Shown: positions 1-64,000 of the stretch, one piece after another
Layout: every line of letters begins with the position of its first letter
How positions within the stretch are numbered: position 1 is the first letter of the stretch
Origin: Bradyrhizobium ottawaense
GTDB lineage: Bacteria > Pseudomonadota > Alphaproteobacteria > Rhizobiales > Xanthobacteraceae
Direction of reading: 5' to 3'
Assembly (NCBI RefSeq): GCF_900099825.1
Contig: NZ_LT629693.1
Coordinates: forward strand, 248,001 to 312,000
Length of the DNA stretch: 64,000 bases
Position numbers and translations under genes: made by a program
The notes under the pieces: generated by a model
The model's database searches: none
What the model was told of the DNA's origin: nothing
The model's input: the letters and a program-made list of their open reading frames with translations, nothing else

Positions 1-424
1 GCGTAAACACCTTCAGCATCGAGGCATGGCTTGGAGATTCGGCATCGAACGATTTCAGGCTGACGACATTCGGCAGTTCCGCGCTGTTTTCGATCGCCGC
101 GAAAAACGCCGGGATGACCTCGTCGGCGAAGCCGGGATCGACGACGGGACTGGAGAGGAAAGCATAGTTGTAGGGCAGCGCTTCCAGCACCGCCGGCAAC
201 AGCGGCGCAGCCTTGCGCAGTTGCAGCGCCCAGGCGCCAACGAGCTTCCGTGGCTCGGCGCCCTGCTCCCACGCCAGCAGCATCACGATCTCAGCGAACC
301 CGGTGTCGCCGGCCGCTTTCAACGCCGCCGGATTCATGAAGACGTTCGATGACGCACGCCGAACCAGGTCGTTCCATGGCGGAGCGAGGTCCAGGCTTGG
401 TGAATCAATCGTTATAGAAATCAT
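1..424 (-). CDS. CelD/BcsL-like GNAT acetyltransferase, N-terminal part
   Basis: Open minus-strand frame from ATG at 424 running off the left edge, so only the first 141 codons are visible and there is no stop in the window. The start reads MISITIDSPSLDLAPPWNDL, followed by a segment with NVFMNPAAL, LVGAWALQL and NYAFLSSPVVDP. This resembles the N-terminal half of rhizobial GNAT-family proteins related to cellulose-biosynthesis CelD/BcsL, which start with a substrate-side domain before the acyltransferase fold. The acetyl-CoA site is not in the window, so the function is inferred from family resemblance. Divergent from the flavoprotein gene at 602, with 177 bp between them. Confidence 0.65.
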   Translation of the reverse strand, partial: MISITIDSPSLDLAPPWNDLVRRASSNVFMNPAALKAAGDTGFAEIVMLLAWEQGAEPRKLVGAWALQLRKAAPLLPAVLEALPYNYAFLSSPVVDPGFADEVIPAFFAAIENSAELPNVVSLKSFDAESPSHASMLKVFT

Positions 425-601
425 TGGAAACAAATGCCTTGACCGGGCGCCCCGGGGGCGATGGTGGTCGCCTCCGCTTGCTTTTCAGTTAAGCGCAATC
501 CTAGCTGACTCGCTTGTAATAAGCCTGATACTGCCGGGTTTTTTCAGGATTTCTTTGCCTTTGGGGGTCATTGATATGGCTTCACGATCCAGGGCAAAGG
601 C

Positions 602-1807
602 ATGCGGTATACGGACGTTGCCATCGTCGGCGGAGGTCTGGCCGGTTCGACCGCCGCAGCGATGCTGGGACGTGCCGGCGTCTCGGCGCTGCTGATCGAC
701 CCTCATCCGACCTATCCGCCGGAGCTACGCTGCGAGAAGCTCGGCGGCGACCAGCTCGACCTATTGCGCAAGACCGGGCTCGCCGAGCCGACGCTGCGGG
801 CGACCACGCTCGACGGCGAGGTTTGGGAAGCCCGCTTCGGCTATGTCGTCGCGAACAAGCCCAGCGACCAGCACGGCATCATGTACGACACGCTGGTCAA
901 CACCATGCGTACGCAGATCCCGTCAGGTGTGGAAACCATCTTCACCAAGGTCACCGGCATTTCCAACAGCGACGAGCGGCAGCAGGTCACGCTGTCGAAC
1001 GGCGAACAGATCTCGGCGCGGCTGGTCGTGCTCGCCAACGGGCTCAATATCGGCCTGCGTACCGTGCTGGGCATCGAGCGTCAGGTCATCAGTTCCTGTC
1101 ATTCGATTACGCTCGGCTTTGATGTGGCTCCGGTCGGCCGCGCGGCTTTCGATTTCCCGGCGCTGACATACTGGCCGAAGCGCACGAGTTCGCGCATGGC
1201 CTATATGACGATCTTTCCGATCGGCGGCACGATGCGCGTCAACCTGATGGTCTATCGCGACATGACCGACCCGTGGTTGCCGCAGTTTCGCAAGGCGCCT
1301 GAGGCCGCGATGCGCGCTTTGATGCCGCGACTTCAGCGCATGATGGGTGACTTCAAGGTGAGCGGGCCGATCAAGATCAGGCCGGCGGACCTTTGCATCA
1401 CCAGCGGCTATCTGCAGCCGGGCATCGTGCTGGTCGGCGACGCCTTCTCCACCTCCTGCCCCGCCGCCGGAACCGGCACCACCAAGGTGTTCACCGACGT
1501 CGGACGTCTGTGCAACGTCTACATCCCGCAATGGCTCACGACCGAAGGCATGAACGCGCAAAAGATCGCCCAGTTCTATGACGACCCCGAGAAACAGGCC
1601 AGCGAGACGCGAAGCCGGGAAAAGGCCTACCATCTGCGCTCGCTGTCGATCGACAACGGACTGTCATGGCGCGCCCAGCGCTGGGCCCGTTTCCTGGCAA
1701 GGCTCGCTCAAGGTGCCCTGCGCGCGGTCCGGCAGGGATTTTCGGCGGGATCGACGGAACGCCTGAAGGTGCCGAGCGGACAGCCGCGGCACGGCCGGCT
1801 GGCCTGA
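602..1807 (+). CDS. FAD-dependent oxidoreductase/monooxygenase
   Basis: 401 residues. Begins MRYTDVAIVGGGLAGSTAAA, a classic GxGxxG FAD-binding betaalphabeta unit at residues 6-20. A second flavin-binding block, GDAFSTSCPAAGTG, lies near residues 279-292 (the GD motif of p-hydroxybenzoate-hydroxylase/geranylgeranyl-reductase-like enzymes). Length fits the group 3 flavoprotein family. The start is supported by AAAGG a few bases upstream. The substrate cannot be told from sequence. It stands alone: the upstream gene is divergent and the downstream ABC exporter is convergent, with 56 bp between stop codons. Confidence 0.85.
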   Translation: MRYTDVAIVGGGLAGSTAAAMLGRAGVSALLIDPHPTYPPELRCEKLGGDQLDLLRKTGLAEPTLRATTLDGEVWEARFGYVVANKPSDQHGIMYDTLVNTMRTQIPSGVETIFTKVTGISNSDERQQVTLSNGEQISARLVVLANGLNIGLRTVLGIERQVISSCHSITLGFDVAPVGRAAFDFPALTYWPKRTSSRMAYMTIFPIGGTMRVNLMVYRDMTDPWLPQFRKAPEAAMRALMPRLQRMMGDFKVSGPIKIRPADLCITSGYLQPGIVLVGDAFSTSCPAAGTGTTKVFTDVGRLCNVYIPQWLTTEGMNAQKIAQFYDDPEKQASETRSREKAYHLRSLSIDNGLSWRAQRWARFLARLAQGALRAVRQGFSAGSTERLKVPSGQPRHGRLA

Positions 1808-1863
1808 GGCCTGCAAGAGCCAATAGCCGAACAAGAGACTGTTAGTCGAAGCGGCGCCCGCGC

Positions 1864-3903
1864 TCACTCCTCCTCGTCGTCATCCTCCTCATCCTCATCA
1901 TCGTCTTCGTCCTCGTCATCATCGGCGAGAGCCGCCGCGTTGTGCGGCGTATGGCCCTGGTCGTCCCAGAGCTTGCGGTAGACGCCGTTGGCGGCGAGCA
2001 ATTTCGTGTGCGAGCCGCGCTCGATCGCCTGACCGCCTGAAATCACGATGATCTCGTCCATTTCGACCACCGACGTCAGGCGGTGAGTCGACCAGATCAT
2101 GGTGCGCCCCTCCGCCACCTTCAGGAGCGTGCGGTTGATCGCGGCTTCCGTGGTCTGGTCGAGCGCGGACGTGGCCTCGTCGAGCAGCAGCACCGACGGA
2201 TTGCGGATGATCGCGCGCGCGATCGCGATGCGCTGGCGCTGGCCGCCCGACAGCGTGTCGCCGCGCTCGCCGACAGGGGTGTCGTATTTCTGCGGCAGGC
2301 TCATGATGTAGCGGTGGATCTCGGCCTTGCGCGCGGCTTCCGTGACCTCCTCGTCGCTGGCGCCTTCCTTGCCGAGCCGGATGTTTTCGCGGATCGACAT
2401 GTTGAACAGCATGTTCTCCTGGAACACGACGGCCATCCCCCGGCGCAGCGATTCGCGGGTCACCCGGCGAATATCGACGCCGTCGATGGTCACGCGGCCC
2501 TCGTCGGGCACGTAGAGGCGCAGGATCAGGTTGAGCAACGTGCTCTTGCCGGAGCCTGAGGGGCCGACGATCGCGATCCGCTTGCCGGCATTGAGCTTGA
2601 GGGTGAGATTGTCGAGCACCGGCGTCTGGCTGCCTTCGTAGGCGAAGGTCACCCGCTCGAAGGTGATGTCGTGGGTGATGCGCGGCAGATCCGGCGCGCC
2701 CGGACGATCGGCGCCACGCGTCGGCTCGTCGAGCAGTTCCTGGATATGACGGACCGCCGCCGCCGACTGGATCGACACCGGAATGAAATGCATGAGATGG
2801 GCGATGTTGTAGGACACCTCCCAGAACGCGCTCTCGAAGGTGACGAAGGTGCCGATGGTGATCTGGCCCTTGGTGGCGAGATAGGCGCCGATCGCGAGCA
2901 CCACGAGGTGCAGCAACAACACCGAGATCGTGACGGTGCGCTCCACCATGGTCGACAGGAACACCGCAGAGGCGGTCTTGATGCGCACATCCTGGTTGCG
3001 CATGGTGAACCAGCCGAGCGTCCGGCGCTGCAGGCTGAACGCCTTGACCACCGCCTGCGCCGCCACGTTCTCCTGCACCATGCCGAGCAGCGCCGACTCG
3101 TTCTGCTTCTGCTCGTAGTTCGCCTGCACCGCCTTCGGCGTCAGGATCCGCGGACCGATCAGGGTGATCGGAAACACCAGCAGCGCCACCGCCGCGAGCT
3201 GCCAGTTCAGGAACAGCATCAGGATGATGCCGGCGATCAACTCGAAGAACGGCAGGGCCGCGCTGTTGGCGAAGCTCTTGATCGAGCCCTCGAAGGCCGA
3301 GAGGTCGATGGAGAACCGCGACAGAATTTCGCCGCGCTTGGTGCGGGCAAAATAAGCCGACGGCAGGTTCTGGACGTGCTCGAACAGCCGCGTCCGCACG
3401 TCTGAAATCACGGTCGCAGCGAGCCGCGCGTCCCAGCGCTCGTACCAGACCGCGATGATCGAGGTGACGATGCCGGCGACCGCGAGCACGCCGAGGATCT
3501 TGTACAGCGCCTGAAAGTCTTCCTCGCCGAGCGCGTCGTCGATCAGGAACTTCAGGCTCAACGGCATGAAGACGTTGAACAGCGTCTCGACCAGAACGCC
3601 GAAACCAACGTAGGCCAGCAGCTTCTTGTAGTTGATCAGGATCGGCTTGACGAAGCCATAGATCGTCGAAAGCGCGCCGGCGGCTTCCTTGGCGGTGAAA
3701 ACGACGAGATCCTCGTCGTCATCATCGTCGTCGAGGTCCAGCTCGTCGTCATCTTCGTCGTCATCGTCGGGCGGCGCAGCGGCTGGCTTGCCGCCGGCAG
3801 CGGGACCCGCCGCACCAGGTTCGACCGCGGGCTTCTTCTCAAGCTCAGGATCGTCCGCCGACGCGGGAGTCCGGTCATCCGAAGAAGGAGGCTTTGGCGC
3901 CAT
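1864..3903 (-). CDS. ABC exporter, fused permease and ATPase (half-transporter)
   Basis: About 679 residues from ATG 3903; a TTG at 3945 would add 14 residues with no family support. Order: Pro/Ala/Asp-rich cytoplasmic head, type 1 ABC transmembrane domain (about residues 85-370, six helices), then the nucleotide-binding domain with Walker A GPSGSGKST (about 448), signature LSGGQRQR (about 551) and Walker B LLLDEATSALD (about 576). It should work as a dimer exporting an unknown substrate. Odd: an Asp-run near residues 45-65 and a C-terminal tail that is nearly all Asp/Glu, which ordinary MsbA-like exporters lack. Monocistronic; the neighbouring oxidase gene at 4054 is co-oriented upstream. 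Confidence 0.9.
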   Translation of the reverse strand: MAPKPPSSDDRTPASADDPELEKKPAVEPGAAGPAAGGKPAAAPPDDDDEDDDELDLDDDDDDEDLVVFTAKEAAGALSTIYGFVKPILINYKKLLAYVGFGVLVETLFNVFMPLSLKFLIDDALGEEDFQALYKILGVLAVAGIVTSIIAVWYERWDARLAATVISDVRTRLFEHVQNLPSAYFARTKRGEILSRFSIDLSAFEGSIKSFANSAALPFFELIAGIILMLFLNWQLAAVALLVFPITLIGPRILTPKAVQANYEQKQNESALLGMVQENVAAQAVVKAFSLQRRTLGWFTMRNQDVRIKTASAVFLSTMVERTVTISVLLLHLVVLAIGAYLATKGQITIGTFVTFESAFWEVSYNIAHLMHFIPVSIQSAAAVRHIQELLDEPTRGADRPGAPDLPRITHDITFERVTFAYEGSQTPVLDNLTLKLNAGKRIAIVGPSGSGKSTLLNLILRLYVPDEGRVTIDGVDIRRVTRESLRRGMAVVFQENMLFNMSIRENIRLGKEGASDEEVTEAARKAEIHRYIMSLPQKYDTPVGERGDTLSGGQRQRIAIARAIIRNPSVLLLDEATSALDQTTEAAINRTLLKVAEGRTMIWSTHRLTSVVEMDEIIVISGGQAIERGSHTKLLAANGVYRKLWDDQGHTPHNAAALADDDEDEDDDEDEEDDDEEE

Positions 3904-4053
3904 GAAACCAACCGATGCTGCACGGCCGGCATGACCGCAACTCAAACGCGATAGCCCTGGACGTTACCTTGGACGCTACCGCGGCGATCCTATGCGATCG
4001 GGATCAATTCGGCAAAACAAATGGAGTCGCCAAGCTGGCCGATTGCCGGCCGG

Positions 4054-6108
4054 TCAATCGTCCGATTCTACCTTGTCAAAGAACGAATAGCGCAGGCTGT
4101 CGGCGTCGGCGTACCACTGGCCCGGCCCCTTGTGCGCCGCCAGCGTCGCCGCCCACAACGCATCGGTGCAATCGCGGCGATGCATCGAGAGGTCGAACCC
4201 GTTATTGAAGAACAATTCCGACCATTCCCACCAGGTGCCGAGCTTCTTGACCCCGCGCAGCAGGTCGTAACGGTCGATCAGCGCCGGCGCCATATCCGAG
4301 GTCACCGATCCGAACAGGAGGCCGGTCTTCACCACGCGGTTCAGTTCGCGGACCGCCCGCGACACCTGCTTCTCCGCGACATGGCACAGGCTGGTCTCGA
4401 ACACGAAGTCGAACTCGCCGTTCTTGAACGGCATATCTGATATCGAGCCGAGCTTGTTGAACTTCTTCAGCGCCTTCGGCGTCCTGGCATGGATCGCGCG
4501 GTTGTTTTCGATGCCCCAGGCATCGATCCCGCGTTCGCGCAGCGCGCCGACCAGTTCGCCGCTGGCGGAGCCCGCAACCAGCAGCTTGTAGCCCTTGGCC
4601 CTGTTCCAGACGATCTTGATCAGGTCCGTCAGATAGGCGGGGTCGGTAAACTGGCTCCAGACTTCGCTGTAGGGTCCGACGCCCCGGTAATTCTCGAAAT
4701 AACCGCGGTCGATCTTGTCGGACAGCACTCCGCCCTGCTGCGCGCGCGCACGGCGCAGCCGCATCATCTCGGTCACAACGATATCGGTGGCGGCGTCGGA
4801 GGAGTCGAGCAGACCGTTCAGCGTGGAATCGAACAGGTAGTCGCCGACCACGACGATCCCCGGATGCTCCTTCGGCTCGGGGCGATGATTGGTCATGACG
4901 TCCCGCACCGGCATGCCGCCCGGCAGCGCATTCACCGACGACAGCCAGCGGTGGATCTTGCCTTCCATGAAATGGCTGCGGGCGTCGCCGAGCGAGGCCG
5001 GCAGCGACTTCAGCGCGGCGTCGATCAGTTCCTGGTCGCTGAGATTGGCGAACGCCAGCGCGTCGGAGCCGGCGATCAGCCAGTTCAGGACGCCGTGCTT
5101 GCCGACGTCGTGGCGGGCGCCCTCGTTGTAGACGCAGCAGCCGCCGAACGCTTCCGACATGAACCAGGCGCCGGGGACCTGTTCGCCCCAGAACGGCTCA
5201 TCGAACAGGATCGAGACGCGCAGGTAATGCGCCGGCCGATCGAAATAGGCGACGTGCTTGACCATCGACTTGCGCAGCTCTTCGCCGTCCCAGCGCATGG
5301 TGGCGAGCCAGGAGTGCGGCAGGCACATCAGCACCAGGTCGAAGTCGCGCGTCTCCGGCCCCTTTCCGTTCATCATGTTGAGCTGGTAGCGGCCGGCGGT
5401 GGTCTTGCCGACCTTGAGCACCCGGTGATTGAGGTGAATATCCGCGTTGACCTCGGAGCGCAGGCCTTCGATCAACTGCTCGTTGCCGTTCTGGATCGAG
5501 TACAGGCCGATATAGCCCTCGACGTCCATCACGAAGTTCTTCAGCGCGTTGAGCCCGTTGGTGTTGTGGCTCTCGGTGGCGATATCCGAGCGCGCCATCA
5601 CCTTGAAGAAGCGCTTGGCGGTGGGATCGGTGACTTCCTTGTCGAGCACCTGCTCGCAGGTCAGGTAGGCCCAGGGATGCTCGTTGTCATGGGCGCCGAC
5701 GCCTTCATAATATTCGATCGGCGTCACCATGTCGGCGCAGCGCTTGCGGAACGCCTCGATCGCGGCCGCGGTCTTCGCACCGTACTTGCGGCGCATGCCG
5801 GGGACGTCGTTGAGGAGTACGCCATCGAGGAGAACCTGCTCGGCGTCCATCGGAATCGTCTGCAGGCCGAAATGCTGAATAAGCTCCCGCAGCGGATCGG
5901 GACCGGTCATCGAGTAGTCGTAGATCTCGGCGACGCCGGCCTCGTACATCGCCGGCGCGGAATCGAACTTGCGCGTCACGATCTTGCCGCCGACGCGGTC
6001 CGACGCCTCATAGATCGTGATGCGGCAGAGGTCGCCAAGCTTCTTCTTCAGATACCAGGCGCTCATCAGCCCGCCGGGGCCGCCGCCAACGATTGCAAGA
6101 TCGATCAT
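4054..6108 (-). CDS. Amine-oxidase-like flavoprotein fused to SAM methyltransferase
   Basis: 684 residues. Residues 1-460 are a FAD-dependent amine-oxidase/phytoene-desaturase-like module: MIDLAIVGGGPGGL at the N terminus, then the RVGGK dinucleotide-site arginine motif, and a late VVVGDYLFDSTLNG block that closes the FAD site. From about residue 490 a class I methyltransferase-like domain follows, with LLVAGSASGELVGAL as motif I (about 508-522) and FDFVFETSLCHV as a motif IV/post-I region. The two halves share one continuous frame, so this is a real fusion and not two genes. Motif I is GSASG rather than the usual GxGxG, so cofactor binding in the second half is inferred. The product is unknown, perhaps a modified lipid or secondary metabolite. 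Confidence 0.8.
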   Translation of the reverse strand: MIDLAIVGGGPGGLMSAWYLKKKLGDLCRITIYEASDRVGGKIVTRKFDSAPAMYEAGVAEIYDYSMTGPDPLRELIQHFGLQTIPMDAEQVLLDGVLLNDVPGMRRKYGAKTAAAIEAFRKRCADMVTPIEYYEGVGAHDNEHPWAYLTCEQVLDKEVTDPTAKRFFKVMARSDIATESHNTNGLNALKNFVMDVEGYIGLYSIQNGNEQLIEGLRSEVNADIHLNHRVLKVGKTTAGRYQLNMMNGKGPETRDFDLVLMCLPHSWLATMRWDGEELRKSMVKHVAYFDRPAHYLRVSILFDEPFWGEQVPGAWFMSEAFGGCCVYNEGARHDVGKHGVLNWLIAGSDALAFANLSDQELIDAALKSLPASLGDARSHFMEGKIHRWLSSVNALPGGMPVRDVMTNHRPEPKEHPGIVVVGDYLFDSTLNGLLDSSDAATDIVVTEMMRLRRARAQQGGVLSDKIDRGYFENYRGVGPYSEVWSQFTDPAYLTDLIKIVWNRAKGYKLLVAGSASGELVGALRERGIDAWGIENNRAIHARTPKALKKFNKLGSISDMPFKNGEFDFVFETSLCHVAEKQVSRAVRELNRVVKTGLLFGSVTSDMAPALIDRYDLLRGVKKLGTWWEWSELFFNNGFDLSMHRRDCTDALWAATLAAHKGPGQWYADADSLRYSFFDKVESDD

Positions 6109-6229
6109 ATGTGTTCCGTGAGTCGTTCGGCCGCGCCGCGGACTAAGTCACCCTAGCAAAAGCGCTTTTCACTCTGAAGGGAAGATGAACAAAGCGGGTC
6201 CCTGCATCGCAGCAATGAAACAAAGCAGC

Positions 6230-6254
6230 AAAAAGGCCGGCTTTCGCCGGCCTT
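6230..6254 (-). terminator. Rho-independent terminator of the rpoBC operon
   Basis: Stem GGCCGGC/GCCGGCC (6235-6241 and 6246-6252), extended by two A-T pairs, with a GAAA tetraloop on the minus strand and a run of five T directly after it. It lies 30 bp beyond the rpoC stop codon. Confidence 0.85.
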
Positions 6255-6283
6255 CTCTTTCGTAGCATGGGTTCGAAGGATGC

Positions 6284-10483
<4,200 letters not shown>

Positions 10484-10573
10484 CGTCTTCTCCTCGCGTG
10501 CCGATCGTCACCGGCAGCAAATTCGAAATTCTTCTGTCGCGCGCGCGTCTCTCAACGTCCGAGGGAAGCGCGA

Positions 10574-10620
10574 ATGTCCGGCACAAATTCGCGAAAAAAT
10601 TCGCGCCTTGCGCCGGACAT
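10574..10620 (-). promoter_or_regulatory. Stem-loop in the rpoB-rpoC gap
   Basis: Perfect 9-bp stem ATGTCCGGC (10574-10582) with GCCGGACAT (10612-10620), enclosing a second hairpin CGCGAA-AAAA-TTCGCG (10590-10605). It fills most of the 151-bp gap. The U-rich loop on the minus strand and the nested shape could make it a processing or pausing site; no function is shown by sequence alone. Confidence 0.45.
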
Positions 10621-10634
10621 GCAATTTTTAAACG

Positions 10635-14753
<4,119 letters not shown>

Positions 14754-15071
14754 CGTGGCCTCTCATTTTCGCCGCCCTGATGGGCGAACCATCCGAAGCG
14801 CGACTGCCGCCGCCCCCGGGTTGAATTTCGAATCGCTCAAAAGGAACAAAGCCCAATTTCAGGAATTAACTCCTGAATCCGTTCTCTAGACCTTCAAAAC
14901 GCAAAACGACGCGCGGGGCGCATGCCTGCACCCGCCCGTCTCAAGTTGCCGCTTCACGGACTGAAAAAGCCCGAAATTTGACTGTCTCCCAACGGCTTAC
15001 GCCAAGGACCCTGCCGTCCCCACCGCCTACCGCGTTTTCCTGCTGCCGTCCCGATATGGGGCGGTAATCGT

Positions 15072-15113
15072 GGAGATTCGAGGGGCTAACCCCGCGAATC
15101 CCCACACTTTTTT
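15072..15113. promoter_or_regulatory. Strong stem-loop in the rplL-rpoB gap
   Basis: GGAGATTCG (15072-15080) pairs with CGAATCCCC (15095-15103), and inside it GGGG pairs with CCCC around a four-base loop. On the plus strand it is followed after four bases by six T (15108-15113); on the minus (transcribed) strand there is no U tract. In E. coli the same gap holds a transcription attenuator and an RNase III site, so a comparable control role is plausible here. A second weaker hairpin lies at 15179-15198. The rest of the 524-bp gap shows no gene. Confidence 0.5.
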
Positions 15114-15277
15114 GTGTACGCTGTGCTCCGGGTTACCCCATCGCACTGAGTCTGGATAGATCCCGCCACCTTCGTGTTGGCCGGGGCTTTTCCCGACCAT
15201 TCACGTCCCTAGCAGATCCCCGGATCGCACTCGGCTTGCGCCTCGCTCGTCCAGGAATGGAATTAAGCAAGCTTCGC

Positions 15278-15649
<372 letters not shown>

Positions 15650-15701
15650 TGATCTGTTTCCTTAAACGTATTGGTTCGAACCAGGTTTGATTTGCGAAGG
15701 G

Positions 15702-16220
15702 TCAGGCCGCTTCGCTCTTTGAGGCATAGGCCTGAATGACGCGCGCGAGCTTGGCCGCGGGCGCAGTGGAGAGCTGAGCGATCTTGGTCGCCGGCGCCAC
15801 AAGGAGGCCGAGGATCTTCGCGCGCAATTCATCCAGTGACGGCAATGAGGCAAGCGCCTTCACACCGTTCACATCCAGGACGGTTTTACCCATCGAGCCG
15901 CCGAGAATAACGAACTGTTCGTTCGCCTTGGCGAATTCGACGGCAACCTTCGGCGCCGCTACCGGATCGTCAGAAGTGGCGATCACGGTCGGTCCCTTCA
16001 GCAGGGAACCGATGGCAACGACATCCGTGCCTTCAAGAGCAATTTTGGCGAGACGGTTCTTCGAGACCTTCACCGACGCGCCCGCCTGCTTCATCTGCAT
16101 GCGCAGCTTCTGCATCTGGACCACGGTGAGGCCGGAATAGTGGGCGACGACTGCGACGCTCGTGGTCTTGAAGACCCCGTTCAACGCCTCAACCGCGTCC
16201 TTTTTTGCCGCTCTTTCCAC
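15702..16220 (-). CDS. rplJ: 50S ribosomal protein L10
   Basis: 172 residues using the GTG at 16220, read as [20 protein letters not shown]. This is the start I expect for rhizobial L10, and GAGAGAG lies eight bases upstream; the longer open frame to 16286 has no family support. L10 anchors L7/L12 dimers to the 50S stalk base and represses its own operon in many bacteria by binding the leader mRNA. The C-terminal helix that carries L12 dimers ([16 protein letters not shown]) is complete. Confidence 0.97.
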
Positions 16221-16690
16221 AGCAAGCTCTCTCCGGTTGGCGGCCTTCGCGAGAGCGAGACCGCCGGGTTGCACCCATCGTCTCACCCAAAACCTGACCT
16301 CTGGACATAGTCCTTGGACACGTCGGGCAAGACGACATTTGAAAAGCCTGCCCTCCCGAACCAGATGGCGCGGGGTGTCGAGGTTCGAACCAAATCAGCG
16401 CGAACGCCGCGGAAGCAGCGCAAAGCGAAATTCGGTTTTCACCCGTCTATGCAGGCCATGCGATTAAGCCGTTGAAAAACTTTCGTTTTGCGCGGGCGCC
16501 TGCAGTCTCGGACAGGATCGAGACCATCCGCGAACGGAAGGCCCCTGCTCTCATTCCACCGGGACGACGGATCCCCTTCCTTTCGAGCAATCCAAAGCGG
16601 ATGTCTTGAAAGGAATGATCTCCTACCGTATCGGGTTTTCGGAATGCGAGCACAGACGTGCCAGCAACGGCCAGCACGCCCGGAAGCCGT
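16221..16690 (-). promoter_or_regulatory. Long rplJ leader region
   Basis: About 470 bp between the candidate promoter and the rplJ start with no convincing gene on either strand. A long untranslated leader is expected where L10-L12 represses its own mRNA, but I did not identify a specific L10-binding kink-turn by eye. The span is therefore only a positional assignment. Confidence 0.35.
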
Positions 16691-16719
16691 TATCTACCGA
16701 GTCTTGCCCGGCTTGCCAA
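16691..16719 (-). promoter_or_regulatory. Candidate sigma-70 promoter for rplJL-rpoBC
   Basis: Minus-strand TTGGCA (16714-16719), 17-bp spacer, TAGATA (16691-16696). Both hexamers and the spacing fit a housekeeping promoter, and the position just after the dehydrogenase gene would serve rplJ. Confidence 0.4.
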
Positions 16720-16812
16720 GTCTTATCCGGCTTGACGAGCAAAATTCACACCAAACGGTCGAACGGTATCTATATACTTCAAACTTACGGTGCAAATCGC
16801 CCTTCAGATGCC

Positions 16813-17757
16813 TCACACCGCGTAGGGAAGCGCCTTGCCGGCGAAATACGCCTCCAGGTTCTCAATCACGCAGTTCTGCATCGCGACATGCGATTCGAGG
16901 GTGTGGCCACCGATATGCGGGCTCAACACGACATTGGGCAGCGCCGTCAGCGCGTCCGGCGCGTGCGGTTCCCTGGCGTAGACGTCGAGACCGGCGCCGG
17001 CGATGGTCTGGTCGGTCAGCGCCGCAATCAGCGCGGGCTCGTCGATGACGGAGCCGCGCGAGATGTTGACGACGTAACCCTCCTTGCCGAGCTTCTTCAG
17101 GATCCCGGCGTCGACGGCATGGTTGGTATCGGCGCCTGCGCGAACCGCGATCATCAGCACGCTGCACCATTCGGCCAGCGCCTCCAGCGTCGGAAAATAC
17201 TGGTACGGCACGTCGTGCCGGCTACGGCTGAAATAGCCGACTTCGGTCTCGAAGCCGGCGACCCGCGCGGCGATCTTGCGCCCGATCTCGCCCATGCCGT
17301 AGACGCCGACCTTGCGGCCGAGCATGCCGGCCTGCGGCCGCATCATCGGCGACGGCTTGAGGCCGGACCAGTTTCCACTGCGCACGTAATCGTCGGCGGC
17401 CAGCAACCGCCGCGTGGTGGCCAGCATCAGGGTGACGGCGATATCGGCGACGGAGGCCGCATTCGCCCCCGGGCTGTGGCCCACGGCAATCCCGCGTTTT
17501 GCCGCCGCCGCCAGATCGACGCCGTCATAGCCGGTGCCGTAGCAGACGATGGCGCCGAGTTTCGGCATCAGGTCCATCGCCTCGGCGCTGAACGGCGTTC
17601 CGCCCGCGGTAAGGACCGCGTGAATGCCGGACAGTTGCTCAGGTGCGAACACGTCATTCGGCCGCTTACCCGCGGTATCCAGGAGTTCGAAGCGTTCGCC
17701 GAACCGCACCATCTGGGCTTTTGGGAAACGCGAATAGATCAGCACCTTCTCGGGCAT
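16813..17757 (-). CDS. D-2-hydroxyacid dehydrogenase family protein
   Basis: 314 residues from ATG 17757 (MPEKVLIYSRFPKAQMVRF); the open frame to 17805 extends into a repeat and is unlikely. NAD(P)-binding Rossmann motif VGVYGMGEIGRKIA lies at about residues 145-158. The catalytic set is visible: Arg in NISRGSVID, Glu in AREPHAP, His in SPHIGGHT. Similar to glyoxylate/hydroxypyruvate and phosphoglycerate dehydrogenase-type reductases; the exact 2-oxoacid is not determined. It is placed between rplA and rplJ, splitting the usual ribosomal cluster, with a terminator on its upstream side. Confidence 0.88.
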   Translation of the reverse strand: MPEKVLIYSRFPKAQMVRFGERFELLDTAGKRPNDVFAPEQLSGIHAVLTAGGTPFSAEAMDLMPKLGAIVCYGTGYDGVDLAAAAKRGIAVGHSPGANAASVADIAVTLMLATTRRLLAADDYVRSGNWSGLKPSPMMRPQAGMLGRKVGVYGMGEIGRKIAARVAGFETEVGYFSRSRHDVPYQYFPTLEALAEWCSVLMIAVRAGADTNHAVDAGILKKLGKEGYVVNISRGSVIDEPALIAALTDQTIAGAGLDVYAREPHAPDALTALPNVVLSPHIGGHTLESHVAMQNCVIENLEAYFAGKALPYAV

Positions 17758-17778
17758 TGTTGTTTCTCTTTCTTCTCC

Positions 17779-17860
17779 CGTCATGGCCAGGCTTGTCCCG
17801 GCCATCCACGTTTTTTTGTCCGTCCACCGTCAAGCAAGACGTGGATGCCCGGGCATGACG
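17779..17860. repeat. Dispersed palindromic repeat, family B copy 1
   Basis: Begins CGTCATGGCCAGGCTTGTCC and ends with a CGTGGATG, GGGCATGACG block; the two ends are inverted (GTCATG.../...CATGAC and CCACGT/ACGTGG). A second copy lies at 45439-45529. It overlaps the 5' side of the dehydrogenase gene's leader. Confidence 0.8.
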
Positions 17861-17883
17861 AAAATAATACAGTCGCCAAACGC

Positions 17884-17917
17884 AGAGGGCGGAACCGGTC
17901 TCCCGATTCCGCCCTCT
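17884..17917 (-). terminator. Hairpin terminator after rplKA
   Basis: Perfect 11-bp stem AGAGGGCGGAA (17884-17894) with TTCCGCCCTCT (17907-17917) and a 12-base loop. It lies 55 bp beyond the rplA stop. The T tract is weak on the minus strand (GCGTTTG), so termination may be partial. Confidence 0.6.
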
Positions 17918-17921
17918 CTAT

Positions 17922-17975
17922 ATTTTATGCGTAACGCAAGAACGTTAGATTTTATGCGTAACGCAAGAACGTTAG
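17922..17975. repeat. Perfect 27-bp tandem duplication over the rplA stop codon
   Basis: Two adjacent identical copies (17922-17948 and 17949-17975) of a unit starting ATTTTATGCGTAACGCAAG and ending AACGTTAG. The copy at 17949-17975 contains the rplA TAA codon (17972-17974); the other lies in the 3' untranslated region. Confidence 0.95.
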
Positions 17976-18664
17976 CCGAGGATCGTACCCGGCTCGACCT
18001 TGACGCCCGGGCCCATGGTGGAGGAGACCGCCACGCGCTGGATGTAGGTGCCCTTGGAACCGGCCGGCTTCGCCTTGGAGACCGCATCCGCGAGCGCCTT
18101 GACGTTCTGGACCAGCTTCTCTTCCGAGAACGACGCCTTGCCGATACCGGCCTGCACAATGCCGGCCTTCTCGACGCGGAACTCAACCGAGCCGCCCTTG
18201 GCGCCCTTCACGGCGGTGGCGACATCCATCGTCACGGTGCCGATCTTCGGGTTCGGCATCATGCCGCGCGGACCGAGCACTTTACCGAGGCGACCGACCA
18301 GCGGCATCATGTCGGGGGTTGCGATACAACGATCGAAGTCGATCGCACCGCCCTGCACCTTCTCGACCAGGTCTTCGGCGCCGACGACGTCAGCACCCGC
18401 GGCCCTGGCTTCGTCCGCCTTGGCGCCACGGGCGAACACGCCGACGCGCAGCGTGCGGCCGGTGCCGTTCGGCAGATTGACGACGCCACGAACCATCTGG
18501 TCGGCGTGGCGCGGATCGACGCCGAGATTGATCGAGATCTCGATCGTCTCGTCGAACTTCGACTTCGCGCGTTCCTTGACCATCTTGATGGCTTCCGCGA
18601 GCGGATAGAGGTGCTCACGATCGACGCCCTCGCGGGCCTTGCTCAAACGTTTTCCGATTGCCAT
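17972..18664 (-). CDS. rplA: 50S ribosomal protein L1
   Basis: 230 residues, normal length, start [20 protein letters not shown]. The conserved L1 motifs [40 protein letters not shown] and the C-terminal [13 protein letters not shown] are present. L1 forms the mobile stalk at the E site and in many bacteria represses the rplKA mRNA. It follows rplK by six bases, so the two are surely co-transcribed. Its stop codon lies inside a 27-bp tandem duplication. Confidence 0.98.
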
Positions 18665-18670
18665 GACCCG

Positions 18671-19099
18671 TTACCCCGCCACTTCCAGACCCATCGAACG
18701 GGCAGAGCCCTCGACCATCTTCATGGCCGACTCGATGGAATCGCAATTGAGATCCTTCATCTTCTTCTCGGCAATCTCGCGCACCTGCGCCTTGGTCACC
18801 GCGCCGGCCTTGTCGCGGCCCGGAGCTTTCGAACCGGACTGGATCTTGGCGGCCTGCTTGAGGAAGAACGACATCGGGGGGGTCTTCATCTCGAAGGTGA
18901 ACGAACGATCGGCGTAGATCGTGATCACCACCGGAATCGGGGTGTTCTTCTCTTCCTTCTGCGTCTGGGCGTTGAACGCCTTGCAGAATTCCATGATGTT
19001 GAGACCGCGCTGACCAAGCGCGGGACCGATCGGGGGCGAAGGATTCGCCGCACCGGCCGGCACCTGCAATTTCAGGTATCCGGTCACTTTCTTTGCCAT
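18671..19099 (-). CDS. rplK: 50S ribosomal protein L11
   Basis: 142 residues, start [20 protein letters not shown]. The Pro-rich N-terminal [20 protein letters not shown] and the rRNA-binding C-terminal domain ([44 protein letters not shown]) are complete. L11 binds the GTPase-associated centre of 23S rRNA and is needed for stringent-response signalling. First gene of the rplKA pair. Confidence 0.98.
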
Positions 19100-19202
19100 T
19101 TAATCACTCCTGTTGTGCCGGCCGGGGCCGGCGGTTTCAGGTTTCGTGGTTCGGATCAAGAGCGGTTGGCCACCACCCTCTTCCTCCCACGTCCTAGTTT
19201 AC

Positions 19203-19247
19203 GCGAGGACAAGCCTCGCGCTTGCGTTACGCGAAGACGCGCTTCGC
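19203..19247. repeat. Two tandem GC-rich hairpins between rplK and nusG
   Basis: CGCGAGG-acaag-CCTCGCG (19203-19221) and GCGAAG-acgcg-CTTCGC (19231-19247), linked by CTTGCGTTA. The two units look like diverged copies of one element. They sit directly after the nusG stop and may stop or process the secE-nusG transcript. Confidence 0.55.
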
Positions 19248-19255
19248 GCTTTCGA

Positions 19256-19807
19256 TCAGACCTTCTCGACCTGACCGAATTCCAGTTCGACGGGGGTGGC
19301 ACGGCCGAAGATCGACACCGCGACCTTCACGCGCGAACGCGCCTCGTCAATTTCCTCAACCACGCCGGAGAACGACGCGAACGGGCCATCGGCCACGCGG
19401 ACGTTCTCGCCGATTTCGAACGACACCGACGCCTTCGGACGCTCAACGCCTTCCTGCACCTGGTGCAGGATCCGCATCGCTTCGGCTTCCGAGATCGGCA
19501 TCGGCTTGTTTTCGGCGCCGAGGAAGCCGGTCACCTTCGGGGTGTTCTTGATGAGATGAAACGCTTCGTCGGTGAGCTTCATCTTCACCAGCACATAGCC
19601 CGGGAAGAACTTGCGCTCGGCGTCGATCTTGCGGCCGCGACGCACCTCGGTGACCTTTTCGGTCGGCACCAGCACCTGCTCGAACAGATCCTCGAGCCCG
19701 CGCTGCTTGGCCTGCTCGCGGATCGATTCCGAGACCTTCTTTTCGAAGTTCGAATACGCGTGAACGATATACCAGCGCTTGTCCATGGTTTGGGTCCCGG
19801 TGCTCAT
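19256..19807 (-). CDS. nusG: Transcription termination/antitermination factor NusG
   Basis: 183 residues from ATG 19807 (MSTGTQTMDKRWYIVHAYSN); the ATG at 19786 (MDKRWYIV) is a possible shorter start. I prefer 19807 because it overlaps the secE stop as TGATG, which suggests translational coupling. The NGN domain fills the first 115 residues and the C-terminal KOW motif is in GENVRVADGPFASFSGVVEE. NusG binds RNA polymerase, reduces pausing and links transcription to Rho or ribosomes. Confidence 0.97.
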   Translation of the reverse strand: MSTGTQTMDKRWYIVHAYSNFEKKVSESIREQAKQRGLEDLFEQVLVPTEKVTEVRRGRKIDAERKFFPGYVLVKMKLTDEAFHLIKNTPKVTGFLGAENKPMPISEAEAMRILHQVQEGVERPKASVSFEIGENVRVADGPFASFSGVVEEIDEARSRVKVAVSIFGRATPVELEFGQVEKV

Positions 19808-19998
19808 CAGTGGACACCCAGCAGGAAGGTGACGAGGTAGCGAATGATCTGATCCGATGCGAAGAAGAAGATCGAAGCCAGCGCCACCATCACGAACACC
19901 ATGATCGTGGTGATCGTTGTCTCGCGGCGTGTCGGCCAGGTGACCTTGTTGGTCTCCGAGCGCACTTCCTGCAGGAATTTGAACGGGCTGAAAGCCAT
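19807..19998 (-). CDS. secE: Preprotein translocase subunit SecE
   Basis: 63 residues, the short single-helix SecE typical of alphaproteobacteria. Cytoplasmic amphipathic part MAFSPFKFLQEVRSETNKVT with the conserved WPTRRET hinge, then one transmembrane helix (about residues 30-55). SecE clamps SecY in the Sec channel. It overlaps nusG by one base, as in most bacteria, but tRNA-Trp is not directly upstream and lies 2.4 kb away. Confidence 0.97.
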   Translation of the reverse strand: MAFSPFKFLQEVRSETNKVTWPTRRETTITTIMVFVMVALASIFFFASDQIIRYLVTFLLGVH

Positions 19999-20364
19999 CG
20001 TTTGGTAATCCGCGTCCCAAGGAGACGATGTTTGATTTAAGTGAATCCGAACAGCCCTCTAGCGCCCAGCCCTCTCTCGAAGGATGAGCCGCACAGCGGG
20101 CTCGATTGTTCGGGGGAATTTTAAAGCCGCGCCGGATATCCGTTTTAACGGGCCGGCAGCAGGTGGCGGGTATCTACTGCCAGTCGGGCAAAAGGTCAAG
20201 GTCCCGGGGCGCCGCATCGCAACGCCGCCCCAAAGGATATCAACGCCTTAGAGCGGAAGCCGGACACACGCCTGTCGCCTCGGATGGCGCCTTCGGGCCA
20301 CTTGCGGCAGGTATCGCGCGCGGTCATTCTCTCCGAATAACCACAAAAACACTGGGGAGCGACC

Positions 20365-21576
20365 ATGAATATCGCCAAGAAACTGGCAACCTTTGCGGCC
20401 ATCGGCCTTTACGCCGCCCTGACCCCGCCGGCCACGGCCCAGCAACCCGCCCCGCTCAAGATCGGCCTGCTCGGCGATTTCTCGTCGGTCTATGCGGACA
20501 TCGGCGGTCCCGGCAATGTCGAAGCCACCAAGATGGCGATCGAGGAATTCGGCGGCACCATGTTCGGCAAGCCGATCGAGCTGATCACCGCCGACCCGCA
20601 GAACAAGGCCGATGTCGCAGCCTCCTTGGCCCGCAAATGGTACGAGAACGAAGCCGTCGACATGATCATCGACATGCCGACATCGGCGACCGCGCTGGCC
20701 GGCATGGAGATGTCGAAGCAGTTCGAGAAGATCATGATCGTCACCGACACCGCCAGTTCCGATATCACCGGAAAATCCTGCTCGCCCTATACCGCGCACT
20801 GGACCTACGACACCTACGCCAACGCCCACACCGTCGGCAGCGCCATCGTCAAGAACGGCGGCGATAGCTGGTTCTTCATCACCGCCGACTACCTGTTCGG
20901 CCATTCGATCGAACGCGACACCGGCGACGTGGTCCGCGCTGCCGGCGGCAAGGTGCTCGGCAGCGCCCGCGCCCCGCTCAACACCGCGGATTTCTCGTCG
21001 TTCCTGCTGCAGGCGCAGGCCTCGAAGGCAAAAATCATCGGCCTCGCCAATGGCGGCTCCGACACCATCAACACCATCAAGCAGGCTTCCGAATTCGGCA
21101 TCGCGGCCGGCGGCCAGAACCTCGCCGGGATCGTGATGTTCATCTCCGACATTCACAGCCTCGGCCTCAAGCTGGCGCAGGGCCTGATCATTACCGAGGC
21201 GTATTATTGGGACCTCAACGACCGCACCCGCGCGTTCGGCAAACGCTTCTTCGAACGCATGAAGCGGATGCCGACGATGAACCAGGCCGCCACCTACAGC
21301 GCCACGCTGCACTATCTCAACGCCGTCAAGGCGGCCGGCACCAGGGACACCAAGCCGGTACTCGCGAAGATGCGGTCAACACCGGTTCGCGACGCCTTCA
21401 CCGACAACGGCGTGCTCCGCGAGGACGGGCGCATGGTCCACAGCATGTTCCTGCTCGAGGTCAAGAAGCCGGAAGAACCCAAGGCGCCGTGGGATTACTA
21501 CAAGGTGCTGGCGGAAGTGCCCGGCGATCAGGCCTTTCGGCCGATGAAGGACGGCGGCTGCCCGCTGGTGAAATAG
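20365..21576 (+). CDS. ABC transporter substrate-binding protein (LivK-type)
   Basis: 403 residues with a Sec signal peptide (MNIAKKLATFAAIGLYAALT, cleavage near ATAQQ at 25-26). The mature start LKIGLLGDFSSVYADIGGPG is typical of periplasmic type 1 binding proteins of branched-chain amino acid/amide/urea uptake systems (Peripla_BP_6). GGGGAG precedes the start. No permease or ATPase gene is near, so it is an orphan whose partners lie elsewhere; the ligand cannot be read from sequence. The 364 bp upstream shared with divergent secE hold no other gene I can see. Confidence 0.88.
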   Translation: MNIAKKLATFAAIGLYAALTPPATAQQPAPLKIGLLGDFSSVYADIGGPGNVEATKMAIEEFGGTMFGKPIELITADPQNKADVAASLARKWYENEAVDMIIDMPTSATALAGMEMSKQFEKIMIVTDTASSDITGKSCSPYTAHWTYDTYANAHTVGSAIVKNGGDSWFFITADYLFGHSIERDTGDVVRAAGGKVLGSARAPLNTADFSSFLLQAQASKAKIIGLANGGSDTINTIKQASEFGIAAGGQNLAGIVMFISDIHSLGLKLAQGLIITEAYYWDLNDRTRAFGKRFFERMKRMPTMNQAATYSATLHYLNAVKAAGTRDTKPVLAKMRSTPVRDAFTDNGVLREDGRMVHSMFLLEVKKPEEPKAPWDYYKVLAEVPGDQAFRPMKDGGCPLVK

Positions 21577-21588
21577 CGGCGCGTCGAT

Positions 21589-21626
21589 TCGGACGGTTGC
21601 AGCCTAATTTCGAGGCAACCGTCCGA
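21589..21626 (+). terminator. Hairpin terminator after the binding-protein gene
   Basis: Perfect 12-bp stem TCGGACGGTTGC (21589-21600) with GCAACCGTCCGA (21615-21626), then TCCTTT. It starts 13 bp after the stop codon. Confidence 0.65.
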
Positions 21627-21725
21627 TCCTTTGCGGTTTCCATCGCTGTGGAACCGCCAATTTGTTGACGCAGATTTATCGCCTGCTCCGCGGCCGGGGA
21701 TCCCCGCAACGGAGCAGGAATCATA

Positions 21726-22043
21726 ATGGCGTCGTGTCGAATTTGCCGCGGGCTGGCTGCGGCTGCATTTTTCCTCGTGACCCCCATTGCCTCTTTCGCC
21801 CAGGAGAATCAGGGAACCCCCGAACAGCGTGAAGCCTGCACACCGGACGCCATGCGGCTCTGCGGCGCCTATCTGTTCGATCCAAGGAGCGTCGAGGCCT
21901 GCCTTCGGGCCAGCGGGCCGCGGTTGAGCCAACCCTGCTACGACGTGTTCTTCCCGCCGCAGCAAGCCGCCGCGCCCCCGCCTCCGCCGCCGAGGGGCGC
22001 GCGCAAGCGCATGCCACCGCCGCCACAGGAAGACGAGGATTAG
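21726..22043 (+). CDS. Small secreted Cys-rich, Pro-tailed protein
   Basis: 105 residues. Sec signal peptide MASCRICRGLAAAAFFLVTP with a likely cut after SFA/Q near residue 25. The mature part has four cysteines in a pattern EACTPDAMRLCG...VEACLRASGPRLSQPC, seen in rhizobial small periplasmic proteins with Cys-rich repeat-like motifs. It ends in a poly-Pro, then basic, then acidic tail (APPPPPPRGARKR, PPPQEDED). GGAGCAGGA precedes the ATG. Function unknown; probably disulfide-bonded in the periplasm. Confidence 0.7.
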   Translation: MASCRICRGLAAAAFFLVTPIASFAQENQGTPEQREACTPDAMRLCGAYLFDPRSVEACLRASGPRLSQPCYDVFFPPQQAAAPPPPPPRGARKRMPPPPQEDED

Positions 22044-22184
22044 GACGTAACGCGCCGGTCCCGATGCGAACCCAATTGGTTAATGCCGGGTAACGCCTCG
22101 CTTCAAATCCGAACGAGCGCGCACGCGCGTTCTTAAAAATTTGCCGGCACGCTGCGCATTCCATTTACGGGACATGAGACGATC

Positions 22185-22376
22185 ATGGCGCTCAGCCAAA
22201 CCCAGCCTGCTCAGGAAGCATCCCCGGCCGATACCGTCTGGACCGTTCTCGACGCGGCGAACGACCTCGGCGACACCCTCACGGTCGATGCCTGCCGGCG
22301 GGTGATCGACGCTACCCTGCGCGGTCACGAGGCCTCGGCATCCGACATGGCGGTCGTGGCGGCGTTCTTCAGCTAG
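22185..22376 (+). CDS. Small hypothetical protein
   Basis: 63 residues, start MALSQTQPAQEASPADTVWT. No signal peptide or membrane helix; mostly helical, with one cysteine (VDACRRVIDATLRGHEAS). Codon use is like the neighbours (G/C at third positions), which supports real coding. It lies between the Cys-rich protein and convergent tRNA-Trp. I do not recognise the family. Confidence 0.5.
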   Translation: MALSQTQPAQEASPADTVWTVLDAANDLGDTLTVDACRRVIDATLRGHEASASDMAVVAAFFS

Positions 22377-22444
22377 TGTCGTAACGGGGCTAACGATCGG
22401 GTTATGAAATCAGGCCAAGCCTTTGATTAACCCGTGAATTTAAT

Positions 22445-22520
22445 TGGCAGGGGCGGCAGGGCTCGAACCTGCGACAACCGGTTTTGGAGACCGGTACTCT
22501 ACCAACTGAGCTACACCCCT
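22445..22520 (-). tRNA. tRNA-Trp (anticodon CCA)
   Basis: 76 bases with encoded CCA end. Acceptor stem AGGGGTG/CGCCCCT, D arm with AGCTCAGTTGGTAGAGT, anticodon loop CTCCAAA, and T arm GCAGGTTCGAGCCCTGC. All four stems pair. In many bacteria this gene sits just upstream of secE; here three protein genes lie between. Confidence 0.98.
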
Positions 22521-22532
22521 ACAGTGAACCGG

Positions 22533-22560
22533 AATCTATCCCAAGTTCGCGCCGTTTCAA
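22533..22560 (-). promoter_or_regulatory. Promoter of tRNA-Trp
   Basis: Minus-strand TTGAAA (22555-22560), 16-bp spacer, TAGATT (22533-22538), ending 12 bp before the tRNA 5' end. Confidence 0.55.
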
Positions 22561-22682
22561 GCATAGGCCATGCCCCGATTGCAAGGGTGAAGCGCAGCCG
22601 CCGGCATCAAGACCCCCTATCCAAGCCCCGGCTTCTGCGTCAATTTCCTCTCCCATAAGCAACAAGAGCAACGGGAGAGACC

Positions 22683-23906
22683 ATGAACGCCCAGACCGCC
22701 GCCCGGCCAACATCCGCCCCGCAGACCCCCTCCCTCCCGCAGGCCAAGCCGGAAGCGATCGGGCTTTCGAGCAAGCGACTTCAACTGATGTCGGACGCCT
22801 TCAAGCGCGAAGTCGACAAGGGAACCCTGCCCGGTGCGACGGTGATGGTGGCCCGCCGCGGCCAGATCGGCTGGTTCGATGCGATCGGCCGGCAGAATCC
22901 TGCGGCCTCTGCGCCGATGGCGCATGACAGCCTGTTCCGCATCTTCTCGATGACCAAGCCGATCGTCTCGATCGGCATCATGATGCTGGTCGAGGACGGC
23001 CACTTCATCCTGGGCGACCCCGTCGCGAAATTCATTCCGGAGTTTGCCGACCAGAAGGTCGGCATCGAGAACAACGGCAAGCTCGACCTCGTGCCGGTGA
23101 AGCGGCAGATGACGGTGCAGGACCTGCTGCGGCATACTTCGGGCCTGACCTACGACCACACCGGCAATGGTCTGGTCCAGCAACTCTACCAGCAGTCGCG
23201 GCTGCGCAGCCGCAAGATCAGCAACGCCGAGCACGCCACCATCATCGCCGGCATGCCGCTGATCTGCCAGCCTGGCGAGGGATGGAACTACAGCCGCTCG
23301 ACCGACGTCCTCGGCCGCATCATCGAGGTCGTCTCCGGCAAGTCGCTCGGCGCGTTCCTGACCGAGCGCATCCTGGCGCCGCTGCAGATGGCCGAGACCG
23401 CGTTCCACACGCCTGAGGCCAATGCCGGACGTCTCGCCGAACCGTTCCCGACCGATCCCTGGACCGGCGAGAAGGTGCAGCTCTTCAACATGCTGGAGAA
23501 GCCGGTGATGGAATCCGGCGGCGGCGGGCTGGTCTCGACCACGATGGACTATGCGCGGTTCAGCCAGATGCTGCTCAATGGCGGCTCGCTCGACGGCATC
23601 AGGATCGTCGGCCGCAAGACGCTGGAACTGATGGCGTCGGACCATCTCGGCCCCCACGTCAAGGTCGACTCGCCGTTGATGCCGGCCGGTCACGGCTTTG
23701 GCCTCGGCTTCGCGGTTCGGACCCACGACGGCATGGCGCCGTTCTCGGGATCGCGCGGTCAGTTCTTCTGGAGCGGGATGGCCGGAACGTTCTTCTTCAT
23801 CGATCCCGCCGAGGAGCTGTTTTGCGTGTTCATGATGCAGGGCCCGGGCCAGCGCGAATATCTCCGCGCGGTGCTGCGGGATCTGGTCTACGCGGCGGTG
23901 GAGTGA
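22683..23906 (+). CDS. Serine hydrolase of the class C beta-lactamase family
   Basis: 407 residues. SxxK motif S89-M-T-K92 in FRIFSMTKPIVS, second-motif tyrosine Y203 in GWNYSRS, and a late HGFGLGFAV at the position of the third (KTG-like) motif, so the catalytic site is complete in outline. No signal peptide is obvious; the start region is Ala/Gln/Pro-rich. The family includes esterases, DD-peptidases and true AmpC enzymes; the divergence favours an esterase/transesterase rather than a resistance gene. ACGGGAGAG precedes the ATG. Single gene, followed by a palindromic repeat. Confidence 0.88.
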   Translation: MNAQTAARPTSAPQTPSLPQAKPEAIGLSSKRLQLMSDAFKREVDKGTLPGATVMVARRGQIGWFDAIGRQNPAASAPMAHDSLFRIFSMTKPIVSIGIMMLVEDGHFILGDPVAKFIPEFADQKVGIENNGKLDLVPVKRQMTVQDLLRHTSGLTYDHTGNGLVQQLYQQSRLRSRKISNAEHATIIAGMPLICQPGEGWNYSRSTDVLGRIIEVVSGKSLGAFLTERILAPLQMAETAFHTPEANAGRLAEPFPTDPWTGEKVQLFNMLEKPVMESGGGGLVSTTMDYARFSQMLLNGGSLDGIRIVGRKTLELMASDHLGPHVKVDSPLMPAGHGFGLGFAVRTHDGMAPFSGSRGQFFWSGMAGTFFFIDPAEELFCVFMMQGPGQREYLRAVLRDLVYAAVE

Positions 23907-23911
23907 GGTCT

Positions 23912-24030
23912 CGTGCCCCGGATGCGACGCAGCGGTGCGTTGCTAGGCCGGGGCCGCGGCGCGGTTTGACGATCATGGGTCCCGGCTCTGCGGAGCGGCA
24001 CTTCGCGCCGCACCGCGTCCGGGACACGCG
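23912..24030. repeat. Dispersed palindromic repeat, family E
   Basis: GC-rich element starting CGTGCCCCGGATGCGACGC and ending CGCGTCCGGGACACGCG, with inverted ends (GCCCCGGATGCG versus CGCGTCCGGGAC). It lies between two convergent genes, ending two bases before the SDR stop codon. Confidence 0.65.
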
Positions 24031-24032
24031 CC

Positions 24033-24800
24033 TCAGCTAATCGTAGCCCCGCCGTCAATCACGATGGTCTGGCCGGTCATGAAGTCACCGGCCTTCGATC
24101 CCATCAACACCGCAGCACCCGCGATCTCGTCGGGAACGCCGATGCGCAGCAGCGGCGAGCGCGCGGTCGACGCCTTCAGGGTATCGGGATTGTCCCACAG
24201 GGCTTTTGCGAAGTCGGTCTTGATCAGGCCGGGCGCGATGCAGTTCACGCGGATGTTGTGCTTGCCGTATTCGCAGGCGAGGTTGCGGGCGAGCTGCATG
24301 TCGGCCGCTTTCGAAATCGCATAGGCGCCGAGCACGGTCGAGCCCTTGAGGCCGCCGATCGATGACACGATCACGATCGAGCCGTCCTTGCGCTCGATCA
24401 TGTCAGGCACCACCATGCTGATGAGCCAGTTGTTGGCGACGATGTTGTTGTCCAAAATCTTGCGGAACTGATCGTCCGAAATGCCGCCGAGCGGACCGTA
24501 ATACGGATTCGACGCGGCGTTGCACACCAGCACATCGATCTTGCCGAAGGCGCGCTTGGATTCGTTGACGAGGTTTTGCAGGTTTTCCTTGCTGGAAATA
24601 TTGGCCGCGATCGCGACCGCCGTGCCCTTGCCGAACTTGTCGTTGATCTCCTTGGTCACCTGGTCGCAGACGTCCTGCTTGCGCGAGGACACCACGACCT
24701 TGGCGCCGTGCTCGGCCATCCGTTCGGCGATGGCGCGGCCGATGCCGCGCGTCGAGCCGGTGATGACGGCAACTTTCCCCGACATATCGAACAAGGTCAT
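24033..24800 (-). CDS. SDR family oxidoreductase
   Basis: 255 residues, classical short-chain dehydrogenase. Cofactor motif TGSTRGIGRAIAERM at residues 14-28, NAAS at about 92-95, catalytic Ser in VSSIGG, Tyr/Lys in YAISKAA (YxxxK), and the C-terminal FMTGQTIVIDGG. Basic residues after the first strand (SSRKQD) favour NADP(H). Similar to 3-oxoacyl-ACP reductase-like and alcohol-oxidising SDRs; substrate unknown. About 840 bp downstream on the same strand of the histidine phosphatase start, so perhaps in one transcript with it. Confidence 0.88.
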   Translation of the reverse strand: MTLFDMSGKVAVITGSTRGIGRAIAERMAEHGAKVVVSSRKQDVCDQVTKEINDKFGKGTAVAIAANISSKENLQNLVNESKRAFGKIDVLVCNAASNPYYGPLGGISDDQFRKILDNNIVANNWLISMVVPDMIERKDGSIVIVSSIGGLKGSTVLGAYAISKAADMQLARNLACEYGKHNIRVNCIAPGLIKTDFAKALWDNPDTLKASTARSPLLRIGVPDEIAGAAVLMGSKAGDFMTGQTIVIDGGATIS

Positions 24801-24918
24801 GTCTCTCTCCCAGATGTTGATCCAGCTCTGCGCCGGTTTTGGTTTTTCGCTTTTTAAATAAGCAGTCTTTGCGAGCTAAGCAGCCTTTGCGGCCTTCGAC
24901 AACCGCAGCCCGCCGAAC

Positions 24919-25641
24919 TCACGCGAGCTTGGTGGGCGCAATCTCCGGTCCCGCCGGCTGATGCATGGCGTTGTGCGAGGCGTCCGCGATCCACGGCTGC
25001 TGGTTGACCATCGGCAGCCGCCAGCCGTCGTGGCCGGCGCTTGAAATATGATCGAGCCGCGTCACCGAACAATTGTCGATGTCGAACACCAGACCCTTTT
25101 CCGGCTGGCCGCCGAGCGCAAGACCGACTGCGGCCTTGATCGTACCACCATGCGCGACGGCGATGACGTCCCTGCCCGCCTGTTCGGCATTGATGCGCAC
25201 GATCGCGCCGCAGACGCGGTTATAGAGGTCCATGAAACTCTCGCCGCCCGGCGCCGGCTCGTCGATTGCGGCAAACCAGTGGCTGCCGACCGGACGGCTG
25301 GCCAGGAACGCGGCGCGGTTCATGCCCTGCCATTCGCCGAGATGCTGCTCGGCGAAGTCTTTCACATGCGGCATCGCCGAAGGCTTGGGAAAACCGGCGG
25401 CCCAGATCGCGTCGGCGGTCTGATGCGTGCGCTTCAGCGTGCTTGCATACCAGACCGCGTTGCGCGGCAGGATTTTCCCGACCGCGTCGAACACCACGCG
25501 ATCGCTGGTGTCGCAACCGAGATCCTTCTGGCCGTAGATGCAGCCATTGTCCTCGCGAACCGGCGCGTGGCGCACCCACCACCACCGCGTCGTGACCACG
25601 CCCGCTTTCGGAGCTGCAACTGATTTGTCGGTATTGGACAT
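24919..25641 (-). CDS. Histidine phosphatase family protein
   Basis: 240 residues from ATG 25641 (MSNTDKSVAAPKAG). The phosphoglycerate-mutase-fold RHG-type motif is VRHAPVREDNG (catalytic His near residue 26), followed by STLKRTHQTA with the conserved Arg, and the second histidine is in VIAVAHGGTIKAA. CobC-like/alpha-ribazole phosphatase-type small histidine phosphatase; no cobalamin genes lie nearby, so that role is unproven. The next gene (25780) is divergent. Confidence 0.85.
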   Translation of the reverse strand: MSNTDKSVAAPKAGVVTTRWWWVRHAPVREDNGCIYGQKDLGCDTSDRVVFDAVGKILPRNAVWYASTLKRTHQTADAIWAAGFPKPSAMPHVKDFAEQHLGEWQGMNRAAFLASRPVGSHWFAAIDEPAPGGESFMDLYNRVCGAIVRINAEQAGRDVIAVAHGGTIKAAVGLALGGQPEKGLVFDIDNCSVTRLDHISSAGHDGWRLPMVNQQPWIADASHNAMHQPAGPEIAPTKLA

Positions 25642-25779
25642 CGCCAAGGCCCTTCAATACTGTTCGCTGTCGCTGTACGTCAGAGCAGTCAACGTCTCAA
25701 GTGACTTCATCGTTTGAAATCTTGTTTGAATTCCGCATGGCGGAAGCTCCGACAACCATAAACTGACAGGGAGAGATTC

Positions 25780-26565
25780 ATGGGCCGCCTCGAAGGCAAA
25801 TCCGTCATCATCACCGGTGCTGGCAGCGGCATCGGGCGCGCGGCCTCGGTGTTGTTCGCCAGGGAAGGCGCCAAGCTTGTTATCGTCGATCGCGCCGAAG
25901 GCGTGAAGGAAACCGCCAAGCTGGTCGGCGATGCCGGCGGCACCGTCGAGGCCGTGATGGCGGATGCGGGCTCGGAAGCCGACGTGAAGGCCTTCATCGA
26001 CAAGGCGGTCGCCAAATATGGAAGGCTCGATGCGATCTGGGCCAATGCCGGCGTCTCCGGCGGGCTGGTGCCGATCCCCGACCAGACCGTCGAACACTGG
26101 CAGGAAGTGCTGCGCATCAATTTGATCGGACCGTTCCTCGCGATCAAGCATTCGATGCCGCACATGATCAAGCAGAAGTCCGGTTCGATCGTCTGCACCG
26201 CGTCGGTCGCGGGCCTCAAGGCCGGCGCCAGCGGACATCCCTACGGCGCTAGCAAGGCTGGCGTCATCAGCCTGGTGCAGACCACCGCCTATTCGCTGTC
26301 CGGCACCGGCGTACGCATCAACGCGGTCTGCCCCGGCCTGATCGAGACAGGCATGACCAAGCCGGTGTTCGACCGCGCCAAGGAGCGCGGCACCCAGGAC
26401 AAGATCGGCCAGCTCAATCCGCTGAAGCGTCCCGGCCAGCCGCATGAGCTCGCAGCGATGGGCCTGTTCCTGGCGAGCGACGACGCGTCTTACGTCAACG
26501 GCCAGGCGATCCCGGTCGACGGCGGCCTCACCGCGTCGATGCCGTATGCGGGGAAGCCGATTTGA
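25780..26565 (+). CDS. SDR family oxidoreductase
   Basis: 261 residues. MGRLEGKSVIITGAGSGIGR shows the TGxxxGIG cofactor site. NAGVSGG (about 87-93), catalytic Ser in TASVAG, YGASKAGV as YxxxK, and YVNGQAIPVDGGLTAS at the end complete the classical pattern. Asp after strand 2 (VIVDRAEG) favours NAD. CAGGGAGAG precedes the ATG. Substrate unknown. Followed directly by a dispersed repeat. Confidence 0.9.
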   Translation: MGRLEGKSVIITGAGSGIGRAASVLFAREGAKLVIVDRAEGVKETAKLVGDAGGTVEAVMADAGSEADVKAFIDKAVAKYGRLDAIWANAGVSGGLVPIPDQTVEHWQEVLRINLIGPFLAIKHSMPHMIKQKSGSIVCTASVAGLKAGASGHPYGASKAGVISLVQTTAYSLSGTGVRINAVCPGLIETGMTKPVFDRAKERGTQDKIGQLNPLKRPGQPHELAAMGLFLASDDASYVNGQAIPVDGGLTASMPYAGKPI

Positions 26566-26591
26566 TCGGAACGATCCCTGCTCTATCAACC

Positions 26592-26715
26592 GTCGTCCCG
26601 GCCTTGAGCCGGGACCCATAACCACTGATGTCAGTTGCTGAACGAAGTCGTCGACCATCTCGCTAAATATTCTCTGTCACGGCGTATGGGTCCCGGCGTT
26701 CGCCGGGACGACGAC
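26592..26715. repeat. Dispersed palindromic repeat, family A copy 1
   Basis: Starts GTCGTCCCGGCCTTGAGCCG and ends CGTTCGCCGGGACGACGAC. Two hairpin ends flank a middle with GTCGTCGACCATCTCGC. Closely matches 33423-33545 along its whole length. Confidence 0.9.
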
Positions 26716-26719
26716 TGAA

Positions 26720-27230
26720 TATGCGTCCACCTTCTCGCGGCGCGATGCGCCCGAGGTTTTGCATTTCGTTTGCCCTCGAAATCAGAGGGCGCGGGGAGGA
26801 CCGGGTGCGCGCTGCACCCGCGGTCTCGCGTGCGATGCGTATCAAAAAATGCTGCACACGAGCATACAGGTTCAGCGGAGAACACCCGGCCTTCCCTGCG
26901 CAATGGCTTTACGGCTTATACGTGATCGTCCTGGTGACCGGCTTTCTTGCCACCATCGTCAACGTAGGCTTTCGCTTCCGTCAACTTGACGCCAGCACCG
27001 GGGCGTCGGACCACGATTTCACCGTACGCAACGGCAGCGTTCGTCCTCGCCGCCATCGCGTCCACCGCTCCCTGCCCCTCGTTTGCGACGATGGCCAACG
27101 CCCCTCTGGTGGGACAGGATGCGCGGAGTTAAACGTCTGATTTGCCCGACGGGGCAACGAAATTATTTTTGCGCGAAGGGCTGGACAGACTTTTGGTGAT
27201 TTGCCCGTCGGGTTACTTTGTCGCAGCCGT
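26720..27230. repeat. Large dispersed Bradyrhizobium-type repeat, degenerate
   Basis: I recognise parts of this region, such as CTGCGCAATGGCTTTACGGC and the GGGTGCGCGCTGCACCCGCG hairpin, as a long repeated element common in Bradyrhizobium and Rhodopseudomonas genomes. It is often mis-annotated as small proteins. The motif GATTTGCCCG(A/T)CGGG occurs twice (27139 and 27199) and a shorter form (ATTTGCCCGTCGGG) follows repeat copy 33423-33545. No credible gene is seen in 26716-27480. Confidence 0.55.
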
Positions 27231-27485
27231 TGCACGAAGATTGCGCTTGCGGGGAAGCGAAGCAGCAGCCGTGAACCAAAATGCCGGCAGACGGCGCGCC
27301 AGAGTCCGCTATGGCCCGAGAGCGACCAACTTCGGCAGCGCAGCGAATTGACGCGAAGTGCCAATTTCGGAAGTCGTCGAAATCATTGGAATCACTTCGT
27401 GGGGCAAGGGCGAGCAGCAATCTTGAAACACCGAGGCCGAGGTCTCGGCGCGCCCACCATGCATTCCGATATTGGTTGCGCAGAA

Positions 27486-27505
27486 AGGCCGCCTCGCGGC
27501 GGCCT
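27486..27505 (-). terminator. Hairpin terminator after the DUF3303 gene
   Basis: AGGCCGCC (27486-27493), four-base loop, GGCGGCCT (27498-27505), then TTC on the minus strand. It lies 55 bp after the gene's stop. Confidence 0.5.
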
Positions 27506-27559
27506 CTCTCATTCAAATAAATGCGATGAGCCGGTCGCTTCGGTCTTACAGCAGATCGA

Positions 27560-27880
27560 TCAGCTTTTCGAAGCGCTCTTCGCCCAAGCAAGGGACGCCG
27601 CAGCTATCGGAACCACCTCGCCGACATCGACCACGGGAACGACATTGACGTCGTTCCAAAAGTTGTACTTTGAGACGAACGTGACGATGACCTTGGGGTC
27701 GCTGGCCTCGGCCAGCACGTAACCGCCGTTACCGGCCAGGTTCGAGACGAACGCGTGGACCGTCAAACCGTCTTCCGGTTTCCATTTGCCGAACGCGGTC
27801 AGGAGAGCTTCCGAGCCCGCAAAACCTTCGTCGTGGGTGAGTCCGGTTGAGCGGATGGTGTATTCAATCATGTACTTCAT
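27560..27880 (-). CDS. DUF3303 family protein
   Basis: 106 residues, start MKYMIEYTIRSTGLTHDEGF. Small ferredoxin-like alpha/beta protein with the DUF3303 pattern (YMIEYTIR..., WKPEDGLTVHAFV..., GGYVLAEASDPKVI). GGAGGG lies eight bases before the ATG. It follows the DUF1330 gene by 75 bp with a near-identical ribosome binding site (GGAGGGACT), so the two are probably co-transcribed. Cytoplasmic; function unknown. Confidence 0.8.
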   Translation of the reverse strand: MKYMIEYTIRSTGLTHDEGFAGSEALLTAFGKWKPEDGLTVHAFVSNLAGNGGYVLAEASDPKVIVTFVSKYNFWNDVNVVPVVDVGEVVPIAAASLAWAKSASKS

Positions 27881-27955
27881 GAAGTCCCTCCTCTCTTAAA
27901 GAAATGAACCAATGACTTGAGCCGCGTTGGATGGGGCGCTGCGCGCCGCAAAGCG

Positions 27956-28345
27956 CTACTTTTCGGCTTCGACGATGTACCGCCGTATTACCTTAACTGC
28001 CTTGTCACGCTGGGGTGCAAGGTCCGCCCAGGCTTTCGACTTGTAGAATGCCACTCCGTCATCCAGGCTGTCCCATTCGACGATGGCCGCACTCTTGGGA
28101 GGCGACCCACCCTCTATTTGAACAACCCGTCCGGCTGCGGTGCGTAAAGCCCGGCCATGGGCTGCTTCTATCAACTTCCGGGCGGTAGGGAGGTATGCTG
28201 CTTGGGCTGCAGCGTCGAGGATGTCAGATTCGCTGATCGAGTAAGCTTTGAGCTTAGCTCCTTGAGCGTGGAGGCCCTGGACCGCGATAGCTCCAGTTGC
28301 GACGCCAGCGAGCATTACCATTGCGAGTTTAAAATTGGATCTCAT
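27956..28345 (-). CDS. DUF1330 family protein, secreted
   Basis: 129 residues. Signal peptide MRSNFKLAMVMLAGVATGAI with a cut near LHAQ/G (about residue 28). The DUF1330 core follows: LKAYSISESDILDAAAQAAY, GRVVQIEGGSPPKSAAIVEWDSLDDGVAFYKS. The family is a dimeric alpha-beta barrel fold related to EthD/ABM proteins; activity is not known. Start supported by GGAGGGACTGCC before ATG. Confidence 0.85.
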   Translation of the reverse strand: MRSNFKLAMVMLAGVATGAIAVQGLHAQGAKLKAYSISESDILDAAAQAAYLPTARKLIEAAHGRALRTAAGRVVQIEGGSPPKSAAIVEWDSLDDGVAFYKSKAWADLAPQRDKAVKVIRRYIVEAEK

Positions 28346-28720
28346 GGCAGTCCCTCCGATTGTGGCGTTTCAATTCAGATGATGGTTCCCTCTCATATTC
28401 GGGCACACGTTGCCCTGGTCGTGAGTCACAATGGCAAAGCGAAGGTTCAAGGTCAGGCGCGCTGATGCGTCAAAAAGCTGGCGGTGTAGCGGCGCCAGAC
28501 CTAAAATCACGCAGTCGGTGCCAGCCACCGCGCGGGCCCGTCCTGCCTCAGATAGCGCGGATGTCGCTGCCATTGTGGAGCCCCCGCTGCCCGGCCATGA
28601 TGCATCTTCAGGGTACGGTGTCTGCCCGAAGAAGTTCATTTTGAGATAGTGAAGCCACTCACATTTGTCTGCTTTTGGAGGGGGTAACATTAGCTCAGCT
28701 TCTTACTTCCAAGGAGGCGC
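28346..28720. other. 375-bp stretch without a recognised gene
   Basis: Open frames exist on both strands here but none shows a family match, a good ribosome binding site or coherent hydrophobicity. It likely contains the promoter of the DUF1330-DUF3303 pair. Base use is less GC-rich than the surrounding core genes. Confidence 0.4.
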
Positions 28721-28930
28721 ATGATGCTAACCGCGATCAACAACCGAAACCCCGAACATAACACCCGCGACTGGATGGTGACGCTTTTGGGTTGTGTCGG
28801 CTTTCCAGCATTGAATGTGTTGCGAAGGACGCGCGGAGAAAGCGAACCGAAGCCACTCTGGAAACAATTCGACGATACACATCATTGGGATTCAACCGCC
28901 GAGGAATGGGTCCCCAACGATCCGACATGA
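28721..28930 (+). CDS. Small hypothetical protein with strong ribosome binding site
   Basis: 69 residues, start MMLTAINNRNPEHNTRDWMV. A full AAGGAGG lies three bases before the first ATG and six before the second (28724), so the second may be used. Polar with a short hydrophobic patch (MVTLLGCVGFPALNVL) and a C-terminal WDSTAEEWVPND. No family recognised. The near-perfect Shine-Dalgarno is the main support. Confidence 0.45.
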   Translation: MMLTAINNRNPEHNTRDWMVTLLGCVGFPALNVLRRTRGESEPKPLWKQFDDTHHWDSTAEEWVPNDPT

Positions 28931-29124
28931 TCGCCTTGTTCGAAGGCGGATGAACGCGGGTCGAAGGCGGTCGAGACCAGCGCAATGCATGCTCGAAAGC
29001 GTGATGACCGTTGGGCCGCCAAAAGCGGAAGTAAATTCAAGGACGCTCGCGGCCTCGTCCCTCGTTTGCTGTCCTGCCTCTCCAGCCCGATCCATGCCTG
29101 ACATCGACGGCGCTCGGATGCGGC

Positions 29125-30036
29125 TCACAACCCGTCCGGCGGCAGGCCGGAGGCGCTGGCCGCCACCTCGCGGTGGCGGATGCGCTCGCGGTAGAAGGCG
29201 TAGAGGCCGGACAGCACGATGATCGTAGCGCCCGTCGCCATCATGGTGTCGGGCACGTCGCCGAACACGAGATAGCCGAGCAGCAAGGCCCATAGCAGCG
29301 CGGTGTAGCGAAATGGCGCGATCGCCGAGATATCGCCCGATCGCAGCGCCATGATGACGCATTGATAGCCGACCAGCACCAGCACGGCGGCGAGCGCCAG
29401 CAAGCCGACCGAGTGCGTCGAAGGCTGTGTCCAGCCGCCGAGCGGAACCAGAATGACGGCGCCCGCGGTCGTCACCGTCACCGTCGTCAACAGCGTGATG
29501 ACCAGCGAAGGAATGTGCGAAGGTATCCGCTTGGTCGCGAGATCGCGCACCGAACAGAACAGCACCGACACCAGCGCCAACAGCGTGAACTGGTTGAAGC
29601 CGGCGACGCCAGGCCGCACGATGATGAGCACGCCGATGAAGCCGGCCGCGATCGCCGACCAGCGCCGCCAGCCGACCGGCTCGCCGAACGCGACCGCAGC
29701 GCCGAGCGTGATGGTCAGCGGCAACGCCTGCAGGATCGCGGAGGTGTTGGCGAGCGGCAGATGCGTGATCGCCGCCAGGAACGATACGGTGCCGCCGACC
29801 TCGCCGACGATGCGCAAGGCGACCGGCTTCACGAACAATGTCCGCAGCGGACGTATCGCGCGCTGATGGACGGCGAGCGCGCCGATCAGCACGATCGCGA
29901 ACAGGCCGCGCACCAGCATCACCTGGCCGAAATTCATCTCCGACGACATCAGCTTGGTGATGGAGTCGTTCATCGTGAAGCCGGCCATGGCAACGGCCAT
30001 GAGCAGGCTTCCGCGAAGATTCGGAGAGAGCGGCAA
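29125..30036 (-). CDS. DMT family (EamA) transporter
   Basis: About 303 residues from TTG 30036 (PLSPNLRGSLLMAVAMAGFT); ATG 30000 would cut into the first helix, and the longer frame to 30096 is encoded by a repeat, so I reject it. Ten predicted transmembrane helices in two EamA repeats; the second half carries VGYQCVIMALRSGDISAIAPF and ALLWALLLGYLVFGDVPD, typical of drug/metabolite exporters. Substrate unknown. It follows the kinase/acyl-CoA dehydrogenase genes on the same strand, separated by a repeat. Confidence 0.85.
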   Translation of the reverse strand: MPLSPNLRGSLLMAVAMAGFTMNDSITKLMSSEMNFGQVMLVRGLFAIVLIGALAVHQRAIRPLRTLFVKPVALRIVGEVGGTVSFLAAITHLPLANTSAILQALPLTITLGAAVAFGEPVGWRRWSAIAAGFIGVLIIVRPGVAGFNQFTLLALVSVLFCSVRDLATKRIPSHIPSLVITLLTTVTVTTAGAVILVPLGGWTQPSTHSVGLLALAAVLVLVGYQCVIMALRSGDISAIAPFRYTALLWALLLGYLVFGDVPDTMMATGATIIVLSGLYAFYRERIRHREVAASASGLPPDGL

Positions 30037-30053
30037 TTCAGCTTCCGGTGGAT

Positions 30054-30149
30054 CGCAGGGTGGGCAAAGCGACAGCGTGCCCACCCTTGACAGCAACGAT
30101 CGGGAGAGATGGCGGGCACGGCGCGAAGAGCGCCTTTGCCCACCCTGCG
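30054..30149. repeat. Dispersed palindromic repeat, family F
   Basis: Outer arms CGCAGGGTGGGCAAAGCG (30054-30071) and CGCCTTTGCCCACCCTGCG (30131-30149) are inverted with one inserted base. Inside, GGGTGGGCA (30058-30066) also pairs with TGCCCACCC (30078-30086). Lies between two minus-strand genes. Confidence 0.8.
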
Positions 30150-30200
30150 ATTATGGCGCGGCGTCGCGCGCCGTATCGCGTCCGAGGCACGCGTTTGGGC

Positions 30201-31259
30201 TCAGGTCGCGCCGGCCTTCTGCGCGTATTTCCAGGCGTCCTTTGACAGCGGTACGGTGCGTGCCGCCGACTCCAGTGCCTTGGCGTTGGCCGCGGTGCCG
30301 TCGCGAACGCGACCCGCAATGCCCTGCGTGATGCCGGCGAGCCGGAACAGGTTGTAGGAAAAATACCAGTTCAGGTCCGGCACGGCGCTGCCGGTGACGT
30401 TGCAGTAGATTGCAGCCGCCTCTTCGAGGCTCGGAATGTTGAGCGCCTTGAGATCGGAATTGGCCAGACCCGGCATGGTCCACTGCATCAGCAGATAGGT
30501 GAAGTCGGCCATGGGATCGCCGAGCGTCGACAGTTCCCAGTCCAGCACCGCCTGCACGCGCGGTTCCGTGGCGTGGAAAATCATGTTGTCGAGGCGATAG
30601 TCGCCGTGGACCACCGAGGCGCGCGCCTGCGCCGGCACGGTCTTCGGCAGCCACTCGGCGAGTTTTTCGAATTCCGGAATGTGCTGGGTCTCGGAGGCGC
30701 GGTATTGCTTGGTCCAGCGATCGACCTGGCGCGCGAAATAGTTGCCGGGCTTGCCGAAATCGCCGAGCCCGATTTTCTCGGGATCATAGACGTGGAGTTT
30801 CGCCAGCGTCTCGATCTTGCTGGTGAAGATCTTGCGGCGATTTTCCGGCGTCTGGCTCGGCAGCGACGGATCCCAGAACACCCGGCCCTCTTCCATCGAC
30901 ATGATGTAGAAGGCGGCGCCGATCACGCCGTCGTCGGTGCACAGCGCATAGGCCTTGGCGACCGGGAAACCCTGCTTGCCGAGGGCCGCGATGACGCGGA
31001 ACTCGCGGTCGACCGCATGCGCGGACGGCAGCAGTTTGCCGAACGGCTTGCGGCGCATCACATAGGAACGGGTGGGTGTTTCGATCTTGTAGGTCGGATT
31101 GGACTGGCCGCCCTTGAACTGCAGGACGGTCGGCGGTCCCTGATAGCCTTCGACATTTTCCTTCATCCAAGCGTCGAGGTGCTTTTCATCGATGCGATGA
31201 CGCTCCTCGACTTCCTTGGTGCCTGAAAACTCTTCGTCTTTCCTGACGCCGTCGGCCAC
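30201..31259 (-). CDS. APH-family phosphotransferase (LvaA/ACAD10-type kinase)
   Basis: 352 residues. Kinase-like fold with VVHGDYRLDNMIFH (Brenner motif HGDxxxxN, catalytic Asp) and VLDWELSTLGDPMAD (metal-binding Asp). The nucleotide-loop region is FKGGQSNPTYKIE and the lysine side is SYVMRRKP. Not an antibiotic-resistance enzyme by context: it follows an acyl-CoA dehydrogenase by 52 bp, the arrangement of ACAD10/11 proteins and of LvaA/LvaC in levulinate catabolism. There such a kinase phosphorylates 4-hydroxyacyl-CoA so that phosphate can be eliminated. Function by analogy. Confidence 0.85.
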   Translation of the reverse strand: MADGVRKDEEFSGTKEVEERHRIDEKHLDAWMKENVEGYQGPPTVLQFKGGQSNPTYKIETPTRSYVMRRKPFGKLLPSAHAVDREFRVIAALGKQGFPVAKAYALCTDDGVIGAAFYIMSMEEGRVFWDPSLPSQTPENRRKIFTSKIETLAKLHVYDPEKIGLGDFGKPGNYFARQVDRWTKQYRASETQHIPEFEKLAEWLPKTVPAQARASVVHGDYRLDNMIFHATEPRVQAVLDWELSTLGDPMADFTYLLMQWTMPGLANSDLKALNIPSLEEAAAIYCNVTGSAVPDLNWYFSYNLFRLAGITQGIAGRVRDGTAANAKALESAARTVPLSKDAWKYAQKAGAT

Positions 31260-31311
31260 GATGACGCTCCCTTAAAATTTCTTCTTAGAGAGCGCCATCA
31301 TAGCGCTCCCG

Positions 31312-32535
<1,224 letters not shown>

Positions 32536-32677
32536 GGGACGCTCCTCACCTTCGGCTTCTGAATTGTTGGGCCGCACTGTCCGCCCGCCGCGCAGGCCCG
32601 GCAAGATGTTTTGCGGGTTCGCGGCTGACAGGCCGTCACGGGTTGAGCCGGAAACGCGGCACGCTCGCAAACGTGCA

Positions 32678-32706
32678 TTGACTTTTCCGGCCCTTCAAAC
32701 GATAGT
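32678..32706 (+). promoter_or_regulatory. Promoter of the TetR gene
   Basis: TTGACT (32678-32683), 17-bp spacer, GATAGT (32701-32706). The palindrome at 32694-32724 overlaps its -10 side, as expected for self-repression. Confidence 0.55.
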
Positions 32707-32724
32707 TTCATACACACGTTTGAA
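32694..32724. promoter_or_regulatory. Candidate TetR operator
   Basis: Perfect inverted repeat TTCAAACG (32694-32701), 15 bases, CGTTTGAA (32717-32724), placed between the divergent acyl-CoA dehydrogenase and TetR genes and abutting the upstream ATG of the regulator. Confidence 0.6.
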
Positions 32725-32751
32725 ATGCAACTCCCCAAACGGGGGCCAGAT

Positions 32752-33417
32752 ATGCCGAGCGATCAAACCCGATCCGCCATCCTCGCCGCCGCCGAACGGC
32801 TCTATGCCGACCGCGGCTTCGGCGACGTGACGCTGCGCGACATTGTTGCCGAAGCGAACGTCAACCTCGCGGCGGTGAATTATCATTTCGGCTCCAAGGA
32901 CGAACTGATCGCCGAACTGTTCGTCACCCGCAGCCTTGCCACCAACCGCGAGCGACTGAACGAGTTGAAGGCCGCCGAGGAAAACGGCGGCGGCCGCGCG
33001 CCGATCGACCAGATCTTTCGCGCGCTGGTCGGGCCGACCTTACGCGGCTGCCTCGGTCCCGACCGCGAAGGCTCGACCGCGGCGCGGTTCATGATCCGCG
33101 CCTCGATCGAATCGGTGCCGCCGATCCGCCGCATCAAGAACCGCGAGGTCGATCATTTGCGGAAATTCATCGCCGCGATGCGCCGCGCGATGCCCGGCCG
33201 CGACGACGTCGACCTCTACTGGGGCCTGAATTTCGCGCTGGCGATGTCGCACCACACCATCCGCGAAAAAGAGCGGCTGACCAAACTGTCGGAGGGGCAA
33301 TGCGACCTCAACGACGTCGCCGGGATTATCGACCGCGTGGTTTCGGTCTCGGTGATGGCGCTGGCGGCAAGCGAGACGCCGGCGAAGAAGGCGGCGGGGA
33401 AAGTGGCAGCGCGGTAG
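32752..33417 (+). CDS. TetR family transcriptional regulator
   Basis: 221 residues from ATG 32752 (MPSDQTRSAILAAAERLYAD), or 230 from ATG 32725. N-terminal HTH: FGDVTLRDIVAEANVNLAAVNYHFGSKDELI (about residues 22-52), the classical TetR recognition helix with NYHFGSK. The C-terminal ligand domain is all helical. I prefer 32752 because the palindrome and predicted promoter end right at 32724-32725, which would leave almost no leader. Probably represses itself and the divergent acyl-CoA dehydrogenase/kinase operon, with an acyl-CoA-like inducer (inference). Confidence 0.9.
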   Translation: MPSDQTRSAILAAAERLYADRGFGDVTLRDIVAEANVNLAAVNYHFGSKDELIAELFVTRSLATNRERLNELKAAEENGGGRAPIDQIFRALVGPTLRGCLGPDREGSTAARFMIRASIESVPPIRRIKNREVDHLRKFIAAMRRAMPGRDDVDLYWGLNFALAMSHHTIREKERLTKLSEGQCDLNDVAGIIDRVVSVSVMALAASETPAKKAAGKVAAR

Positions 33418-33422
33418 GTTCT

Positions 33423-33545
33423 GTCGTCCCGGCCTTGAGCCGGGACCCATAACCACAAATGTCGGTTGTTGAAAAAAGCCGTCGACCATCCAGCTAGACA
33501 ATCTCGGCCGCGGCGTATGGGTCCCGGCTCAAGGCCGGGACGACG
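33423..33545. repeat. Dispersed palindromic repeat, family A copy 2
   Basis: GTCGTCCCGGCCTTGAGCCG at the left and CTCAAGGCCGGGACGACG at the right form inverted ends; the middle has GTCGACCATCCAGCTAGAC. Homologous to 26592-26715. Followed directly by ATTTGCCCGTCGGG, the motif also found in the repeat at 27139-27215. Confidence 0.92.
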
Positions 33546-33591
33546 CAAGTTTATTTGCCCGTCGGGCCATTTCGCTCAGATCTCTTCCGGA

Positions 33592-34011
33592 TCATGCCGC
33601 AGGCGGCATCTTGTCGAATTTTGGCAAGCCCGGATCGATGTGGTCCCAGGCGTCGCCGCGCCCGGCGTACGTCACCACCTGCGGCCGGTATCGGGTGGGA
33701 TCGTCGAGGCTGGCGGCATGCACGGTGAAAATATCGGGCATGGCCGCAAACGTCAGATAGACCGGCGACCCGCAGGTCGGGCAGAAGGCGTGCGTCTTGA
33801 CGTTGCCGCTGTCGCCGACGATGTCCCACTGTTTCGCGTCGCCGCTGAGTTTCACATCGTCGCGCGGCGCGAAGGTCAGATAGGATCCGTGCCCGGTGCC
33901 GCTGTTGCGCTGGCAATCGCGGCACTGGCAGTGATTCATGAAAACAGGTTCGGAAGGAATGGCATAACGGATCGCGCCGCAGGCGCAGCCGCCGGTATAG
34001 GCTTTACTCAT
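33592..34011 (-). CDS. GFA family (CENP-V/GFA domain) zinc protein
   Basis: 139 residues. Zinc cysteines are visible in GGCACGAIRY (C9, C11), HCQCRDCQRNSG (C28, C30, C33) and FCPTCGSPVY (CxxC), the full signature of the glutathione-dependent formaldehyde-activating family fold. Members bind zinc and often glutathione; a true Gfa activity is not established for most. Its ATG overlaps the end of the upstream membrane protein gene by eight bases, so it is the last gene of the ArsR-led operon. Confidence 0.9.
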   Translation of the reverse strand: MSKAYTGGCACGAIRYAIPSEPVFMNHCQCRDCQRNSGTGHGSYLTFAPRDDVKLSGDAKQWDIVGDSGNVKTHAFCPTCGSPVYLTFAAMPDIFTVHAASLDDPTRYRPQVVTYAGRGDAWDHIDPGLPKFDKMPPAA

Positions 34012-34294
34012 GTATCGTTCCCTTCGAGAAATTTCGCAAAGCCTTCGCCATCAGCCGCAGCCAGGGCGCCGAGTGAAAGGCGCTCATCAGCAAATACATC
34101 GGGATCATGCCGCCCAGCGACGACGCGCCCGCGGCCGAACACAAAACATCGGGCGCGCCACCACCGGGCATCGCCGTCAGCAGCGCCATGGCGGCGAAGG
34201 TCGGCGCGGCCGCCAGCGACAGCCAGCGGTCCGCGCTTGCTTTGGGCCATTGCCGGCGCGGACCCATATCAGTCACGTCCTGCTGAAGACTCAT
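34004..34294 (-). CDS. Small membrane protein
   Basis: 96 residues from ATG 34294 (MSLQQDVTDMGPRRQWPKAS), preceded by GGAGAGG. Two hydrophobic stretches: RWLSLAAAPTFAAMALLTAM (about 23-42) and LGGMIPMYLLMSAFHSAPW (about 60-78), then a basic tail. Likely two-helix inner membrane protein. 17 bp after the DUF899 stop and overlapping the GFA start, so firmly in that operon. Family not recognised. Confidence 0.75.
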   Translation of the reverse strand: MSLQQDVTDMGPRRQWPKASADRWLSLAAAPTFAAMALLTAMPGGGAPDVLCSAAGASSLGGMIPMYLLMSAFHSAPWLRLMAKALRNFSKGTIHE

Positions 34295-34311
34295 GGCCGC
34301 ACCTCTCCACA

Positions 34312-35046
34312 CTAGCCGGCGCGTTTCCGGAACGCGGTCACGCCGGCGTCGGAGACCTCGACCCAGCGCTGGTCGGGCGCGGCGCCGGGAGTGTAGCTGT
34401 CGTGCCAGTTCCACCACTTGTACGGCGGGGTCTGCGGGTAACCCTCGGGCGATTCCTCCCACACTTCCTGGCGGCCGAGCGCGGTCATGTCGAGATAGCT
34501 CCAGGTGCTCCCCAACGCTTCATCGCCGCGGCTCTTGATGAAGTAGGTGCGGAAGACGCGGTCGCCGTCGCGGAAAAACGCGTTGGTGCCGTGCCACTCG
34601 CCGACGCCGAAGTCGGTGTCGAAACTATCGGTGACGGTGTACCACGGCATCTCCCAACCCATCCGCGCCTTGAGGCGCGCGATGTCCGTCTGCGGCGCGC
34701 GCGAGACGAAGGCGAGCGTGGTGTCGCGCGCGTTCAGATGCGCGAGGTGGGCCACCTGGTCGGCGACCATGGAGCAGCCGCGGCAGGCCTGCTCGGGCCA
34801 GCCGTGCACGCCGGGCTCGAAGAAGGCGCGGTAGACGATCAACTGGCGGCGGCCTTCGAACAGATCCCGCAAGCTCGCTTTGCCGCCAGGTCCATCGAAC
34901 GCATAACTTTTTTCCACTTCCATCCACGGCATCCGCCGGCGCTCGGCGGCCATGGCGTCACGGGCACGGGTCAGGGCTTTCTCCTTCACCAGCAGTTCCT
35001 GGCGCGCAGCTTCCCACTGGTCCGCAGATACGACATTCAGCTTCAT
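34312..35046 (-). CDS. DUF899 family thioredoxin-like protein
   Basis: 244 residues from ATG 35046 (MKLNVVSADQWEAARQELLV). DUF899 features: the long helical lead (LLVKEKALTRARDAMAAERR), the RRMPWMEVEKSYAFDGPGG block, and a thioredoxin-fold core with ACRGCS (CxxC) followed by DTTLAFVSRAPQ. The C-terminal WSYLDMTALGRQEVWEESPE is typical. A redox role is likely from the fold, but the substrate is unknown. 112 bp downstream of the SRPBCC gene. Confidence 0.9.
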   Translation of the reverse strand: MKLNVVSADQWEAARQELLVKEKALTRARDAMAAERRRMPWMEVEKSYAFDGPGGKASLRDLFEGRRQLIVYRAFFEPGVHGWPEQACRGCSMVADQVAHLAHLNARDTTLAFVSRAPQTDIARLKARMGWEMPWYTVTDSFDTDFGVGEWHGTNAFFRDGDRVFRTYFIKSRGDEALGSTWSYLDMTALGRQEVWEESPEGYPQTPPYKWWNWHDSYTPGAAPDQRWVEVSDAGVTAFRKRAG

Positions 35047-35158
35047 GACTAACCTCTTCGTTGCTTGGTTGATTGCAGACACGGATCGGCATTTGCCGAA
35101 CCGGCATTCGCGTGTTGGCCCCTGCCCGCCAGAAATTGCGTCGGTCTTGGTAGCGGCG

Positions 35159-35641
35159 TCAGTCCTGCTCGCCGGCGATCTCGCCGACGCGTGGGACAAC
35201 CTTCTTCCAGCCACCGCTCATGTTCTTGTAGGCGCCGTCGTTTCGCGGCAGCACGAAGCCGGAATGGACCATGCGAAGGCGCGTCCCCCGTTCGATCCGT
35301 TGGAGTGTCCAGGTCACGACGGTGTCGAGCAGCGAACCGTAGCCGACGTTGGACTCGTGCCCACCCTTCCAGGAGTAGACCAGGCGCTGGTGCGGAACGG
35401 CTTCGAGCACCTGGCAACGAATGACGCCATCCCAGGCGCCGGCCGCGGTGGTCTGATAGGTAAACTGCTTGCCCTGCACCGCTTCGAATCCGGTCGGCGT
35501 CATCTGCAGCCAGCGGCCGATCAGTTCGCCGGTCGTCAGCGCTTTCCAGATCGCCTCCGGCGCATGTGGGAGGTTCGCCTCGACCACGATCTCTTGAGCG
35601 GCGGACTCTTGGGTGTCGGACTGCAACGCGACGTTATTCAT
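35159..35641 (-). CDS. SRPBCC (AHSA1-like) domain protein
   Basis: 160 residues. The START/Bet v1-like pocket fold is indicated by QEIVVEANLPHAPEAIWKAL, LIGRWLQMTPTGFEAVQGKQ, VPHQRLVYSWKGG and TVVTWTLQRIERGTRLRMVH. Genes of this type very commonly sit with an ArsR regulator, as here: the ATG overlaps the ArsR stop by four bases. Probably binds a small hydrophobic ligand; function unknown. Confidence 0.9.
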   Translation of the reverse strand: MNNVALQSDTQESAAQEIVVEANLPHAPEAIWKALTTGELIGRWLQMTPTGFEAVQGKQFTYQTTAAGAWDGVIRCQVLEAVPHQRLVYSWKGGHESNVGYGSLLDTVVTWTLQRIERGTRLRMVHSGFVLPRNDGAYKNMSGGWKKVVPRVGEIAGEQD

Positions 35642-35967
35642 GGATCGATCTCCTTCAGAAGCGTGCGCAGGTTGGCGAACCGCTCGTGCCAGAACAGCGC
35701 ATAGTGGCTCATCCAGTCGGCCAGCGGGGCGAGCCCCTCCGGCGCGGCGCGGTAATAAACGTTGCGGCCCTCGGGTCGTTCGGCGACGAGGCCGGCCTGC
35801 TTCAACGACTTGAGGTGCTGCGAGATCGCGCCCTGCGTCACGCCGCTGCCCTTTGTCAGTTCCGCCACGGTGATTTCATGCGCTCCGGCGACGCGCTCGA
35901 ACAGCGCGCGCCGGGTCGGATCGGCAAGCGCACGCATGACGGCATTGATGGGAGCGGCTTCGATCAT
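35638..35967 (-). CDS. ArsR family transcriptional regulator
   Basis: 109 residues from ATG 35967 (MIEAAPINAVMRALADPTRR). Winged helix with VAELTKGSGVTQGAISQHLKSLKQAGLV as recognition helix and the wing ERPEGRNVYYRAAPEG. The metal-site CxC of true ArsR is absent (no cysteine at all), so it is of the non-metal, SRPBCC-linked type. It leads the operon 35967 to 33592 and two palindromes lie directly upstream, fitting self-repression. Confidence 0.92.
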   Translation of the reverse strand: MIEAAPINAVMRALADPTRRALFERVAGAHEITVAELTKGSGVTQGAISQHLKSLKQAGLVAERPEGRNVYYRAAPEGLAPLADWMSHYALFWHERFANLRTLLKEIDP

Positions 35968-35975
35968 GGACAACC

Positions 35976-36009
35976 ATTAGCCCGCGCTAATCCATTAGTC
36001 AACGCTAAT
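35976..36009. promoter_or_regulatory. Two tandem palindromes, candidate ArsR operators
   Basis: ATTAGC-CCGC-GCTAAT (35976-35991) and ATTAGT-CAAC-GCTAAT (35994-36009), separated by two bases, centres 18 bp apart, beginning nine bases upstream of the ArsR start codon. Confidence 0.75.
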
Positions 36010-36207
36010 TTATATCACGACTTCGTGGCTTTCGCGATTTCTTGGCCCTCGCCGGCGCATTCGCTCGCGAAACGAAAGAGTGTCTGACGAACGACGGATA
36101 TTCGCGCGCAGGTCGAAGCAATCTAGTTTTGGGTCACACGAACCGGCAGCGCGGGGCCTTAAGGTGTTGGCCCGCTCAGACATCAAGACAGCATTACGGA
36201 GAGAGCC

Positions 36208-36894
36208 ATGAGTGATCTCAAGGATGGAACCGGCACAACGGCTACCCCGAACCGGACGAGCGTCGACATGAAGCTCGAAGTCGTCGTCATCCCCGTCTCC
36301 GACGTCGATCGCGCAAAAGCGTTCTACGCCAAGCTCGGCTGGCGGCTGGACGCCGACTTTGCTTCCGGTGACGGCTGGCGCGTGATCCAGTTCACGCCGC
36401 CCGGCTCGAATACCTCGGTCATCTTCGGCAACAACGTCACGCCGGCGGCGCCCGGCTCCGCGCAGGGCCTGTACCTGATCGTGTCCGACATCGAAGCCGC
36501 CCGCAACGAACTGCGCGCCCGGGGTGTCGAGGTCGGCGACGTCTTTCATGGCGGAGGCGACGTGCACGCCGGCACCGACGAACCCTATATCGCCGGGCGA
36601 CGCCGGGTCAGCGGCCGCGATCCCGCGCGCGGCAGCTACGGCTCCTACGCCTCGTTCCGCGATCCCGACGGCAACGGCTGGCTGTTCCAGGAAATCACGA
36701 CCCGCCTGCCCGGCCGCGTCGAGGCAGACACCACCTTCAGTTCGTCGGCCGATCTTGCCGGTGCGCTCCGCCGCGCCGCCGCCGCGCATGGCGAGCACGA
36801 GAAGCGCAACGGTGGCGTGCACGACGGGAACTGGCCGGACTGGTACGCCGATTATATCGTCAAGGAGCAAGCCGGCGAGCCATTGCCGCAGTGA
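36208..36894 (+). CDS. VOC family (glyoxalase-like) protein
   Basis: 228 residues, start MSDLKDGTGTTATPNRTSVD. VOC betaalphabetabetabeta units: LEVVVIPVSDVDRAKAFYAK and LGWRLDADF, then GLYLIVSDIEAARNELRARG and YASFRDPDGNGWLFQEIT, the usual metal/ligand-side motifs. A C-terminal extension (about 165-228, RRAAAAHGEHEKRNGGVHDG, WPDWYADYIVKEQAG) is helical and also seen in related proteins. Substrate unknown. The next gene (cupin) is 48 bp downstream on the same strand. Confidence 0.88.
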   Translation: MSDLKDGTGTTATPNRTSVDMKLEVVVIPVSDVDRAKAFYAKLGWRLDADFASGDGWRVIQFTPPGSNTSVIFGNNVTPAAPGSAQGLYLIVSDIEAARNELRARGVEVGDVFHGGGDVHAGTDEPYIAGRRRVSGRDPARGSYGSYASFRDPDGNGWLFQEITTRLPGRVEADTTFSSSADLAGALRRAAAAHGEHEKRNGGVHDGNWPDWYADYIVKEQAGEPLPQ

Positions 36895-36942
36895 GCAGCG
36901 GCAGGACGCACCGGTACCGTTCGGAAACCAAGGGGAGTCGAC

Positions 36943-37359
36943 ATGAGCGATATGTTGATGAAGACGGCGCGGGTTCTGGCGATCGCGGCGCTGATGCTGG
37001 GCAGCGCTTCGGCGCTCGACGGCGCGCGGGCCCAGCCGGCGGGGATCACACGAACCGACCTGCAGCGGCATGATCTCAGCGTTCCCGGCCGCGAGGCGTT
37101 CCAGGTCCGCGTCGACTTTGCGCCGGGCGCAGCGTTCGGCCGCCACACCCATCCCGGCGAAGAGATTATCTACGTCCTCGAAGGCTCGCTGGAATACGAG
37201 ATCGAGGGAAAGCCGCCGGCAACGCTCAGAGCTGGCGACGTTCTTTTCATCCCCGCGGGAACGATCCATGCGGCGAAAAACGTCGGCAGCGTCAAGGCCA
37301 GCGAGCTTGCGACCTATGTCCTCGAGAAGGGCAAGCCGGCGCTGACGCTCGTGAAGTGA
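36943..37359 (+). CDS. Secreted cupin domain protein
   Basis: 138 residues with a signal peptide (MLMKTARVLAIAALMLGSAS core; cut near ARAQPAG, about 30). Cupin motif 1: FGRHTHPGEEIIYVLEGSLE; motif 2: PAGTIHAAKNVG; the His/Glu metal ligands are present (HxHxxE and H). AAGGGGAG precedes the ATG. Probably a periplasmic metal-binding sensor-like or detoxifying protein. Convergent with the MFS gene, only five bases between stops. Confidence 0.88.
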   Translation: MSDMLMKTARVLAIAALMLGSASALDGARAQPAGITRTDLQRHDLSVPGREAFQVRVDFAPGAAFGRHTHPGEEIIYVLEGSLEYEIEGKPPATLRAGDVLFIPAGTIHAAKNVGSVKASELATYVLEKGKPALTLVK

Positions 37360-37364
37360 TCGCA

Positions 37365-38576
37365 TCACGCCGGCACCGGCGCGGGCGATAGCTTCGGCAC
37401 CGGGCGGAATGTCAGCGCGATGAAGAACGCGCCGAGGCCCATGATCCAGGAGCCGACATAAAGCCAAGTGTAGCTCGCAAAGGTGTCATAGATCAGCCCG
37501 CCGGCCAGCGGACCCATCGCCATGCCGAGGCTGCCGGCCATCGCGGTGCCGCCGATCACGGTGCCCATCATCCGCAGCGGAAAGTTTTCGCGGGCGAGCG
37601 CGGCATAGAGCGGCATGGTGCCGGCATAGATGAAGCCGAACAATGCTGCGACCGCGTAGAACGCCGCGAGCTCGCGCACGAAGACATAACCGAGTGCGCC
37701 GAACGCCTGCGCCAGCAAGCCCAGCACGAGCACGCGCTTGGCGCCGAAGCGATCCCCTAACAGGCCGAAGGCGATGCGGCCTCCCAGCCCGGCAAAACCC
37801 TCCAGGCTGTAAATGGTGACGGCCGCTACCAACGGAATGCCGCAACTGATGGCGTAGCTGACGGTGTGAATGATCGGACCCGAATGGGTGGCGCAGCAGA
37901 AGAAGTTGGTCAGCAGCAGGATGACGAATTGCGGCGAGCGCAGCGCCTGGCCGAGCGTCATCTCCGCCTGTGCCGGATCGTCTGACGGCACGGACGCCGC
38001 ATGCGCAAGCGCCGGCGCGCGGCGCACCAGGAGCGAGACCGGGATCATGATGAGCGCGACGACCAGCGCCACGAGCTGCATCGAGGTGCGCCAGTCATGC
38101 TGCGAGACCAGCCAGGCGGCGAACGGCGCCATCGTCATCGGCGCCATGCCCATGCCGGCCGAGACCAGCGATACGGCAAGGCTGCGATGGGTATCGAACC
38201 AGCCGGTGACGGTCGCCATCATCGGCGCGAAGATCGCCGCACAGGAGACGCCGACCATCAGCCCGAAGATGAACTGAAACGCGGCCAGCGAGGTCGCCAG
38301 GCTAGCGAGCCCGAGGCTCGCGGCCAGCATCACCGAGCCTGATAACACCACCGGCAGCGGCCCGAACCGGTCGGACAAGGTGCCCCAGATCATGCTGGTG
38401 CAGGCCATCGCCAGAAAGCCGATCGTCATGGCGCTGGATACGCCGGTGACGGACCAGCCGGTATCCCGCGCGATCGGCTGCAAGAACACCGGCAGCGAGA
38501 ACATGCCGCCGATCGCGACACAGCCGAGCAAGCCGCCGGCCGCGACGATCACCCAGCGATAGCGAGAGATGGTCAT
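37365..38576 (-). CDS. MFS transporter
   Basis: 403 residues from ATG 38576 (MTISRYRWVIVAAGGLLGCV); the longer frame to 38834 is not supported. Twelve predicted helices; GTLSDRFGPLPVVLSG in loop 2-3 matches the MFS signature GxLaDrxGrrxxl, and the repeat in loop 8-9 is AFGLLGDRFGAKRVLVLG. Resembles the oxalate/formate-monocarboxylate-type MFS subgroup (OFA/MCT-like), but the substrate is unknown. It lies 161 bp downstream of the ECF sigma gene on the same strand and may be under the same control. Confidence 0.88.
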   Translation of the reverse strand: MTISRYRWVIVAAGGLLGCVAIGGMFSLPVFLQPIARDTGWSVTGVSSAMTIGFLAMACTSMIWGTLSDRFGPLPVVLSGSVMLAASLGLASLATSLAAFQFIFGLMVGVSCAAIFAPMMATVTGWFDTHRSLAVSLVSAGMGMAPMTMAPFAAWLVSQHDWRTSMQLVALVVALIMIPVSLLVRRAPALAHAASVPSDDPAQAEMTLGQALRSPQFVILLLTNFFCCATHSGPIIHTVSYAISCGIPLVAAVTIYSLEGFAGLGGRIAFGLLGDRFGAKRVLVLGLLAQAFGALGYVFVRELAAFYAVAALFGFIYAGTMPLYAALARENFPLRMMGTVIGGTAMAGSLGMAMGPLAGGLIYDTFASYTWLYVGSWIMGLGAFFIALTFRPVPKLSPAPVPA

Positions 38577-38737
38577 TCCTGGTCTCCATGCATCGTTCTG
38601 AATGCAAGACGAACGGGATCTGGTGGAACCGACAGGTCGAGGGCCGCGTAGCTCACTTTTTTTGCGGGCGGGCGCCGCTTTGTTTTGTGGGGCGACTTTT
38701 CCGGCCGCAGCGGCGATCGACAACGATTGACCGAATT

Positions 38738-39691
38738 TCAGGCGCGGGGCGCGGCAAGGACCAAATCCGCGCCCTCCAGAATGTAACCCGCATAACGGAA
38801 GTCGCGAATCCGGACAATGCGAGAGTCGCGCCATTCCACCTTCATCAGGTAGCTGGGCTGGGCATCGTCGGCCCGCGCGAAAACCGCCATCACCTCGCCG
38901 CCGTGTCCGCCATCAAGGTATGCCGGGACGAGGTGAAACTCCGGTATTTCCGCGTAAATTGTGAAGAACATACCCACGTCGGACCGCCCCTTGCGATCGG
39001 GATGCGTGGCCTGCGTCAGATGAACATCTTCGGCCAACAGAGCGCGCAAGCCGTCCCAGTCGCGCTGATTGAACAGCGCGGAAAACTGCGCGGAGCCCGC
39101 TGACGCGGGCTTCGCCAGGCGCGGCTTACCTGGCGCTGCGTTGAGCTCCGTCAGTCGGGTCCTGCCACGGCTGAGTGTCGCCTTCACCGAATTGACGCTG
39201 AGGTCGAGAAGTCCGGAGATTTCCTCGAGCGAGTGACCCAGCACATCTTTCAGGATCACCGCGCTGCGCTGGGCGATCGGCAGTTGGGTGAAGCGGGAGA
39301 GCGCGGTGGCAACCGCCTCCTGACGCATAAGGGCCTCGGCTGGATCCAATGTCAGGTCGTCCGCAACCTGGACCGCGGCTTCGATCGGTTCGCTCCGTCT
39401 CACGGCTTGGCTCCTGAGGTGATCGAGCGCGCGATTGTGAGCGATCCGAAACAGCCACGGCTTTAGTGGCGTCTCGGGGTCCAGGCCATCGGCGGCGACA
39501 AGCGCGCGGACAAGAACATCCTGCACGATGTCGTCGCCATCGAAGACGGAGCCCGCCAGCCGTGCGCAATAGCGGTGAAGCTCGGGGCGCAGCTCGGCCA
39601 TGACCGCCTGAAGCCGCGCCCGACCGTCAACAGGCGAGATAGACATGTCGGACTTGTCTGCCTTCAATGTGTACTCCTGGGCGTACCTCAT
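38738..39691 (-). CDS. ECF sigma factor with SnoaL-like C-terminal domain
   Basis: 317 residues. Region 2: ELHRYCARLAGSVFDGDDIVQDVLVRAL...PLKPWLFRIAHNRALDHLRSQ. Region 4: LPIAQRSAVILKDVLGHSLEEISGLLDLSVNSVKATLSRGRTRL. From about residue 205 an NTF2/SnoaL-like domain follows (FSALFNQRDWDGLRALLAED, HPDRKGRSDVGMFFTIYAEI), as in ECF41/ECF56-type sigmas, which use this domain instead of an anti-sigma factor. The ATG directly follows the stop of the SDR gene (TGAATG), so translation is coupled; that supports this start. Confidence 0.9.
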   Translation of the reverse strand: MRYAQEYTLKADKSDMSISPVDGRARLQAVMAELRPELHRYCARLAGSVFDGDDIVQDVLVRALVAADGLDPETPLKPWLFRIAHNRALDHLRSQAVRRSEPIEAAVQVADDLTLDPAEALMRQEAVATALSRFTQLPIAQRSAVILKDVLGHSLEEISGLLDLSVNSVKATLSRGRTRLTELNAAPGKPRLAKPASAGSAQFSALFNQRDWDGLRALLAEDVHLTQATHPDRKGRSDVGMFFTIYAEIPEFHLVPAYLDGGHGGEVMAVFARADDAQPSYLMKVEWRDSRIVRIRDFRYAGYILEGADLVLAAPRA

Positions 39692-40450
39692 TCAAACAGC
39701 GGCCCCCTCAAGGATCGAGATGCCGGTGCCCCCCTTGAGGCCGAAGGCCAAGTCGGCCTCATACAAGGGGTTCGTCAACAGCGTGACGACGTACTCGCCG
39801 AATTGGCGCGGCGGCATCGGCGCGCCAAAGCGTGTGAAATATTGTTCGAGCGTGACGTTCGACTTGGCGCTATACGCCGCCGCCGCCGCGTCTCCCACGC
39901 CCGTTCCGGCGATGATCTGGCGCGGAACGACCGTCTGGAAGCGGATGCCGAGCTTGTTCTCCGTCGACACGCCGTTCGCGTAGTTCGCCATCAACCATAG
40001 CATGCGTTTCGCGCCCGCATAGCTGCCCGACAACGGCGAGCCCAACACTGCCGCGCCGCTCGATCCGACCAAGACACGGCTTCCCGGAGGGAGTGGCGTC
40101 GCCAACGCAGCCTGCAGCCAATGGAAGCCGGCCTTGACGTCGGTGTTCCAGGTTTTGCTGAACGTCTCCCATGACAGTTTGTCGAGAGCAGCCATCCTTG
40201 GCGGGGCTCCGGCGTTGAGAACCAGGATCGTCGGCCGCAACTCGGCAAGGATCCGGCCCGCTTCCCCGCGATCGGTGACGTCGGCGGCAATGGTTCCGAC
40301 CCCAAGGCGCCTTGCGACGCTTTCAAGATCGCCGGCGGTGCGCGCGACGACGGTCACCCTGGCTCCGCGGTCGACGAGGGCTTCGACGATACCAAGGCCC
40401 AATCCGCGGCTGCCACCGGTCACGATAGCGGTTTGATTCTGCAAATCCAT
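39692..40450 (-). CDS. SDR family oxidoreductase, coupled to the ECF sigma gene
   Basis: 252 residues from ATG 40450 (MDLQNQTAIVTGGSRGLGLG) with AGGGAG upstream. Cofactor motif TGGSRGLGLGI, NAGAPPR in the NAG position, Ser in VGSSGAAVLG, and YAGAKRM as YxxxK. Asp after the first sheets is replaced by VVARTAG, suggesting NADP(H). Its stop codon abuts the sigma factor ATG. Divergent from the SDR gene at 40622 with the mirrored repeat between them. Confidence 0.9.
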   Translation of the reverse strand: MDLQNQTAIVTGGSRGLGLGIVEALVDRGARVTVVARTAGDLESVARRLGVGTIAADVTDRGEAGRILAELRPTILVLNAGAPPRMAALDKLSWETFSKTWNTDVKAGFHWLQAALATPLPPGSRVLVGSSGAAVLGSPLSGSYAGAKRMLWLMANYANGVSTENKLGIRFQTVVPRQIIAGTGVGDAAAAAYSAKSNVTLEQYFTRFGAPMPPRQFGEYVVTLLTNPLYEADLAFGLKGGTGISILEGAAV

Positions 40451-40478
40451 GATCGCACTCCCTGATCCGTTCTCAGCT

Positions 40479-40566
40479 AAGACGTTTGAGGGTTTCGAAA
40501 AGAGTCGCGGTCGGACCAAAAAAATCGCGCTTGAACGCGACTCTTTTCGCGAACCTCGAACGTCTT
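40479..40566. promoter_or_regulatory. Mirror-image repeat, candidate twin ECF promoters
   Basis: 31-bp arms 40479-40509 and 40536-40566 are inverted with 27 of 31 matches and a 26-bp centre. Reading outward in either direction gives CGCGACTCTTTTCG, a variable part, then AACGTCTT. All four mismatches lie between these two blocks, which is what two copies of a -35/-10 pair (CGACTC, about 16 bp, CGTC) would show. The left copy serves the SDR-sigma operon, the right one the SDR at 40622. Confidence 0.65.
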
Positions 40567-40621
40567 GATTGCAGCTCAAGGCGTGGCGGGCTTGGACAAG
40601 CCCTACAACAAAGGAAGTCCC

Positions 40622-41404
40622 ATGAAACTCACTAAACGTACCGTCCTCATAACCGGCGGTTCCGCAGGCATCGGCCTTGCCTTCGCTCTCAAGTTCGCCG
40701 AACTCGGAAACGAAGTTATCGTGACCGGCCGGCGCCAGCCCGTGCTCGACCAGGTGAAGGCAAAGCACCCAAAGCTCCATACGATCCGGAGTGATGTCGC
40801 GGACTCCGCGCAGATTGCCGCCCTCGCTGCGAGGGTGAAGTCGGATTTCCCCGGGCTCGACGTGCTGGTGAACAACGCCGGCATCAGCCGTTACAGGAAT
40901 CTCAAGGCCTCCACTGCCGACCTCTCCGAACTGATGGTCGAGATGGATGTCAACGTCGGCGGTGTGCTTCGCATGACCTCGGCATTCACTGACATGCTGA
41001 CAGCCAACAAGGGCACCCTGATCAACATTTCCTCAGGCCTCGCCTTTGTGCCGCTGCCGTGCCTGCCCATCTACTGCGCGACCAAGGCCGCGATCCACTC
41101 CTACACCCAGTCACTCCGGTTCCAGTTTGAGGATTCGGGTGTGGAGATCATCGAGATCATGCCGCCCGCGGTGAAGACCGATATGACGGCGGATCTTTCC
41201 GAAGGCGATGGCATCACCCTGATCACGACCGACGAGTTGGTGAAGCTCTCGTTTGCGTCCCTCAGAACCGGTGCCCTCGAAATCCATCCGGGCCAATCCA
41301 GGCAGCTTGCATTGATGCGCCGCGTCGCCCCCGATTTCATCAATCGCCAGCTTTGGAAAGTCTCCAGGAAACTGGTGCCCGTCGAGGTGGGACAACGGGG
41401 ATGA
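40622..41404 (+). CDS. SDR family oxidoreductase (DltE-like)
   Basis: 260 residues from ATG 40622 (MKLTKRTVLITGGSAGIGLA), preceded by AAAGGAAG. TGGSAGIG cofactor site, TGRRQPVLDQVKAKHPKLH with Arg after strand 2 (NADP-type), NNAGISRYRNL, ISSGLAFVPLPCLPIYCATK with Ser and YxxxK. Length and the C-terminal NRQLWKVSRKLVPVEVGQRG fit DltE-like SDRs that reduce or oxidise unknown small carbonyls. Predicted to share the ECF-type promoter of the divergent operon. Confidence 0.9.
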   Translation: MKLTKRTVLITGGSAGIGLAFALKFAELGNEVIVTGRRQPVLDQVKAKHPKLHTIRSDVADSAQIAALAARVKSDFPGLDVLVNNAGISRYRNLKASTADLSELMVEMDVNVGGVLRMTSAFTDMLTANKGTLINISSGLAFVPLPCLPIYCATKAAIHSYTQSLRFQFEDSGVEIIEIMPPAVKTDMTADLSEGDGITLITTDELVKLSFASLRTGALEIHPGQSRQLALMRRVAPDFINRQLWKVSRKLVPVEVGQRG

Positions 41405-41434
41405 CCACGATTGGCCGTTCCTTCGTGACAACGA

Positions 41435-41737
41435 TCACGTCGGTCCCCCGGCAATGGCGCGCAGGATGATCGCGCGCGCCTCTCGGCCTTCCGGCGTCGG
41501 CATCCCCGCATAATTATGCGGCTGGCCCTGTCGCAGATGAAACTCGACCGGCACACCTGCCGCGCGCGCCTTTGCGGCCAGGTCGACGCTGTCGGGATAG
41601 AGAAGATCGAGCGTGCCGGAGAACACGATCATCGGCGCGAGGCCGCGGAAATCGCCGTTCAATGGACTGACATAGGGATGGGTGATATCGAGATCGCCCG
41701 CATAGAAATGCCCTGCTTCTTTGATACCCGGAATATC
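41435..41737 (-). pseudogene. Remnant of an alpha/beta hydrolase (C-terminal part)
   Basis: Reading the minus strand from 41737 gives DIPGIKEAGHFYAGDLDITH, then RGLAPMIVFSGTLDLLYPDS and the catalytic-His side GQPHNYAGMPTPEGREAR. These are the last 100 or so residues of an alpha/beta-hydrolase-3-like protein with the Asp and His of the triad. An in-frame TAG (41738-41740) precedes it and no N-terminal half with the HGG/GxSxG motifs is present, so the gene is truncated. Confidence 0.65.
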
Positions 41738-41822
41738 CTACCACGCCGACATGCTCTCGGATGAAGCGGTTGGAACCCTCGTCGACGAGGCCACGCGCCT
41801 CGTGGTCGGATATCTGCAATAG
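41733..41822 (+). pseudogene. C-terminal remnant of another gene
   Basis: Plus-strand frame reading YHADMLSDEAVGTLVDEATR followed by LVVGYLQ and a stop at 41820-41822. It looks like the last helix of a real protein, begins at the same point where the opposite-strand hydrolase remnant breaks, and has no start or body upstream. The parent gene is not identified. Confidence 0.4.
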
Positions 41823-41841
41823 TCCCCCGGCGACAGAGACC

Positions 41842-42339
41842 ATGACCATCCGCCCCATCGTCCGATATCCCGACCCCCGGCTTGCAGTTCCGGCGCAGCC
41901 CGTGACCGCGTTCGACGCCGCGCTGCGCGAGCTGGCGGCCGACCTGCTCGAGACCATGCACGCCGCGCCCGGCATCGGCATCACAGCGCCGCATATCGGC
42001 GTTTCGCTGCGGGTCGTGGTGCTCGACCTCGATCCCGTCAGCGGCGCAAGGACCTATGTCAATCCGGAGATCGTCTGGGCCTCGCCGGAGATGATCACGC
42101 ATCAGGAAGGCAGCGTCTCGATGCCCGGCGTCAACGACGACATCCTGCGCCATGCCCGCGTCCGGATCAGCTATCGCGACATCGACGGCAACTTGCAGAC
42201 AGAAGAATCGCAGGGCCTGCGCGCGGTGTGCCACCAGCACGAGATCGATCAGCTCAACGGGATGTTCTGGATCAAGCGGCTGTCGCGGCTGAAGCGCGAG
42301 CGGCTGATCAAGCGGTTCGAGAAGCTGTCGCGAGGATGA
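41842..42339 (+). CDS. Peptide-deformylase-like protein lacking metal ligands
   Basis: 165 residues from ATG 41842 (MTIRPIVRYPDPRLAVPAQP); gene length and fold as in Def. The three active-site motifs are altered: GIGITAPHIG (His for Gln in the GxGxAAxQ motif), EGSVSMPG (Ser91 for the metal-binding Cys of EGCLS) and HEIDQLNG (Gln137 for the second metal His of HExxH). H133 and E134 remain. It is thus a Def homologue that probably cannot hold the usual metal, not the cell's main deformylase. Follows gene remnants, 19 bp after. Confidence 0.85.
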   Translation: MTIRPIVRYPDPRLAVPAQPVTAFDAALRELAADLLETMHAAPGIGITAPHIGVSLRVVVLDLDPVSGARTYVNPEIVWASPEMITHQEGSVSMPGVNDDILRHARVRISYRDIDGNLQTEESQGLRAVCHQHEIDQLNGMFWIKRLSRLKRERLIKRFEKLSRG

Positions 42340-42363
42340 GGTGGTTGCCTGCCCAATCCGATC

Positions 42364-42888
42364 TCAAGACGCCGCGGCCTCTCCCGTGAAGACTCGCCCC
42401 ACCTGGGCCCGAGAGCGCATCAACAGATAGAAGGCGGCGACGTGCGTGATCATCAGCACCGGCACGAAGATGATCGGGATCGCGTAGGCGGCGCCCAACT
42501 CCCCGGCCTTCGCCGGGAGGCCGACCTGGACCGCGTGGTAATAGTCGAGGATCAGGTCGACAAACCCGACGAGATTGAAGGCGACGACGAACAGCCAGAA
42601 CAGCGGACGGATCCTGACCGTGAGAAGCGCCAGCATGGCCAGCACGCCGGTTGCAAAATCCCAGATGGCGGCGAACGCGGCGAAGCTGCCCGGCAGATTG
42701 GGGCCGACCACGCCCGGAAGCATGAAGACGAGCCCGAAGAAGCGGAAGCTGTGCAATGTAGCGATCGCACGTTGTGCTTCGAAATGGTCCATCGCCTTGA
42801 GCCGGGGCCAGATGTACGCGCCAAAGCAAAGCAGCCACGTGACATATCCGAAGACGAGATGGGTCTGGAACAGGATTTCGGTAGACAT
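42364..42888 (-). CDS. Membrane protein, about five helices
   Basis: 174 residues from ATG 42888 (MSTEILFQTHLVFGYVTWLL), with AGGAGCTG upstream. Hydrophobic segments near 8-28, 47-70, 72-95, 98-115 and 138-160, with HSFRFFGLVFMLPGVVGPNL between. No transporter or enzyme family recognised. It starts 23 bp after the methyltransferase gene on the same strand, so both probably form one operon read from 43730. Confidence 0.8.
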   Translation of the reverse strand: MSTEILFQTHLVFGYVTWLLCFGAYIWPRLKAMDHFEAQRAIATLHSFRFFGLVFMLPGVVGPNLPGSFAAFAAIWDFATGVLAMLALLTVRIRPLFWLFVVAFNLVGFVDLILDYYHAVQVGLPAKAGELGAAYAIPIIFVPVLMITHVAAFYLLMRSRAQVGRVFTGEAAAS

Positions 42889-42911
42889 GTCAGCTCCTAT
42901 CGCAGGATGAT

Positions 42912-43730
42912 TCACGCGGCCTCGAACACCGCGGTCAGGATGCCAATCCGGCCTTCCATCAGATTTCGTCCGAGGTTGGCGGAAAGCTGTGCGAAGTCGG
43001 GCCCCATCACCACGCCAAGATTTGGCGAAGGCGGCGGCCCGGATGCGCGCAACCGTACGATCCAGGCCTTGGCTGCCTCGGAGTCGTCCTGCCATGCCAG
43101 CGCGCGGAAACCGGCCGGTTCGATCGCCTGGCGCGTCGCGGCGGCGGTCAGGAGGAAACTCGTTGCGGGCGTCCGCGCCCACGGCACGGGATAATGCGGC
43201 TCAGCGCCGTTGGATACGACGTCGTAAGTCGCGAACCTGCCACCCGTCTTCAACACGCGACGGATCTCGCGGTAGAGCCGCGCCCGGTCGGAGATGTTCA
43301 TCGCCACATGCTGCAGCAACACCGCATCAAAGCGGCCGTCGTCAAATGGAAGCTCCAGCGCGCTGGCGGTCTGGAACGACACCTGCCCGCTCAGGTCTGC
43401 GCGCTCGGTCAGATAGCGCGCGGCATCAACAAACGGTTCGCTGAGGTCGACGCCCGTCACCCGGCAGCCATAGGTCGCAGCCAGAAAGCGCGCGGGTCCG
43501 CCGACGCCCGAGCCGACATCAAGAACCGACATGTCGGCGGTGATCCCGGCCAACTTCGCAAGCTCGGTGGTCGCAGCGAGCCCACGGGTGTGAAACTGGT
43601 CGAGGGCGCCCAGCTGCTCGGGCGTGAGCCGCCGATCCTCCGGTCCGAAGGCCATCAGCGCCGCTTTCAGCCGTTCGGTCAGGCCGGTCGCGCGATAGTG
43701 GTCGCGCACGCCATCAAGGACATCGGTCAT
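42912..43730 (-). CDS. Class I SAM-dependent methyltransferase
   Basis: 272 residues. Motif I VLDVGSGVGGPARFLA (about 89-104), acidic residue after strand 2 in VTGVDLSEPFV, motif IV FDAVLLQHVAMNI and post-motif GGRFATYDVV: the UbiE/gamma-tocopherol-type methyltransferase pattern. The N-terminal DQFHTRGLAATTEL segment also occurs in small-molecule C- or N-methyltransferases. Substrate unknown. Divergent from the LysR gene (129 bp), which may control it. Confidence 0.88.
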   Translation of the reverse strand: MTDVLDGVRDHYRATGLTERLKAALMAFGPEDRRLTPEQLGALDQFHTRGLAATTELAKLAGITADMSVLDVGSGVGGPARFLAATYGCRVTGVDLSEPFVDAARYLTERADLSGQVSFQTASALELPFDDGRFDAVLLQHVAMNISDRARLYREIRRVLKTGGRFATYDVVSNGAEPHYPVPWARTPATSFLLTAAATRQAIEPAGFRALAWQDDSEAAKAWIVRLRASGPPPSPNLGVVMGPDFAQLSANLGRNLMEGRIGILTAVFEAA

Positions 43731-43859
43731 TGCAAGGTTCCTCCTGGCCTTCAGGCTGTTGTCGCGGATCCTGAGCCCGACAACGGCCTGATTCCCTGTT
43801 GCGAGTTAGCTGTACGCCCGCTTCCCGCGATCGACTATTCGCGATAATGTCGATGGGTT

Positions 43860-44831
43860 ATGAAGCAGAACTTCACAGTCAGGCAAGGCGCGCTCGACGG
43901 CGTCGAGGCGTTCCTGAGCGTTGCCCGGCACCGCAGTTTTCGCAAAGCGGCTGCGGAGCTCGGGGTAACGCCGTCGGCGATCAGCCAGGCGGTCCGCACG
44001 CTTGAGGCGCGCGTCGGCACAGCGCTCTTCATCCGCACGACGCGCAGTGTCGGGCTGAGCGAAGCCGGCGAACGATTTCTTTCACGCGCAAAACCCGCTT
44101 TCGAGGAGCTTGTCGCCGCAAGCGAGGTCGCGCGCGACCTTGGGCAGCGGCCGGCCGGACTGCTGCGCCTGACGGTGCCGCGAGCGGTGGTGCCGATCCT
44201 GCTGGAGCCGCTGATCGCAACCTTCTGCCAGGCCTATCCCGAAATCGAGGTGGAGATCGCCGCAAGCGCGGAGCTGGTCGACCTTGCGGCCGGAGGGTTC
44301 GATGCCGGCGTCCGGCTGGGCCAGTTCATCGCCGCGGACATGGTTGCGGTCCGGCTCTCGCCGCCCTTCCCTTTCGTGGTCGTCAGCAGCCCCGAATATC
44401 TGCGCCGGCGGGGAACGCCCGAGCGTATCGACGATCTGCGTCAGCATGCCTGCCTGCGCATGCGCCGCTCGAACGGGTCGATCGCGCCCTGGTCCTTTGT
44501 CAACGGCAACAAGCCGATCGAGGCGATGGTTTCGGGACCGCTGATCGCCCACGATTTTCCCACCATTCTTGCCGCCGCCGCGGAAGGAATGGGGCTTGCA
44601 CAAGTGCCTGGACCGATCGCGGCCGGGTTGGTGGAAGCCGGCAAACTCGTGCGCGTGCTGGAGCCGTTCGCACCGACCGGACCGGGCGTATTTCTCTACT
44701 ATCCCAGCCGCCATCAAACGATGCCGAAACTGCGGGCCTTCATCGATCATGTGAAGGGCCGCGCGGGCGCTGCCAACAAAACCCGAAGTCGCATGGATGA
44801 CAAGCGAACACGCGGGACGAAAATGCGCTGA
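43860..44831 (+). CDS. LysR family transcriptional regulator
   Basis: 323 residues, start MKQNFTVRQGALDGVEAFLS. HTH: VARHRSFRKAAAELGVTPSAISQAVRTLEARVGTALFIRTTRSVGLSEAG (about 22-70). Effector domain with LLRLTVPRAVVPILLEPLIA and the RD2 part. The C terminus has a basic, low-complexity extension (RGAAN-like, KTRSRMDDKRTRGTKMR) beyond the usual length. Divergent from the methyltransferase/membrane operon. The intergenic region has ATCG-N8-CGAT but no exact T-N11-A box. Confidence 0.92.
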   Translation: MKQNFTVRQGALDGVEAFLSVARHRSFRKAAAELGVTPSAISQAVRTLEARVGTALFIRTTRSVGLSEAGERFLSRAKPAFEELVAASEVARDLGQRPAGLLRLTVPRAVVPILLEPLIATFCQAYPEIEVEIAASAELVDLAAGGFDAGVRLGQFIAADMVAVRLSPPFPFVVVSSPEYLRRRGTPERIDDLRQHACLRMRRSNGSIAPWSFVNGNKPIEAMVSGPLIAHDFPTILAAAAEGMGLAQVPGPIAAGLVEAGKLVRVLEPFAPTGPGVFLYYPSRHQTMPKLRAFIDHVKGRAGAANKTRSRMDDKRTRGTKMR

Positions 44832-44945
44832 CGTGTCGGGCGCGCCACCGCCCGTTCGTCCTTTGTGAAGGCGCACGCCGACCAGCTGGCGCATTTTGCC
44901 GCAGCAGACTGAACAACACCGGCGCCAAAACAAAGGAGAGCAACG

Positions 44946-45419
44946 ATGAACAAGAACACGATCTGCCTGTGGTACAACCATGACGCCGAACAAGCCGCGC
45001 AGTTTTACGCCAGAACCTTCCCCGACAGCACCGTCGGCGCGGTGTTCCGAGCGCCATCCGATTTTCCGGGCGGCAAGGCGGGCAGCGTGCTGACGGTCGA
45101 GTTCACGGTGTGCGGCGTGCCGTGCATCGGGCTCAACGGCGGCGACATGTTCAAGCACAGCGAGGCGTTCTCGTTCCAGATCGCTACCGGCAACCAGGAA
45201 GAGACCGACCGCTACTGGAACGCGATCGTCGGTAACGGCGGCGCGGAGAGCGCGTGCGGCTGGTGCAAGGACAAATGGGGCCTGTCGTGGCAGATCACCC
45301 CGCGCGTGCTGACCGATGCGATGGCCAAGGGCGGCGACGTGGCGAAGCGCGCATTCGCAGCGATGCTGACGATGCGGAAGATCGACGTCGCGAAGATCGA
45401 GGCGGCGGTGCGTGGCTAG
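44946..45419 (+). CDS. VOC family protein (PhnB-like)
   Basis: 157 residues, start MNKNTICLWYNHDAEQAAQF, preceded by AAAGGAGAG. PhnB/3-demethylubiquinone-methyltransferase-like VOC pattern: WYNHDAEQAAQFYARTFPDS, VEFTVCGVPCIGLNGGDMFK, FSFQIATGNQEETDRYWNAI, CGWCKDKWGLSWQITP. The middle-strand residues for metal are ambiguous. Name in databases often misleading (no methyltransferase domain). Between LysR and a repeat. Confidence 0.9.
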   Translation: MNKNTICLWYNHDAEQAAQFYARTFPDSTVGAVFRAPSDFPGGKAGSVLTVEFTVCGVPCIGLNGGDMFKHSEAFSFQIATGNQEETDRYWNAIVGNGGAESACGWCKDKWGLSWQITPRVLTDAMAKGGDVAKRAFAAMLTMRKIDVAKIEAAVRG

Positions 45420-45438
45420 GCCTTGCTCCGAAATCAAC

Positions 45439-45529
45439 CGTCATGCCCGGCCTTGTGCCGGGCATCCACGTCTTTACGGTCGCGGACAAATGAAGACGTG
45501 GATGGCCGGGACGAGCCCGGCCATGACGG
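45439..45529. repeat. Dispersed palindromic repeat, family B copy 2
   Basis: CGTCATGCCCGGCCTTGTGC at the left and GACGAGCCCGGCCATGACGG at the right; inner CATCCACGTCT versus AGACGTGGATG pair. Homologous to 17779-17860. Confidence 0.85.
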
Positions 45530-45569
45530 AGAGATGGAGCTTCGCGCCGACCTGGGGCCAATCCACAAG

Positions 45570-46370
45570 CTAAGGCTGCCCCGCCGCCTTCAGGATCAAA
45601 TTCGCGATCGTGTCCGGCTGCGAGATCAAGGCAAGGTGGCTGGCCTTCACCTCGATGGTGGTCGCGCCCATGCGCTTGGCCATGAAGCGCTCGAGATCCG
45701 GATTGATGGTGCGGTCGTCGGTGGAGACGGCATACCAGCTCGGCTTCGATCGCCAGGCCGCCTGCGTGGTCTTGCCTGACAGCAGCGCTTTCTGAAACGG
45801 CTGCTGGACCGCATACAAAACCTTCGCCTTGGCTTCCGGCAGATCGCCGGCGAAATCGCGCAAGAATGCCGCCTCGCTCAGGCGCCCCTCATCGCCGTCG
45901 AAGATGATCCCCGCCGTCGCGGGCGGCGTCGGAAAGGTCTTGGCCAGTGCCGTGTAATCCTCGCCGGCATCCGGCGCCCGCGCGGCCACATATACCAGCG
46001 CCGACACATTCGGATGCACCCCCGCCTCGGTGACGATCATCCCGGAAAAGGAATGCCCGACCAACACAGTCGGCCCGTCCTGCCGCGCCAGTACCCGCTC
46101 TGCCGCGGCCACCGCCTCAGGCAATGTCGTCAGCGGATTCTGCACGGCGGTGGCGTTGAGCCCCGCCGCCTGCAGGCGCGCGATCACCTCGGACCAGCAT
46201 GACCCGTCGGCAAAGAGACCATGGACGAGGACGACGTTTCGCGCCTTCGGCGCGGACTGCGCCACGGCGCTGCGCAGGAACAGCGTGCTTGCGGCCGTCG
46301 CGGCTGCGATGCCCACGAAGGCGCGTCGGTTCATGGGATGCATCAGCGGGGAATCGTTGTTGCCGTCCAT
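45570..46370 (-). CDS. Alpha/beta hydrolase with Tat-like signal
   Basis: 266 residues from ATG 46370 (MDGNNDSPLMHPMNRRAFVG), with AGGAGA (46377-46382) upstream. The twin-arginine segment NRRAFVG precedes a hydrophobic Ala-rich stretch and a cut near AVAQ/SAPKAR (about 42), so it is probably exported. Hydrolase core: VLVHGLFADGSCW (oxyanion side), nucleophile elbow GHSFSG and late His in SHLALIS. Resembles the alpha/beta hydrolases of the EstB/PytH type. Substrate unknown. Confidence 0.87.
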   Translation of the reverse strand: MDGNNDSPLMHPMNRRAFVGIAAATAASTLFLRSAVAQSAPKARNVVLVHGLFADGSCWSEVIARLQAAGLNATAVQNPLTTLPEAVAAAERVLARQDGPTVLVGHSFSGMIVTEAGVHPNVSALVYVAARAPDAGEDYTALAKTFPTPPATAGIIFDGDEGRLSEAAFLRDFAGDLPEAKAKVLYAVQQPFQKALLSGKTTQAAWRSKPSWYAVSTDDRTINPDLERFMAKRMGATTIEVKASHLALISQPDTIANLILKAAGQP

Positions 46371-46635
46371 GAAATTCTCCTTTGTCGTGTCGAAGTGGAT
46401 TACCCGCAAGGTTTGAGGTCGCAAGACAAGATGGCGGATTTTGGCTTTGCAAAACACAGGCGGCAGCATCTGCAGCACTTTACCGTGAGCGCCCCCCCAG
46501 TCCAAGGAATCACAAGACCTGCGCGCGGTCTGCCGGGAGGTACCAGGGGAGAAGCGCAGAGGGACCGCCTGCGCCGCATCTTGTAACTCCCCTTCGCGAT
46601 CAGATGAGATGACTCATAGGGCGTACTCGGTCCAC

Positions 46636-46785
46636 TCATCTCAGTCCAACGCAAAAGGCCAACACCACGTGGAGTGCGGCTATCACCAACCCAGCGATCT
46701 TGGGATCGAGCCCAAATCCCGCGACGCCACTCACAAATGCAATTCCCAATAAGACGCTCTCTTCAATACGCTGCTTCATGTTCAT
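46636..46785 (-). CDS. Two-helix small membrane peptide
   Basis: 49 residues from ATG 46785: MNMKQRIEESVLLGIAFVSG, then VAGFGLDPKIAGLVIAALHV and VLAFCVGLR. Charged head, then two hydrophobic segments (about 11-25 and 29-46) joined by DPK, a holin-like or toxin-like layout. AAGGA lies nine bases upstream. Minus-strand TTGTGG-N17-TACAAC upstream of it is a possible promoter. Its divergent neighbour is the XRE-TPR regulator. Too short for family assignment; a real gene on balance. Confidence 0.5.
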   Translation of the reverse strand: MNMKQRIEESVLLGIAFVSGVAGFGLDPKIAGLVIAALHVVLAFCVGLR

Positions 46786-46800
46786 AGGTCCTTATGTTGG

Positions 46801-46812
46801 ACCCGGCCGGGT
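46801..46812. promoter_or_regulatory. Perfect 12-bp palindrome between the divergent islet genes
   Basis: ACCCGGCCGGGT, in the 119-bp space between the small membrane peptide and the XRE-TPR gene; possible operator. Confidence 0.3.
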
Positions 46813-46880
46813 TGTATGTTTTTCTGTGCACGCCCACAATATGCGCCATTTAAACTCCGAGCGCGTTCCCGTATCGTTGC

Positions 46881-46900
46881 CGAAAGTTACCGAAAGTTAC
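46881..46900 (+). repeat. Two tandem decamers before the XRE-TPR gene
   Basis: CGAAAGTTAC occurs twice, head to tail, ending four bases before the ATG. Regulator-binding direct repeats of this kind are common upstream of self-controlled XRE genes. Confidence 0.45.
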
Positions 46901-46904
46901 GGAA

Positions 46905-48320
46905 ATGGAAAGCTTTGGCGCCTTATTCGGAAGGCTTGTCCGCAACAAGCGCGGGGTCGAAGGACTATCGCAAGACGCCCTTGCCGGAATGGCCAACCTT
47001 ACGAAGGCGCGCATCTCGGATATAGAGAACGGAAAAATAGATAAGCCACAAATCAAAACGATAGACGCGCTCTGTGTCGCACTGAATATCACCACAGAAG
47101 AGAGAAACGCTTGTCGCGTCAATGCAAGCCCCGACTTGCCACCTCGCCTACTAGAGAATCTAGCGTTACGATTTGGCCATACAAATCCTGACGCTTCCGA
47201 AGACGAACTAGAAGCATTTCTGAAAGAAAAGGCTATCGAATTTCGGGAACTGCAAAATCGACTAGCCCAAATCGAAGCTGCCGACAGTCGAATTGCCGAA
47301 TTCCTTACCGCCGCGAACGCAGCACTTGAGGAAGGCGACTTTCAACTCGCCGACAAGCGACTTGCGGAAGCCGAGGAGATTCAGCTTACATCCATCACGC
47401 TCCCAGCTTTAGAGCGACAGCATAGACTCCGATTCGAACGAGGGCACACAGCACTGCTAGGTGGAGAGATTCAGGATGCAGCTCAGCACTGGGAGCGATC
47501 GGCAAATTATTTTCACTTTGTGAATGAGGATGCCGAAGCAGAGAAACGATTCGAATACTGCACCCGGTTACGAGAATACGGCTACAGATATCGAAGCGCC
47601 GAAGCTCTACAGACAGCGAGAAACGCCCTCGAAAAAAACCTAAACATTTGGACAAAAGCCGGAAATCTACAAAACTGGTGCAGAGTCACAAATGCCCTTG
47701 GAGCGACAAGTTGGAGATTATCCCAATTTGATGACCCGAAAAACTTTCTCAAGCACATGATCGCGGCGAAATCTCTCTACGAAAGCGTGCACGAGAGCTG
47801 CTCTGGTGCAGAACTTCCATTTTATTATGCAGCATCTAGCACAAACCTCGCGAGCATCTATTCCGATCGAGAATTTTCGAAATCTGACGAAGAATATTAC
47901 GCCAACTTGATACTCAGCTTAGACCTACAGAGCGCTGCTTTAGAATTGACGTCCAAACTAGATCGTCCTGTCGAGTGGGGCATTCAGCAACACAACATAG
48001 GACTTACCTACACGAAGATTTTTCGTGAACAAGCTGACAAGCATCTGTCGATGACATTCATCGACAAAGCAATTCATCACCTTGAACTATCTTTTGATGT
48101 ACGGGACCCGGGCGAAATGCTCCAGTACTGGATTGCATCCTGCCGATCTTTGGGAGAAGCGCTAGTCGAGCGCTCTATGCATCAACCAAACTCCCAAGCA
48201 AAGACTGATCTGCAACGAGCCAAAGACCTTCTCAGCGAGGCGGCCTCAAAGATAACTGAGGCCGAGCATCCAAACCAATGGGCAGAAATTCAGCGGCAGT
48301 TAGAGAGATGCACAAACTAA
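46905..48320 (+). CDS. XRE-type regulator with TPR-like C-terminal domain
   Basis: 471 residues. N-terminal XRE HTH: LSQDALAGMANLTKARISDI, ENGKIDKPQIKTIDALC (about residues 21-59). A coiled segment follows (DELEAFLKEKAIEFRELQNR, 105-125). From about 135 onward, helical TPR-like repeats run to the end (LTAANAALEEGDFQLADKRL, RGHTALLGGEIQDAAQHWER and more), as in peptide-sensing PlcR/Rap-like regulators. Codons are AT-richer than all neighbours, so it was probably acquired. It ends 38 bp before the convergent guaA stop. The target is unknown. Confidence 0.75.
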   Translation: MESFGALFGRLVRNKRGVEGLSQDALAGMANLTKARISDIENGKIDKPQIKTIDALCVALNITTEERNACRVNASPDLPPRLLENLALRFGHTNPDASEDELEAFLKEKAIEFRELQNRLAQIEAADSRIAEFLTAANAALEEGDFQLADKRLAEAEEIQLTSITLPALERQHRLRFERGHTALLGGEIQDAAQHWERSANYFHFVNEDAEAEKRFEYCTRLREYGYRYRSAEALQTARNALEKNLNIWTKAGNLQNWCRVTNALGATSWRLSQFDDPKNFLKHMIAAKSLYESVHESCSGAELPFYYAASSTNLASIYSDREFSKSDEEYYANLILSLDLQSAALELTSKLDRPVEWGIQQHNIGLTYTKIFREQADKHLSMTFIDKAIHHLELSFDVRDPGEMLQYWIASCRSLGEALVERSMHQPNSQAKTDLQRAKDLLSEAASKITEAEHPNQWAEIQRQLERCTN

Positions 48321-48358
48321 CGATTTAGCCTCTCTCAAGGTTCGCTGGCCGCAACATC

Positions 48359-49954
48359 CTACTCCCACTCAATCGTCCCCGGCGGCTTAGACGTCACGTC
48401 ATAAACCACCCGGTTCACGCCCTTGACCTCGTTGATGATCCGCGTCGCGGTCTCGCCGAGAAACTTCATGTCGAAGGCGTAGAAGTCGGCGGTCATGCCG
48501 TCGGTGGAGGTTACGGCGCGCAGGCCGACGACGTATTCGTAGGTGCGGCCGTCGCCCATCACGCCGACGGTTTTCACCGGCAGCAGCACGGCGAAGGCCT
48601 GCCAGATCTGGTCGTAGAGGCCGGCTTTTCGAATTTGGTCGATATAGACGGCGTCAGCGTTGCGGAGGATGTCGAGCTTCTCGCTTGTGATCTCGCCGGG
48701 GCAGCGGATGGCGAGGCCGGGGCCCGGGAACGGATGGCGGCCGACGAAGATTTCGGGCAGGCCGAGTTCGCGCCCCAACACGCGGACTTCGTCCTTGAAC
48801 AGTTCGCGCAACGGTTCGACCAGCTTCATGTTCATGCGATCAGGAAGGCCGCCGACATTGTGGTGCGACTTGATGGTCACCGACGGGCCGCCGGTGAAGG
48901 AGACGCTTTCGATCACGTCGGGATACAGCGTGCCCTGCGCCAAAAAGTCCGCGCCGCCGATTTTCTTCGCTTCAACGTCGAACACGTCGATGAACAGGCG
49001 CCCGATGGTCTTGCGCTTGATTTCGGGGTCGGTGACCCCAGCGAGTTCGCCGAGGAATTGCTTGGACGCGTCCACATGCACCAGCGGAATGTTGTAGTGA
49101 TGCCGGAACAGGTCGACGACGGTCTTGGCCTCGTCCAGCCGCAGCATGCCGTGATCGACGAACACGCAGGTGAGCTGGTCGCCGATGGCTTCGTGGATCA
49201 GCACCGCGGCGACCGCGGAATCGACGCCACCGGAAAGGCCGCAGATCACCCTGCCCGAGCCTACCTGGGCGCGGATCTTTTCGATCGCTTCCTCGCGGAA
49301 CGCGCGCATGGTCCAGTCGCCGGTGAGGCCGGCGACCTTGCGGACGAAGTTGCGGATCAGTTTGGCGCCGTCGGGCGTGTGCACCACTTCGGGGTGGAAC
49401 ATCAGACCGTAATATCTGCGCTTCTCGTCCTGGATCACCGCGAACGGCGCGTTCGGCGACACGCCCGCCACCGTGAAGCCTGGCGGCATCCTGGTGATGC
49501 GGTCGCCATGGCTCATCCACACCGGATGCTTTTCGCCGATTCCCCAGGTGGATTCGAACAGGTTGCTGGCGGCCTTGACCTCGACATCGGCGCGGCCGAA
49601 TTCGCGGTGATGGCCGCCCTGAACCTCGCCGCCGAGCTGGGCGGCCATGGTCATCTGGCCGTAGCAGATGCCGAGCACGGGCACGCCGGAATCGAAGATC
49701 GCCTGCGGCGCGCGCGGCGAGCCGGCTTCATGAACCGACTCCGGACCGCCGGAGAGGATCACGGCTTTCGGCTTCATTTCCTTGAAGGCTTGCTCCGCCT
49801 TCTGGAACGGCACGATCTCGGAATAGACGCCCTCCTCGCGCACCCGGCGCGCGATCAGTTGCGTCACCTGACTGCCGAAATCGACGATCAGAATCTTGTC
49901 ATGCGCCGAGGCCAGGGTTGGCGTCGACTCGCGGGCGGGCTTGGCTGCTGTCAT
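48359..49954 (-). CDS. guaA: GMP synthase (glutamine-hydrolysing)
   Basis: 531 residues. N-terminal class I amidotransferase: nucleophile Cys in [14 protein letters not shown], His/Glu pair in [14 protein letters not shown] pyrophosphatase domain: [12 protein letters not shown] (P-loop). C-terminal dimerisation domain with DIIESV-like [13 protein letters not shown] and [20 protein letters not shown], ending [17 protein letters not shown]. Converts XMP to GMP. guaB, the preceding pathway step, lies about 8.6 kb away on the same strand. No purine riboswitch is visible upstream. Confidence 0.99.
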
Positions 49955-50036
49955 GGACAGGAATTACGCGACGGGGGCGCCCCTCGCAACTGCGGCAAAC
50001 GGGCGGCCCACATTCTTCTGCGGGGTATGGACAGAT

Positions 50037-50067
50037 CAAATTAGGTAAGTATTATTGACCTAATTTG
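50037..50067. promoter_or_regulatory. Perfect 10-bp palindrome before the NTF2-like gene
   Basis: CAAATTAGGT (50037-50046), 11 bases, ACCTAATTTG (50058-50067), in AT-rich sequence 26 bp before the start at 50093. Looks like an operator for an unlinked regulator. Confidence 0.65.
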
Positions 50068-50092
50068 TCCCAGAGGCAGAATGGAGGAACCC

Positions 50093-50464
50093 ATGCCGTC
50101 GTCGCACCATGAACCCGCCCACCTCGCCGCGCTCGGGCGGGACTGGATCGCTGCCTGGAACTCGCACGACCTGGAGCGCGTGCTGGCGCTGTATGCCGAA
50201 GATACCGAAATGACCTCGGACCGGATTCCGGCCCTCGGCTTCGATGCGTCAGGCACGGTGCGCGGCAAGCCGACCTTGCGCGCCTACTGGAGCAAGGCGC
50301 TCTCGATGATTCCGAACCTGCATTTCGAGCTGATCGACACCTATGTGAGCCCCGACAGCGTCGTGGTGTTTTACCAGAACGAACGGGGCAAGAAGATCTG
50401 CGAGTATTTGCGGCTCGATGCCGAGGGGAAGATCCGGCAGGGTTCGGCGAACCATTTGGTGTAG
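50093..50464 (+). CDS. Nuclear transport factor 2 family (SnoaL-like) protein
   Basis: 123 residues from ATG 50093 (MPSSHHEPAHLAALGRDWIA), with GGAGG six bases upstream, better than ATG 50081. Cone-fold features: WIAAWNSHDLERVLALYAED at the N terminus, GKPTLRAYWSKALSMIPNLH, VVFYQNERGKKICEYLRLDA. Ligand pocket protein or small isomerase-like enzyme; function unknown. A perfect palindrome lies upstream and a repeat directly after it. Confidence 0.85.
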   Translation: MPSSHHEPAHLAALGRDWIAAWNSHDLERVLALYAEDTEMTSDRIPALGFDASGTVRGKPTLRAYWSKALSMIPNLHFELIDTYVSPDSVVVFYQNERGKKICEYLRLDAEGKIRQGSANHLV

Positions 50465-50465
50465 C

Positions 50466-50547
50466 CGTCATTCCGGGGCGCGTCGAAGACGCGAACCCGG
50501 AATCTCGAACTTCCGGGTTCGATGCTTCGCATCGCCCCGGAACGACG
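50466..50547. repeat. Dispersed palindromic repeat, family C copy 1
   Basis: CGTCATTCCGGGGCGCGTCG at the left, CGCATCGCCCCGGAACGACG at the right, with an inner hairpin CCCGGAATCTCG-aac-TTCCGGG. Homologous to 63008-63089. Confidence 0.9.
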
Positions 50548-50554
50548 GCGATAC

Positions 50555-51853
50555 TCAAGCCTTCTTCAGTACGCTCACAAAGAACCCGTCCGTGCCCGTC
50601 CGGCGCGGCGTCATCAGCCAGCCCTCCGGTGACTCCAGCGCGGCAGCGGCAAACGCCTCGGCCTTGTCCCAGAGCACGCTCGCGGTCTGCTCGGGCGGCA
50701 CCACCGAGAACTCCGAGTGACGGCCGACGAAGCCGCGAATCTGGTCGCCGTTTTCGGCAGGGAGTACCGAACAGGTGACATAGGCGATGCGCCCGCCCGG
50801 CTTCACCAAGGCCGCCGCGCGATCAAGCACTTCGGACTGATCCTTCAACCGCACTTCCAGCGCGCCCGGGCGCATGCGCCATTTGGCGTCGGGATTGCGG
50901 CGCCAGGTACCGGTACCGGTACAGGGCGCGTCGATCAGCACGAGATCGGCGGAGGCCCTGATGTCGGCGAGCGGATCGGCGTCGCCCTTCGGGGCGCGCA
51001 CATCGGCGTTATGGATGCCGGCGCGCGACAGCCGCTCGTAGATCGGCGCGAGCTGGCGCTTGTCGTGGTCGGTCGCGATCAGGCGGCCCTTGCCCTGCAT
51101 CATGGCGGCCAACGCCAATGTCTTGCCGCCGGCGCCGGCGCAGAGATCGATCACCTGCTCGCCGGGTTTTGCGCCGGAGAGCAAGGCCGCCAACTGCGAA
51201 CCCTCGTCCTGCACTTCGATCGCGCCCTTGATAAAGTCCTCCTCGGCATGGATGCCGGGGTTGCGGGCGTCGGCCCCGAGCTCGATGCGCAGGCCGATCG
51301 ACGACCACGGCGTCGGCTCCGTGCCGAGATGCAAAAGCCGCGGCAACACCTTGTCGCGACTGGACTTCAGCGTGTTGACACGGAGGTCGAGCGGCGCCCG
51401 GCTCGCCATTGCGGTGGCTTCCGCCACCCGATCGTCGCCAAACACCTTTGCCAGATGCGGATCCAGCCATTCGGGATAATCGCCGGCAATGTGCGGCGGC
51501 GCTTCATCCAGCGTGCGCGACGTCAGGGCGGCGCGCTCGGCCGCGCTCAGCGGCTCCGGCGCAAAGCGTTCGCCATGGCACAGGTTGGCGATCGCGTCCG
51601 CGTCCATGCCGCGCTCGAGCTTGAGCATGCCGAGCAGGCGCGCGCGTGGCGTGTCCGCATCCATGATCCAGGCGCTCGAGGCCCGCCGGCGCAGCACGTC
51701 CCAGATCAGGCCGGCGATCGCGGCACGGTCACCGGATCCGGCAAAGCGGTGCGCGGTGCCCCACTCCTTCAGCGCCTTCGCCGCGGGAACGCGCTGGGCG
51801 TCGATGGTTTCGATCAGTTCGATGGCTGCGGACAGCCGGGCGGCGGGGGTCAT
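50555..51853 (-). CDS. RsmB/NOP-family rRNA cytosine-C5 methyltransferase
   Basis: 432 residues. Central NusB-like/N1 part then the catalytic Rossmann domain: VIDLCAGAGGKTLALAA (motif I), VLIDAPCTGTGTWRRNPD (motif IV with Cys), and VTCSVLPAENGDQI (motif VI catalytic Cys, TCS). These two cysteines are the m5C methyltransferase pair. Most like 16S rRNA m5C967 methyltransferase RsmB; other NOP-family targets cannot be excluded. The next gene upstream (MAPEG) is nine bases away, so they are co-transcribed. Confidence 0.9.
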   Translation of the reverse strand: MTPAARLSAAIELIETIDAQRVPAAKALKEWGTAHRFAGSGDRAAIAGLIWDVLRRRASSAWIMDADTPRARLLGMLKLERGMDADAIANLCHGERFAPEPLSAAERAALTSRTLDEAPPHIAGDYPEWLDPHLAKVFGDDRVAEATAMASRAPLDLRVNTLKSSRDKVLPRLLHLGTEPTPWSSIGLRIELGADARNPGIHAEEDFIKGAIEVQDEGSQLAALLSGAKPGEQVIDLCAGAGGKTLALAAMMQGKGRLIATDHDKRQLAPIYERLSRAGIHNADVRAPKGDADPLADIRASADLVLIDAPCTGTGTWRRNPDAKWRMRPGALEVRLKDQSEVLDRAAALVKPGGRIAYVTCSVLPAENGDQIRGFVGRHSEFSVVPPEQTASVLWDKAEAFAAAALESPEGWLMTPRRTGTDGFFVSVLKKA

Positions 51854-51862
51854 TCAGGACTT

Positions 51863-52285
51863 TCAGATCAGAAGCAAAATTCTCAAGGCGAAGTAGATCC
51901 ACATCGCCAGCAGCACCAGCACGCCGGAAAACCACACCAGTCCGCGCTGCCGCACATTGTTCGTGGTCACGAAGATCCCGGCATGGATGAACCGCAGCAC
52001 CACGAACACCCAGGACATCAGTACGATGAACAGGTCGGCATGGCGCAGCGGCAGCGCCAGCGCGATCAGGATGTAGAACAGCACCGGTATTTCGAACTGG
52101 TTGGAGAAGCAATCGCCGATTTGCGCCGTGCGGGTCGGCCATTTCGCCTGGCCAAGCGCGACGTCCTTGAGGCTGGTTTCCCGGCCCTTCAGCGCTTGGC
52201 CGCGGGCCGTCGCCATCCACAGCAGCAGGAAGAAAGCGAGCCCGACCAGCACGAAGACCGGCAGCAAGACCCATTGAACCGACAT
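51863..52285 (-). CDS. MAPEG family membrane protein
   Basis: 140 residues from ATG 52285 (MSVQWVLLPVFVLVGLAFFL). Four helices, with the glutathione-side loop in helix 2 region QIGDCFSNQFEIPVLFYILI (FxNQFExP is the MAPEG signature) and RHADLFIVLMSWVFVVLRFI. Related to microsomal glutathione transferase-like and FLAP proteins, of unknown use in bacteria. Nine bases upstream of the methyltransferase gene in the same operon. The longer frame to 52666 is not supported. Confidence 0.87.
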   Translation of the reverse strand: MSVQWVLLPVFVLVGLAFFLLLWMATARGQALKGRETSLKDVALGQAKWPTRTAQIGDCFSNQFEIPVLFYILIALALPLRHADLFIVLMSWVFVVLRFIHAGIFVTTNNVRQRGLVWFSGVLVLLAMWIYFALRILLLI

Positions 52286-52523
52286 GAAAACCTCCCCCTC
52301 ACGACCGCGCCAGCCCAAGCTCATAGCGGTCGGGCGCTCCCCTGACAAATAAGCCTTGTCGGGAGCCCTTTGTTGACGCGTTTTCTTCACGCAAACCGGT
52401 TCCCGCTTTGCTCGAAAACGCTTTGGCCATGAACCACAATCCCGGCTCAAGTGACCAATTATCGAAAATTTCAAAGGTTCTGGTCGCCAAACGGCCCTGA
52501 GGCGACCCTCGCGAGATGGCACG

Positions 52524-52967
52524 ATGAACATCACCTCCCCGATCCTGGCAAGTGCTGGCCGTGTCGCCGAACTGCCCGGCGATTCCGCGGCCTCGTGGCT
52601 GAAAATCGTAGGCTTTGGAACCGGCCTGTTCGACGACAGCCCCGATGGCGGGCTTGGCATGATCATATCGGCGCTATCAGGCGTCGCCGCGGCGCTGGCG
52701 GTTGCGATTCTGCTGTCGATCTGTTTCCACAGCGGCTACCGCAGCCGGCGCGATCTCATCAAGCACGGCCTCGCCGCCTCCGCCGTGCTGGTTCTGCTCG
52801 CCTTCGTGATCTCGGACATGCGGCACGCCGCGCTCGCCTATCTCGGCATCAATTCGGCAAAGCCTGCGGTCGAGTTCGAAATCCGGCTGCCGAAGGCAGC
52901 CCTCTCGGCGGTCGCCGATACGCCGGAAAGCCGCGACGCCTTTGTGATCCGCTATCGCGCGCTGTGA
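52524..52967 (+). CDS. Hypothetical membrane protein
   Basis: 147 residues, start MNITSPILASAGRVAELPGD. Two transmembrane helices (GMIISALSGVAAALAVAILL, about 45-65; HGLAASAVLVLLAFVISDM, about 80-100), then a periplasmic part (NSAKPAVEFEIRLPKAALSA, ESRDAFVIRYRAL) that may be a small beta-rich domain. GAGATGG precedes the ATG. No family recognised. The hydrolase gene 80 bp downstream is on the same strand. Confidence 0.65.
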   Translation: MNITSPILASAGRVAELPGDSAASWLKIVGFGTGLFDDSPDGGLGMIISALSGVAAALAVAILLSICFHSGYRSRRDLIKHGLAASAVLVLLAFVISDMRHAALAYLGINSAKPAVEFEIRLPKAALSAVADTPESRDAFVIRYRAL

Positions 52968-53047
52968 GATTTCAGAAGCATCGCGGCTGGACGCCGAAGC
53001 CGTTGCAGATTATCCCTGACATCAAAGGCCGTATTCAAGCGGCTGCC

Positions 53048-54034
53048 ATGACGGGAGAAAACGCTGTGCGGTTTCGCGATCAGGACCTCGTCTTTGCGCA
53101 TAGCAGCAAGGGACAGAATCTCGACATTCCCTCGGCCAATCCGATCAACTACTTCGACGTCGTCAGCCACGCCGCCGGCCTGCCCGAGCTGACCATCGAC
53201 GGCAAGCTGTTCCTGCCTTCCAACACGCAGCGCAAGCGCGGCGGAAAATTCCCGCTGGTCATGGTGGTACCGGGCAGCCTCGGGGTCGCGCCCTCGCATC
53301 TCGCCCATGCCGAGACGCTGACGGGTGACGGCTTTGCAGCGTTCGTGCTCGACAGTTTCGGCGCACGCGATGTGACCTCGACGGTCGCCAACCAGACCCA
53401 GTTTTCATTCGCATCCAGCGCCTACGACGTGCTGGCGGCGTGGAAGGTCTTGGCAAGCCATCCGCAGATCGATGCCACGCGCATCGGCGCGCAGGGCCAC
53501 AGCCGCGGCGGATCCGCTGTGATGACCGCCGCCGCGCGCCGCTTTGCCGATGCGGTGCTGGGCCAAGGTGCCGGACTGAAGGCGGTGCTCGCCGCCTATC
53601 CCTGGAGCGGCCACCAGTTTCTCGACCCGCGGGTCGGTGAAACCGAAATTCGCGTCGTCATGGGCGATGCCGACGAATGGTGCTCGCCGATGCAGGTGCA
53701 GGGCCATTGCCAGGCGATCCGTCTTGCCGGCGGCACGGTCGCGATGCGGCTGATCGGCGGCGCGCAGCACAGTTTTGACCGCGGCACCGATATCGTCAAT
53801 GTCGCGGAAGCCTCGGTATCCCCCGCCGCGCCGACGGTGTACCTCGATCATAGCGGCGCGTTCATTCATCCGCTTCGCGATGTCGCCGACAGCAAGCTCA
53901 CCGACCGCGACCTGATGGTCTACGCGCTGAAGGCCGGTTACGGCCGCAAGGGCGCAAAGATCGGCAGCCGCGACGGCGAGAGCGAATTGTTTCGCGCCGA
54001 CATGCTGGCGTTCTGGCGGAGGACGCTAGGCTGA
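53048..54034 (+). CDS. Dienelactone-hydrolase-like alpha/beta hydrolase
   Basis: 328 residues from ATG 53048 (MTGENAVRFRDQDLVFAHSS); an open frame reaches back to 52451 but overlaps the membrane-protein gene in another frame and lacks the family. Nucleophile elbow GAQGHSRGGSAVM, Asp in VVMGDADEWC (about 210), and catalytic His in IGGAQHSFDRG. Phrases such as FPLVMVVPGSLGVAPSHLAH fit the prolyl-peptidase/DLH superfamily. Substrate unknown. Probably in one transcript with the preceding membrane protein. Confidence 0.87.
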   Translation: MTGENAVRFRDQDLVFAHSSKGQNLDIPSANPINYFDVVSHAAGLPELTIDGKLFLPSNTQRKRGGKFPLVMVVPGSLGVAPSHLAHAETLTGDGFAAFVLDSFGARDVTSTVANQTQFSFASSAYDVLAAWKVLASHPQIDATRIGAQGHSRGGSAVMTAAARRFADAVLGQGAGLKAVLAAYPWSGHQFLDPRVGETEIRVVMGDADEWCSPMQVQGHCQAIRLAGGTVAMRLIGGAQHSFDRGTDIVNVAEASVSPAAPTVYLDHSGAFIHPLRDVADSKLTDRDLMVYALKAGYGRKGAKIGSRDGESELFRADMLAFWRRTLG

Positions 54035-54106
54035 GCCCTTGCCAAGCGCGTTTGTCACCTTTTCGACGCGTCGTGCCGGTAGGATCGGCGCGGTAAGGAA
54101 TGTTCC

Positions 54107-54946
54107 ATGACTGAATTTCGTCTGACGCAAATTTCGGATACCCACCTCGCCCGCCGATTGCCAAAACTCACCGATAATTTCGATCGCGTGCGCGCGCATA
54201 TCGACGCGACGCGGCCGGACCTCGTCGTCAACAGCGGCGACCTCTCCTTCGACGGCCCGACCAGCCGCAGCGATCTCGAATTCGCCAAGTCGCTGCATGA
54301 GGCGCTGCCGGTGCCCTGCCGCTATTTGCCCGGCAATCACGATCTCGGCGACAATCCCACCGCAATCGGCCCGGTGCCGCCGCAGCCGGCGACCGAACCG
54401 TTGCGGCAACATTTCATCGACGTGATCGGCGAGGACCGCTGGCGCTTCGAGGAAGCCGGCTGGTGCTTTATCGGCCTGAACTCGCTGATCATGAACACCG
54501 GGATCGAGAGCGAAGCCGAGCAATTCGACTGGCTCGCGGAACAGCTCACACGCGTGAACGGCAAGCCGGTGGCGCTGTTCATCCACAAGCCGCTTTATCT
54601 CAACACGCCCGGCGATCCCGAGCTGGAGTCTTCCGCCATCCGCTACGTGCCTCAGCCCCGGCGCAAGCAACTGGTCGAGATGTTCGGCAAGGTCGACCTG
54701 CGGCTGGTCGCCTCAGGCCATGTCCACCAGCGCCGCGACTTTACCTTTGGCCATACCCGCCACGTCTGGGCGCCGTCGGCCGGCTTCATCATTCCCGACC
54801 GGATGCAGGAAGTGATCGGCATCAAGGAAGTTGGGCTGGTCGAATATCGCTTTGCGCCCGACAGTTTTGAGGTCCGTCACGTCAGGGCGCCAGGCCAGGT
54901 CGATATCGAATTGGACGAGTTGCTCGGCCCGGCGTCGAAAAGCTGA
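54107..54946 (+). CDS. Calcineurin-type metallophosphoesterase
   Basis: 279 residues. The five metal motifs are visible: ISDTHLARR (D-x-H, residues 10-13), SGDLSFD (GD, about 44), GNHDLGD (about 77-80), FIHKPLY (H, about 160), and ASGHVHQRR (GHxH, about 205). Resembles cyclic-nucleotide or Icc/CpdA-like phosphodiesterases, with no direct proof of the substrate. 72 bp after the hydrolase gene on the same strand. Confidence 0.9.
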   Translation: MTEFRLTQISDTHLARRLPKLTDNFDRVRAHIDATRPDLVVNSGDLSFDGPTSRSDLEFAKSLHEALPVPCRYLPGNHDLGDNPTAIGPVPPQPATEPLRQHFIDVIGEDRWRFEEAGWCFIGLNSLIMNTGIESEAEQFDWLAEQLTRVNGKPVALFIHKPLYLNTPGDPELESSAIRYVPQPRRKQLVEMFGKVDLRLVASGHVHQRRDFTFGHTRHVWAPSAGFIIPDRMQEVIGIKEVGLVEYRFAPDSFEVRHVRAPGQVDIELDELLGPASKS

Positions 54947-54955
54947 GGGTCGGAG

Positions 54956-56164
54956 CTACATCGTTATCAGCGAAGAGCGCGTGAGGGCCGCCCGCGCGAA
55001 TTTCCTGGCGTTCAACGGCTTGCCGAACAGGAAACCCTGGACCTGGTCAAACCCCATCTCGTGGACCGTGCGGAAATCAGCACGGGTTTCGACACCCTTC
55101 GCGACAGTCCGCACGCCATGGTATTCCGCGAGATCGAGAATTCCACGACACACCACCTGTTTCAGCCGGTCATCCGCGCAGCCGCTGATGAATTGCCGAT
55201 CGACCTTGAGTTCAACGAAGGGGAAGATATCGAGCGCCGCCAGGGCCGGCCATTCGGCGCCAACGTCGTCAATCGAGATCGCGATGTTTCGAAACCTCAG
55301 TCGTTGCGCAATTTCCAGCACCAGATCATGATGACGCAAGACCTCTTCGCAGTTGATTTCGATGAGCAATCCGCCGAACGCCGGATGCTTCGGCATTTTC
55401 AGGCACATGTCTGCGACCGCCGACTGATCGTTCAGGAAGGCGATCGGCAAGTTGATCGAGATTCCGACGGGGCCTTGCTGCCCGAGAAAATAGTGCCAAT
55501 CCTCCAGGGCGCGGGTGATCACCAGTTCCGAAAATCTGCGGAAGCTCGGATCCCTGCTATCGGGGATGAAATGTGCGGGCGAAACAATTCCCCAAGCGGG
55601 ATGACGCATCCGAACAAGCGCCTCGGCGCCGCTCGGAACCAGCGAATGGGCATCGATCTTGTGTTGATACCACAATTCGAGCCAGTCCAGCTTTAGCGCT
55701 TCGGCTACGTCGACGGCCGGGCTGGGTCTAGCGTCCTGAGGAAGAAACATCGAGAGGCTGTCGCGCAGCGCTTCGGCGCTGAAGGGCGTCGGCAGCGTCG
55801 GCAGCATCGCAATGCCCAGCTCATTGCCGAGTTGCCGCACAGCGGCCAGAAGGATCGAGTCCCGGGGACCGATGGAAAGCACCCACCCGCCGAACTCGTT
55901 TGCCGCAAGCATCCCTAAAATTTTGTCGATCTCGATGCCATCACCGGACATTCCGAGAACGATAATATCCGGTGCGGTGTCAAGTACGGCAGTCAGCTCG
56001 GCGGGAGACGCGCATTCGCTGGAAATGAAGCCCAGTTCTTCGAGAATTTCGATGAGAAAGGTACGACTGTGATTTTTTCCATCGACAACCAAAACGCGCG
56101 GCGCGATTTTTCGTTGCCCAAATATGGGACGTTTGGTTCCTGGTTCCGAATGCTGAGTGTTCAT
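54956..56164 (-). CDS. EAL-domain protein with degenerate receiver
   Basis: 402 residues from ATG 56164 (MNTQHSEPGTKRPIFGQRKI); a further ATG at 56290 would add 42 residues with no domain. Residues about 25-140 have receiver-like topology (RVLVVDGKNHSRTFLIEILE) but the phospho-acceptor Asp is gone (IIVLGMSGDG), so it cannot be phosphorylated as usual. EAL domain: GAEALVRMRHP (E-A-L), NLP, INCEE, IDDVG (DD), LKVDRQFI (K), KGVETR, and QGFLFGKP (Q) are mostly kept, but the canonical AEGVE is KGVE. Likely a c-di-GMP phosphodiesterase. Confidence 0.85.
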   Translation of the reverse strand: MNTQHSEPGTKRPIFGQRKIAPRVLVVDGKNHSRTFLIEILEELGFISSECASPAELTAVLDTAPDIIVLGMSGDGIEIDKILGMLAANEFGGWVLSIGPRDSILLAAVRQLGNELGIAMLPTLPTPFSAEALRDSLSMFLPQDARPSPAVDVAEALKLDWLELWYQHKIDAHSLVPSGAEALVRMRHPAWGIVSPAHFIPDSRDPSFRRFSELVITRALEDWHYFLGQQGPVGISINLPIAFLNDQSAVADMCLKMPKHPAFGGLLIEINCEEVLRHHDLVLEIAQRLRFRNIAISIDDVGAEWPALAALDIFPFVELKVDRQFISGCADDRLKQVVCRGILDLAEYHGVRTVAKGVETRADFRTVHEMGFDQVQGFLFGKPLNARKFARAALTRSSLITM

Positions 56165-56572
56165 GCGCGACGTTGAGGGTCCCAAGCGGCGGTTGTTCTG
56201 ATCGAGGTACTTTAGTTTGGTCGGTTGGCGCAGCAATAAGCCGGACGCCGTCTTTCCGTTTAAAGATTCGCCGATGCCGAAGTGCAACATCGATCGTCAA
56301 CAATATGCCGCTACATCCCGATCATCCTCGGCATATCACGCCTGTTCATGATCATCTTTATCCCCGGGATCGAAGCTGATGCTCTCTCCGTTTTTGGTAC
56401 AGTAACAGGTCAGCCGTACGCGGCCTTGCGGCCGCAAACAGCCGTGACCTCCCTTGCAAGTGAGGCATCAGCAACCAGCGCCGAAAGAGACGTCATCAGA
56501 TCGGAAATAAGGCTTTGGTCGGGCATTTTTGCGTTATAGCCCGCAGTCCTCGAGGAGCGCGCGCATCCCGCC

Positions 56573-57343
56573 TCAGGCGGCGCAGTATCCGCCGTCGATC
56601 ACATGCGCGGCGCCGGTCATGAACGAGGCCTTGTCGGAACACATCCAGGCCACGGCTTCCGCGATCTCGCCGGGAACGCCCATCCGCCGCATCGGCACCT
56701 TTGCGAGGATTTCGTCGCCGCGCTCTTCGACGGTCTCTTTGGTCATCGGCGTGGTGATGTAGCCGGGATTGACGCAGTTCACGCGGATGCCGTCCTGAGC
56801 ATATTCGATCGCCGCACTCCTGGTCAGCCCGACCACGCCGTGCTTGGCCGCGACATAGTGCGACGAAGTGGCAAGGCCGATCAGGCCGGCGATCGAGGCG
56901 GTGTTGACGATCGCGCCGCCGCGGCCCTGCGACAGCATCTGGGCTACTTCGTATTTGAGGCAGAGGAACACGCCGGTCAGGTTGACCGCCAGCATGCTGT
57001 CGAACGCGTCCCGACTGAGTTCGTGGATGCGCTGGCCGGCGGGGCCGACGGCGCGCGGCGCGATGCCGGCATTGTTGAAGGCGCAATCGATCCGCCCGAA
57101 GGCCGCGACCGTGCGCGCCACCATCACCGCGACATCCGCTTCGCGCGTCACGTCGCCGCCGATCGCAATCGCCTGGCCGCCCGCGGCATTGATCAACGCC
57201 ACCGTCGCCGCGGCATCCGCCTCGGCGCGATCAGCGACCGCCACAACGGCGCCCTCGCGCGCCATCACCACAGCGGTCGCCTGGCCAATTCCCGACGCGC
57301 CGCCGGTCACGAGCGCTACCTTGCCTTCAAGAATGCCCGCCAT
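56573..57343 (-). CDS. SDR family oxidoreductase
   Basis: 256 residues, start MAGILEGKVALVTGGASGIG. TGGASGIGQAT cofactor motif, Asp in VAVADRAEADA (NAD-type), NNAGIAPRAVG, Ser in TASIAGL, YVAAKHG as YxxxK, and MTGAAHVIDGGYCAA at the end. It begins 30 bp after the upstream zinc-less MDR gene stop on the same strand, so the pair is probably one operon. Substrate unknown. Confidence 0.9.
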   Translation of the reverse strand: MAGILEGKVALVTGGASGIGQATAVVMAREGAVVAVADRAEADAAATVALINAAGGQAIAIGGDVTREADVAVMVARTVAAFGRIDCAFNNAGIAPRAVGPAGQRIHELSRDAFDSMLAVNLTGVFLCLKYEVAQMLSQGRGGAIVNTASIAGLIGLATSSHYVAAKHGVVGLTRSAAIEYAQDGIRVNCVNPGYITTPMTKETVEERGDEILAKVPMRRMGVPGEIAEAVAWMCSDKASFMTGAAHVIDGGYCAA

Positions 57344-57373
57344 GGTTCATCTTCTCCGAGATGTTTTGCAGCT

Positions 57374-58408
57374 TCACGCCTTGTCGGGCCCGACCCGCAC
57401 CAGTTGCTTGCCGAAGTTCGCGCCCTTCAACAGGCCCATGAACGCCGTGGGCGCGCTGTCGAGCCCTTCGGTGACGAACTCCTTGTGCTTGACCTTGCCC
57501 TCGCGGACCCAGCCCGACATGTCGCGCAGGAAGTCGGCATGACGCGCGGCAAAATCGCTGACAATGAAGCCGCGGATAGTCAGACGCTTGACCAATACCG
57601 CGCGCATCATCGCGCCGGCCCATTTCGGACTGGTTTCGCCGAAGTTGTTGTATTCGGAGATCAGGCCGCAGACCGGAATGCGCGCGAACGCATTCAGCAG
57701 CGGAAACACCGCCTCGAACACCGCGCCGCCGACGTTCTCGAAATAGACGTCGATGCCTCCAGGACAAGCCGATTTCAGCTTTGCCGCCAAATTCGGATCG
57801 CGGTGATCGATGCAATCGTCGAACCCGAGCTCCTTCTTCACGTAGTCGCACTTGTCCTTGCCGCCGGCGATGCCGACCGCCCGCGCGCCCTTGATGCGCG
57901 CGATCTGGCCGACCGCCGAACCGACCGCGCCGGAGGCCGCCGCCACCACGACGGTCTCGCCGGACTTCGGTTGGCCGATATCGAGCAGGCCGGTATACGC
58001 CGTCATGCCGGGCATACCGAGCACGCCGACCGCGGTCGAGACCGGCGCGATCTTCGGATCGACCTTCGTCAGTCCCTTGCCGTCCGAAATCGCATGCGTC
58101 TGCCAGCCGACGCGCGACAGCACGATGTCGCCCTTGGCAAAACCGGGATTGTTGGACGCGATCACCTCGGCGACGGTGCCGCCTTCCATCACGCCGCCGA
58201 CCGGCACCGGCGTCGCATAGGACGGACCGTCGCTCATGCGTCCGCGCATATAGGGATCGAGCGACAGCCAGATGGTGCGCAGCAGGACTTCACCGGCGCC
58301 GGGCGTCGGCACCGCGAGATCCTCGAGCCGGAAGTCGGATGGCTTCGGCTCGCCATTGGGGCGAGCGGCGAGAACGATGCGTTTGCCGTTAGATTTGCCT
58401 TGGGACAT
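57374..58408 (-). CDS. NADP-dependent zinc-independent MDR oxidoreductase (CurA-like)
   Basis: 344 residues, start MSQGKSNGKRIVLAARPNGE. Zinc-less medium-chain reductase: RTIWLSLDPYMRGRMSD near the N terminus, NADP-binding VVVAAASGAVGSAVGQIARI (AxxGxxG), and YNNFGETSPKWAGA after it. Typical of curcumin/2-alkenal reductases and leukotriene B4 dehydrogenase-like enzymes, which reduce activated double bonds. Upstream of an SDR gene in the same direction. Start supported by GAGGAAACAGCC. Confidence 0.9.
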   Translation of the reverse strand: MSQGKSNGKRIVLAARPNGEPKPSDFRLEDLAVPTPGAGEVLLRTIWLSLDPYMRGRMSDGPSYATPVPVGGVMEGGTVAEVIASNNPGFAKGDIVLSRVGWQTHAISDGKGLTKVDPKIAPVSTAVGVLGMPGMTAYTGLLDIGQPKSGETVVVAAASGAVGSAVGQIARIKGARAVGIAGGKDKCDYVKKELGFDDCIDHRDPNLAAKLKSACPGGIDVYFENVGGAVFEAVFPLLNAFARIPVCGLISEYNNFGETSPKWAGAMMRAVLVKRLTIRGFIVSDFAARHADFLRDMSGWVREGKVKHKEFVTEGLDSAPTAFMGLLKGANFGKQLVRVGPDKA

Positions 58409-58436
58409 GGCTGTTTCCTCTGGTTATTATTTATTT

Positions 58437-58549
58437 CGTCATTGCGAGCGTAGCGAAGCAATCCATGCCTCCGCAAGCGGTGGTATGGATTGCTTCGTCG
58501 CTTGGCTCCCTTGCACAAACGCTTCGCGTTTGTTGCAGGCAATGACGGC
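58437..58549. repeat. Dispersed palindromic repeat, family D
   Basis: CGTCATTGCGAGCGTAGCGA...and the inverted right side GTTGCAGGCAATGACGG, with inner pairs GAAGCAATCCA/TGGATTGCTTC and AACGCTTCGCGTT. A type common in alphaproteobacteria, lying between guaB and the MDR gene. Confidence 0.85.
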
Positions 58550-58569
58550 GAAAAATTCCGCCAGCCGGA

Positions 58570-60198
<1,629 letters not shown>

Positions 60199-60256
60199 TC
60201 AAAGCGTTTGCCAGCTATGCACAGGCTTTTCGAGAAAGGCCCCGGTTTTAAAGGCC

Positions 60257-60505
60257 TTAGCGCTGATACCCCGGCGGCGGCCCGTGCTGGCGGATGGCTT
60301 CCACCACTTCCCGATGCCGGCGGTCTTCCCGCCGCATGTGAACAGCTAGAAGCGCATGCGCCGACGGCACCAGCAGCAGGACGTGGAAAATCAGGCCGAA
60401 AACCAGGCAAAACACGATCAGAATCACGTTGAAAATCGCCGAAAACGGCTGCCCGTTCAGGAGCAGGCCGATCGGCGGCAGCAAGGCAGCGAGGACATAG
60501 ATCAT
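60257..60505 (-). CDS. Pmp3/UPF0057-type small membrane protein
   Basis: 82 residues, start MIYVLAALLPPIGLLLNGQP. Two helices (VLAALLPPIGLLL with the PxG motif of YqaE/Pmp3, then FNVILIVFCLVFGLIFHVLL) and a basic tail (HMRREDRRHREVVEA) longer than in Pmp3. Some Pmp3 proteins affect membrane potential and stress tolerance; the role here is inferred from the fold. Flanked by guaB and the MFS gene. Confidence 0.7.
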   Translation of the reverse strand: MIYVLAALLPPIGLLLNGQPFSAIFNVILIVFCLVFGLIFHVLLLVPSAHALLAVHMRREDRRHREVVEAIRQHGPPPGYQR

Positions 60506-60627
60506 GGCGCAATCTCCGGCGGCGTCGCACAGGATTTAGGTGGTATGCCCGGTTCCGCAATAGCTTGCGCGACACGGGGATGATACAGCGCCTCACCCGC
60601 CTCCTTTAAAGTCCTTTGCGAATCCTG

Positions 60628-62103
60628 ATGGACAAACAACGCCTGATCCCGCTGATCGTCGCCACCGCCCTGTTTATGGAGAACATGGACTCGACGGTGA
60701 TTGCGACCTCGCTTCCGGCGATCGCAGCGGATATCGGCACCAGCCCGCTGACGCTCAAGCTCGCGATCACCTCCTATTTGCTGTCGCTCGCAGTGTTCAT
60801 TCCCGCCAGCGGCTGGACCGCCGACCGGTTCGGCGCCCGCATGGTGTTCTCGATCGCCATCGCCGTCTTCATGGTGGGGTCGATCGGCTGCGCGCTGTCG
60901 CAATCCGTCACCCATTTCGTGATCGCCCGCATCCTGCAGGGCATGGGCGGCGCGATGATGACGCCGGTCGGGCGGCTGGTGCTGCTGCGGACCATCGACA
61001 AGAGCAAGCTCGTCAGTGCGATGACCTGGGTGACGACGCCGGCGCTGATCGGGCCGGTGATCGGCCCGCCGCTCGGCGGCTTCATCACCACCTATTTCTC
61101 CTGGCACTGGATCTTCCTGATCAACATCCCGATCGGATTGCTCGGCATCTTCCTGGCGCTGAAATACATCGACCCGATCAAGAGCGAGGATCCGGAGCGT
61201 TTCGATCTCTACGGCCTGGTGCTGGCCGGTATCGGGCTGGCAGGCATCGCCTTCGGCCTCTCGGTCGCCGGCCTCAATTTGCTGCCGTGGCCGATCATTG
61301 CGGGCCTGGTCGCGATCGGCTCGATTTCGATGACGCTGTACGTGATGCATGCGCGGCGAACCGGATCGCCGGTACTGGATTTCTCGCTGTTGCGGCTGTC
61401 GACGATGCGGGCCGCCATCATCGGCGGTTTCCTGTTCCGGCTCGGCATCGGCGCGCTGCCATTCCTGCTGCCGCTGTTGATGCAGGTCGGCTTCGGCCTG
61501 TCGCCGTTCCGCTCCGGTCTCGTGACATTCTCCTCCGCGGTCGGCGCTATGGGCATGAAGACGCTGGCCCCGCGCATCATCCGCACCTTCGGCTTCCGCA
61601 ACATGATGGCGGTCAATGCCGTCATCAGCGCGGTGTTTCTCGCCGCCTGCGCGCTGTTCACGGTGACGACGCCCTTGATGCTGATCTTCATCATCCTGGT
61701 GGTCGGCGGCTTCTTCCGCTCGCTGGAATTCACCGCGATCAACACTGTCGCCTATGCCGAGGTCGAACCGTCGCAAATGAGCCGCGCGACCACGCTGGTC
61801 AGCGTCAACCAGCAACTGGCGGTTTCCGCCGGTGTCGCCGTCGGCGCGTTTTCGGTGGAATCCACCATGCTCTACCACCACGTCACCGAACTCGACGCCA
61901 ACATGTTCGGCCCGGCCTTCCTGGTGGTCGCGCTCATCTCCGCGGTCTCGGGCTATTTCTTCTGGCAGATGCCCGACGATGCCGGTCACGAGCTTTCCGG
62001 CCGCAAGGCGCTCGAGATTTCCAGCCGCAAGGGCGCGGCCCAGGCGGCGACAAAGGCCGCGAGCGAAGAAACCCAGAACGCGCGCGATCAGCGGCTGGGG
62101 TAA
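60628..62103 (+). CDS. DHA2 family MFS drug/metabolite transporter
   Basis: 491 residues from ATG 60628 (MDKQRLIPLIVATALFMENM). Fourteen predicted helices, MFS motif ADRFGARMVFS after helix 2, and NMDSTVIATSLPAIAADI (motif D1-like) in helix 1. Antiporter motif C: WVTTPALIGPVIGPPLGGFI in helix 5. EmrB/QacA-type exporter. Cytoplasmic C-terminal tail of low complexity (KGAAQAATKAASEETQNARD). No membrane-fusion partner nearby. Confidence 0.93.
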   Translation: MDKQRLIPLIVATALFMENMDSTVIATSLPAIAADIGTSPLTLKLAITSYLLSLAVFIPASGWTADRFGARMVFSIAIAVFMVGSIGCALSQSVTHFVIARILQGMGGAMMTPVGRLVLLRTIDKSKLVSAMTWVTTPALIGPVIGPPLGGFITTYFSWHWIFLINIPIGLLGIFLALKYIDPIKSEDPERFDLYGLVLAGIGLAGIAFGLSVAGLNLLPWPIIAGLVAIGSISMTLYVMHARRTGSPVLDFSLLRLSTMRAAIIGGFLFRLGIGALPFLLPLLMQVGFGLSPFRSGLVTFSSAVGAMGMKTLAPRIIRTFGFRNMMAVNAVISAVFLAACALFTVTTPLMLIFIILVVGGFFRSLEFTAINTVAYAEVEPSQMSRATTLVSVNQQLAVSAGVAVGAFSVESTMLYHHVTELDANMFGPAFLVVALISAVSGYFFWQMPDDAGHELSGRKALEISSRKGAAQAATKAASEETQNARDQRLG

Positions 62104-62230
62104 ACGAATCAGTTCTTTCCAGGTCCTTGCCGGCTCGCAAGGCGCCCTTGGAAAAATTTTCGGCGGGAAGGCGCAAGTCGGCTGGTCAAATCCTGCTGAC
62201 GTATCGCTTGATACAGGCTAAAGCATCGAA

Positions 62231-62309
62231 GCGGTCACGCTGTCGTGACGGCTCTCTACCTTTATGGAGAGAGTAAGCCCTCGGTGACGACGGCTGCCAG
62301 TGTGACCGC
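62231..62309. terminator. Nested palindrome between convergent genes
   Basis: GCGGTCACGCTG (62231-62242) pairs with CAGTGTGACCGC (62298-62309) with one mismatch; CTCTCT pairs with AGAGAG inside, and CC with GG. It starts beside the rlmE stop and may act as a two-way terminator. Confidence 0.45.
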
Positions 62310-62311
62310 GC

Positions 62312-62995
62312 TTACTTCGCCGCGCCGCGAAACCCCGTCGCCAGCACGTAACGTTCCGAGGAGTCTGCCCGGCTCGAGGCCGGCTTGACGTGGCGGACGG
62401 TGGCGAAGTCGCGCTTCAATTGCGCCAGCAACTCGCCTTCGGCGCCGCTTTGGAACACCTTTGCCAAAAACGTTCCACCGGGATTGAGCACGTCGCAGGC
62501 AAAGGCGGCCGCGCTCTCGACCAGGCCGATGATGCGAAGCTGATCGGTCTTGCGGTGACCCGTGGTGTTGGCCGCCATGTCGGACATGACAACGTCGGCG
62601 CGGGTGCCCATCACCGCGATCAGCTTTTCCGGCGCGCCGTCGGCCAGAAAGTCGAGTTGCGCAAACTCGACGCCGGGGACTTCGGGCATTTCCAACAGAT
62701 CAATCGCGACGATCTTGCCCTTGCCATTGGCCCGGCCGATGCGCTTGGCCGCGACCTGGCTCCAGCCGCCGGGCGCGGCGCCGAGGTCGACCACCGAAAT
62801 GCCCTGCTTGAGAAAGTGATACTTGTCGTCGATCTCGATCAGCTTGTAGGCCGCGCGCGAGCGCAATCCGTCGCGCTTGGCCTGCGCCACATAGGGGTCG
62901 TTGAGCTGGCGTTCCAGCCAGAGTTTTGAGGACAGCTTGCGCTTGCCACCGCTCTTGACCGTGACGTGCAGCCGTCCGGTATCGTCTTTTGCCAT
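62312..62995 (-). CDS. rlmE: 23S rRNA (uridine-2'-O)-methyltransferase
   Basis: 227 residues from ATG 62995 ([20 protein letters not shown]). FtsJ/RrmJ fold: [20 protein letters not shown], motif [21 protein letters not shown], catalytic [17 protein letters not shown] and [12 protein letters not shown], ending in [12 protein letters not shown]. The K-D-K-E tetrad is present. Methylates U2552 in the ribosomal A loop. It is followed on its 5' side by a repeat and the ppx/gppA gene, the usual neighbour. Confidence 0.97.
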
Positions 62996-63007
62996 GTTGG
63001 TCCTTAG

Positions 63008-63089
63008 CGTCATTCCGGGATGCGCCGCAAGGCGCAGACCCGGAATCTCGAGATTCCGGGTTCACCGCTGCGCGGCGCCCCGGAATGAC
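63008..63089. repeat. Dispersed palindromic repeat, family C copy 2
   Basis: CGTCATTCCGGGATGCGCCG at the left, GCGGCGCCCCGGAATGAC at the right; inner hairpin CCCGGAATCTCGAGATTCCG. Homologous to 50466-50547. It fills the gap between ppx/gppA and rlmE. Confidence 0.92.
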
Positions 63090-63090
63090 T

Positions 63091-64000
63091 TCAACAAGCC
63101 CTGAGCGCGCCGTCCTCGCGCATCATTTCGACCAGCATGCCCTCGCGCAGGCCGCGGTCGGCGACCCGGAGCCGCGGCAGCGGAAAGGCGTCGCGGATGG
63201 CGTCGAGAATGGCGCAACCCGCCAGCACCAGATCGGCGCGCTCGACGCTGATGCAGTTGTTGTTGGCACGTTCCTGAAAGCTCATGCCGAGCAGCCTAGT
63301 GATAACAGCCGTGACGTCCGAATTGTTCATCCAGACGCCATCGATCCGCCTGCGGTCGTAGCGCGTCAGGTTGAGATGGACGCCGGCCAGCGTCGTGACC
63401 GTGCCCGAGGTGCCCAGCATATGCATGTCGCGCAGGTCGGTGGCATTCTCGGCCGCGAACGGCGCGACATATTGCGCCACTTCGGCCACCATGCGCGCAT
63501 AGGCTTCCGCCGTCACATCCCTGCCGCCGAAATGCTCTGCCAGCGTGACGACGCCGAGCGGGATCGACATCCAGGCCTTGATCCGCGGCGGCGCGTTCGC
63601 TTCGGGATCGCGCTCGATCCGCACCAGTTCCGTCGAGCCGCCGCCGATGTCGAACAGGATGGCGCCGCGCCCTTTGGGGTCGAGCAGCGGCGAGCAGCCA
63701 ATCACCGCCAGCGTCGCCTCAGTCTCGCGGTCGATCACCTCGAGCCGGATCCCGGTCTCGCTGGCCACCCGGGCCCGAAAGCTCTCGGCATTGTCGGCCG
63801 CACGGCAGGCTTCGGTCGCGATCAGCCGCAGGCGTTTGGCCTTGCGATAGCGGATCTTGTCGCTGCAGATGCCGAGCGCCACGATGGCACGGTCGATCGC
63901 CGCCTCGCTGATGGAACCGGTCGCCGCGACGCCCTCGCCCAACCGGATGATGCGCGAGAACGAGTCGACCACGCGAAAGCCGTCGCCCGCGGGACTGGCG
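63091..64000 (-). CDS. Ppx/GppA family exopolyphosphatase, 5' end outside window
   Basis: Minus-strand frame continues off the right edge; at least 303 codons seen, read upstream of 63972 as ASPAGDGFRVVDSFSRIIRL. ASKHA fold: DIGGGSTELVRIE (second phosphate loop), MLGTSGTVTTLAG (third) and AGCAILDAI. Hydrolyses polyphosphate or pppGpp. An rRNA methyltransferase gene (rlmE) follows directly, the common pair. The first phosphate loop is not in the window. Confidence 0.93.
   Translation of the reverse strand, partial: ASPAGDGFRVVDSFSRIIRLGEGVAATGSISEAAIDRAIVALGICSDKIRYRKAKRLRLIATEACRAADNAESFRARVASETGIRLEVIDRETEATLAVIGCSPLLDPKGRGAILFDIGGGSTELVRIERDPEANAPPRIKAWMSIPLGVVTLAEHFGGRDVTAEAYARMVAEVAQYVAPFAAENATDLRDMHMLGTSGTVTTLAGVHLNLTRYDRRRIDGVWMNNSDVTAVITRLLGMSFQERANNNCISVERADLVLAGCAILDAIRDAFPLPRLRVADRGLREGMLVEMMREDGALRAC

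Follow-up and report, generated by a model that had tools for sequence, protein, structure and literature searches.

Back-to-back candidate promoters for a SnoaL-tailed ECF sigma factor between divergent SDR genes of Bradyrhizobium ottawaense

Genes and inverted repeat

Two SDR oxidoreductase genes, here called LSDR (left) and RSDR (right), diverge from a 171-bp intergenic region of the window, by which we mean the whole 64,000-nucleotide stretch of Bradyrhizobium ottawaense DNA that was analysed (Table 1). A preliminary description had placed two such genes on either side of an inverted repeat, with an ECF sigma factor gene with a SnoaL-like tail behind the left one; the PF00106 matches of both SDR proteins and the PF12680 (SnoaL_2) match of the sigma protein (31.8 bits, cut-off 27 bits) bear this out. 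As sigma-70 regions 2 and 4 are present (PF04542, 58.2 bits; PF08281, 47.1 bits), the latter protein is an ECF sigma factor; its Pfam list holds no match to region 3. When the AlphaFold model of the protein (mean pLDDT 83.3) was searched with Foldseek, SigG1 and SigJ were the best PDB matches. The sigma start codon comes directly after the LSDR stop codon, provided that the first ATG is used; alternative internal starts are a TTG at 39668 and an ATG at 39646. Sigma relatives of 53-61% identity align from residue 19-35 onward, the protein of genome G234 from residue 1 and that of G309 from residue 14. Because these alignments begin at differing residues, the true start is unsure and may lie inside the frame.

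Table 1. Features of the intergenic region and the adjoining genes (window positions)
Feature	Position	Strand	Remarks
MFS transporter gene, 3' of sigma, candidate operon member	37365..38576	-	PF07690
ECF sigma factor gene with SnoaL_2 (NTF2/ketosteroid-isomerase-like) tail	38738..39691	-	Pfam sigma r2, r4_2, SnoaL_2
LSDR, left SDR oxidoreductase gene, first gene of the sigma operon	39692..40450	-	PF00106
Putative left promoter, 33-nt site	40475..40507	-	-35 CGACTC 40507-40502; -10 CGTC 40484-40481; PWM score 41.6
Inverted-repeat arms	40479-40512 and 40533-40566		34 nt each, 85% complementary, 20 nt apart
Gap between -35 hexamers	40508..40537		30 bp, contains the A tract kept in G234
Putative right promoter, 33-nt site	40538..40570	+	-35 CGACTC 40538-40543; -10 CGTC 40561-40564; PWM score 39.1
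RSDR, right SDR oxidoreductase gene	40622..41404	+	PF00106

Homologues of the MFS transporter occur in loci L205, L216, L217, L223, L224 and L233, and a position weight matrix (PWM) scan of the window, described below, found no promoter site of the transporter's own. Elsewhere in the window, the start of a frame at 35159-35641 resembles, by eye, a gene at 6704-7168 of L234, near the Herbaspirillum sigma locus; the two perhaps share a neighbourhood and are perhaps AHSA1-like.

The inverted repeat is real and lies where it had been described. Comparison of 31-nt arms gave a best score of 27/31, while 400 dinucleotide-preserving shuffles of the intergenic region scored between 15 and 22. All four mismatches fall between the two blocks that had been named as conserved, an arrangement with a chance probability of 0.004 for blocks that were defined post hoc. 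As the window contains seven further inverted repeats of at least 24 nt within 200 bp, a repeat alone is uninformative, and it is the position and content of this one that are telling. Three other long inverted repeats (33423-33544, 45438-45529 and 50459-50554) have CCGG-rich arms and resemble what we take to be dispersed intergenic palindromes. Between the two -35 boxes, an A tract with its flanks (GGACCAARAAAATCG, 40513-40527) is conserved in G234; its position would suit an UP element of the left promoter. In the expected leader of RSDR there is a perfect short hairpin sequence, GGGCTTGGACAAGCCC (40588-40603), which is not conserved in G234.

The promoter-like element and its distribution

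The element was traced in loci of sigma relatives with at least 53% identity, which numbered 24 among the matches listed (the best 80 of 554 in one search, 30 loci in a second). Among the 24 are the locus of the window itself and some duplicates from the same genomes; L024, which has no adjacent LSDR, was dropped before counting. GACTCYTT-N14-CGTY was found at a constant spacing, 29-35 bp before the LSDR start, in 21 of the 23 loci counted among the matches listed, including those of Rhizobacter, Herbaspirillum, Rhodanobacter and Nevskia. In the two misses, L010 has CGAATCCTTT..CGTCCT at about the same place, and the site of L016 precedes an upstream co-directional NmrA-type gene rather than LSDR. 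A PWM was built from 18 distinct sites with the window excluded (training scores 38.0-49.9); in five simulated 64-kb background sequences it gave a single score of 17, with all others below 9. The fixed place of the element in these loci, together with the PWM scores of the window's arms, indicates that a conserved -35/-10 element is present here in two copies, the arms, which each face their own gene. From the left copy, transcription would be expected to start near 40470-40475.

The -35 had been given as CGACTC. Both window sites do have this sequence, but it is not the general form: TGACTC is commoner in relatives, and CGACTC is the form seen in the subclade of the window and in a few others. 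The suggested search pattern, CGACTC-N15..18-CGTC, was too loose for the 8.34-Mb, single-contig genome (55 matches versus 85 for the reversed pattern) and was rejected as unenriched; it was replaced by an extended motif, YGACTCYTTT followed by CGTC 17 nt past the -35 hexamer. Among 118 loci, the loose pattern matched the eight fetched with it, the window's own copy (L089) and seven others, of which only L013 has its match directly before LSDR. This sparseness is explained by the prevalence of TGACTC over CGACTC among relatives.

With up to three mismatches allowed, the extended motif has four matches in the B. ottawaense genome (reversed control, 0). The two arms are the only perfect ones, and both 3-mismatch matches lie within long reading frames. 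The motif was also sought in 265 genomes of the genus, the window's own included, 30 of which encode an orthologous sigma factor (E ≤ 1e-70). A perfect site is present in 27 of these 30 (own genome included) versus one of the 235 without the orthologue, and in that one, G317, the sigma gene is split by a frameshift. Fisher's test for co-occurrence gives 1.8e-32 for what are related genomes, with kinship uncorrected. The three genomes with the orthologue and no perfect site (G206, G231 and G232) have an imperfect site at the operon. At one mismatch, genomes that lack the orthologue give scattered matches, among which are instances of the sister-clade motif described below, and the reversed control gives 12 matches; at two mismatches, the reversed control has matches in nine of 12 other genomes. 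Only perfect or nearly perfect sites are thus informative, and lone imperfect ones mean little.

The right gene was followed in the same way. RSDR homologues lie near the sigma gene in G234 (95% identity), G309 (81%), Herbaspirillum (78%) and G269 (76%), and a site precedes RSDR or its apparent operon in five of the five loci with RSDR at 76% or above (these four and the window). This count covers loci around the sigma gene; copies elsewhere in sigma-bearing genomes were sought among 149 relatives, in loci extending about 1.5 kb to each side. The Herbaspirillum site, outside both the first locus retrieved and the PWM training set, was found as expected by a whole-genome search, which returned a perfect site before a four-gene run containing RSDR. 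Two of the five sites have weak PWM scores: 19.3 for the RSDR site of G309 and 24.5 for the one that precedes the RSDR operon of G269. No site scoring at least 8 was found in four genomes that have RSDR (71-77%) and lack the orthologous sigma factor (G004, G037, G061 and G073), or at a 42% RSDR-like gene of G053, where the sigma factor is present.

The sigma relatives fall into a group that we call clade A and a sister clade. LSDR homologues (55% identity or more) are present in 42 of the 43 distinct clade-A loci versus one of the 80 sister-clade loci. When all 43 clade-A rows and 25 of the 80 sister rows were placed in a tree, clade A lay on one side of a branch with support of 100/99, a result that carries a long-branch warning. 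The Peristeroidobacter locus L024 has neither the site nor LSDR; a second sigma factor elsewhere in that genome (55% identity) lies behind LSDR with a site (2 mismatches, PWM score 37.9). In the sister clade, CGMATCCTTT-N13-CGTC occurs up to 2.2 kb upstream of the sigma gene in 62 of 80 loci. The pattern permits A or C at the fourth base, which is A in 62 of these 62 and C in 39 of the 40 clade-A sites retrieved with the same pattern, the exception being L010; four of the 43 clade-A loci have no site under it.

The -35 changes together with the region 4.2 helix of the sigma factor in these alignments. Residues 172-174 are HLA in 39 of the 43 clade-A proteins, and the sites that accompany HLA helices have TGACTC in 34 of 36 cases and CGACTC in two. 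The window, G234 and G309 have an A/T-L-S helix, and all three have CGACTC. L010, inside clade A by the tree, combines a sister-type ALH helix with a sister-type CGAATC; it is the sole independent case of covariation, and its branch is long and flagged as unsure by the tree program. The contrast between the clades could in part reflect shared ancestry. A rule based on a single residue is opposed by sister-clade proteins that have V, N, G or S at position 174 and yet keep the CGNATC type (one ALV protein has no site). All nine sister-clade sigmas with an ALQ helix have no site under the pattern (L047, L059, L066, L072, L076, L078, L084, L088 and L106); they are perhaps of a third promoter specificity.

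Three loci carry sites in other settings. In G065, a second LSDR locus (L203, 3283-4877) carries a perfect site overlapped by a second, partial one; the sigma factor beside it matches at only 41% over residues 42-314. Perfect sites in L211 (G205) and L220 (G254) precede genes that look DUF899-like by eye, on 8-kb stretches without a sigma match, and are possible remote targets in these two genomes.

Interpretation of the two arms

We read the arms as two complete, separate promoters of one ECF sigma factor, placed back to back and driving LSDR-sigma and RSDR, and we assign this reading a probability of about 0.88 on comparative grounds. RNA polymerase carrying the adjacent sigma factor would initiate at both arms: transcription from the left arm would enter LSDR-sigma and give positive self-control, and transcription from the right arm would enter RSDR. 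That a single sigma factor reads both arms and controls itself had been proposed from the window alone, and the place of the motif, its distribution (27/30 versus 1/235), its occurrence before RSDR near the sigma gene as against its absence in the four sigma-less cases, and its covariation with the helix lend that proposal comparative support, so that self-control and co-control of the divergent SDR gene appear well supported.

The suggestion of a single symmetrical promoter was not supported: the arms behave as separate promoters, each going with its own gene. In G234, whose sigma factor is 92% identical, the divergent order is kept with -35 hexamers 148 bp apart, as against 30 bp in the window, and a comparison of its two arms shows 8 differences in 29 positions, as against 4. 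Between the genomes, the left arms differ at 4 and the right arms at 3 of 29 positions; the window's left arm thus resembles its partner as closely as it does its orthologue. An even spread of mismatches over the arms in relatives had been named as contrary evidence; in G234, the one relative compared in this way, the spread is uneven, as six of the eight differences between its arms lie in the 13-nt spacer. G309 has the tandem order site-RSDR-site-LSDR-sigma, and in G269 and L025 the divergent sites are separated by about 155 bp, with a DUF899 gene on the facing side in L025. Given these layouts, the most satisfactory reading is that the palindrome arose incidentally, where two similar promoters met back to back. 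Relatives do not keep the mirror arrangement, which is therefore probably dispensable, as is the 30-bp closeness that produces it, one layout of several.

These same layouts weigh on a reading in which the symmetry itself does the work, two polymerases or sigma factors meeting on one element with coupled or mutually exclusive firing. At 30 bp the -35 hexamers would be near enough for two holoenzymes to touch, but the closest orthologous locus has the wider spacing and the divergent arms just described and G309 has its sites in tandem, and we consider such a role improbable, although interference peculiar to this strain is conceivable. Less probable still is that the arms are read by a different sigma factor encoded in this genome, such as a paralogue or the general stress sigma factor, in place of the adjacent one. 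Candidates exist, as the genome has 13 sigma matches at E ≤ 0.001 (the adjacent one included), among them a paralogue of 40% identity. Yet the perfect site is nearly confined to genus genomes with the orthologue, it is present in none of the 39 of 149 relatives whose best match is of the sister type (1e-55 to 1e-64), and the sister clade goes with a different -35. A 34-nt inverted repeat between divergent genes also has the classic look of an operator, here for a dimeric regulator of the TetR, MarR or LysR type rather than for a pair of sigma promoters. This we regard as the least probable of the three: most relatives have a single, non-palindromic copy at the promoter position, the motif tracks both the sigma gene over the 265 genomes and the sigma helix, and a scan of 38500-41500 for promoters of the sigma-70 type found no consensus on which a regulator could act.

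Under the preferred reading of two separate promoters, the NTF2-like tail might gate the sigma factor upon binding a small molecule that is a substrate of both dehydrogenases. A more specific form of this idea, in which the tail binds a hydrophobic carbonyl compound, the sigma factor is thereby freed to fire both promoters, the dehydrogenases remove the compound and the loop is switched off, with the 30-bp spacing (not the 148 bp of G234) coupling the promoters, is tentative and, taken as a whole, rather doubtful.

Comparison with other SnoaL-tailed sigma factors

ECF41 systems, in the accessible text of two papers, pair a COE gene with the sigma gene and have a single local target, and at divergent loci both genes often carry the motif (PMC3426412, PMC6180224). 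We compared Ecf41 of B. licheniformis and R. sphaeroides, RpoE9 of S. meliloti and SigJ of M. tuberculosis. Like these, the window sigma has a C-terminal SnoaL_2 extension, and the CGTC of the window arms, 17 nt after GACTC, agrees with the ECF41 -10 CGTC and its spacer of 16 ± 1 bp (the counts differ slightly as the ECF41 -35 is given as 7 bases). In contrast to the ECF41 -35, TGTCACA, YGACTC stands at both sites of the window and, in clade A, at 39 of the 40 retrieved by a pattern under which different -35s of the same shape would also have matched. NPDKL and WLPE are absent from 43 of 43 clade-A and 80 of 80 sister-clade proteins. The ECF41 likeness that had been noted therefore holds for the -10, whereas membership fails on the TGTCACA and NPDKL/WLPE signatures. 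The neighbours of ECF41 genes encode a carboxymuconolactone decarboxylase, an oxidoreductase or an epimerase; here, 42 of the 43 clade-A loci have the SDR oxidoreductase homologue, a candidate for such a neighbour. The window sigma also scores 80.9 bits with the NCBIfam SigJ model, for which the cut-off is 271. In operation the system appears to be like ECF41, yet it lacks the -35 and signature motifs of that group, which indicates a variant of a familiar type whose recognition sequence is unusual.

SigG1 of Streptomyces tsukubaensis (ECF56), with its SnoaL_2 tail, is the best match both by Foldseek and by PDB sequence (7qh5). The window sigma scores 131.7 with PRK08241 (cut-off 240) and 104.2 with TIGR02960 (cut-off 264.75), models that we take to be SigG-type and so linked to ECF56. 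As far as the available text of PMC7730460 goes, SigG1 likewise is without NPDKL, and an anti-sigma gene lies downstream in S. tsukubaensis, where the window has the MFS transporter gene.

Little is known of SnoaL-tailed sigma factors that fall outside ECF41. In the consulted portion of PMC7730460, its authors describe their study as, to their knowledge, the first to address what such a factor does physiologically. In our literature search, the listings, which lacked the main ECF re-classification paper, name this -35 for no SnoaL-tailed sigma factor. As the available text of PMC8103513 describes a method with which the target regulons of nearly 70% of known ECFs were predicted, this motif may be among the predictions already made, and we do not claim it as unpublished. 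The putative targets form a small set of redox genes, namely the SDR genes and, in relatives, genes for a DUF899 protein and NmrA-type and AHSA1 genes. With a conserved promoter, a small target set and a series of helix-promoter combinations (TGACTC, CGACTC and CGMATCC), the specificity of the group is directly testable, and the helix-promoter pairs are candidates for orthogonal sigma-promoter pairs.

ECF294 is another named SnoaL group, with an example from Herbaspirillum hiltneri, and the relevant excerpt of PMC8999054 states that the regulatory functions of groups such as this are still to be elucidated. The window sigma shares the SnoaL-like tail, and a clade-A orthologue (L014) is found in another Herbaspirillum species; compared by description only, membership of the window sigma in ECF294 is plausible.
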